Part shown: positions 1 to 39,131 of the stretch, piece by piece
Numbering within the stretch: position 1 is the stretch's first letter
Layout: each line of letters starts with the position of its first letter
DNA from: Methyloglobulus morosus KoM1
Lineage (GTDB): Bacteria > Pseudomonadota > Gammaproteobacteria > Methylococcales > Methylomonadaceae
Reading direction: 5' to 3'
DNA: 39,131 nt
Assembly (NCBI RefSeq): GCF_000496735.2
Contig: NZ_AYLO01000058.1
Span: 3,085-42,215, forward strand
Made by a program: the position numbers and the translations under genes
The notes under the pieces: generated by a model
Told to the model about the DNA's origin: nothing
Database searches by the model: none
What the model saw: the letters and a program-made list of their open reading frames with translations, nothing else

Positions 1-51
1 TTGTATGGCCAAGCCGTGGTCATCATCTTTAAAAGGCTCAAATTCAGCCAT
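1..51 (-). CDS. 5' end of an unidentified gene, cut by the window edge
   Basis: An ATG at 49-51 on the minus strand opens 17 uninterrupted codons that run off the window. The N-terminus reads MAEFEPFKDDDHGLAIQ, an acidic start. A purine-rich GAGAT lies just upstream. The gene would be divergent from nudJ, with about 215 nt of AT-rich DNA between them that could hold both promoters. The visible piece is too short to assign a function, and it could be a chance reading frame. Confidence 0.4.
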   Translation of the reverse strand, partial: MAEFEPFKDDDHGLAIQ

Positions 52-267
52 AGGATCTCGTCATTAATTACACACTACTAACATAATGCTGATATCGGCA
101 TAATTCAACCTAATTATAACAATAAAATCAAAAGTACCATGAATGGACGATAACTCAATTCATATAAATCGTTTGGTTGGACATTATTACGATGGTTAGT
201 TCAAATCTTTGCCTATCAGTCATAGATAAATCTTGTAAAATATCCGTTTAATTTGTCGGAAAGAATA

Positions 268-729
268 ATGGTGTGGAAACCACACGTTACGGTTGCCGCT
301 GTCATTGAGCGCAATGGGCGATTTTTGCTGGTCGAGGAACATACATCCAATGGCTTGCAATTCAACCAACCCGCTGGGCATCTTGAGGAAAACGAAAGCC
401 TGATCGATGCCGTGAAACGCGAAGCGTTAGAAGAAACCGGTTGGCAATTTGAACCTGAACAGATCGTATCTATCCAGCTTTGGCGTAAAAACTCACAAGC
501 CCCTAGTTTCTTAAGATGTTGCTTTTCGGGGCAATGCCATAGCCATGACCCTAACCATACCCTAGACGAAGGCATTGTGGCGACGCATTGGTTAACGCGT
601 GAGGAAATTCACGACCAGAAACATCGTTTACGTAGTCCCTTGGTTTCGATTGCAGTTGACGAATACCTTAGCGGCCAACGCTATCCGTTGTCTCTGCTGA
701 AAACTTTTATTGATTTGAAACATGCCTAA
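268..729 (+). CDS. nudJ: Nudix hydrolase, NudJ-like phosphatase
   Basis: 153-residue Nudix hydrolase. The Nudix box starts at Gly37 (PAGHLEENE, then KREALEETG at about 50-58), giving the full GX5EX7REUXEEXGU pattern that binds the divalent metal. The start [10 protein letters not shown] and the later LRSPLV and SGQRYPL segments match E. coli NudJ, which hydrolyses nucleoside tri- and diphosphates and thiamine pyrophosphate derivatives. The ATG at 268 is chosen because GGAAAG lies about 4 nt upstream. An in-frame TTG at 253 would add five residues but has no ribosome site. The 3' end overlaps mnmA by 8 nt, as expected for the conserved nudJ-mnmA pair, so the two are probably translationally coupled. 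Confidence 0.9.
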
Positions 730-1819
730 GAACATCATCGTAGGGATGTCGGGCGGTGTTGATTCCTCGGTAACGGCTTTATTATTACTTGAGCAAGGCC
801 ACCAAGTGACTGGCTTGTTCATGAAAAATTGGGAAGAGGACGACGGCACCGAATACTGTACCGCCATGCAAGACTTGGCCGATGCCCAACAAGTGTGCGA
901 CAAGCTCGGCATCGAATTAAAGACAGTCAATTTTGCCGCCGAGTATTGGGATGAGGTGTTTGAAGTGTTCCTGTCCGAATTCAAGGCCGGACGTACGCCC
1001 AACCCCGACATCCTGTGCAACAAGTACGTCAAGTTTAAGGCTTTCCTGGATTACGCTATCCAGGATTTGGGTGCTGAATATATTGCTACTGGACATTACG
1101 CGCGGGTCAGTGAAAACGACGGTGAGTTTTTCTTGTTGAAAGGGCTAGACCCTGACAAGGAGCAAAGTTATTTCCTGTACACACTTAAACAATACGAACT
1201 GGCGCACACCTTATTCCCCATCGGCCATCTGCATAAAAAGGAAATCCGCCAACTGGCTCAACAAGCAGGGTTTGATAATTGCCGTAAAAAAGACAGCACG
1301 GGGATATGCTTTATAGGCGAACGTAAGTTTAAGGAATTTTTGCAGCGCTACTTACCCGCCCAGCCCGGCGAAATGCGGTCACCGGAAGACCAGTTAATCG
1401 GCAAGCACCAAGGCTTGATGTATTACACCCTGGGGCAACGCCAAGGCTTGGGTATTGGTGGCGTTAAGGACGCACCGGATGAGCCTTGGTACGTGCTCGA
1501 CAAAGACCTGGAAAACAATATCCTCATCGTTGGGCAAGGCCATGACCATCCCCTCATGTTGCATGATTCCCTTGAAGCCAGCCGTCTAGATTGGTGCAAT
1601 AACAAGCCGTTAACGCAAGCTATCGAATGTGCCGCAAAAACCCGTTACCGTCAGGCCGACCAACCCTGCCGCGTGGAGCCGTTAAGCGAAGATCGTTGTC
1701 AGGTAAGTTTCTACGAACCCCAGCGCGCGATAACGCCGGGGCAATCCGTGGTATTTTACCAGGGCGATACTTGCCTCGGAGGCGGCGTGATTGAATCCAG
1801 GACGAACACTTACACCTAA
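722..1819 (+). CDS. mnmA: tRNA-specific 2-thiouridylase MnmA
   Basis: 365 residues, close to the 368 of E. coli MnmA. The enzyme activates U34 of tRNA-Lys, -Glu and -Gln with ATP and installs sulfur passed along from IscS and the Tus relay. The N-terminal PP-loop GMSGGVDSS is at residues 8-16. The two catalytic cysteines are C99 ([10 protein letters not shown]) and C196 ([10 protein letters not shown]). The C-terminal region holds the usual [12 protein letters not shown] segment. It overlaps the end of nudJ and is followed 21 nt later by purB. In E. coli hflD lies between mnmA and purB; it is absent here. Confidence 0.97.
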
Positions 1820-3217
<1,398 letters not shown>

Positions 3218-3227
3218 CAACAGGGCT

Positions 3228-3794
3228 CTATTCATCGTATTTATCCGGGTGATCTTTTGATGATTTCAACAAGACATAAACGGCACCAGCACCGCCTTTT
3301 CTTGGCGGTGTCGAACAGAAGGCAAGCACATCCTTATGTTGCCTCAACCATCGGTTGAGGTGGTTTTTTAAGACGGGATGGTTATCGGAAGAGCGGTAAC
3401 CTTTACCGTGGATAATATGGACGCAACGATAACCCCGTGCCAGAGCATCATGCAGAAATTGCACAAACTGTTGTTTTGCCGCTAGTCTGTTCAATCCATG
3501 TAAGTCGATTTCCGCTTGCACTCCAAAAAAACCCTTACGTAATTTTGCAAGGACGCTATTTTGTACGCCAAGTGCAGCAAAGCTAAGGATTTCCTCATGG
3601 TCAACAGCGTCAATATCGGGCGCGATAGCGTCCTGCCAGGCATCATTTAGGTCAGGATGCCGGGGTTTTGGATAAGGCTTGGGCGGAGGATTGTCTTGTG
3701 TCAATACAACTTTGTCGCTTTTTACGGCGCGGACATCACCTATTGTTTGCCTGAACAAGTCGCTGTCTTTTGGGTTGATGATCTTTTTTGTCAC
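3228..3794 (-). CDS. Smr-domain protein, SmrA-like
   Basis: 188 residues with a C-terminal Smr (small MutS-related) domain: the DLHGL motif at about residues 97-101 and the IIHGKG motif near 128, followed by LNRWLRQH and a [10 protein letters not shown] strand. Smr domains bind and nick nucleic acid; the E. coli SmrB member cleaves mRNA at collided ribosomes. The N-terminal half ([18 protein letters not shown], then [12 protein letters not shown]) resembles E. coli SmrA/YdaL more than SmrB, although SmrA itself lacks DLHGL. The start is a GTG at 3794 with no obvious ribosome site; no better in-frame start is visible. It is divergent from surE, with 75 nt between the starts. Confidence 0.85.
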
Positions 3795-3869
3795 GAATGC
3801 TGGTTTTGTTGTGCAAAGTTGATACTATTAATCGATTTTATAGCGGATTCTGCAAACAGGCGATGGTTA

Positions 3870-4631
3870 ATGTATATTTTGTTGAGCAATGATGATGGCT
3901 ACTTGGCTGAAGGGCTGTCTACACTGGCAAATGCATTAGGGCAACATGCCGATATATCTGTGGTTGCGCCCGATAAAAACCGCAGTGCGGCCAGCAATTC
4001 GCTGACCCTGGAAATGCCGCTTCGGGCTTCCGTGGGCGAGAACGGCTTCATTAAGGTGGATGGTACGCCGACGGATTGTGTGCATCTTGCGATTACGGGC
4101 TTATTGGAGAAAGAACCCGATATGGTATTTGCCGGCATCAATCATGGCGGCAACTTGGGCGATGACGTGCTGTATTCAGGGACAGTCGCCGCCGCGACGG
4201 AGGGACGGTTCTTGGGCTTGCCTGCGGTGGCCATTTCGTTGGCGGGAGGCGGTGAACAGGTGACACATTTCGAGACCGCCGCGCATGTGGCAGTCACGAT
4301 TTTAAAACAATTGATCGCCAAGCCTTTGCCTAAAGATACCCTCCTTAACGTCAACGTACCGGATATTGCCATTAAGGACTTGAAGGGTTATCAAGCCACT
4401 CGGCTAGGTCAACGGCACAAATCGGAACCCGTCATTACGGGCAAAGACCCGCGTGGACGGCTGCTATATTGGGTAGGCCCTCCGGGCGCGGAACAGGATG
4501 CCGGGCCTGGAACGGATTTTTTTGCCATCAGTTCCGGTTATGTGTCGGTAACTCCGCTACAATTGGATTTGACATGGTACAGTCGTATCAACGAAATTAA
4601 AACATGGTTGCCCCAGGAGATAAACGTATGA
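3870..4631 (+). CDS. surE: 5'/3'-nucleotidase SurE
   Basis: 253 residues, exactly the E. coli length, starting [10 protein letters not shown]. The metal-binding Asp8-Asp9 lie in the SNDDG motif, and the [22 protein letters not shown] stretch is the conserved acidic-metal/phosphate region. SurE dephosphorylates nucleoside monophosphates and exopolyphosphate and is linked to stress survival. The reading frame is open 213 nt further upstream, but that extension runs across the start of the divergent Smr gene and has no homologous look, so the ATG at 3870 is chosen. Its stop overlaps the start of pcm by 4 nt (ATGA), the usual surE-pcm arrangement. Confidence 0.95.
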
Positions 4632-5287
4632 ACCCAAGCCTGCAAGGGATAGGCATGACCTCGCAGCGAACCCGCGACCGCATGGTCAACCGCTTGATCG
4701 AACAAGGCATACGCAGTAATAAGGTATTGGATGTGATGCGCAGTACGCCGCGCCACATCTTTGTTGATGAGGCCTTGGCAAGCAGGGCCTATGAAGATAA
4801 TCCCTTACCTATCGGTTATAACCAGACCATTTCCCAGCCTTACATCGTTGCACGGATGACGGAGCTGTTGCTGAAAGCGGGACATTTGTCGAAGGTACTT
4901 GAAATCGGCACGGGCTGTGGTTACCAAACGGCCATACTCGCGCAATTAGTGGATCATGTGTACTCGGTTGAACGGATTCTCCCGTTACAAAAAAAAGCCA
5001 AAAACAACCTGTGGGAACTCAAAATCAAAAATGTCAGCTATCTGCATAATGACGGCGGTTGGGGCTGGCCCGAGTATGCACCCTTTGATGGCATCCTGGT
5101 CAGTGCCGCACCGCCCGAAATCCCCGAAACCTTGCTACAACAAATGACAATGGGCGGTGTCATGGTGATCCCTACCGGCGAAAGCGGTAGACAGGCCTTG
5201 CAACGGGTAATACGCTCGGAAAAAGGCTATGAGGTTGAAGAATTGGATGCAGTGAGTTTCGTACCGTTTTTATCGGGGCGGGAATAG
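4628..5287 (+). CDS. pcm: Protein-L-isoaspartate O-methyltransferase Pcm
   Basis: 219 residues. It repairs age-damaged L-isoaspartyl residues by AdoMet-dependent methylation. Visible are the substrate region [23 protein letters not shown], the catalytic-domain [12 protein letters not shown] segment, and AdoMet motif [16 protein letters not shown]. The ATG at 4628 overlaps the surE stop and has AGGAG 7-8 nt upstream, which decides the start over an earlier in-frame ATG at 4604. In E. coli and pseudomonads nlpD and rpoS follow pcm; here an ABC transporter operon does. Confidence 0.95.
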
Positions 5288-5411
5288 CTTACCCTTTACA
5301 AATCCTAAATTAGTTTTTGGAAATACTCAAGGTAGCTGCATAAGGAATTATTAAACCAATTTTTAATCGAAAACCCTAATCAATAACCCGTCGGTATTTT
5401 GATCGCCTAAA

Positions 5412-5427
5412 CCCTTTCACTAAAGGG
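5412..5427 (+). promoter_or_regulatory. Small hairpin overlapping the ribosome site of the ABC binding-protein gene
   Basis: CCCTTT (5412-5417), loop CACT, AAAGGG (5422-5427) form a perfect 6-bp stem. The right arm contains most of the AAAGGGAG Shine-Dalgarno of the gene starting at 5433, so folding would hide it. The pairing is plain in the sequence; a regulatory role is inference. Confidence 0.35.
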
Positions 5428-5432
5428 AGCAT

Positions 5433-6440
5433 ATGTCGATAAAATGGGGATTTAGAGTGCCTTACATTAATCATCTCATGAAAACTTACGTTTTATTACT
5501 TGGCTTTTATCTTCTGGCGACTAACGGTTTTGCGTCAGATAAAACGACTATCCGAATTGGCGTTCAGCCTACGGGAACTTTGGCGTGGGAATTGTCTGTT
5601 TTGCAAACCGAAGACAACGCCAAAAACCTTGACTTCAACATAGAAACCCATCCCATTGCCACAAGCGAAGCCGGAAAGATAGCCTTACAGTCGGGTGCGG
5701 TGGATGTCATCGTTTCCGACTGGATTTGGGTATCTAAGGCCCGGTCTGAAGGCAATGATTTCACTTTTTACCCGTATTCAACGACCTCAGGCTCATTGAT
5801 CGTGCCGGAAAGTAGCCCGATTCTCACAATAAAGGACCTTAAAGGGAAACGACTGGGGATCGCAGGAGGCGAACTGGATAAAAACTGGTTGTTGTTGCAA
5901 ACATTAGCGCAACAAGCGCAATTGGACTTGAACACTTCAGTTGAAAAAGTATTTGGCGCCCCGCCGCTGATTAATGAACAGCTTAAACAAGGGCGTGTCG
6001 ATGCAGCACTTAATTACTGGCACTATGGCGCGAAGCTGGAAGCACAAGGCTATCGTCAGGTGATTGACGGTAAAGGCCTATTAAAAGGTTTAGGCATACC
6101 GGAAAACGTCCCTGCATTGGGTTATGTCTTTAAGCAAAGTTGGGCGACGGGACATAAAAAGGGGGTGGACAGCTTTTTCCAGGCCAGCAAAAAAGCCAAG
6201 CAGTTGTTATGTGCATCGGAACCCGATTGGAAAAAAATTATTCCCTTGATCCAAGCCGATGATATGGCCACACAAACCAAACTCCGCCAACGATATTGTG
6301 AAGGCGAAGTTACCCGATGGGGCGCGCCCGAACAGCAAGCGGCAGAACGGATTTATACCTTGTTGAGGAAGGTAAGCAACAATCTGCTCACTGGAAAGTC
6401 TGAGCACCTGCAACCGGGAACATTCTGGTCACAAGATTAA
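5433..6440 (+). CDS. ABC transporter periplasmic substrate-binding protein (NitT/TauT type)
   Basis: 335 residues with an N-terminal export signal whose hydrophobic core is at about residues 18-33 (VLLLGFYLLATNGFA) and likely cleavage before SDKTT. The mature part has the SsuA/NrtA/TauA-like fold pattern: TIRIGVQPTG, GAVDVIVSDWIWVSKA, TIKDLKGKRLGIAGG, and a C-terminal QGRVDAALNYWHYGA. The ligand cannot be read from sequence. The ATG at 5433 is preferred because AGGGAG lies 3-4 nt upstream. A second in-frame ATG at 5478 gives a more compact signal peptide but has no ribosome site. It is first gene of a binding protein-permease-ATPase operon, with the permease start 28 nt downstream. Confidence 0.85.
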   Translation: MSIKWGFRVPYINHLMKTYVLLLGFYLLATNGFASDKTTIRIGVQPTGTLAWELSVLQTEDNAKNLDFNIETHPIATSEAGKIALQSGAVDVIVSDWIWVSKARSEGNDFTFYPYSTTSGSLIVPESSPILTIKDLKGKRLGIAGGELDKNWLLLQTLAQQAQLDLNTSVEKVFGAPPLINEQLKQGRVDAALNYWHYGAKLEAQGYRQVIDGKGLLKGLGIPENVPALGYVFKQSWATGHKKGVDSFFQASKKAKQLLCASEPDWKKIIPLIQADDMATQTKLRQRYCEGEVTRWGAPEQQAAERIYTLLRKVSNNLLTGKSEHLQPGTFWSQD

Positions 6441-6468
6441 TATCGTGCTGACTACATTGAGGAAAATT

Positions 6469-7194
6469 ATGCCAGTGCTATCATTACTGGCATTGTTGGT
6501 GTTGTGGCAAGTGTTGGCGACCTGCCTCAACAGCAATAACTTACCTTCCCCCCTAGTCGTCGGCAGCGTCTTTTGGCAAGGCTGCCTGAGCGGACAAATC
6601 CCTTATCATTTGGGGGTCACATTGCTCAGGCTAATTGTGAGCTTTAGCATTGCCATGTTGCTGGGCTGCGCTATCGGCATTACGTTAGGACGGAACAAAA
6701 AACTCGACAGCTTCTTCGACAACTGGCTAGTGGTTTCCCTGAATATTCCGGCATTGGTCACCGTCATTTTGTGTTATGTCTGGTTTGGCCTGACTGAAGT
6801 GGCAGCGATTTTGGCAGTGGTCATCAACAAATTGCCCAATGTGGTTGTCACCGTCCGCGAAGGCGCCCGCAACCTGGATCAAGATTTACTGGAAATGGCG
6901 CATTGTTACCGCTACGGCAGAAAAAAAACCTTGCTGCATGTCGTCTGGCCGCAATTATATCCTTATGTCATGGGTGCAACCCGCTCAGGTCTCGCGTTGG
7001 TCTGGAAAATCATCCTGGTCGTCGAACTCCTGGGACGCAGTAACGGCATGGGCTACCAATTGCACCTATTCTTTCAACTATTTGATGTAGCAAGTATTTT
7101 AGCTTATACCATTGCCTTTGTCGCCGTGATCCAACTGATTGAATGGCTCGTCTTAAAGCCCTTGGACATAAAAGCGCAACGTTGGCGGCGTTGA
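6469..7194 (+). CDS. ABC transporter inner-membrane permease (NitT/TauT type)
   Basis: About 241 residues with roughly six hydrophobic segments, the first at 5-20 (LLALLVLWQVLA). The cytoplasmic EAA loop, which docks on the ATPase, is recognisable as VREGARNLDQDLLEMAHCYRYGR. This is the SsuC/TauC class (BPD_transp_1 fold). The ATG at 6469 has GAGGA 5 nt upstream. An in-frame GTG at 6445 would add eight residues including Arg-Lys but lacks a ribosome site. The ATPase gene starts 6 nt after the stop, so binding protein, permease and ATPase form one unit. Confidence 0.88.
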   Translation: MPVLSLLALLVLWQVLATCLNSNNLPSPLVVGSVFWQGCLSGQIPYHLGVTLLRLIVSFSIAMLLGCAIGITLGRNKKLDSFFDNWLVVSLNIPALVTVILCYVWFGLTEVAAILAVVINKLPNVVVTVREGARNLDQDLLEMAHCYRYGRKKTLLHVVWPQLYPYVMGATRSGLALVWKIILVVELLGRSNGMGYQLHLFFQLFDVASILAYTIAFVAVIQLIEWLVLKPLDIKAQRWRR

Positions 7195-7200
7195 CAGACG

Positions 7201-7926
7201 ATGATCGCAATTGACATTAAAAGAAAACTGTACCCGGCAAAAGGCAAAGCCGACAATCATTTAGTCATGGCTGATTTCCAATTGGCCGTCAACTCAGGTG
7301 AATTTGTCTGTTTGGTCGGCCCATCCGGCTGTGGAAAGACTTCATTACTGAACATCATTGCCGAACTCGATAATGATTATGAAGGGCACATCGGCTTCGG
7401 GCAACAAGAAAAACCGCCCAAGATTGGCTATGTCTTCCAAAATCCACGGTTGTTGCCTTGGCGTACGGTCAGGGAAAACATTGAACTGGCCATTGCACAG
7501 AAGCCATCCTCCAATAATATTGATGCCTTATTGGACGCGATGCAACTTACCCCATTTCAGCACGTTTACCCGGAACGGCTGTCCCTGGGCATGAGCCGCA
7601 GGGTGGCGATTATCCGGGCTTTTGCGATCAATCCTGACGTACTGTTGATGGACGAACCGTTCGTGTCCCTGGATGCAGCGACCGCAAGGCAGGTTGGGCA
7701 TCTCTTGATAAATTTATGGCAACAGCGGCCTCACACCGTCTTATTTGTTACCCATGATTTGCGGGAAGCGATTGCGCTAGCAGACCGCATTGTATTTTTG
7801 TCTCCAGCCCCAATGAAGATTATTGCCGAATCCACGGTAGGAATACCCCGAAATGAACGCGGCAATGAACAGGCCGTCGAAACCTTTAGGCAACGGCTTT
7901 TGCAGGATTATCCAGAAATAATCTGA
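7201..7926 (+). CDS. ABC transporter ATP-binding protein (NitT/TauT type)
   Basis: 241 residues. Walker A GPSGCGKTS is at 40-48, the Q-loop at FQNPRLLPW (79-87), Walker B LLMDEP at 148-153, the D-loop SLD, and the H-loop His185 (VTHD). The C-loop reads LSLGMSRR at 127-134 instead of the usual LSGGMRQR or LSGGQ, so the second signature glycine-pair position is Leu-Gly and the following Arg-Gln is Ser-Arg. The remaining catalytic residues are intact, so the protein is probably active. It powers the importer encoded just upstream. Confidence 0.9.
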   Translation: MIAIDIKRKLYPAKGKADNHLVMADFQLAVNSGEFVCLVGPSGCGKTSLLNIIAELDNDYEGHIGFGQQEKPPKIGYVFQNPRLLPWRTVRENIELAIAQKPSSNNIDALLDAMQLTPFQHVYPERLSLGMSRRVAIIRAFAINPDVLLMDEPFVSLDAATARQVGHLLINLWQQRPHTVLFVTHDLREAIALADRIVFLSPAPMKIIAESTVGIPRNERGNEQAVETFRQRLLQDYPEII

Positions 7927-8098
7927 ACTTTAAAAGAAAGCCCAGGGTTTTGCCGTCTCCAGGTCCTGGTTTTGCCCAGGAATAGACACCCACAAATAAG
8001 CTGTTAAACTGGATTTCAATCCTTATTTCAATCAATTTACGGCAGCTATCCGATTGGCTGGTAAAATAATAGGAACATAACAATAACTAATTTAACTT

Positions 8099-9112
8099 AT
8101 GGACAAAGCCATTATACTTACCGGTATCACTACCACCGGAACGCCACACTTGGGGAATTATGTCGGCGCTATCAGGCCCGCCATCGCTGCCAGTAAAAAC
8201 CAAAACGCCAAGCCATTCTATTTCCTGGCTGACTACCATTCTTTAATTAAGTGCCAGGAGCCGGAACGGGTCAAGCGTTCCAGCCTTGAAATTGCCGCAA
8301 CGTGGCTAGCCTTAGGCTTGGACACAGATAATGCGGTATTTTACCGTCAATCAGATGTACCCGAGATTCTGGAATTGACTTGGATGCTTACCTGCGTGAC
8401 CGCCAAAGGCTTGATGAACCGCGCCCATGCCTATAAAGCCGCCGTCGCCGACAATGAACAAGGCGGCGAGCAAGATCCCGACAAAGGTATTACGATGGGC
8501 TTGTTCAGCTACCCGATCCTGATGGCGGCCGACATCCTGATGTTCAATGCCAACAAAGTCCCTGTCGGCAGGGATCAAGTCCAACATATTGAGATGGCGA
8601 GGGATATTGCGGGGCGATTCAACCATATTTATGGTGAGTATTTTGCCTTGCCCGAAGCGGTACTTGACGAGAATGGTGCGACTTTATCGGGACTTGATGG
8701 GCGCAAAATGAGTAAGAGTTACAATAATACAATACCCTTGTTTGAACCGGAAAATAAGCTGAAAAAGCTCATCAACAAAATCAAGACCAATTCTTTAGAG
8801 CCCGGTGAGCCTAAAGAAACCGAGGGGTGCACTTTATTCAGCATCTACCAATCCTTTGCAACGGCGGATGAAGTGGCGCAAATTCGGCAGCGCTATGCCG
8901 AAGGTATCGGCTGGGGCGAAATGAAACGCATCTTGTTTGAGCATATCAACGGACAAATTGCCCCGGCACGGGAAAGGTATGACGCACTGATGGAAAAACC
9001 GGACCATATCGAAGAACAACTGCAAGAAGGTGCGAAAAAAGCCCGTGCAATCAGCAGCCCGTTCATCCGGGAATTACGCAAAGCCGTCGGAATCAACAGG
9101 ATCACTTCATGA
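8099..9112 (+). CDS. trpS: Tryptophanyl-tRNA synthetase TrpS
   Basis: 337 residues (E. coli 334), a class I synthetase that charges tRNA-Trp. The HIGH-equivalent motif is TPHLGN at 15-20 and the second motif is KMSKS at 203-207. The dimer and tryptophan-binding region [16 protein letters not shown] and [18 protein letters not shown] are intact. The upstream 172 nt (7927-8098) hold no recognisable gene. The stop overlaps the next start by 4 nt (ATGA). Confidence 0.97.
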
Positions 9113-9831
9113 GTATTTACGACAGAAAAATCAAGTTCAGCGATTGGTTGCGGAAATCCTTATTATTTATCCGCCGCGACCCCTGGGTTTGGATAGGTTA
9201 CTCCCTGTTAGTGGCGGCAATATTGTGTGTTGGCAGGGTATCTTACGCGCTGGGGATTTTTTCTGCCGTCGTTTGCCTGTTTGTCGGCGTCGGCGTAGCC
9301 AAATACTGTGACTTGAAACATGCAGAATCTGGCGCCGTCGGGTTGATCTGGGCCATCAAAAAAAGCTTGCCTTTGGCCATTATCTTGGGCGGCATGATCA
9401 TGCTGTGCTGGTTTATATTTTCGGCCCTTGCCAACATCCTCAACGGTCAGGTCGACATGATCAGCTACTTTTTCTTTGACTGGCAATACACCTCCGCAAA
9501 CCTTAGAGGCAGGGACAGCCGAGAATTGGCCATCTGGTTGTACGGTTATGCCAACATTACCTTGATTTTCACCTTGCTGATGCTCGCAACATTCGCCAGT
9601 TGGTATAGTTACCCCTTGATGTTGTTCAAGGATTACAGTTGGAGCCAGGCCAAAGAAGCAGGTCGGCATGAGTGTTCAACACAAAAGGAAGCGTACTACA
9701 AAACCTTGTTATTTCTGGTGTTTGAAGCCATTTTGTGTACCGAAATTACGCCTTGGTTGACCCCAATTTTATATGTCCTGACATCGACGTTTATGTTCGT
9801 GACGTACAAAAGCTTTTTTGAAAAAGCGTAA
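9109..9831 (+). CDS. Multipass inner-membrane protein of unknown function
   Basis: 240 residues with about five or six hydrophobic segments (approximately 25-42, 44-66, 84-108, 140-162, 200-216, 220-236). The N-terminus has a short cytoplasmic stretch followed by [15 protein letters not shown], which resembles the start of the BPSS1780-family membrane proteins; this similarity is remembered, not searched. It has no catalytic motif. The start codon overlaps the trpS stop, so it is probably translated by coupling to trpS. The function is unknown. Confidence 0.75.
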
Positions 9832-9838
9832 TTTTATT

Positions 9839-9947
9839 GATTCGGCCTTGTGAAGTATTAAGTTTCCGTTCGCCTTGAGCCTGTCGAAAGGCGGTGTGTG
9901 CTTCGACAAGCTCAGCACGAACGGTCCAGACATTAAAAGGCCGAATC
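9839..9947. repeat. Nested inverted-repeat element between convergent genes
   Basis: An outer perfect 11-bp inverted repeat, GATTCGGCCTT (9839-9849) and AAGGCCGAATC (9937-9947), encloses an inner imperfect palindrome at 9866-9924. The inner arms are CCGTTCGCCTTGAGC then CTGTCGAAAG, and CTTCGACAAG then CTCAGCACGAACGG. The inner unit resembles the widespread intergenic palindrome built around GTTCGTGCTGAGC and TTGTCGAAG in Proteobacteria. Lying between two convergent genes, the whole may fold as a long hairpin and end transcription from both sides. Confidence 0.7.
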
Positions 9948-9953
9948 TATAGT

Positions 9954-10523
9954 CTAATGCAATCCTCCAAAGGCCTCCAATAATGCCGTAAGGTTATCTC
10001 TCGGCAACTGAACGGTTAGATGGACCTGCTCGGCAAAATCTTGACCGATTATTTCACCGTCCAGCTTTTTCAATAGGTGCTCTAAAAGCTGCATTTGCTT
10101 GTAATCCAAGGTCAGCTTTCTTTCAGCAACCTCAATGTAAGGATATAGCTCAGCTATTTCAATCACCCGCTTGGCGGTATTTCCATAAGCACGGGTTAAT
10201 CCCCCTGCCCCCAGCTTGATGCCACCGAAATATCGGATGACAGCCAACAAGGCATTAATCAAGTCTTTGCCCTCCAAATGCTGAAAAATTGGCTTTCCTG
10301 CGGTGCCGCTGGGTTCGCCTGCATCATTAAACCGACTGATAAAACCATTATGGGTTTTGATACGGTAAGCAAAGGCGATATGGGACGCACTGGGATGGGA
10401 AATTCGCAACTGACGAAGGCTATCAACGACGGCTGACTCGCTCAGACAAGGGATCAAGACACCGATAAAGCGCGACTTCTTTATTGAGTCCTCTATCGCA
10501 TACTGTGATTTAACGCATTGCAT
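9954..10523 (-). CDS. yigZ: YigZ/IMPACT-family protein
   Basis: 189 residues. It has the N-terminal IMPACT domain IKKSRFIGVLIPC, HIAFAYRI, FNDAGEPSGTAGKPI and YFGGIKLGAGGLTRAYG, followed by a C-terminal ferredoxin-like domain (LTLDYKQMQLLEHLLKKLDGEI) as in E. coli YigZ. The family is linked to translational stress control (GCN2 regulation in eukaryotes), but the bacterial role is not settled. The ATG at 10523 is chosen; an upstream in-frame TTG at 10547 adds eight residues, and neither has a clear ribosome site. It is the last gene of a minus-strand group, 66 nt after the small membrane protein gene. Confidence 0.88.
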   Translation of the reverse strand: MQCVKSQYAIEDSIKKSRFIGVLIPCLSESAVVDSLRQLRISHPSASHIAFAYRIKTHNGFISRFNDAGEPSGTAGKPIFQHLEGKDLINALLAVIRYFGGIKLGAGGLTRAYGNTAKRVIEIAELYPYIEVAERKLTLDYKQMQLLEHLLKKLDGEIIGQDFAEQVHLTVQLPRDNLTALLEAFGGLH

Positions 10524-10589
10524 GGAAGATCGGATTAAGCCGCTCAAGAAAGTAATCAGAAAAGGTTTGCATGCCTAATCCGGCCTTAC

Positions 10590-11087
10590 TTATATCAATT
10601 GCCCAATCGCAAAAGCACTCAAATAAGTGGCTATGAAATAAAATAAGGCTAAAACCATGCTGGCCGCGACATTGACATCCAACGTATGTTTGATAATGTA
10701 AGAAACGATTGCGAAGTACCAGGCTAACAATAGAGAAAACAGATAGTAACTATAGACATCTTCGGTAACAGTCAACCACACCATAACAGGAATGACAAAA
10801 ACCGAAATAATATTCGCACTGAACAAGAATGCGGTGGTGACTTGAATATAGACATAAAGGGCTTTGTTCAGCAACAGCAAGATGCCTAGAAACATCAGCA
10901 TCAATAGGATCTGCAGGGTAATTTCATAAAATGCTTCTAACGGATCATCGATCATATTAGCTTGCAGCAAATAGCCAATAACAAAGTATAGGAGCAAGCT
11001 GTTTTTAAATAGACTCGGCGATCTTGGCAGTTCCAGGGGATCATTCTGTAACCAGCATACCGCTAAGTATTCTTTTAGAATGTCCAT
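10590..11087 (-). CDS. Small four-helix membrane protein, unknown function
   Basis: 165 residues with about four or five hydrophobic helices after a roughly 28-residue soluble start: approximately 29-42, 58-88, 90-104, 112-133 and 140-163. The arrangement (short N-terminal region with DPLELPRSPS, then a bundle) recalls Yip1-like proteins, but I cannot confirm this. The start is ATG at 11087. It sits 42 nt downstream of the dynamin-like gene on the same strand and is likely cotranscribed, so it may be a membrane partner of that protein. No catalytic motif is visible. Confidence 0.7.
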   Translation of the reverse strand: MDILKEYLAVCWLQNDPLELPRSPSLFKNSLLLYFVIGYLLQANMIDDPLEAFYEITLQILLMLMFLGILLLLNKALYVYIQVTTAFLFSANIISVFVIPVMVWLTVTEDVYSYYLFSLLLAWYFAIVSYIIKHTLDVNVAASMVLALFYFIATYLSAFAIGQLI

Positions 11088-11129
11088 AATCGTTTAGATA
11101 GTGGTCAGTAAATAAACGGCCATCAGTGG

Positions 11130-12509
11130 CTAATCGGGAGCATCTGAATCACGGTCATTATAAGTGCTGAAACTGTCATTCAACGATTGCACTAAATCTT
11201 TAGTTTTGTCTGAGAGTTGCGCCAATCGCGTCCTGACTTTTTTGTTCCAGCCAGCAGGTTCCGAGAAATTGAATAACATCCGTGAAAACGTCAAATTCAG
11301 CTCAAAAAATTCACCCAAGTTTTCCATCAAATGCAGGTCTTTGCGGCGGTCGTTTAAGCGGTTCATGATGAATTTGGACTGCAATTTCGCGTTAATCAAG
11401 TGCAAAGGCACCATGACAGAGATAATGACCAGGATAATGATGGGGCCAGTGATGGGATCAAACAACAAGTCAATAACGATACCAAGCTGTAATTCTAGGA
11501 ACACTGCGAGTGCCGCAATGCCGCCAAGGATTAGCAAACTGGTTAAATTAATCCGTTCTTTCCAGGTTGCAATGCCGTCCTTGATTTCGGGAATGATGAC
11601 ATTTTCAATGTCATGGATGCTTTTTTCCAAAACATTCAAGATACGGTAGGATCGGTCATGTTCCACATTAGCCAAGCGCTGGTCAATTTCGATAAATTGC
11701 GGCGGGTTTTGTGCGTTCGCACTGTGCTCCTGGTTGGGCAAGAGGATAAATTGCCCCGTATTAAGCCCCAGATCCGCCAACCGCCGCTGCCAGGAAGAAA
11801 TGATCTCACTGCTTTTGGTGGGGTAAAACGTAGCGGCCGGGGCGTCAATCAAGTAAATAAATTTATTGGTGTCTTGGTGTACCGAGATTTGCCGGATCAG
11901 TTCATTCATCATGGATGACGATGCTTCGAAAACATCACAAAACACCAGGACCAAATCTGAGTTTTCGATGGTGTGGGTAGTCAGCATAGACATGATCGGA
12001 GCGGCGGATGTCGCGCTTACGTTCGGCGCATCAATAAACAACTTGCCTTTCAAGCGTTCGCTATGAATGGTTTTCAGCTCCAGGTAGGCATTGATGCGCT
12101 TACCTTCATCTTTCTGTTGTTGCTCTATTTTCTGGCTAATCTGGTAGAACGGGTATCTATGGTCAACATCAAGCGCCGTTCCGGGCAAGGTTGCCGGTGT
12201 AGACTGGTTGTTATACAGGAGCGCAGTGAATTTATGGCTGGAAGCCTGAATGCCGGAAAGTAATTGCTCCGTACCCAAATAGCTATTGATAAAGCGGGAT
12301 TTTGCGGTGGAATTACCGCCTATCAGGCTAACGATGGGCCACCATGAATACTTGCTGGCAGTGGTTTCTTCATTGTCAATCAAGCCTAAGTCATATTCGA
12401 TTTGATCAAGCTGGTGAAACACTTTCGCCGCATTTAGCAATACCGGGTTGTCCTTGGCAAACGTCTTCTCTAGGTTGGACAGGTATTTGCTTACCGTTTT
12501 TTCAGCCAT
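11130..12509 (-). CDS. Degenerate dynamin-like P-loop membrane protein
   Basis: 459 residues. An N-terminal helical part (1-55) precedes a P-loop domain with GGNSTAKS at about 64-71, where a canonical GTPase has GxxxxGK[ST]; the invariant glycine is alanine. The next expected motif, DxxG, appears as IDAPNV (about 159-164), and NKxD is replaced by YLIDAP (about 219-224). The layout with helices around it and two adjacent transmembrane segments (about 322-346 and 353-374), then a helical tail, is like bacterial dynamin/EHD-type membrane-remodelling GTPases. The ATG at 12509 has GAGGT 7 nt upstream; a TTG one codon earlier is less likely. The degenerate motifs suggest weak or no GTP hydrolysis, or a structural role. 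The family assignment is inference. Confidence 0.7.
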   Translation of the reverse strand: MAEKTVSKYLSNLEKTFAKDNPVLLNAAKVFHQLDQIEYDLGLIDNEETTASKYSWWPIVSLIGGNSTAKSRFINSYLGTEQLLSGIQASSHKFTALLYNNQSTPATLPGTALDVDHRYPFYQISQKIEQQQKDEGKRINAYLELKTIHSERLKGKLFIDAPNVSATSAAPIMSMLTTHTIENSDLVLVFCDVFEASSSMMNELIRQISVHQDTNKFIYLIDAPAATFYPTKSSEIISSWQRRLADLGLNTGQFILLPNQEHSANAQNPPQFIEIDQRLANVEHDRSYRILNVLEKSIHDIENVIIPEIKDGIATWKERINLTSLLILGGIAALAVFLELQLGIVIDLLFDPITGPIIILVIISVMVPLHLINAKLQSKFIMNRLNDRRKDLHLMENLGEFFELNLTFSRMLFNFSEPAGWNKKVRTRLAQLSDKTKDLVQSLNDSFSTYNDRDSDAPD

Positions 12510-12824
12510 CAATCTGACCTCATTTTGTTAAGTTTTATAGGTATGAAGCATGGCAAAAGTATACACCCAGAATGGCGTATTGATAAAAACTAAGGAATAG
12601 ATTTCTTGCTTATTAAGGCCCTGTTGAAACCGTCAAGAAAACAAGAAGCGATCAATGTTCGGCATCAAGACTATACCTTACGCAGTAAATTCACGCTTAT
12701 TTTGTCAGCAACCTACCGTTCGTGTGACAATGGCAAAGCTTTTATAAGGCATTCGCCAACCAGATATTGGCAAGTAACTTATTGCCCCTCATAATACGCC
12801 GTAAATGATTAAGGATCGTAAAAG
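12510..12824. other. Intergenic region between divergent genes, no gene seen
   Basis: About 315 nt lie between the dynamin-like gene (minus) and the lipoprotein gene (plus), so both promoters should be here. A 62-codon open frame at 12606-12794 has no ribosome site and no recognisable protein pattern. I see no convincing terminator, RNA or repeat. Confidence 0.5.
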
Positions 12825-13220
12825 GTGCTAATACCCAGGTTTTCAACAATAGTCGCCATTACTATTGCTAGCTTGTTACACGGTTGTGCGTCTTTCCCTG
12901 TATTACGTTACGGCCCTGACAGGCAGTTACGCGAGGATTTTGAACAACGGGTTGAGGCGGCATTTCGGTTACAAAACAGGATGACCAGCGAAGTCATGGT
13001 GTTACAGTCCGATGGCTCCGATCCCCGGCAACATGAGCCTATCATTAGTGCAGAACAGCTTATGGAGAAAAATTGCAGTTATCTTAACGAGTATGCTTCG
13101 CGCGATATAGACGGCCTGAGCAAAAGCTTTATCTTGCTCCATCATGTGGAAAATTCTGTAGCCGATTGTGAATCAGCAGCCCAGAAAGTTGAGAATCTGC
13201 TGGAACTACATCAGCAATAG
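12825..13220 (+). CDS. Small predicted lipoprotein
   Basis: 131 residues. A short signal peptide (hydrophobic core at about 7-17) ends in the lipobox LLHGC, placing the acylated cysteine at residue 21, followed by Ala-Ser, which favours outer-membrane sorting. The mature part is mostly helical and hydrophilic, with two further cysteines (NCSYLNEYA and VADCESAA) that could form a disulfide. The start is GTG at 12825 with AAGGA about 9 nt upstream. I do not recognise a family. It is monocistronic by context: nadB is convergent downstream. Confidence 0.65.
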   Translation: MLIPRFSTIVAITIASLLHGCASFPVLRYGPDRQLREDFEQRVEAAFRLQNRMTSEVMVLQSDGSDPRQHEPIISAEQLMEKNCSYLNEYASRDIDGLSKSFILLHHVENSVADCESAAQKVENLLELHQQ

Positions 13221-13287
13221 GCTATGAGCGGCCTAACCGATTGCCCCATTATTTCGATAACGTGTTGAAGCGCAAGGCCAAGATGCC

Positions 13288-14886
13288 CTAAGGAGTCAGG
13301 ATCGAATTTTGGGGTGGCTTACTGTTATCCGTTTCAGGATAATCCAAAGTATAATGCAAGCCTCGGCTCTCTTTACGTAATTGGGCGCAACGGATGATTA
13401 ATTCCGCAACAATCACAAGATTGCGCAATTCCAGCAAGTCACTGGTCACCCTGAAATTTCCATAATATTCTGCGATTTCACGCTTGAGCAATTCTACACG
13501 GCTCATGGCCCGGTACAATCGCTTGCTGGACCGGACGATACCGACATAATCCCACATAAAGCGTCGCAGCTCGTCCCAATTGTGGGAAACTACGACCTCC
13601 TCGTCGGAATCACTGACTTGCGATTCATCCCAATCGCGGATAGCTGGCGGCGCAGGAATATCGGCCAGCGTTTTCAATATAGCTATGTTGGCGCGGTCGG
13701 CGAACACTAGGCATTCCAATAACGAATTGCTCGCCATACGGTTAGCGCCATGCAAACCCGTACTGGCAACCTCGCCGATTGCGTACAGGTTATTGATGTC
13801 TGTGCGCGCATAACTGTCTGTCTTGACGCCGCCGCAAGTGTAATGTGCGGCAGGAACGACGGGGATGGGTTGTTTAGTGATATCTATGTCATATTTCAGG
13901 CACTGTTCGTAAATCGTGGGAAAATGTTCACGTACGAACGATGTCGGCTTGTGGCTGATGTCGAGGTAAACACAGTCTATCCCGCGTTTTTTGATTTCGT
14001 GGTCGATGGCGCGGGCGACGATGTCCCGTGGCGCAAGCTCCCCGCGCGGATCGTAATGCTGCATAAACGACGAACCATCCGGCAACACCAATTTGCCGCC
14101 TTCGCCCCGTACCGCTTCACTAATCAGGAAAGAACCCGCATTAGGATGATAAAGGCTGGTTGGATGAAACTGCATAAACTCCATATTGCTGACCCGACAT
14201 CCGGCCCGCCAGGCTAAAGCAATACCGTCACCCGTGGCGCTTTGAGGATTCGTGCTGTACTGATAAACCTTGTTGGCCCCACCTGTCGCCAAAACGACGA
14301 CGCGGGCGGCAATGGTTTTTACATGACTTTTTTTGATGTCCAGCACATAAGCACCGATAACTCGCTTGGCAAAGCTTCCTGGCGTTTTCTCCGTAATCAA
14401 TTCAACAACATTATTATGTTCGCATAAGCTTATGTTTGGGTGTTCTTTGGCCCGGTCGATCAGTGAAAGGGAGACGGCTTTGCCGGTCGCATCGCCAGCA
14501 TGGACTACGCGCCGGTGCGAATGCCCGCCCTCCTTTGTCAAATGTAACTTGGTCTCCCCATTTGTCTTGGTTTCTTCAGTAAAGGCGACACCTTGTTCGC
14601 GCAACCAGTTGATTGAATTTTTCCCGTAGGTGACTGCAAGCCTTACGATTTCAGGGTCACAAAGCCCTGCACCTGCATTAAGGGTGTCTTCAATATGGGA
14701 CTCAATGGAGTCACCCCTGTCAAACACAGCCGATATGCCCCCTTGCGCATAGAATGTGCTGCCTTCGGTTAGGGCGAATTTTGACAATACCGCAACATGT
14801 ACCGACTGATCCGCTAATTTAAGGGCTAAACTGAGTCCGGCGGCGCCGCTACCGATAATGAGAACATCATAAATGTCGTAACGCAT
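13288..14886 (-). CDS. nadB: L-aspartate oxidase NadB
   Basis: 532 residues (E. coli 540). It is an FAD enzyme that oxidises L-aspartate to iminoaspartate, the first step of de novo NAD synthesis with NadA. The dinucleotide-binding motif GSGAAGLS is at about 12-19, then [24 protein letters not shown], the substrate region [12 protein letters not shown] and SEAVRGEGG, and [10 protein letters not shown]. The C-terminal helical domain of the succinate dehydrogenase/fumarate reductase flavoprotein fold is complete. The ATG at 14886 has AGGGAAAGGG just upstream. Divergence from rpoE matches the nadB-algU arrangement of pseudomonads. nadA and nadC are not in the window. Confidence 0.96.
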
Positions 14887-15025
14887 ACCCTTTCCCTGGT
14901 TGAAGGATTTCTAATTATGTAAAAATAAGTCGGCGGTCAGCTATGTTTATTAAACAAATTCGCCTACCGGGCTTGGTTTGTGGATAATAGCCTTTTTTTT
15001 AATGATAGCAATTTTTTCTGGTTGA

Positions 15026-15053
15026 GAACTTTTACCCTTCATTCCTGTCTTAA
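15026..15053 (+). promoter_or_regulatory. RpoE/AlgU-type promoter of the rpoE operon
   Basis: GAACTT at 15026-15031, a 16-nt spacer and TCTTAA at 15048-15053 match the ECF sigma-E/AlgU consensus (GAACTT-N16/17-TCtga). Placed directly before rpoE, it implies autoregulation, the established behaviour of this system. Transcription would begin at about 15058-15061, next to or at the start codon. Confidence 0.75.
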
Positions 15054-15060
15054 TACATAG

Positions 15061-15663
15061 TTGAAAGCCTTAGTGAACGATCATACCAGAAACATCGAGC
15101 TATTAGACGAAGAACTGGTGTCGCGGGTTCAGCAGGGCGACAAATCAGCTTACGATATTTTGGTGATCCGTTATCAGCATAAGATTATCCAATTGGTTAA
15201 CCGTTATGTTAAGGATCACAGCGAAGCCCAGGATGTCGCCCAAGAAGCCTTTATAAAGGCATACAAGGCACTAGGAAGCTTTCGTGGCGATTCTGCCTTC
15301 TACACTTGGCTGTACCGTATTGCAATCAACACGGCAAAAAACTATTTGGTTTCGCGGTCACGGAGGAATTCCGATTATCAGGTGGATGTACAAGACGCAG
15401 AAGCCATCGAAAATGCACCGCAATTACAAGGGCTGGATACGCCTGAGCGGCAATTGCTGAGTGAGGAAATAATAAAAACCATCCAGTCAGCCATAGAACA
15501 TTTGCCGGAAGAGATGCGGGTGGCTATTATGTTGCGGGAATTTGAAGGCATGAGTTATGAAGAAATTGCAGAGGCGATGGATTGCCCGGTAGGAACGGTT
15601 CGGTCGCGCATATTCAGGGCGCGCGAGGCGATAGACAGTAAATTAAACCCTTTGCTCGATTAG
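15061..15663 (+). CDS. rpoE: ECF sigma factor RpoE/AlgU
   Basis: 200 residues. Region 2 contains YQHKIIQLVNRYVKD, QEAFIKAYKALGSFRGDSAFYTWLYRIA and NTAKNYLVS; region 4 contains LPEEMRVAIMLREFEGMSYEEIAEAMDCPVGTVRSRIFRAREA (split here over the full helix-turn-helix). These are near-identical to E. coli RpoE, the envelope-stress sigma factor. The frame opens with TTG at 15061; a GTG at 15073 is an equally possible start. Neither has a Shine-Dalgarno, and the promoter at 15026-15053 would put the transcript start at or just before them. It is the first gene of rpoE-rseA-rseB-mucD. Confidence 0.95.
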   Translation: MKALVNDHTRNIELLDEELVSRVQQGDKSAYDILVIRYQHKIIQLVNRYVKDHSEAQDVAQEAFIKAYKALGSFRGDSAFYTWLYRIAINTAKNYLVSRSRRNSDYQVDVQDAEAIENAPQLQGLDTPERQLLSEEIIKTIQSAIEHLPEEMRVAIMLREFEGMSYEEIAEAMDCPVGTVRSRIFRAREAIDSKLNPLLD

Positions 15664-15675
15664 TGGTGATGTTCG

Positions 15676-16251
15676 ATGTACGATGAAATCAATCAAAATA
15701 TTTCCAGGCTTGTGGACGGCGACCTGGGTCATGTTGAAACCCTGGATTTGCTGAAAAAAATGCAATCTGATGACGCGTTAAAGCATAAAATGAGCCGTTA
15801 CCACGCCATTAGCCAAGCTTTAAAAACCGATCAGTATTATCAAGTCAGCACCGACTTTTCCCATAAGATTTTTCAAGCGATCCAGCAAGAACCCGCCTAT
15901 TTGCTCCCGCAGTTAAAACCCCAAAACCTGACACCCCCCCTGCAAGACAAGACTTCAAGACGAAAACTCTATGCCGTCGCCGCGTCATCCTTAGTCGCTG
16001 CGGTGTTAGTAGGGCAAGGCCTCCGCGAGAAACCAAGCCGCAATACATTTGAAACCGTCTCCGCATCCGCTGTACCTCAACAATCATTACCGACTGCATT
16101 AGCCCAATCCAACCCTGCAAAGCAACGCAAAAGCCCCCCCCTCTCCGCCCAATTCAATGATTATTTGCAAGCACACAACAACAGTGTTTACACCAACGGC
16201 GAGGCGAATTTTCATCCCTATGCCAAAGTGGCTGCTTACGGTCGAGAATAA
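15676..16251 (+). CDS. rseA: Anti-sigma-E factor RseA/MucA
   Basis: 191 residues. The N-terminal cytoplasmic sigma-binding domain has INQNISRLVDGDL, then a run of short helices. A single membrane segment is at about 99-114 (LYAVAASSLVAAVLVG) preceded by SRRK, giving a cytoplasmic N-terminus. The periplasmic tail is short and basic, ending HPYAKVAAYGRE, and would bind RseB. RseA holds RpoE inactive until regulated proteolysis releases it. Sequence similarity in this family is low; the assignment rests on the N-terminal domain, topology and position 12 nt after rpoE. Confidence 0.88.
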   Translation: MYDEINQNISRLVDGDLGHVETLDLLKKMQSDDALKHKMSRYHAISQALKTDQYYQVSTDFSHKIFQAIQQEPAYLLPQLKPQNLTPPLQDKTSRRKLYAVAASSLVAAVLVGQGLREKPSRNTFETVSASAVPQQSLPTALAQSNPAKQRKSPPLSAQFNDYLQAHNNSVYTNGEANFHPYAKVAAYGRE

Positions 16252-16253
16252 AC

Positions 16254-17234
16254 GTGGTGCAATTTCTGTTTGCCCTCTTGTGTGTGGTAATGGGAACAGC
16301 CACCGCCGTTGAAAACCCGTTAACTGCCAAACAAATCCTGCAAAAAATGACAAAGGCGATGGAACTGTCCGACTACCAGGGCACCGTCGTATTTTTGAAA
16401 AATGACAAGCTGGAAGCAATGAAATACTTCCATACCAAGGCAAAAGATAAGGGCCAAGAGCGCTTGGTATCGCTGAATTCACCGCCGCGTGAAATCGTGA
16501 GAAACTCCGATGAGATAAAATGCCTGTATAAATTGACGAGGCAAGTGATTGTTGAACATCGGCCTTACGAGCATTCATTCATCGTCGATGTCCCAAAAAA
16601 TCTGGACGCACTGGATACCAGTTATGATTTTGAGGTCATAGGTGAGGAAGATGTAGCAATGATGCCCTCATTTGTTGTCAACATAAAGCCAAAGGATGAT
16701 TTCCGCTACATCCGAAAAATATGGATCGCAAAAGAACATTTTTTACCTATGAAAGCGGCTGTTTACGACCTTTCTGGAATTGTTTTAGAACAAGTCGTAT
16801 TTACCGAAATGCAGGTGAACAACAAGCCAGCAGATCAAGCTACCGAAACCACCTTAGCTGAACCCACAACACCATCAAACGACGGAACCCCAGCTTCATC
16901 AGATTCATCAAACCAGGCTGCGTTTGAGGTGACCGCCCTCCCCCCAGGCTTCAAGCAAATATTTTTTAGCCGTAAACCCTTGCATCAATCTGACCAACCT
17001 GTCGACCATGTGCTGTTAAGTGACGGCTTTGCATCGGTTTCCGTTTACCTAGAAACCAAAAAGGCCGATTCCACACGGGATTCGCCGCTTCCTGAAGGAA
17101 TACATTCGGTGGGCGCCATCAACTCCATGATCCGTATCCTGGCGGATTCCCAACTTACTGTACTTGGGGAAGTGCCTGCATCCACAGTCAAATTTATTGC
17201 CGAAGGCGTTAAATTGCGGCATCCAGCCCCTTGA
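16254..17234 (+). CDS. rseB: Sigma-E regulatory protein RseB/MucB
   Basis: 326 residues with a signal peptide of about 18 residues (core FLFALLCVVMGTATA). The mature N-terminal domain has the MucB/RseB pattern: LTAKQILQKMTKAMELSDYQG, VVFLKNDKLEAMKY and RLVSLNSPPREIVRN. RseB binds periplasmic RseA and shields it from DegS; it also senses lipid/LPS. A low-complexity Ser/Thr/Pro/Ala linker (about 196-221) separates the two lobes. The start is GTG at 16254 or the adjacent GTG at 16257, 2 nt after the rseA stop. No rseC/mucC follows. Confidence 0.93.
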   Translation: MVQFLFALLCVVMGTATAVENPLTAKQILQKMTKAMELSDYQGTVVFLKNDKLEAMKYFHTKAKDKGQERLVSLNSPPREIVRNSDEIKCLYKLTRQVIVEHRPYEHSFIVDVPKNLDALDTSYDFEVIGEEDVAMMPSFVVNIKPKDDFRYIRKIWIAKEHFLPMKAAVYDLSGIVLEQVVFTEMQVNNKPADQATETTLAEPTTPSNDGTPASSDSSNQAAFEVTALPPGFKQIFFSRKPLHQSDQPVDHVLLSDGFASVSVYLETKKADSTRDSPLPEGIHSVGAINSMIRILADSQLTVLGEVPASTVKFIAEGVKLRHPAP

Positions 17235-17303
17235 ATCTATCCAACTAACTTTATTATTTTCCCCAAAACTAAAGATTCGACTTACCTTGTCGCCGAGGCT
17301 ATT

Positions 17304-17319
17304 GCGCTTTTCAAAGCGC
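17304..17319. repeat. Short palindrome upstream of mucD
   Basis: GCGCTTTTCAAAGCGC is a 7-bp inverted repeat with a 2-nt centre in the 165-nt gap between rseB and mucD. There is no T-tract after it, so it is not a standard terminator. It could be an mRNA stem separating rseB and mucD expression. Confidence 0.4.
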
Positions 17320-17399
17320 CTTGAAAGATGTTAGGGTTGTCCATAAATTTGTACTATTCTTTAAAATACCGTTGACTACTAGGATGTAATGGAGGTTTT

Positions 17400-18806
17400 A
17401 TGCTCAAAAAGGCAATGTGCTGTGTTTTTTTAATGTTCTTGGTTAGTCAGGCAGGCTTTGCCCAGTTGCCGGATTTTACTGAAATGGTGAAAACCAATGG
17501 TGTGGCAGTAGTTAATATCAGCACCACGCAAAAAGCCAAGCCAATGGTTAAAGGATTGCCAAAAAACCAACAATTGCCCGAAGGGTTGCCTCCCGAAATG
17601 GAAGAATTGTTCAAGCATTTTTTCAATGACCCTAATGGCGGCGGATACGGTGGTTCGGAAGAGACCCAGTCGCTCGGTTCGGGTTTTATCATTTCCCAAG
17701 ACGGCTATATCCTAACTAACCACCATGTCGTCAAAGATGCCGATGAGATCGTCGTCAAGCTGACTGACCGGCGTGAGTTGGTTGCCAAACTTATTGGTTC
17801 AGATGCCCGTACTGACATCGCGTTGTTAAAGGTTCAAGCATCCGGTTTGCCTGTCGTCAACATTGGTTCCCCCAATGACCTGAAAGTAGGCGAATGGGTG
17901 TTGGCTATCGGATCGCCATTCGGGTTTGAGCAATCGGTTACTGCGGGTATTGTCAGCGCCAAGGGGCGCAGCCTGCCTGGCGGAAATTATGTCCCGTTTA
18001 TCCAAACCGACGTGGCCATCAACCCAGGCAATTCAGGCGGCCCTTTATTTAATATGGACGGCAAAGTCGTTGGCATTAATTCACAAATCTATAGCCGCAC
18101 CGGAGGCTTCATGGGCTTGTCATTTGCCATTCCAATGGATGTGGTGATGAATGTCGTCCAACAAATCAAAACCAGCGGCAAAGCCTCTCACGGCTGGTTG
18201 GGCGTACAAATTCAAGATGTGACCCGTCAACTGGCCGAGTCTTTTGGAATGAAGAAACCGCAAGGTGCATTGGTTTCGAAAATCATTCCGAACAGTCCCG
18301 CAGAAAAAGCCGGATTACAAATTGGCGACATCATTACTGAATTCAACGGCCAGACCATTGAAAAATCAGCAGACTTACCGCCTATGGTCGGCATGACACC
18401 GATTAATGACAACGCTAAACTAACCATAATCAGGCAAGGTGACACCGAAACTATCGACTTCAAAATAGGCCTATTGCCGGATGAGGAACAGAAAGCACCT
18501 TTGAATAAAACCGAATCCAAACCCCGCAATAAGTTAGGCATACATGTTACCGATATAACCGACGAACAGCGTGAATCCTTGGAAAATGTCAAAAATGGCG
18601 TGTTAGTGCAGGATGTTGAAACAGGCAGTGCCGCTGATGCAGGCGTACAACCCGGCGACGTGATTTTGCGTATCCAGAATAATGTCATCCGCAATGTGAG
18701 CGAGTTTGATAAAATAGTCAAAAATCTACCCGTCGGCAAATCGGTTGCGGTATTGATTCAACGCCGTGGTAGCCCGGTGTTTTTGGCTTTGAAAATTGAT
18801 AAATAA
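17400..18806 (+). CDS. mucD: Periplasmic serine protease MucD (DegP/HtrA family)
   Basis: 468 residues. Signal peptide of about 21 residues (core MCCVFLMFLVSQAGFA), then an HtrA protease domain with catalytic His109 (TNHHVV), Asp139 (RTDIALLK) and Ser212 (NPGNSGGPLF). Two PDZ domains follow (about 255-345 with the ligand-binding GWLGV and 375-465). An LA-loop-like insertion with Gly-rich DPNGGGYGG is at 77-85. MucD degrades or chaperones misfolded envelope proteins and damps the AlgU response in pseudomonads. GGAGG lies about 6 nt upstream of the ATG. Confidence 0.96.
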   Translation: MLKKAMCCVFLMFLVSQAGFAQLPDFTEMVKTNGVAVVNISTTQKAKPMVKGLPKNQQLPEGLPPEMEELFKHFFNDPNGGGYGGSEETQSLGSGFIISQDGYILTNHHVVKDADEIVVKLTDRRELVAKLIGSDARTDIALLKVQASGLPVVNIGSPNDLKVGEWVLAIGSPFGFEQSVTAGIVSAKGRSLPGGNYVPFIQTDVAINPGNSGGPLFNMDGKVVGINSQIYSRTGGFMGLSFAIPMDVVMNVVQQIKTSGKASHGWLGVQIQDVTRQLAESFGMKKPQGALVSKIIPNSPAEKAGLQIGDIITEFNGQTIEKSADLPPMVGMTPINDNAKLTIIRQGDTETIDFKIGLLPDEEQKAPLNKTESKPRNKLGIHVTDITDEQRESLENVKNGVLVQDVETGSAADAGVQPGDVILRIQNNVIRNVSEFDKIVKNLPVGKSVAVLIQRRGSPVFLALKIDK

Positions 18807-18809
18807 TTC

Positions 18810-20609
18810 GTGGATTTAAAACACATAAGAAACTTTTCCATCATAGCGCATATAGACCATGGTAAATCGACACTTGCGGATCGCTTCATTCAAATTTGTG
18901 GAGGCTTGACGGCACGGGAAATGTCTGCTCAGGTTCTCGATTCGATGGATATCGAAAAGGAGCGCGGCATTACGATTAAGGCGCAAAGCGTGACATTGGA
19001 TTTTGTTGCCAAGGATGGCGAAACCTACCAACTCAATTTTATTGACACACCTGGGCATGTGGATTTTTCTTATGAAGTCTCCCGCTCTTTAGCTGCTTGC
19101 GAAGGTGCCTTGCTGGTTGTCGATGCGGCGCAAGGCGTTGAGGCACAAAGCGTTGCCAACTGTTACACGGCAATCGAACAAGGCTTGGAAGTCGTTCCCG
19201 TGTTGAACAAAATCGACTTGCCGTCTGCTGAGCCCGAACGAGTGCAAGCGGAGATCGAAGAAGTCATCGGCATTCCAGCGGATGAAGCCTTGCTCATTAG
19301 CGCTAAGACAGGTTTAGGCGTACAGGACGTACTGGAACAATTGGTCATCAAAGTTCCGCCACCCGAAGGCAATATTGCAGGCCCCTTGCAAGCGTTGATT
19401 ATTGATTCCTGGTTTGACAGTTACTTAGGTGTCGTATCATTGGTCAGGATTGTCCACGGTAGCATCCGCAAAAAGCAGAAGATTACGATCATGTCCACCG
19501 GGAAATCATTTTTAGTGGATGCTGTGGGCGTATTTACGCCTAAGCGTTTAGAAAAAGATATGCTGAATACCGGCGAAGTCGGTTACGTCGTTGCCGGTAT
19601 TAAGGATATTTTTGGCGCACCCGTCGGTGACACCATTACTTGGACAGACAACCCGGCACCAGAACCGCTCACCGGATTCCAAAAAGTCCAACCCCGCGTA
19701 TTTGCCGGCCTGTATCCGGTCAGCTCGGACAATTACGAAGACCTGCGTGAGGCTTTAAACAAGCTCAACCTGAATGATGCCGCCTTGGTATTCGAGCCGG
19801 AAACTTCGCAAGCCTTAGGTTTTGGCTTTCGTTGCGGCTTCCTGGGCATGTTGCACATGGAAATCGTACAGGAGCGCCTGGAAAGGGAATACGACGTTGA
19901 CCTGATTACGACCGCACCCACCGTTATTTACGAAGTCGTCACCCATAACGGCAATGTATTGATGATCGACAACCCGGCAAAATTGCCGGATATGGGGACG
20001 ATTGCGTCCATCAAGGAACCCATTATCCGAGCGAACATCCTCGTACCGCAAACGTATCTGGGTGCAGTCATCAATCTGTGTATCGAAAAACGCGGTGTCC
20101 AGAAGGACATGCAATACGTTGGCAGGCAAGTCTCTATCCACTACGAATTGCCAATGAGCGAGGTCGTGCTGGACTTTTTTGACCGACTGAAATCGGTGAG
20201 CAGGGGCTTTGCTTCTTTCGATTACGAGTTTTTACGGTTTCAGGAAGCCCCGCTCGTCAAGCTCGACGTGTTGATTAATGCCGATAAGGTCGATGCCTTG
20301 TCGATTATCGTCCATCGCGACCTCAGCCACAACCGTGGCCGCGACTTGGTCGAAAAAATGAAAGACTTGATCCCCAAACAAATGTATGAAGTGGCGATCC
20401 AGGCTGCTATCGGTTCCAAGGTTATTGCGCGCTCGACCGTCAAGGCGATGCGGAAAAACGTCACCGCCAAATGTTACGGCGGCGACATTACCCGTAAGAA
20501 AAAACTGCTGGAAAAGCAAAAAGCGGGCAAGAAGCGGATGAAGCAGGTCGGCAATATTGAGATACCACAAGAAGCATTTTTGGCCGTATTGCAGCTCAAT
20601 AAAGAATAA
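18810..20609 (+). CDS. lepA: Elongation factor 4, LepA
   Basis: 599 residues, exactly the E. coli length. It is a translational GTPase that acts on the ribosome during initiation or stalled elongation. G1 AHIDHGKST is at 13-21, G2 [10 protein letters not shown]3 DTPGHVD, G4 NKID, G5 SAKTG. The C-terminal LepA-specific domain with KCYGGDISRKKK-like [12 protein letters not shown] and KKRMKQVGN is intact. The start is GTG at 18810, only 3 nt after the mucD stop, so coupling with mucD is likely. It is followed by lepB 35 nt later, the conserved lepA-lepB pair. Confidence 0.97.
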
Positions 20610-20644
20610 TACGATTTTTCTTTCAATCACTTGACACAACTCCT

Positions 20645-21421
20645 ATGGACTATGACTTTTCTTTTTTCCTGTTTGTCGCCAGCGTGGTGACCGGAACAAT
20701 CTGGGGCGGGTATTTGCTGTACCTGAAATCGAAAGACCGTAAATTTGACGAGGCCAATGAACCGATAGCCGTTGAATATGCACGGTCATTTTTCCCCATC
20801 GTTTTAATCGTTTTCCTATTGCGTTCGTTTTTGGCAGAACCGTTCCGTATCCCTTCGGCATCCATGATGCCGACTTTGCTGATCGGCGATTTCCTGCTGG
20901 TCAACAAATTCACGTACGGGATACGATTACCCGTCATCAACAAAAAAATATTAGAAATCAATGAGCCAGCGCGTGGCGATATTGTGGTATTTCGCTTTCC
21001 CAAAGATCCGACAGTAGATTACATTAAGCGCGTGATTGGCCTGCCGGGAGATAAGGTCGCGTACTACAACAAAAAACTGTACATCAACGATGCTCCGGTC
21101 AATCAAACATCGCTCGGCATTTACCAAGGCGTAGGGCAAGGCCAGGACATGACAGGAAGTGAGCATATCGAGGAAAACCTGATGGGCGTTGAACATAGCA
21201 TCCTGATCCGTAATGATGCACCAACGGTTGAAGGCTCTTACGTGATCCCCCAAGGCAATTACTTTGTCATGGGCGATAATCGTGACAACAGCAATGACAG
21301 CCGTTATTGGGGGACTGTCCCAGAAGAGAACCTGGTAGGCAAAGCATTTTTTCTCTGGATGAATTGGGACTGGGATTATAAAGGTATCGGCTTTGGCCGT
21401 ATTGGCACAGTCTTAAAATAA
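20645..21421 (+). CDS. lepB: Signal peptidase I LepB
   Basis: 258 residues, compact relative to E. coli (324) mainly in the periplasmic insertions. Two N-terminal transmembrane helices (about 5-27 and 48-64) are followed by box B PSASMMPT with nucleophile Ser73, and DYIKRVIGLPGDK with general-base Lys128. MGDNRDNSNDSRYWG is box E. It removes signal peptides from exported proteins such as RseB and MucD encoded just upstream. It follows lepA in the usual order. Confidence 0.97.
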   Translation: MDYDFSFFLFVASVVTGTIWGGYLLYLKSKDRKFDEANEPIAVEYARSFFPIVLIVFLLRSFLAEPFRIPSASMMPTLLIGDFLLVNKFTYGIRLPVINKKILEINEPARGDIVVFRFPKDPTVDYIKRVIGLPGDKVAYYNKKLYINDAPVNQTSLGIYQGVGQGQDMTGSEHIEENLMGVEHSILIRNDAPTVEGSYVIPQGNYFVMGDNRDNSNDSRYWGTVPEENLVGKAFFLWMNWDWDYKGIGFGRIGTVLK

Positions 21422-21429
21422 ACTACACT

Positions 21430-21445
21430 TATCGTTATAACGATA
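21430..21445. repeat. Perfect 16-bp palindrome in the lepB-DUF4845 gap
   Basis: TATCGTTATAACGATA is self-complementary over 16 nt with no loop, so it reads as a dyad (protein-binding) rather than a stable hairpin. It lies about 40-55 nt before the DUF4845 gene. A regulator cannot be named from the sequence. Confidence 0.5.
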
Positions 21446-21485
21446 GCGTTAACCCTTATTTTTTGAAACGATCGCCGGAGCCATG

Positions 21486-21863
21486 ATGGACAGACAACCT
21501 AAATACCAGCGGGGTTATACCCTGATTTCACTTATTTTCATGCTGGGTATCTTCGCATTTTTTGTATTGCTCGGATTAAAGATAGGTCCTATCTATATTG
21601 ACCACAGCAAAGTTAAAAATGCCCTGGCCGCCATTGAGAAAACCACCGATATTGAAACTTTAAGTGAGCAGGAAGTCAGGAGCAGCCTTGATAAGCGCTT
21701 TAACCTTAATTATGTCGCCGATCTTAATACACGGGACGTAAAGATAATTAAACGCGGCAATTATCTAAAAGTCCAAGCAAAATATGAGGTTGTAGAAAAA
21801 ATAGTCGGCAACATCAGTGTATTGGTCGAATTCGATGATTCCTTCGAGGTCGGCAAAGAGTGA
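21486..21863 (+). CDS. DUF4845 membrane-anchored protein
   Basis: 125 residues. A basic N-terminus is followed by RGYTLISLIFMLGIFAFFVLL, one transmembrane helix at about 11-29, then a soluble mixed alpha/beta domain with KIGPIYIDHSKVKNAL and YEVVEKIVGNISVLVEF. This is the DUF4845 pattern found between lepB and rnc in many gammaproteobacteria; its role is unknown. The ATG at 21486 is preferred over the ATG at 21483 because GGAG at 21477-21480 gives 5-nt spacing. Its stop overlaps the rnc start by 4 nt. Confidence 0.85.
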   Translation: MDRQPKYQRGYTLISLIFMLGIFAFFVLLGLKIGPIYIDHSKVKNALAAIEKTTDIETLSEQEVRSSLDKRFNLNYVADLNTRDVKIIKRGNYLKVQAKYEVVEKIVGNISVLVEFDDSFEVGKE

Positions 21864-22543
21864 CTAAAAAACCTGAAATCCTGTCCCAAAAATTAGGCTT
21901 AACGTTTAATAAGCCGCAACTTTTTGTCACGGCATTGACGCATCGTAGTGTTGGCGCGAATAATAATGAAAGGTTAGAGTTTTTGGGTGATGCCATTTTA
22001 GGTTGTGTTATCGCCCAAAAACTTTACGACGCATTTCCAAGCGCGGATGAAGGCACTTTAAGCAGGCTCAGGGCCAGCTTAGTGAATGAATCGTCGCTTG
22101 CCGATTTGGCCCGGCAACACTGCCTGGGCGATTACTTGCTGCTGGGTTCAGGCGAACTAAAAAGTGGCGGTTTCCGTAGGGATTCAATCTTGTCGGATGC
22201 CCTGGAAGGCATTATAGGCGCTTTATTTAAAGATCAAGGCATAGCGGCATGTGAAGAATGGATAGGACGGCTGTTCGCTGAAAAACTGCACGATTTGTCC
22301 GCGAACAACTGGCAAAAAGACCCTAAAACACAGTTACAGGAACTGATGCAAGCCAAGAAAATGGAACTGCCCGACTACGCCTTGATAGACATGTCCGGTT
22401 TACCTCATGAACAGACCTTTAAAGTCCGGTGTAGCGTTTCCCTGATAGAGGAATCTTGTATTGGCACGGGCGTTTCCAGGAAGAAGGCCGAACAATCGGC
22501 AGCTGAAATGATGCTTGCCAAACTCCAGCAAGTAAGCAAATGA
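21860..22543 (+). CDS. rnc: Ribonuclease III Rnc
   Basis: 227 residues (E. coli 226). The signature NERLEFLGD at 36-44 provides metal ligands Glu40 and Asp44; the second acidic pair is in SDALEGIIGA. A C-terminal double-stranded RNA-binding domain starts near 152 (DPKTQLQELMQAKK) and ends KKAEQSAAEMMLAKL. It cuts rRNA precursors and structured mRNAs. The GTG start at 21860 overlaps the preceding stop, and the stop overlaps era (ATGA): translationally coupled as in other rnc-era operons. Confidence 0.96.
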   Translation: MTKKPEILSQKLGLTFNKPQLFVTALTHRSVGANNNERLEFLGDAILGCVIAQKLYDAFPSADEGTLSRLRASLVNESSLADLARQHCLGDYLLLGSGELKSGGFRRDSILSDALEGIIGALFKDQGIAACEEWIGRLFAEKLHDLSANNWQKDPKTQLQELMQAKKMELPDYALIDMSGLPHEQTFKVRCSVSLIEESCIGTGVSRKKAEQSAAEMMLAKLQQVSK

Positions 22544-23421
22544 ATTGCGGTCACGTCGCCTTGATTGGCCGCCCAAATGTGGGCAAATCGACTTTAATGA
22601 ACCATTTGCTGAAACAAAAAATTAGCATCACTTCCCGTAAACCGCAAACAACTCGCCACCGCATACTCGGAATCAGCACGTCTGAATTGGGCCAAATCGT
22701 CTACCTCGATACCCCCGGGATGCACGGCAACGAACAACGGGCACTTAACCGTTATTTAAACCGAACCGCCGACACGACCTTATTGGGCGTTGACGCTGTC
22801 GTATGGCTGATTGATGGTTTGGTCTGGCAGGACTACGACGATATCATCCTAAAAAAACTGGAACAGACGGGGCTTCCGGTTATTCTAGTGGTCAATAAAG
22901 TTGATAAGATAAAGGACAAAGAAAACATACTGGCTTTTTTTGATGAGGCACAACACCGTTTTCCATTCAAATGCCTGCTCCCAATATCTGCGTTAAAAGG
23001 TACCAATCTTGAAAAGCTCGAAGCCGCATTACTGCCATTATTGCCCGAATGCGGGTTGATTTACCCTGAAGACCAAATAACCGATAGGTCAGAGCGGTTT
23101 TTATGTGCAGAAATTGTTAGGGAAAAGCTAACTCGGCGCTTAGGTGCGGAGTTGCCCTACTCGGTTACAGTGCAAGTCGAACTGTACGAAGAGCTGCCGC
23201 ATGTCACTAAAATTTACATTGTTATCTGGGTAGAACGCAGTTCTCAAAAGAATATAGTCATCGGCACCGAGGGTGAAATGTTGAAAAAAATCGGCATGGA
23301 TGCGAGACTCGATATAGAAAAGTTAATTGGACAAAAAGTATTTTTAAAACTCTGGGTGAAAGTCAAGAAAGGCTGGGCAGACAACGAACGCGCCTTGTTA
23401 AGTTTGGGCTTTAATGAGTGA
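22540..23421 (+). CDS. era: GTPase Era
   Basis: 293 residues. G1 GRPNVGKS is at 10-17, G2 in KPQTTRHRI, G3 DTPGMHG, G4 NKVDK. A C-terminal KH domain (about 205-290) has GTEGEMLKKIGMDARLDIEKLIGQKVFLKLWVKVKKGW in short order, which grips the 3' end of 16S rRNA near the anti-Shine-Dalgarno. Era helps 30S assembly. Coupled to rnc by a 4-nt overlap and to recO by an 8-nt overlap. Confidence 0.97.
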   Translation: MNCGHVALIGRPNVGKSTLMNHLLKQKISITSRKPQTTRHRILGISTSELGQIVYLDTPGMHGNEQRALNRYLNRTADTTLLGVDAVVWLIDGLVWQDYDDIILKKLEQTGLPVILVVNKVDKIKDKENILAFFDEAQHRFPFKCLLPISALKGTNLEKLEAALLPLLPECGLIYPEDQITDRSERFLCAEIVREKLTRRLGAELPYSVTVQVELYEELPHVTKIYIVIWVERSSQKNIVIGTEGEMLKKIGMDARLDIEKLIGQKVFLKLWVKVKKGWADNERALLSLGFNE

Positions 23422-24121
23422 TTTTGCATTATATTCCCAACCCGCTTTCATTTTGCATCAACAAAAATACCGGGAATCCAGCCTGATTATTGATGTCTTA
23501 ACCCAAGATTTCGGCAGGTTTTCCCTGATTGCGAAAGGCGTTCGGAAAGCAAAATCCAAAAGTGCCGGGATATTGCGCCCTTTTGTAGCATTGTCGTTGT
23601 CGTATGTCGGAAAAGCTGACTTGAGGACATTGACGGATGCCGAAATGATCGGTTTGCCGAATGAACTGACAGGTTTAGCCTTATATTGCGGCTTTTATAT
23701 CAACGAGCTGATATGCAATTTCCTGCATAAAGATGATCCCCACCCGGAAGTCTTTCAGGATTACCGCGTATGCTTATTGCAGTTGGCACAAGGCCCAAAC
23801 TTAGAATCCGCATTGCGGATATTTGAGTTGAACCTTATGGAAAATATCGGTTACGGTATCGACTTGAGCTATGATCTTCACCATGAAAAGCCAATTGGTG
23901 CCAATAAAAAATATTTATTCGATAAGGATGAAGGCTTGCTTGAAAATTCAGAAGGGCAATTTTCAGGTTTCGCCTTACTGGCCATGGCGCAACGACAATT
24001 CGACGACCCGGTTGTATTGAGTGAGGCAAAATTGTTGATGCGAACCGTTATAGACAGCCATTTGCACGGTAAGCTATTAAAAAGCCGTTCAGTTATCAAT
24101 AACATCGTCAAACGCTTATAA
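23414..24121 (+). CDS. recO: DNA repair protein RecO
   Basis: 235 residues (E. coli 242). An N-terminal OB-fold has [26 protein letters not shown] and [20 protein letters not shown]; the helical C-terminal part contains [13 protein letters not shown]. RecO works with RecF and RecR to load RecA at gaps coated by SSB. The start overlaps the end of era by 8 nt and the stop lies 2 nt from pdxJ, the standard era-recO-pdxJ order. Confidence 0.95.
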
Positions 24122-24123
24122 AA

Positions 24124-24870
24124 ATGGACACAAAACCGATCCTGCTGGGGGTTAATATTGACCATGTCGCCACCATCAGGCAAGCCAGGGGCACGCGCTT
24201 TCCCGAACCGATCCAGGCCGCATTGGTCGCCGAACAAAATGGCGCGGATAGTATTACCGCACATCTTAGGGAGGATCGGAGACATATCCAAGACAGGGAT
24301 ATTTTCTTGTTGAAAGACATGATCCATACACGCCTGAACATGGAAATGGCAGCAACCGATGAAATGGTGGGTATTGCCGTAAAAGTTAAACCCCATGCCT
24401 GCTGCCTAGTGCCTGAGAAGCGCGCGGAACTCACCACGGAAGGTGGCTTAGAAGTGGCGGGGAATTTGTCTTATATGCAAAGGGCCTGTGCAAAACTTAC
24501 CGCAGCAGGCATTGAAGTTTCCTTATTTATCGCACCCGATCACGCCCAAATAGACGCTGCAAAAACGGCAGGCGCACCTGTCGTTGAACTGCATACGGGC
24601 TGTTATGCGGACGCTTTATCACCCACTGATCGTGAAGCCGAACTGGCGCGGCTTCAAAAGGCTGCACATTACGCCAACCGTATCGGTTTGCAAGTTAATG
24701 CGGGGCATGGATTACACTTCCATAATGTTGCCCCAATATGCCGTATTCCAGAGATAGTTGAGCTAAATATCGGCCATTCAATCATTGCCCAGGCATTATT
24801 TTCAGGATTAGCACAAACTGTCAGGGATTTAAAACAAATTATGTATAACGCGAGATCGCAAAAAGAATAA
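24124..24870 (+). CDS. pdxJ: Pyridoxine 5'-phosphate synthase PdxJ
   Basis: 248 residues (E. coli 243). It is a TIM-barrel enzyme that joins 1-deoxyxylulose 5-phosphate with 3-amino-2-oxopropyl phosphate in vitamin B6 synthesis. Recognisable motifs are [53 protein letters not shown] and [14 protein letters not shown], covering the phosphate- and substrate-binding loops. It ends the lepA-to-pdxJ run; acpS, common downstream in enterics, is not present. Confidence 0.97.
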
Positions 24871-24878
24871 TAAAAACT

Positions 24879-25619
24879 ATGCAGCTTGAATTTTTTCAGT
24901 TTACTAACCCAGGTGACAGGCAGTACAACCAGGACTATATGGCGCATATCATTGAAAATGATTACGCCTTGTTTATAGTTGCAGATGGCTTGGGCGGGCA
25001 TCAAGCAGGTGAGCAAGCGTCCCAGTTTTTTTGCCAAGGCATGCTCAACTGTTCCCATACATACAGTAAAAAAATCGCAAGCAATCCTGCCAGTGTTTTC
25101 TCAGACTGGATTGATGAAGCTGTCGTTGAGATGAAAACGTTATTTGACGATGACTTAATAGCAGACCAGGCGTATACGACTTGCGCTATCCTTTACCTGG
25201 ACAACGACAGGGCCATCGCGGCGCATTGCGGGGATTCGAGGGTCTACAGGCTGAACCCCAAAGAAATTGTTTGGCGAACACTCGACCATTCGGTCCCTCA
25301 AGATTTATTGAGTGTTGGTTTAATTTCTGAGGAAGAATTGGCTCACCATCCTGAACAAAATCACCTTACTCGTAGCATTAACGCCAATAGGGCGCAACCT
25401 GTCGACATCAAACTGTTCTCGCCTATCCTGAAAAACGAGACCTTTGTGCTATGCAGCGACGGTTTTTGGGGCAACATCAAACCCGACGAACTACTACAAC
25501 TAGCTGATTTGGACAGCAATATCGTTAACATTAACAGACTGGCGATGCTGTCCGTCTACCGCGCCAACGGTAATAGCGACAATCTTACCGTGATGACCGT
25601 CAGGAATCGTAAGGACTAA
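24879..25619 (+). CDS. PP2C-type serine/threonine protein phosphatase
   Basis: 246 residues with the PPM metal-site aspartates in order: DRQYNQD (Asp19), VADGLGGH (Asp36, Gly37), HCGDSR, CSDGFW and NSDNLT near the C-terminus. These bind the two or three Mn/Mg ions for phosphate-ester hydrolysis. It is a single-domain stand-alone phosphatase without membrane segments. It begins 8 nt after pdxJ, so it probably shares that transcript. Partner kinases or FHA proteins, often neighbours in type VI or forkhead clusters, are not in the window, so the substrate is unknown. Confidence 0.9.
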   Translation: MQLEFFQFTNPGDRQYNQDYMAHIIENDYALFIVADGLGGHQAGEQASQFFCQGMLNCSHTYSKKIASNPASVFSDWIDEAVVEMKTLFDDDLIADQAYTTCAILYLDNDRAIAAHCGDSRVYRLNPKEIVWRTLDHSVPQDLLSVGLISEEELAHHPEQNHLTRSINANRAQPVDIKLFSPILKNETFVLCSDGFWGNIKPDELLQLADLDSNIVNINRLAMLSVYRANGNSDNLTVMTVRNRKD

Positions 25620-25650
25620 GCAAGATACGTTTGGTTTACTTAAGCTTCTG

Positions 25651-26607
25651 TCAATGGGCCATAAACCCATGTTTTTGCATACGGTAAAGCAACGTATCCC
25701 TCGTCAGGCCGAGCAATCTTGCTGATTTGCTGCGGTTACCTTTCGTCAAGTCCAATGCTTGTTGGATAAGGCTGGCTTCCAGTTCGTCCAGATCCAGCCC
25801 CGTGGCGGGGAGGGTAAATTTTGGCTGGCCTGCATTGGGTTTCTGCACGTTGAATTCCAACGGTAAGTTTTCGGGTTCAATTATTTTTCCGGCCAACAAG
25901 ATACATAACCGTTCGCATAAATTCCGAAGCTCCCGAATATTGCCGGGCCAATTGTAAGCTTTGAGCGCTTTCAGGGTATTGTTGCTGAATTGCGGTGTCG
26001 TGATGCCATGTTCACGCTCGAACAGTTTCATGAAATGCTTAACCAAAATCTCGATGTCGCTGACCCGCTGAGCTAATGACGGCAAATGCAGCGGCACGAC
26101 ATTCAACCTGAAATATAAGTCACGCCTGAATGTGCCGTCGGCAATTTGCAAGTTCAGGTCGACATTGGACGCGGCAATGATACGGACATCGACCCTATAA
26201 GGCTGGGTATCGCCGACCGCAAGGCATTCGCCGGACTCAATAAAGCGCAACAATTTTGCCTGGATGGAAATCGGCAAGGAATTGATTTCGTCCAGGAACA
26301 AAGTCCCGCCATCGGCTGCCCGAAACAAGCCGCCGGTATTGCCCGTCGCCCCTGTAAATGAGCCTTTGCGGTGCCCAAACAGCTCTGACTCAATCAGGCT
26401 TTCCGGCAAAGCGGCACAATTTAGGGTAATGAATGGCTTATTGGCGCGTGGGCTAGCCTGTTGGATGGCATTGGCAAGCACTTCCTTCCCGGTGCCGGTT
26501 TCGCCATTCAGCAATATGGTGACATCAGTGGCTGCAGCAATCTTGGCACTGCGAATTAACGCATCCAGCGCGGGAGATTGCCCGATAATAGTCTTGAAAT
26601 GATCCAT
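25651..26607 (-). CDS. Sigma-54-dependent activator without a sensor domain
   Basis: 318 residues: AAA+ domain from near residue 8 with Walker A GETGTGKE (about 36-43), the sigma-54 contact loop GSFTGA (instead of GAFTGA), Walker B GGTLFLDEI, and the arginine-finger segment FRRDLYFRLNVVPL. A Fis-type helix-turn-helix is at the C-terminus (NRSKSARLLGLTRDTLLYRMQ). No receiver, PAS, GAF or other input domain precedes the AAA+ core. The ATG at 26607 has GAGAGG 5-6 nt upstream, better than the ATG at 26631, which overlaps the upstream gene. It follows the SafE-like gene by 10 nt, so the two are likely one operon; whether it regulates it is unknown. Confidence 0.9.
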   Translation of the reverse strand: MDHFKTIIGQSPALDALIRSAKIAAATDVTILLNGETGTGKEVLANAIQQASPRANKPFITLNCAALPESLIESELFGHRKGSFTGATGNTGGLFRAADGGTLFLDEINSLPISIQAKLLRFIESGECLAVGDTQPYRVDVRIIAASNVDLNLQIADGTFRRDLYFRLNVVPLHLPSLAQRVSDIEILVKHFMKLFEREHGITTPQFSNNTLKALKAYNWPGNIRELRNLCERLCILLAGKIIEPENLPLEFNVQKPNAGQPKFTLPATGLDLDELEASLIQQALDLTKGNRSKSARLLGLTRDTLLYRMQKHGFMAH

Positions 26608-26617
26608 GACCGCCTCT

Positions 26618-27346
26618 CTAATGGTTTGCATGTGTTGTTATTATAGCCATGGGGTTTAACCACGGCATGGCGGCCAGCAATGCCAGCGCGATCATGAACA
26701 GGCCGACGACCTGCTTGAAGCGTTGCATCCGTGAAAGCCGCGTTAGTACGCTAGTCATTATACCCACTCCCATCACGGCAGGTAAAGTACCCAAGCCGAA
26801 TGACAGCATGGTCAAGGCACTTTTGCTGACATCGCCCGTCGTCAGTGCAAGCGCCAGGGCGGTATAGACCAGTCCGCATGGCAACCAACCCCAGACCATG
26901 CCGAATAGGAAGGCCTGGGTACGGTCTTTGACTGGGATCAATTTACGTCCGTAAGGCTCTATCCTTTTCCACAAATAGACACCGGCTTTTTCAATGTAAG
27001 CAAAGCGCGGCAACCATCCCGCAATGTAGAATCCCGCTCCTGCCATAATGATCGCAGACAATATTTGCAATATTCGATAGCCGTTGATGTCCGTAACAGG
27101 CGCAGGGATAAAAGATTCGACAATGCCGGCAATAGCGCCTGCCAAGGTATAGCTGGTTATCCGACCGAAATTGTAGTTGAACACAAACGGGATCAGTAGC
27201 CATTTATTGTTTCGTACTTCTGGGCTTAGGCTTAAAGTAAGTGTACCGATAATCGACCCGCACATGCCGACGCAATGCAAACTGGTGGCAAGGCCCATTG
27301 CAAAAGCAACCAGATAAGAGGTGGTAAAGGCGGGATCAAAGGTCAT
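26618..27346 (-). CDS. SafE/TauE-like (DsbD-related) membrane protein, putative metal or redox transporter
   Basis: 242 residues, about six transmembrane helices. Two cysteine motifs sit in membrane segments: HCVGMCG (24-30) and GWLPCGLVY (about 152-160). This pattern belongs to the UPF/'sulfite exporter TauE/SafE' annotation group that includes proteins near cytochrome cbb3 oxidase assembly genes and DsbD/CcdA-related redox or copper handling. The exact substrate is not known from sequence. No oxidase genes are nearby. The 178-nt gap to the divergent AEC gene must hold its promoter. Confidence 0.8.
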   Translation of the reverse strand: MTFDPAFTTSYLVAFAMGLATSLHCVGMCGSIIGTLTLSLSPEVRNNKWLLIPFVFNYNFGRITSYTLAGAIAGIVESFIPAPVTDINGYRILQILSAIIMAGAGFYIAGWLPRFAYIEKAGVYLWKRIEPYGRKLIPVKDRTQAFLFGMVWGWLPCGLVYTALALALTTGDVSKSALTMLSFGLGTLPAVMGVGIMTSVLTRLSRMQRFKQVVGLFMIALALLAAMPWLNPMAIITTHANH

Positions 27347-27524
27347 TGTTGAGTTGTTTGGAGCGGATTTATATCAAATTTTTACTAGCATTCAGGATCA
27401 TAGCCTTTTAAAACTCAACAGGCAGGAAAACAAATGGCATTACAAACTAAGGTTAGCACTATATTACCGGAAATTGGCAAATCATGAATGGTAAAATCAA
27501 CCGGGACAATTCAAAACTCGGATT

Positions 27525-28451
27525 ATGCACGCAACATTAATACAGATGTCACTCCTCATGGCCAGCGGCATCGCCTGGCGGATCATGAAACCTTTGGGGC
27601 TTAGCGCGGAGCAGACGCGTACGGTCCTGACCACGGTGGTTTATTATTTCTTTCTTCCGGCGATGGTATTGGACGTATTGTGGACGGCGCAGATTGGGTT
27701 ACATTCCCTGCAATACACAGCGTTGGCGGTCATCAGCATCCTGTTTGGCATGGCCTGTTTCTGGATAATCGGTACATTTTTTAACTTTGAACATCGACGC
27801 TTAGGCGCATTAATCCTGGCGGCGGCATTCCCCAATGTCACTTACTTAGGCTTGCCGGTTTTGGAACAAACCTTTGGCAGTTGGGCGAGATCTGTCGTTA
27901 TTCAATTAGACCTGTTCGCCATCTCACCGCTCTTGTTTACCTTGGGGATTGTTATCGTGCGGCATTATGGTAAGGATACTTTAAACAGCCGACAATCAGC
28001 GTGGACATCCTTAAATGCCCCGCCATTTTGGGCGGCGGGTTTGGCGGTAGCCTTAAACCTGAATGGGTTGGTTTCACCTGGTTGGCTGAGCGGAACATTA
28101 AAATTACTGTCAACCGCAGTCGTACCCTTAATGCTATTCTCCTTGGGATTGGCGCTGAACTGGCAATCCATGAAGATTAGGAACATCCCATATATACTAC
28201 CGGTGATCCTCGTAAAAATGCTCCTGTTGCCGTTGTTTGCCCTATTTTTGGTCGATCACTTAGTGCTGCCGAATGACCACAAGGCGGCGGCTGTTTTGGA
28301 CCTGGCGATGCCTAGCATGGTATTGGGCATCGTCTTGTGCGACCGCTACCAATTAGACGGCGCATTGTATGCCATGGCAGTTACGGTGACGACGGCACTT
28401 AGCCTCGTCACCCTGCCATTCTGGTACCAAATTCTGATGGCGAGATTTTAA
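27525..28451 (+). CDS. AEC-family transporter (auxin efflux carrier type)
   Basis: 308 residues with about ten hydrophobic segments in two five-helix halves, typical of the AEC/PIN-type family: FFLPAMVLDVLW in helix 2-3 region, AAFPNVTYLGLPVLEQTFG, and in the second half MPSMVLGIVLCDRYQLDGALYA. Bacterial members export organic acids such as malate or malonate; no substrate can be read here. It is directly followed by the cinA-like gene after 2 nt, suggesting cotranscription. Confidence 0.88.
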   Translation: MHATLIQMSLLMASGIAWRIMKPLGLSAEQTRTVLTTVVYYFFLPAMVLDVLWTAQIGLHSLQYTALAVISILFGMACFWIIGTFFNFEHRRLGALILAAAFPNVTYLGLPVLEQTFGSWARSVVIQLDLFAISPLLFTLGIVIVRHYGKDTLNSRQSAWTSLNAPPFWAAGLAVALNLNGLVSPGWLSGTLKLLSTAVVPLMLFSLGLALNWQSMKIRNIPYILPVILVKMLLLPLFALFLVDHLVLPNDHKAAAVLDLAMPSMVLGIVLCDRYQLDGALYAMAVTVTTALSLVTLPFWYQILMARF

Positions 28452-28453
28452 CG

Positions 28454-29695
28454 ATGAACCCAACTTTAGAAATTTTCTCCCAAGGTGAAGAAATCGTCAC
28501 CGGACAAGTGGTCGACACCAATGCTGCTTGGTTATCGCAACAAGCGGTGAACATGGGCTTCACCGTCACTCGGCACACCGCCGTAGGCGACAAATTGGAG
28601 GATTTAACACAAGTCTTGTTGGATATTTCCGCGCGTGCAGACTGCTGCATTTGCACGGGTGGATTAGGCCCTACCAGCGACGACCTTACGGCGGAAGCAG
28701 TTGCCACCGCATTTGCCGTCCCCTTGGTTTTCGATGAAATCGCTTATGCCCAAATTGCACAATTTTTTCATCACAGAAACCGGGACATGCCGGAGTGCAA
28801 CCGCAAACAAGCCTTGTTGCCCCAAGGCTCAATACGGCTTGACAACCACACAGGCACGGCACCTGGGTTCGCACTAAAGCATGGGCGGTGCTGGTTTGCT
28901 TTTGTGCCGGGCGTACCATCCGAGATGCGGCAGTTATTTTTAGATCACATCCAACCTATGTTGGCCAGCCGTTTTACCTTGCTTCCTGACAAGTTAATCA
29001 CCATCAAAACTATCGGCATAGGCGAATCAGACCTGCAAGAACGCATCAATACGATTGGAATCCCATCCCAAGTAAAGCTGGGTTTTCGCGCTGAACTCGG
29101 CGAAGTGCAAATCAAGCTATTGTTTCCCGGCGATTATCCCGACGAAGGACGAGAAACGCTGACAAACCGTATCGCCGCAAGCATCGGTGATGCCGTGTAT
29201 ACCATTGAAGATACAGGACATCCGCCAGGTGATCTGGTATCGGTCGTAGACCAACTAATGACAATTGGCGGCCACACGCTTGCCATCATGGAAACCGTCA
29301 GCCACGGGCTACTGGCGGCAAAACTAGTCGGGACAACCTGGTTACAAAACGCACTTATCGAGCAATCAATTGAAAGCTTAACGCACAGGCTTCAAGTTGA
29401 TTATCATCCCGACGATTTGGTGGCAACCGCCAAAGCGATAGCCATGGCCATGCAAAAAAATTCGGGCGCTGATATGGCCTTAATCCAGTTAACTTCTAGC
29501 AGTGGCATCGCTGATTCGAATCAAAAACAGGGCACGACCGTCATCAGCTTGTTAGGGGTTAACAATCAATTTACCCATGCCGTCCGCACCCTGGTCGGAG
29601 ACATTAACCGCAAACAACAACAGTCGGCGTTATTGTCGCTAGACCTGTTGCGGCGGCATTTACAAGCCAACGCAATAGACAGGGAAAAATCGTGA
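28454..29695 (+). CDS. cinA: CinA-family protein with altered deamidase motif
   Basis: 413 residues. The N-terminal MoCF/COG1058 domain (about 1-170) has GEEIVTGQVVDTNAAWL, ICTGGLGPTSDDLTAEAVA and GTAPGF; in related proteins it acts as an ADP-ribose/CoA pyrophosphatase. The linker 175-255 has the usual KTIGIGESDLQERI. The C-terminal CinA domain, which in PncC deamidates nicotinamide mononucleotide through a serine in an AESCTGG motif, reads METVSHG here, so the nucleophile position is Thr and the glycine pair is lost. The protein is likely a degenerate deamidase with an active N-terminal half, or has changed function. Follows the AEC gene at 2 nt. Confidence 0.85.
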   Translation: MNPTLEIFSQGEEIVTGQVVDTNAAWLSQQAVNMGFTVTRHTAVGDKLEDLTQVLLDISARADCCICTGGLGPTSDDLTAEAVATAFAVPLVFDEIAYAQIAQFFHHRNRDMPECNRKQALLPQGSIRLDNHTGTAPGFALKHGRCWFAFVPGVPSEMRQLFLDHIQPMLASRFTLLPDKLITIKTIGIGESDLQERINTIGIPSQVKLGFRAELGEVQIKLLFPGDYPDEGRETLTNRIAASIGDAVYTIEDTGHPPGDLVSVVDQLMTIGGHTLAIMETVSHGLLAAKLVGTTWLQNALIEQSIESLTHRLQVDYHPDDLVATAKAIAMAMQKNSGADMALIQLTSSSGIADSNQKQGTTVISLLGVNNQFTHAVRTLVGDINRKQQQSALLSLDLLRRHLQANAIDREKS

Positions 29696-29864
29696 CCCGC
29701 TTTAAACCGCACCAAGCAACACGCGGTTAATGGCGATCCAATCATGCTATCTTTATCGAAAAAGATGACCTTTAAAACCTTAAAGCATACGATTGCAACG
29801 ACGTAATGCCGTTTAATCGGAGAGCTAACCCAAAATGGCACACAAGCAATTGCCTTCTCAAGTA

Positions 29865-29873
29865 TGGTAAAAT
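29865..29873 (+). promoter_or_regulatory. Probable extended -10 promoter of tRNA-Arg
   Basis: TGGTAAAAT is a TGn-extended -10 box, placing the start near 29880, a few nt before the tRNA. No strong -35 box is visible, which is consistent with an extended -10. Confidence 0.4.
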
Positions 29874-29883
29874 ATACAGCACA

Positions 29884-29960
29884 GCCCCGATAGCTCAGTA
29901 GGATAGAGCGGTCCCCTCCTAAGGGACAGGCCGGTGGTTCAAATCCGCCTCGGGGCACCA
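29884..29960 (+). tRNA. tRNA-Arg, anticodon CCU
   Basis: Complete 77-nt cloverleaf with encoded CCA. The acceptor pairs GCCCCGA (29884-29890) with TCGGGGC (29950-29956), discriminator A and CCA at 29958-29960. The anticodon stem GTCCC/GGGAC holds loop CTCCTAA, so the anticodon is CCT and reads AGG. The T-arm is GGTGG-TTCAAAT-CCGCC. This tRNA is a frequent integration target for tyrosine-integrase elements, and a decayed integrase fragment lies just downstream. Confidence 0.97.
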
Positions 29961-29971
29961 AGTACCGATTT

Positions 29972-30042
29972 AACGAAGTCCAACGAAGCACATAAAACCC
30001 GCATGTTACCTAGCATAGCGGGTTTTTTATTGCCCAACGAAG
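29972..30042. repeat. AACGAAG direct repeats beside tRNA-Arg, likely integrase arm sites
   Basis: The heptamer AACGAAG occurs at 29972-29978 and 29982-29988 (10-nt spacing) and again at 30036-30042. Short phased repeats of this type next to a tRNA 3' end are typical of the arm-binding sites of P4-type integrases. Together with the integrase scrap they point to an old attachment site. Confidence 0.5.
29994..30029 (+). terminator. Rho-independent terminator after tRNA-Arg
   Basis: The stem AAACCCGC pairs with GCGGGTTT across a loop that can extend by ATG/CAT pairing, followed by a run of T at about 30023-30028. It lies 33 nt beyond the tRNA CCA. Confidence 0.85.
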
Positions 30043-30125
30043 TACAACAAGGTGCATTGACATCCAAGATTATGGGGGGTATAAACAGGGTTGCTTTTAT
30101 TTTTTTTAAAAAGAAACACCTCCAA

Positions 30126-30218
30126 ATATTGACAGATACCGCGTGTAAAAACGCCCACAGGAGCGACAAGACAGCCACGGACAAAGCTTTTACGCTGGCA
30201 GGCGATAAAGGCCTGTAA
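30126..30218 (+). pseudogene. Truncated tyrosine integrase (P4-type) N-terminus
   Basis: Thirty codons from 30129 read LTDTACKNAHRSDK then ATDKAFTLAGDKGL, which is the arm-DNA-binding start (DUF4102) of P4-type integrases; these usually begin MxLTDTAxKNAKP and continue to KGLYL. Here the frame hits TAA right after KGL, where tyrosine is expected, and no downstream frame continues the family. No start codon is obvious. The position, about 165 nt after the tRNA-Arg CCA, is where such an integrase normally starts. This is a remnant of an excised or decayed island. Confidence 0.75.
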
Positions 30219-30277
30219 GGCTGGCTACACTGCATTTCGTCAGTTTTGTACATTCACAATTGAATAAGGGGAATAAT

Positions 30278-30856
30278 ATGTTGGCGTGGTCATACCGTTT
30301 TGCCACCAATATCGAGCTCGTTGACACTCAACACAAGAAACTATTTGATTTACTTAATGTGTTGTCAGATTGCTTTGATAAAGAAGGCCCTAGTGAAGCA
30401 ATGGTAGATGATGCGATTAATCAATTGGTCAGTTATGCCGATAAGCATTTCACCGAAGAGGAAGAGTTGATGAAGGAGCATCGAATAGATCCAAGGCATT
30501 TCGATATTCACCATTTGGAACATAAATCATTTATGTACGATGTCGAAAGGCTAAGGAATTATATGTCTATAGACGAAGCCGCTGAGGAACTAGTGAGTTT
30601 TATCACTTCGTGGCTAACCTATCATATTTTAAGCGTTGATCAAGTCATGGCGGCGCAAATAGCAGCTATCCAGTCAGGCACGAGCCCAGAGCAAGCTTAC
30701 GATGACCATCATATTTTTCCGTATGACGCCGTGGTTACCCGAATGATGTTAAATTCGGTGCTCGTATTATGGCGCAACTCGATGGACCGTTGTTACAAAT
30801 TGGAAGACGAAATGACGGCGTTGCAGGCAAAACTGAATCAATCAGCAAGGAAATAA
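30278..30856 (+). CDS. Bacteriohemerythrin
   Basis: 192 residues. The four-helix hemerythrin domain (1 to about 130) has the di-iron ligands in order: QHKKLF His19, HFTEEEELM with His57 and Glu61, His78/His82 in HHLEHKSF, and WLTYHIL then VD near 114-123. It reversibly binds O2; in methanotrophs such a protein has been proposed to deliver oxygen to particulate methane monooxygenase. A C-terminal extension of about 65 residues, ending in a short helical MTALQAKLNQ, is extra to the minimal domain. The ATG at 30278 has AAGGGG 6 nt upstream; an in-frame TTG at 30260 lacks one. It stands alone between two mobile-element scraps. Confidence 0.92.
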   Translation: MLAWSYRFATNIELVDTQHKKLFDLLNVLSDCFDKEGPSEAMVDDAINQLVSYADKHFTEEEELMKEHRIDPRHFDIHHLEHKSFMYDVERLRNYMSIDEAAEELVSFITSWLTYHILSVDQVMAAQIAAIQSGTSPEQAYDDHHIFPYDAVVTRMMLNSVLVLWRNSMDRCYKLEDEMTALQAKLNQSARK

Positions 30857-30983
30857 TCTTACCAAAAAATTGTAATTTGATTGAGGATGGCTTTGTTAAA
30901 TAATCCAAATTTTGGCCGCAACGAACTATTCTAGTTCTCCGCTAGATTTTAACGCTCGGGCTGTTATAAAACTTGCGACACGA

Positions 30984-31149
30984 CCCTTGATCCCAATCTT
31001 CAGCCACCCCGAAGAGATTAGGGTGGCCCTTTACACAACGAAGATACCCTCTGCATCGAATCGCTTAACACCGTCATCAGAACCGCTATCGCCAAGCGCA
31101 AACTGTTTCCCACCGGCGAAGCCGCCAAGAAGGAAATTTTATGGCATTC
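30984..31149 (+). mobile_element. IS256-family transposase fragment, frameshifted
   Basis: The reading frame at 30984-31040 gives IPIFSHPEEIRVALYTT, and after a change of frame 31055-31141 gives IESLNTVIRTAIAKRKLFP then TGEAAKKEIL. Together these match the conserved YTTNAIESLN segment and following stretch near the C-terminus of IS256/Mutator transposases. About 8 extra nt between TT and IES break the frame. Upstream and downstream parts of the element are missing, and no terminal repeats are visible. The 338-nt gap 30857-31194 holds nothing else recognisable. Confidence 0.8.
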
Positions 31150-31194
31150 AGCCGGGTGCATCCCATGCACCCTATTCGGTGCGTAAAACTCACC

Positions 31195-32052
31195 CTACTT
31201 TAACCGACCAACCATCTCCCCCAACCTAACCAACTGGTCGGCCTTAAACCCGCTTACCCATTGCACCTTATCCTTACCGAACAAGACGATAATCGTAGAA
31301 CCCATATTAAAGCGCCCCATTTCATCGCCTTTTTTAAGCGTGATAGGTTTATGGTCGTAATACCAGCTTTGTACGGACGGAGCGGTCGGCGGGGTGACTA
31401 CGCCGTGCCAGACGGTTTCGATGCTGGAGACGAAAATTGCGCCTACCAATACCAGCGCCATCGGCCCTGCCTCGGTATCGAAGATGGCGGCAACGCGCTC
31501 ATTTCGGGCAAACAGGCCGGGTACGGAACGGGTAGTCGCGGTATTTACGCTAAACAGTTTACCTGGAATTTGCACCATTTCCTTCAATGTACCGGCCAGC
31601 GGCATGTGCAATCGGTGGTAATCTTTTGGCGACAAGTAAATGGTTGCGAATACGCCGTTTTCAAACGGTTTCGCGCGTTCCGCATCGCCGCCCAGTAAAT
31701 CAATGGCAGAAAACGACATGCCCTTGGCTTGAAAAATCTTGCCGTCCGTGATGTTGCCCGCTTGGCTGACCGAGCCGTCGGCGGGGCAAGCGACGGCATT
31801 CTTTTCCGTAGTTAACGGCCTGGCTTCCGGCTTTAGCTTGCGGGTAAAAAAATGGTTGAAACTTTTAAAGGCTTCCGGATTTTCTTCCAAGGCTTCAGCC
31901 ATATTCACACCGTAATGCCTGATGACCGTGTTAATACACCAGTTTTTAAGTGCCGTATTTTCCGAATGCGTGATGTAACTCATTAATTTCGATAAGGTAT
32001 GCTGCGGCAAGGCGTATTGAGGGAGAACCTTTAATGCGTCGTTAAAATTCAT
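31195..32052 (-). CDS. psd: Phosphatidylserine decarboxylase Psd
   Basis: 285 residues. Makes phosphatidylethanolamine at the inner membrane. The catalytic Asp is in CPADGSVSQ, the His in SPKDYHRLHMPLAG, and self-cleavage to form the pyruvoyl subunit occurs at the Gly-Ser of NMGSTIIVLF. In most members this reads LGST; here the residue before GST is Met, which should not prevent cleavage. The ATG at 32052 starts MNFNDALKVLPQYALPQHTLS, typical for the family. queF lies upstream on the same strand, but a REP-like pair separates them. Confidence 0.95.
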   Translation of the reverse strand: MNFNDALKVLPQYALPQHTLSKLMSYITHSENTALKNWCINTVIRHYGVNMAEALEENPEAFKSFNHFFTRKLKPEARPLTTEKNAVACPADGSVSQAGNITDGKIFQAKGMSFSAIDLLGGDAERAKPFENGVFATIYLSPKDYHRLHMPLAGTLKEMVQIPGKLFSVNTATTRSVPGLFARNERVAAIFDTEAGPMALVLVGAIFVSSIETVWHGVVTPPTAPSVQSWYYDHKPITLKKGDEMGRFNMGSTIIVLFGKDKVQWVSGFKADQLVRLGEMVGRLK

Positions 32053-32090
32053 CTCTAAAATTAGTAAGATAAAGGTTGAAGGATAGTTCA

Positions 32091-32192
32091 GTCCCTTCTC
32101 CCTTGAGGGAGAAGGTTAGGATGAGGGGAAAATATAAAGTAATTTTTCTTATTTTATCCTCCTCACCCCAACCCTCTCCAGCAGGAGAGGGA
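32091..32192. repeat. REP-like inverted pair between queF and psd
   Basis: The first unit (about 32091-32128) has CCTTCTCCCTTGAGGGAGAAGG followed by TTAGGATGAGGGG; the second (about 32158-32192) is a diverged copy in opposite orientation, CCTCACCCCAACCCTCTCC then GGAGAGGGA. Each unit can form its own stem, and the two can pair with one another, as in BIME-type intergenic repeats. It may stop or slow transcription from queF into psd. Confidence 0.7.
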
Positions 32193-32220
32193 GACACTCT
32201 TTTAACATAAGGCATTGGGG

Positions 32221-32610
32221 TTAAGGCAAATTAATTAAGTCCGGCGCTTCCCAGACCGGGTTCTTATGCTCGGCAATCACGGTGGTGTAAATGCCGCCGC
32301 GCACGTTAAACTCGGCACGAATCCGCATGAAGTTGGGATGGATAGCGCTGACGATATGGTTGAGCATCTCATTGGTGACGGCTTCGTGGAATGCGCCTTC
32401 GTCGCGGAATGACCACATATAGAGCTTTAACGCTTTCAACTCAACGCATAAGCTAGCCGGAACGTACTCTAGGCTTATGGTGGCAAAATCCGGTTGTCCG
32501 GTTTTTGGGCACAGGCAGGTAAATTCAGGGATGGTAATCCGGATCGTGTAATCCCGCCCTGGCTGCGGGTTAGGAAAAGTCTCCAGGTCTTTGCTTGGTT
32601 TTGTGGTCAT
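32221..32610 (-). CDS. queF: NADPH-dependent 7-cyano-7-deazaguanine reductase QueF (short type)
   Basis: 129 residues, the single-domain Bacillus-like form (E. coli has a longer two-domain form). It reduces preQ0 to preQ1 in queuosine synthesis. The catalytic Cys34 and Asp41 are in [12 protein letters not shown]; the QueF motif for NADPH binding is ELKALKLY near 56-63, followed by [13 protein letters not shown]. The start is ATG at 32610, divergent from smc with 54 nt between the starts. Confidence 0.95.
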
Positions 32611-32664
32611 AATCGTTAATAATACCGAATCATAATAATTACATTAACGGACTATTCTACCAGG

Positions 32665-35600
32665 ATGAAACTGGAAAAAATCAAACTTTCAGGCTTTAAA
32701 TCCTTTGTGGATCCCACCGTCATCCCGATCCATGGCAACCTGACCGCCATCGTCGGCCCCAACGGTTGCGGCAAGTCCAACATCATCGACGCGATCCGCT
32801 GGGTCATGGGCGAAAGCTCCGCCAAACACTTGCGCGGCGGCAGCATGGCGGACGTTATCTTCAATGGCTCGTCCTCCCGCAAGCCGGTCAGCACGGCATC
32901 CGTAGAACTGGTCTTTGATAACAGCGAAGGCAAGATAGGCGGCGAATATGCCCAGTACAACAGCATTGCGATCAAGCGGCAGGTCAGCCGGGACGGGCAG
33001 TCCTTATACCTGCTCAATGGCGCACGTTGTCGCCGCAAGGACATTACCGACATCTTTTTGGGTACGGGATTAGGCTCCAGAAGTTACGCGATCATCGAAC
33101 AAGGCACGATTTCCCGGATGGTGGAAGCCAAACCGGAAGAACTACGTATCCACATTGAAGAAGCGGCAGGCATCTCCAAATACAAGGAACGCCGCAGCGA
33201 AACCGAAACCCGTATGAAGCACACGCGGGAAAACCTGGAGCGCCTGGATGACCTGCGCGACGAGGTCGACAAGCAGATCAAGCACCTGCAAAAACAGGCG
33301 GAAAAGGCCGAAAAATACACCGAGCTAAAAAAGCAGGAGCGCCAATATAAGTTGGAGCTCTTGGCAATGCGCTGGCAAATCTACCATCAGGCCGCGCAAG
33401 ACATGGACGCCAAGTTGCAAGAAGTGGCATTGGAGCATAACCGTCTCTTCACAAACTTGCGTGAACTATCGACGGCAATCGAAAACAAGCGCACCGATTA
33501 CAAAACCCAACAGCAGCAGATCAACCAGGTTCAATCGGACTACTATACCGCCGTTGCCGAAGTCGGCCGTCTTGAACAAACCATTCGATTCAACGAAACC
33601 AGCCATGAAGAGGCGTTACAGGAAATTAACCGTTCCCAACAACAAGCCAGCAATTACCAGATTGAAATAGGGGCCGATTTACTGGCTTTAGATGCCATCA
33701 AGAAGTCCCTATTAGAAGCCGAAGCGGCACTAAAAACCGCAGGAATGCTTGAACAAGAAATCGCCCAGTCCCTTAAAGACCACCAACAACAAAAAAATGC
33801 GTGGCAGCAACAATGGGAAAACCATCGCACAGAAAGCTCCCAATACAAGGAGCAAGGCGAGATTCAACGGGTTAAAATCAACCAGTTGGAAAGCCAGAAT
33901 CAACAGTTACAAATCCGTATGGATAAATTACATGCCGAACGCAGCGAACTGTCCGCCCATGAATTTCAACACGAAATTGAATCGTTAACCGCCGCCATTA
34001 GCTTACTGGAAAACCAACGTGCCGACTTCCACGCGCAACTGGAAAACCATCGCCTGACCATCGCGGAACACCGTGAACAGGTCAAGCATTTTCAGTCGGA
34101 ACTGCACAGCAACCGCACGGAACTGCAGCACATCAAAGGCAAAATAACGTCCTTGGAATTGTTGCAGCAACATGCAATGGGCAAGGACAACAAGAAGCTG
34201 AACGATTGGCTAACTAAAATGGGCTTAAATGATCATCGCCGTTTAGCGGAATTCCTCGATGTTGCACCCAGCTGGGAAACCGCCGTGGAAACCGTCCTGG
34301 AAGGCAACCTGGAAGCCATCTGTACCGATAATATTGAACGCTGTATCCCTGAATTGGGCCAACTCGATGACAGTTCGCTGAGTTTGTTTGAGACAACGAC
34401 CGGAATTTCCTCTCCGCTTACAAACAACCGTGACAACCCATTGCTCGCCAAAGTGAGTGCGCCTTGGGATTTAAGCGGATTCCTTTCCGGCATTTACTGC
34501 GCCGATAATATCGAATCGGGACGCGAATTATCACGCCAGCTTAAACCCCATGAATCAGTGATCACCCAAGACGGTACGTGGTTTGGTCCCGGATGGGTTT
34601 GCGTCAGGCACCAAAAAGACACCAAATCCGGCGTATTGCAACGGGAAAAGGAACTGCGCCAGACCAAACTACGCCAGGAAGTATTACAAGCCGCCATCGA
34701 AACTTTAGAAGATCAGGCACAAGATGCTGAACATCGCCTTAAAGAAATTGAAAGCAATCGCGAGACGATACAACAACAAAATAATGAGTTAGGCATTGAA
34801 CTTAGCCAAAAACAATCAGAAGCCAGCGCGATTAACGCCCGGCTCGACCAGCACCAGCGCCGTTTAATCCATATCGACAGCGAGCTAGAAACGATAACCG
34901 ATGAAATTACCGAAAATGCCGAAAAGCTGATGTCGGCAACAGCGTTATTACGTGAAGCGGAAGCTGTCATTGCCAAACAAGAAGGCGATCGGCTAAGCCT
35001 GGATCGCCACAACGAAGTATTACAAGACCAACACCAGGACATCGAGAACGCTGCCAATGAAGCAAGACAAAAAGTCTACAGCATCAAGGCACAACTGGAA
35101 TCTTTGCATGCGTCCGAAACCCTCACCGCAAAACAGGTTGAACGGTTGCAAAGCCAACAGGAACAAGCCCTGAACCGTATCGCTGAGCTAAAAGACAAGC
35201 TCGAACTCACCTTGGCCCCTATCGACGGCGAGAAAAAACAGCTTGAGCAACTGACGCAAAACAAACGGGAATTAGAAACCCAATTAAAAAACCAGCGCCA
35301 ACTGCTGGACGAAATCGAAGCGCAAATAACGCAATTATCGGAGAACCATCAACAAACCGAGCGCGAACTGGAAAAACAAAGGGAAAAACTGGATGCCTTG
35401 CGTTTGGACCTGCAAGAAAGCAAAGTGCGGCAACAAAGCGTTAATGAACAACTCAATGAAATCAATGCCGATGCGGAAGAGATTATCAAGACGCTGCCTG
35501 AGGAAGCCGAAGAACCCGTCTGGAAACGCAAGGTGGACGAACTGACTGCGCAAATCGAACGGCTCGGTACGATAAACCTGACCGCTATCGAAGAATTCCA

Positions 35601-36177
35601 GGCCCAATCGGAGCGAATGGAATTCCTTAACGAGCAACATGCCGACCTGACGGAAGCGCTTAATACCTTAGATCAAGCCATCAGCAAAATCGACAGGGAA
35701 AGTAAGCTGCGTTTTCAAGAAACTTTCGATAAAATTAACGCGGGGTTACAGGATAAATTCCCTAGGCTTTTTGGCGGCGGCCAAGCCTACTTGCAATTGT
35801 CCGAAGACGATCTGCTGGAATCTGGCGTCAACATCATTGCCCGACCGCCCGGCAAACGCAATAGCTCCATTCACCTGTTATCGGGCGGGGAAAAAGCTTT
35901 GACTGCGGTTGCTTTGGTGTTCTCGATTTTTGACCTGAACCCAGCGCCGTTTTGCTTGCTGGACGAAGTCGATGCGCCACTTGATGATGCGAATGTCGTT
36001 CGATTTTCACAAATGGTGGAAGATATGTCAGAATCTATCCAATTCCTGTATATTTCCCACAATAAGGTCACAATGGAAATTGCAAAGCAGCTTGCGGGGG
36101 TCACCATGAAAGAGCCGGGCGTATCCCGGATGGTGGCGGTTGATATTGATGAGGCGGTCAGCCTGGCGGAAAGCTAA
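32665..36177 (+). CDS. smc: Chromosome segregation protein SMC
   Basis: 1170 residues. N-terminal ATPase half with MKLEKIKLSGFKSF, Walker A GPNGCGKSN at about 31-39 and the R-loop/Q-loop GSRSYAIIEQGTISRM. Long coiled coils run from about 170 to 500 and 655 to 1000, broken by a hinge (about 505-650, with LEAICTDNIERC). The C-terminal half has LLSGGEKALTAVALVF (signature) and LLDEVDAPLDDAN (Walker B). A canonical bacterial SMC (condensin) rather than MukB. Its stop shares one nucleotide with the zipA start. Confidence 0.97.
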   Translation: MKLEKIKLSGFKSFVDPTVIPIHGNLTAIVGPNGCGKSNIIDAIRWVMGESSAKHLRGGSMADVIFNGSSSRKPVSTASVELVFDNSEGKIGGEYAQYNSIAIKRQVSRDGQSLYLLNGARCRRKDITDIFLGTGLGSRSYAIIEQGTISRMVEAKPEELRIHIEEAAGISKYKERRSETETRMKHTRENLERLDDLRDEVDKQIKHLQKQAEKAEKYTELKKQERQYKLELLAMRWQIYHQAAQDMDAKLQEVALEHNRLFTNLRELSTAIENKRTDYKTQQQQINQVQSDYYTAVAEVGRLEQTIRFNETSHEEALQEINRSQQQASNYQIEIGADLLALDAIKKSLLEAEAALKTAGMLEQEIAQSLKDHQQQKNAWQQQWENHRTESSQYKEQGEIQRVKINQLESQNQQLQIRMDKLHAERSELSAHEFQHEIESLTAAISLLENQRADFHAQLENHRLTIAEHREQVKHFQSELHSNRTELQHIKGKITSLELLQQHAMGKDNKKLNDWLTKMGLNDHRRLAEFLDVAPSWETAVETVLEGNLEAICTDNIERCIPELGQLDDSSLSLFETTTGISSPLTNNRDNPLLAKVSAPWDLSGFLSGIYCADNIESGRELSRQLKPHESVITQDGTWFGPGWVCVRHQKDTKSGVLQREKELRQTKLRQEVLQAAIETLEDQAQDAEHRLKEIESNRETIQQQNNELGIELSQKQSEASAINARLDQHQRRLIHIDSELETITDEITENAEKLMSATALLREAEAVIAKQEGDRLSLDRHNEVLQDQHQDIENAANEARQKVYSIKAQLESLHASETLTAKQVERLQSQQEQALNRIAELKDKLELTLAPIDGEKKQLEQLTQNKRELETQLKNQRQLLDEIEAQITQLSENHQQTERELEKQREKLDALRLDLQESKVRQQSVNEQLNEINADAEEIIKTLPEEAEEPVWKRKVDELTAQIERLGTINLTAIEEFQAQSERMEFLNEQHADLTEALNTLDQAISKIDRESKLRFQETFDKINAGLQDKFPRLFGGGQAYLQLSEDDLLESGVNIIARPPGKRNSSIHLLSGGEKALTAVALVFSIFDLNPAPFCLLDEVDAPLDDANVVRFSQMVEDMSESIQFLYISHNKVTMEIAKQLAGVTMKEPGVSRMVAVDIDEAVSLAES

Positions 36178-36872
36178 TGGATAAAGAACTCTTAAGAATA
36201 GTTATCATAGCCACTGGCTTCGTGGTCATTATCGGCATGATCTTGTGGAGCTATATCAAAAACCGCAATGCCATGGAAGATGAAGACTCCATTGAAAGCG
36301 AAAAAGTGATTGGTTCATCCGGTGCTATTTCCGACGCATTAAAACTGCACACAGAACATGACGATTTCGACATCGTACCCGTCGGATCGGCAAAGCGCAC
36401 TCTCGACAGCGACGACAATGAATCGGATTGGGACACTGAATTTGATGGCGACGATGAGATGGAGTCCGATACCCGCAATGTCTTGCCCGAAATCCTGCAA
36501 TTTGGTGTTGTTGCCAGTGATGACGAAGGTTTTAATGGCGTAGAATTGGTGCTGGTGTTTGAATCGGTTGGCCTTGAATACGGCGATATGAAAGTGTACG
36601 AACGCATCAACAAACAGGGCGATGTCGATTTCGGCGTTGCCTGCATGGTTGAACCCGGAACATTCCCTGATGGCGAATACCTCGCGTCCTTTAATTGCCC
36701 AGGCATCGTATTTTATCTCCAGCACCAGGATTTGGAAGATGCCCAAAACGTGTTCGATGATTTTGTTGACACCATCAAGACCGTCGCCAAAGAACTCGAT
36801 GGCGTAATCTGGGATCACCAACGCCAACCTCTGACAGACGAAACCATCCAAGCTATAAGACGTAGCTTATAA
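36177..36872 (+). CDS. zipA: Cell division protein ZipA
   Basis: 231 residues (E. coli 328). N-terminal membrane helix at about 6-25 (IVIIATGFVVIIGMILWSYI). The linker (about 28-100) is short and acidic (many Asp/Glu: LDSDDNESDWDTEFDGDDEMESD is split around 77-98) instead of the Pro/Gln-rich linker of enterics. The C-terminal FtsZ-binding domain has YGDMKVYERIN, FGVACMVEPGTF and GIVFYLQ. ZipA anchors FtsZ filaments to the membrane. It starts on the last base of the smc stop, and ligA begins 6 nt after it: the conserved smc-zipA-ligA order. Confidence 0.92.
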   Translation: MDKELLRIVIIATGFVVIIGMILWSYIKNRNAMEDEDSIESEKVIGSSGAISDALKLHTEHDDFDIVPVGSAKRTLDSDDNESDWDTEFDGDDEMESDTRNVLPEILQFGVVASDDEGFNGVELVLVFESVGLEYGDMKVYERINKQGDVDFGVACMVEPGTFPDGEYLASFNCPGIVFYLQHQDLEDAQNVFDDFVDTIKTVAKELDGVIWDHQRQPLTDETIQAIRRSL

Positions 36873-36878
36873 GCGCTG

Positions 36879-38840
36879 ATGCTAAGTCCCGCCCAACTGG
36901 AAATACTTAACACATCCAAACAAACCGCACTCAGTGCGAACCCAGATCGACTAGAAGAAATAGCCCAGCGAACTAAAGCCGATAGCCTGTCCGATGACGA
37001 ACTGTTGGCATTCCTGCAAATCTGTAATACCTTGTACCGCAGCGGTGAGCCGCTGATTCCCGATAAAGCCTATGATTCGGTTTTCCTGGCAGAATTGGAA
37101 AAGCGGCACCCTGAGCACCCTTATTTACATTCTGTCGAAGCAGAAAAGGCATTCTCCGGAAAAACAGTAGCCTTACCGCAACGGATGCTGTCCACAGAGA
37201 AAGCCTACAGCAAGGAAAGCATCCAAAAATGGCTGACCCATATTGAGAAAGCCGCAACAGAATTGGGGATCGCCCCAGAAACCTTAATTTTCCGCGCAAC
37301 GCCCAAACTGGACGGCTTCGCCGCGTACGACGACGGCAAAATTCTTTACACCCGTGGCGATGGACGCAAAGGCACAGACATTACCCGCGTGTTCGAACGC
37401 GGCATGATCGTCGGCGGCAGCGGCAAACGCGGGTTAGGTGCGGGCGAAATTGTCGTCAACCAAAGCTATTTCAATACCCATCTGGCGGACACCTTTGAAA
37501 ACGCCAGGAACTTCCAAGCCAGCGTCATCAAGGAAAAAGAACTCGAACCCCATGCCTTGGAAGCCATCCAAAACCATGCCGCCGTGTTTTTCCCTTTTTG
37601 CGAGCTGCCGGACTGGCAAGGGTCGTCCGCAGAACTGACCACAAACTTTGAAGCTATCGTAGCTAAAATCCACACCCTAGTCGATTATGATGTCGATGGC
37701 GTTATCTTTGAGGTGACAGATGAACGCATTAAACAATATTTGGGTGCAACCCGCCATCACCACCGCTGGCAAATCGCTTATAAGAGCAATGCGGAAACCG
37801 CCCAAGTGAAAGTCTTGCAAGTTACGCCGCAAACCTCACGTTCCGGTCGCGTCAATCCCGTCGCCGAACTCGAGCCCACTCGCCTAAGCGGCGCACTGAT
37901 CTCCCGTGCCACCGCCCATCATTACGGCATGGTAAAAGAACAAGGCATCGGTGCAGGAACGCTGATCGAATTAACCCGCAGCGGCATGGTCATCCCCAAA
38001 ATTGAACGGGTGATAACACCTCAAACACCTCAAATCCCCGAACATTGCTCCAGTTGCGGAAGCAACCTCGTTTGGGACGGCGATTATCTCTATTGCCTGA
38101 ACACCAGCCAATGTCCCGCGCAAATAGAAAATACCATCGAGCATTTCTTCAGGACGCTTGCCAATAATGACGGCTTCGGCGGAAAAACCATTGAAAAACT
38201 CCATGCAAATGGCGTTAATTCTGTTTATGCCATTTATATGCTGACCCTGGACCAATTGATCTATATGGGATTTCGCAGCCAAGACGGCAAGAACCAGATC
38301 GCCAAAAACCTGCTGGACCAACTCGAACGTAGCCGGATTGAAGCCATTGAGGACTGGCGTTTTCTCGGCGCCTTCGGCATCTGGCGTATGGGTTTGGGCA
38401 ATTGCGAACGCTTGCTACAGCATCATCGGCTGTTGGACATCTTTAACTTAACGGTAGAGGACATCATCCTCATCGAAGGCTTTGCTGAAAAAACCAGTGC
38501 TGCGGTTGTTGAAAGCCTGGCAATGATTAAAGATGAATTTATGAAAATCTATCGACTAGGTTTCAACCTCATCCAAACGCCTTTAATTTCCGGACAGCAG
38601 GAACTTACCAGCCCAATCGCTGGCTTAACTATCGTTTTCACCGGCACCATGGTTCATGGCAAACGTGATGACATGATTAAAGAGGCCAAACGCCTGGGCG
38701 CAAAAGTCGGCAGTTCTGTCACGGGGAAAACCGACCTCCTGGTAACGGGCACTGACGTTGGCGTAACAAAACTCAATGCCGCCAAGGAAAATGGGATTCG
38801 TGTCATTAGTGAAGAAGAATATAAAGCACTGCTTGGTTAA
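36879..38840 (+). CDS. ligA: Divergent NAD+-dependent DNA ligase, LigA-like
   Basis: 653 residues. Adenylation domain with KLDG (ATPKLDGFAAY near 142-150) and TRGDGRKGTDIT, then OB fold (RWQIAYKSNAET, SRSGRVNPVAELEP), four-cysteine zinc finger (CSSCG ... CLNTSQC), one recognisable helix-hairpin-helix region and a C-terminal BRCT domain (TIVFTGTMVHGKRDDMI). Order and length fit LigA, but several residues differ: the Ia motif lacks His23 of E. coli (LYRSGEP for LYHVMDAP), the segment normally NPRNAAAGSLRQLD is NARNFQASVIKEKE, and motif IV DGVVIK is DGVIFE, replacing the conserved lysine with glutamate. It sits where housekeeping ligA normally is. Whether it is fully active is unknown. Confidence 0.85.
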   Translation: MLSPAQLEILNTSKQTALSANPDRLEEIAQRTKADSLSDDELLAFLQICNTLYRSGEPLIPDKAYDSVFLAELEKRHPEHPYLHSVEAEKAFSGKTVALPQRMLSTEKAYSKESIQKWLTHIEKAATELGIAPETLIFRATPKLDGFAAYDDGKILYTRGDGRKGTDITRVFERGMIVGGSGKRGLGAGEIVVNQSYFNTHLADTFENARNFQASVIKEKELEPHALEAIQNHAAVFFPFCELPDWQGSSAELTTNFEAIVAKIHTLVDYDVDGVIFEVTDERIKQYLGATRHHHRWQIAYKSNAETAQVKVLQVTPQTSRSGRVNPVAELEPTRLSGALISRATAHHYGMVKEQGIGAGTLIELTRSGMVIPKIERVITPQTPQIPEHCSSCGSNLVWDGDYLYCLNTSQCPAQIENTIEHFFRTLANNDGFGGKTIEKLHANGVNSVYAIYMLTLDQLIYMGFRSQDGKNQIAKNLLDQLERSRIEAIEDWRFLGAFGIWRMGLGNCERLLQHHRLLDIFNLTVEDIILIEGFAEKTSAAVVESLAMIKDEFMKIYRLGFNLIQTPLISGQQELTSPIAGLTIVFTGTMVHGKRDDMIKEAKRLGAKVGSSVTGKTDLLVTGTDVGVTKLNAAKENGIRVISEEEYKALLG

Positions 38841-39131
38841 AACACGTTATATTTCCCATTAAATCCGATTGGACCATACTGATCTTTCTATTTGGCTTGA
38901 TTCAACTATTTCCTCTTAGATCGCACTAACTATCTTTCAGTACTCATTGATTTAATTGTTAATTTATTTTCATAAGCTATGCCGCAAATAATGCTTTCTG
39001 TTAATATTTGTAATATGCTTGTTATATACAGTTGTGTAAACTTGATTTGCTTAAGTTTTGATAAAAAGTAGGCATAAAATTACATTCTTGACTATGCTTT
39101 TGCTGAAGACAATGACATCAAGTCCATAAGC

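Follow-up and report, generated by a model that had tools for sequence, protein, structure and literature searches.

The window analysed here, a stretch of 39,131 nucleotides from the Methyloglobulus morosus KoM1 contig NZ_AYLO01000058.1, contains on its reverse strand an open reading frame (ORF; positions 11130 to 12509, ATG at 12509) whose 459-residue product matches the dynamin/EHD fold and possesses a degenerate nucleotide site. A TTG at 12512, one codon upstream of this ATG, offers an alternative start (ORF 11130-12512, reverse strand). The genome holding this gene is 4.14 Mb in size, and the closest records found in a scan of named genomes, whose titles mostly read Methylococcales or methanotrophs, include a Methyloglobulus MAG (79% identity) and Methylobacter genomes (about 63-66%); these titles suggest that the family is the Methylomonadaceae. 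Separated from the dynamin-like gene by an operon-like intergenic gap of 42 nt (11088 to 11129), a second gene on the same strand (10590 to 11087) encodes a protein of 165 amino acids for which the ORF and its structural model suggest one short and five long membrane helices, and which belongs to no Pfam family; we refer to it as the five-TM partner. A putative lipoprotein gene, recognized by eye from a lipobox-like LLHGC sequence and often conserved upstream, is oriented divergently (12825 to 13220, forward strand). Elsewhere in the window, a membrane-looking protein of 240 residues is encoded on the forward strand (9109-9831) with a few-base overlap with the end of ORF 8099-9112, which by eye we take to be trpS; neither Pfam nor NCBIfam gave a credible match for the 240-residue protein.

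The first-pass annotation, made from the DNA letters alone, had described a P-loop devoid of its invariant glycine, a degenerate DxxG motif and a missing NKxD motif in the dynamin-like protein, and all three descriptions are borne out. The P-loop (G1; residues 64-71, positions 12297 to 12320, reverse strand as for all motifs of this protein) reads GGNSTAKS, with an Ala in place of the Gly preceding the Lys, where relatives with the canonical form possess GTFSAGKS or GLFSAGKS. The DxxG position is occupied by IDAPNV, and the G3 motif (IDAPN; residues 159-163, positions 12021 to 12035) is without the Gly of the canonical IDSPG. In the G4 region (YLIDAPA; residues 219-225, positions 11835 to 11855), where canonical relatives have [FY][IV]LNQxD, not only NKxD but also NQxD, the form found in the active relatives, has been lost. 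The signature of active dynamins (P-loop GxxxxGK[ST], DxxG, [NT][KQ]xD) was not found in the protein. Retained, in turn, is an EHD-like motif, LPGTALDVDHRYPF (residues 108-121, positions 12147 to 12188), which is equivalent to PGNALVVDPxxPF of EHD4. Two hydrophobic segments (approximately residues 319-353 and 342-377) make up a predicted hydrophobic hairpin (residues 319-377, positions 11379 to 11555).

An AlphaFold2 model of the dynamin-like protein (pLDDT 83.3, pTM 0.77) was built from an alignment (A8) of the window protein and 50 relatives taken from 75 candidates, L100 (same contig as L019), L117, L119, L124, and L126 having been excluded beforehand. The dynamin/EHD-type fold with a membrane hairpin that had been proposed from the sequence found support in this model, and no fold unrelated to dynamins emerged from structure prediction and fold search. 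The top match in Foldseek was EHD4 (E 1.7e-10), with TM-scores (0.43 and 0.50) that are moderate, and a second aligner likewise ranked EHD4 (Z 18.5 over 345 residues, with a high rmsd of 7.6) ahead of EHD2 (17.1), mitofusin (15.3), IniA (15.0), and BDLP (13.5); rotated domains may be the cause of the high rmsd. In the model, the hairpin is placed at the tip of the stalk, between two long helices. The Pfam Dynamin_N profile scored the window protein at 26.6 bits (E 7e-6), just missing the gathering cut-off of 27 bits, and at E≤0.01 matched 20 of 41 aligned members (33 degenerate and 8 canonical). Searches among solved structures, by sequence and by profile (phmmer/hmmsearch), placed EHD4 and EHD2 first, and the alignment paired LPGTALDVDxRxPF with PGNALVVDPKKPF of the window protein. 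By descent and by predicted fold, the protein thus falls into the dynamin superfamily, with a modelled G domain followed by a helical stalk. With EHD2 and EHD4 it shares, besides this domain order, the PGxALxVDxxxPF motif with the PF that belongs to the KPF loop; in EHDs, one study describes this loop as an oligomerization interface (PMC9741607). It differs from them in that it is bacterial, lacks an intact P-loop, G3, and G4, bears a hydrophobic hairpin at the tip of its stalk, and has a five-TM partner; moreover, Pfam scans found no C-terminal EH domain in the 459 residues, in which the stalk helix extends to residue 448 and is followed by a low-confidence tail.

To place the motif changes in context, we compared the protein with its relatives. 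In one alignment, the canonical P-loop was present in 0 of 114 rows from the methanotroph group of the window (99 distinct sequences, since the loci L001-L034 and L061-L140 share genomes) versus 38 of 38 relatives outside this group (37 distinct; one genome is represented twice, L038/L141). All 38, which stem from other families, keep GxFS[AS]GKS, DSPG, and NQxD. Among the 114 degenerate rows, the Gly before the Lys has been lost in 111, G4 in all 114, the Gly of G3 in 112, and the Ser/Thr following the Lys in 31; kept are the P-loop Lys in 110, the switch-I Thr95 in 105, and Asp160 in 97. In some genera the Lys is gone as well (GGQSSASS, GGSSQASS, GGNTQAAS). Our search of relatives detected the dynamin-like gene in 42 of 61 genomes: all 34 copies from the window's family are without the canonical P-loop and G4, and the eight copies belonging to two further families in the same order have kept GLFS[AS]GKS or GTFSAGKS, DSPG, and NQxD. 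In the scan of named genomes, the canonical P-loop occurred in none of 80 loci (L061-L140; two of them, L117 and L119, are incomplete), which were assigned to the family from similarity and record titles, 10 of these titles reading only proteobacterium or Gammaproteobacteria.

Wider surveys gave the same picture. In the survey of the class, 95 of 370 genomes gave a match, including three genomes of the window's family and one weak partial match, and the best 30 loci all carry GTFSAGKS, GTFSSGKS, or GVFSAGKS together with IDSPG and NQxD; in the survey of the phylum, the best 12 of 50 were likewise canonical in P-loop, IDSPG, and NQxD. Catalytically intact relatives occur in many families throughout the class and the phylum. 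In the family survey, none of the 30 most canonical-like of 219 copies was canonical, and the best family score against the canonical profile was 359.5 bits versus at least 447.9 for full-length canonical copies of the class survey. These data confirm that the loss of the motifs is a property of the whole clade, fixed across one family. Two basal copies, L033 (GSDGFGKA, DMPG) and L034 (GEPSSGKN, APG), still possess the GK of the P-loop and the Gly of G3 and look like intermediates. The canonical orthologues in other Proteobacteria, EHD-like dynamin-like proteins (DLPs) of mostly 470-560 amino acids, are direct sequence relatives of the window protein (about 32-37% identity for the eight sister-family copies) and share with it the order of the motifs, the hairpin, and a C-terminal LND motif.

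In a maximum-likelihood tree of 51 rows (34 degenerate, six of the eight sister-family, and 11 of the 30 class rows) calculated after removal of the three motif regions, all 34 degenerate rows formed a single clade (100/100), which has a long stem of 1.16 changes per column and branches next to the canonical rows from both sister families. This reconstruction shows the motif loss to have arisen once, on a single branch. Of 237 family genomes, 219 carry a copy of the gene, as do 166 of the 173 good ones and 28 of 29 genera, a degree of conservation that excludes a chance ORF or a misreading; the exception is genus g21, in which none of five genomes (G027, G583-G586) yielded a dynamin-like gene. 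In four within-genus pairs with unsaturated dS, dN/dS amounted to 0.045-0.058, while dS was saturated in the remaining 11 of 15 pairs, with a pN there of 0.10-0.16. Estimated from such pairs, these values show that the predicted gene is kept by purifying selection. Among the 14 closest genomes compared, the sequence GGNSTAKS does not vary, although its codons differ synonymously; the altered P-loop itself has hence come under constraint there. In other genera, the broken P-loops take different forms. One might read the absence of the catalytic motifs as the decay of a functionless gene, and one species does contain an in-frame TAG within it (L019/L100), either a MAG error or a recent loss; L019, with this internal stop, was left out of alignment A1. 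Given the low dN/dS in the measurable pairs, the retention in nearly all good genomes, and the newly invariant residues described below, the chance that we are dealing with a decaying pseudogene is negligible.

The pattern of constraint within the protein differs between the two groups. The canonical relatives show hardly any variation in G1, G3, and G4, and their hairpin belongs to the more variable regions (mean entropy percentile 0.74), whereas the degenerate set has relaxed motifs and a hairpin that, at a mean entropy percentile of 0.50, contains new invariant positions. E339, D351, P352, and P368 are found in all 114 degenerate rows, while the commonest residues at these positions in the 38 canonical rows are Gly (14), Ser (9), Pro (18), and Gly (10), respectively. 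At G343 and at G355, 112 of 114 degenerate rows possess Gly; at G343, so do 25 of 38 canonical rows. The PF of the EHD-type loop is found in both sets (in the degenerate one, P120 in 114 and F121 in 113 of 114 rows). Since the canonical sample is more diverse and covers more families, part of its hairpin variability reflects sampling depth; the overall mean entropies of the two sets, calculated from separate alignments, are similar (1.43 and 1.51). Taken together, the alignments show conservation to have moved from the predicted nucleotide pocket to the putative membrane hairpin. The hairpin residues are conserved also in copies that are not adjacent to a five-TM partner and therefore need not contact it.

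The first-pass annotation had further noted a 165-residue multi-helix membrane protein 42 nt downstream of the dynamin-like gene. The membrane protein was modelled with five long helices (pLDDT 93.6), its alignment (A9) comprising the window sequence and 51 of 62 partner rows, and it is genuinely linked to the dynamin-like gene. By tblastn at a threshold of 1e-4, which a very diverged partner could escape, 63 of the 76 named loci with enough sequence carry it downstream (61 within 91 nt, the others at 222 and 501 nt; four further loci had too little sequence). In the relatives search, 30 of the 34 family loci have it on the downstream side versus none of eight sister-family loci, the latter being a difference between the window protein and its canonical orthologues. 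The adjacent partner is missing from 13 of the 76 testable named loci and from four of the 34 family loci. When we used the window's own proteins as tblastn queries against 49 named loci with both flanks available, the partner was present in 43, followed by the lipoprotein (31), nadB (20), trpS (14), rpoE (11), YigZ (7), and mem240 (7). Its conservation exceeds that of every other neighbor tested, which excludes that it is conserved merely through regional conservation. The putative lipoprotein gene lies upstream of the dynamin-like gene in 43 named loci, while 30 more, each with 1 kb or more of upstream sequence, gave no match; among the family loci with sufficient sequence it occurs in 21 of 32, versus none of six from the sister families, and every match was divergent.

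Some member of the partner protein family occurs in 56 of 61 relatives. The linked copies form one clade (95/90), apart from the unlinked paralogues, in a tree (L058, with a cut start, omitted) whose bootstrap is rough and not settled and which drew long-branch warnings. Three of the four unlinked family loci lie at the base of the dynamin tree, the fourth being L031, so the linkage to the partner was probably acquired after the motif loss; it is possible, alternatively, that the linkage was lost at the base of this tree. The unlinked partner paralogues reside in varied contexts (L041 2675-3187, L042 4255-4761, L045, L047), with neighbors that by eye we take to be a CHASE2-type protein and an H+-PPase at L041 and type I secretion proteins at L042. 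As to the nature of the partner, Pfam and NCBIfam searches produced nothing credible, and no Pfam family was assigned to 42 members; a Foldseek search with the partner model gave nothing under E 0.9, and a second aligner reached at most Z 6.0 (SERINC3), a value of little meaning for a helical bundle. A Yip1-like identity of the partner is without support. In contrast to paired bacterial DLPs, no second dynamin-like gene was found adjacent to the dynamin-like gene of the window, the neighbor being a five-TM protein without a Pfam match.

The active relatives often close an operon-like run (L173, L174, L176, L181, L182, L188, L190), several members of which occur per locus: a DUF4412 protein, a ParA/MinD-like ATPase, TPR, DUF302, and DUF948-like coiled-coil membrane proteins, with the dynamin gene last. 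At L181, a sulphur-globule-like protein (PF17228, E 7e-10) is encoded upstream, and other active loci carry genes for Gly/Tyr/Pro-rich secreted proteins; a search of open-licence PMC papers found none joining the terms 'dynamin-like protein' and 'sulfur globule'. We considered whether the methanotroph locus is a remnant of this run and rejected the idea: a DUF302 profile, the one of three profiles run with a control, matched none of the 61 relatives versus 15 of 20 active-copy genomes, three of them sources of rows in this profile. A coiled-coil profile gave four weak matches among the 61 relatives, inside longer proteins, and a ParA profile matched two of the 61 at 1e-30.

The window protein possesses a modelled GTPase fold, has lost the nucleotide motifs, and its gene is kept by selection; by these features it can be placed among the pseudo-GTPases or quasi-GTPases, presumably without catalysis. 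In our judgement it is probably the methanotroph-family orthologue of an active EHD-like bacterial dynamin that was converted once into a nucleotide-independent quasi-GTPase (pseudoenzyme). Since the shape and the membrane anchor have been kept, the GTP residues have been lost, and the five-TM partner is usual, the protein is probably a fixed scaffold rather than a motor. More tentatively, and with slightly less than even confidence, we propose that the family turned a dynamin mechanoenzyme into a nucleotide-free structural membrane scaffold, whereby the constraint moved to the hairpin and a five-TM partner and often a lipoprotein were acquired. In a scaffold of the probable kind, the G domain would no longer bind nucleotide and would serve as a static assembly module using the retained EHD-type PF loop; the hairpin would anchor the protein in the inner membrane, with the five-TM partner probably close by and in contact with the protein. 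Such an assembly would need neither GTP nor ATP turnover to maintain membrane curvature or contacts, and its own lifetime would then be set by expression and partner binding, not hydrolysis. The pair may have the membrane-shaping or membrane-protection function envisaged at the outset. Some observations sit uneasily with a scaffold. According to the EHD study cited above, nucleotide-free EHDs attach to membranes yet build no remodelling filaments (PMC9741607), which argues against a simple EHD-like assembly. That L033 and L034 still hold the P-loop GK and the G3 Gly also counts against a scaffold.

The main rivals of the scaffold are altered nucleotide binding and the regulation of other DLPs. 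Weak or altered nucleotide binding may remain, since the P-loop Lys and the switch-I Thr are kept in 110 and 105 of 114 degenerate rows, in which case the protein could be a membrane switch gated by nucleotide that does not go through the normal cycle of hydrolysis. The retention of Asp160 and the conservation of GGNSTAKS among close genomes in spite of codon changes speak for such a switch, and a precedent exists in the N-terminal pseudoGTPase domain of p190RhoGAP, which, according to a review, binds GTP and does not hydrolyse it (PMC10211241). Set against this are the nearly complete loss of the Gly before the Lys, the absence of G4 from every row, the loss of the Ser/Thr after the Lys in 31 rows, and the genera in which even the Lys has disappeared. 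In Ras, the G15A substitution abolishes nucleotide binding, and we presume the loss of the Gly before the P-loop Lys to be its equivalent, which weighs further against altered binding. On balance, we consider a nucleotide-gated switch rather unlikely. A regulatory role, in which the protein would form pseudo/active hetero-oligomers with active DLPs of the same cell, could draw on three other Dynamin_N proteins of about 650 amino acids (GKT, DTPG, TKSD) in the same genome, and IRGQ quasi-GTPases have been proposed as regulators of active IRG GTPases (PMC1297648). The three candidate clients are, however, of a larger type and are encoded on other contigs than the dynamin-like gene, and we regard this role as clearly improbable. 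The genes in question (L191 2464-4404, L192 2449-4428, L193 2653-4608) specify AEFSRGKT, DTPG, and TKSD, with the first P-loop Gly missing, and the genes following L191 are presumably those for ATP synthase subunits.

A component specific to building intracytoplasmic membranes together with pMMO is very unlikely. The first-pass annotation had suspected a tie to such membranes, for which we used the pMMO/AMO subunit family as a marker in the 61 relatives, bearing in mind that incomplete genomes blur the comparison (e.g., G006, with the partner at a contig edge). Both the dynamin-like protein and a pMMO/AMO subunit gene were present in 39 genomes, as such a component would lead one to expect, but 15 pMMO-positive relatives, some of them incomplete, showed no copy of the protein, and three relatives with the protein had no detected pMMO/AMO gene; four had neither (Fisher p 0.19). 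Genus g21, without the gene in its five genomes, is represented by one tested genome, G027, which is pMMO-positive. The suspected tie is thus not supported, though the protein may still have some role in these membranes.

Among known systems, a parallel is offered by the vertebrate IRGQ proteins, dynamin-superfamily relatives named quasi-GTPases for their lost GTP-binding motifs (PMC1297648); they belong to the IRG branch and have a separate origin, and current interest in IRGQ concerns its role as an autophagy receptor (PMC13172515). The fold matches of our model also included the bacterial proteins IniA, BDLP, CjDLP, and SynDLP. With BDLP, IniA, DynA, CjDLP1/2, and SynDLP the window protein shares a bacterial origin and the dynamin fold; in contrast to them, its linked partner is not a dynamin, and the chains are larger in these matches. 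Working nucleotide motifs are generally ascribed to these bacterial DLPs. Among the open-licence PMC papers listed by our searches, no title or beginning of an abstract described a bacterial dynamin with lost GTPase motifs or a study of dynamins in methanotrophs, and a search of open-licence PMC for papers on prokaryotic EHDs likewise found none. The methanotroph protein would represent a branch of quasi-GTPases within an EHD-like bacterial family for which the papers listed gave no description either.

Dynamins are understood as nucleotide-driven machines. Here, a natural lineage is at hand in which the site was lost once, the sister group is intact, and the copy has been kept in nearly all good genomes, and the question of which dynamin functions need nucleotide thereby becomes one that can be asked. 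For the methanotrophs, some of which are in culture, the locus would represent a small, testable membrane module consisting of a scaffold and its five-TM partner, often accompanied by a lipoprotein.
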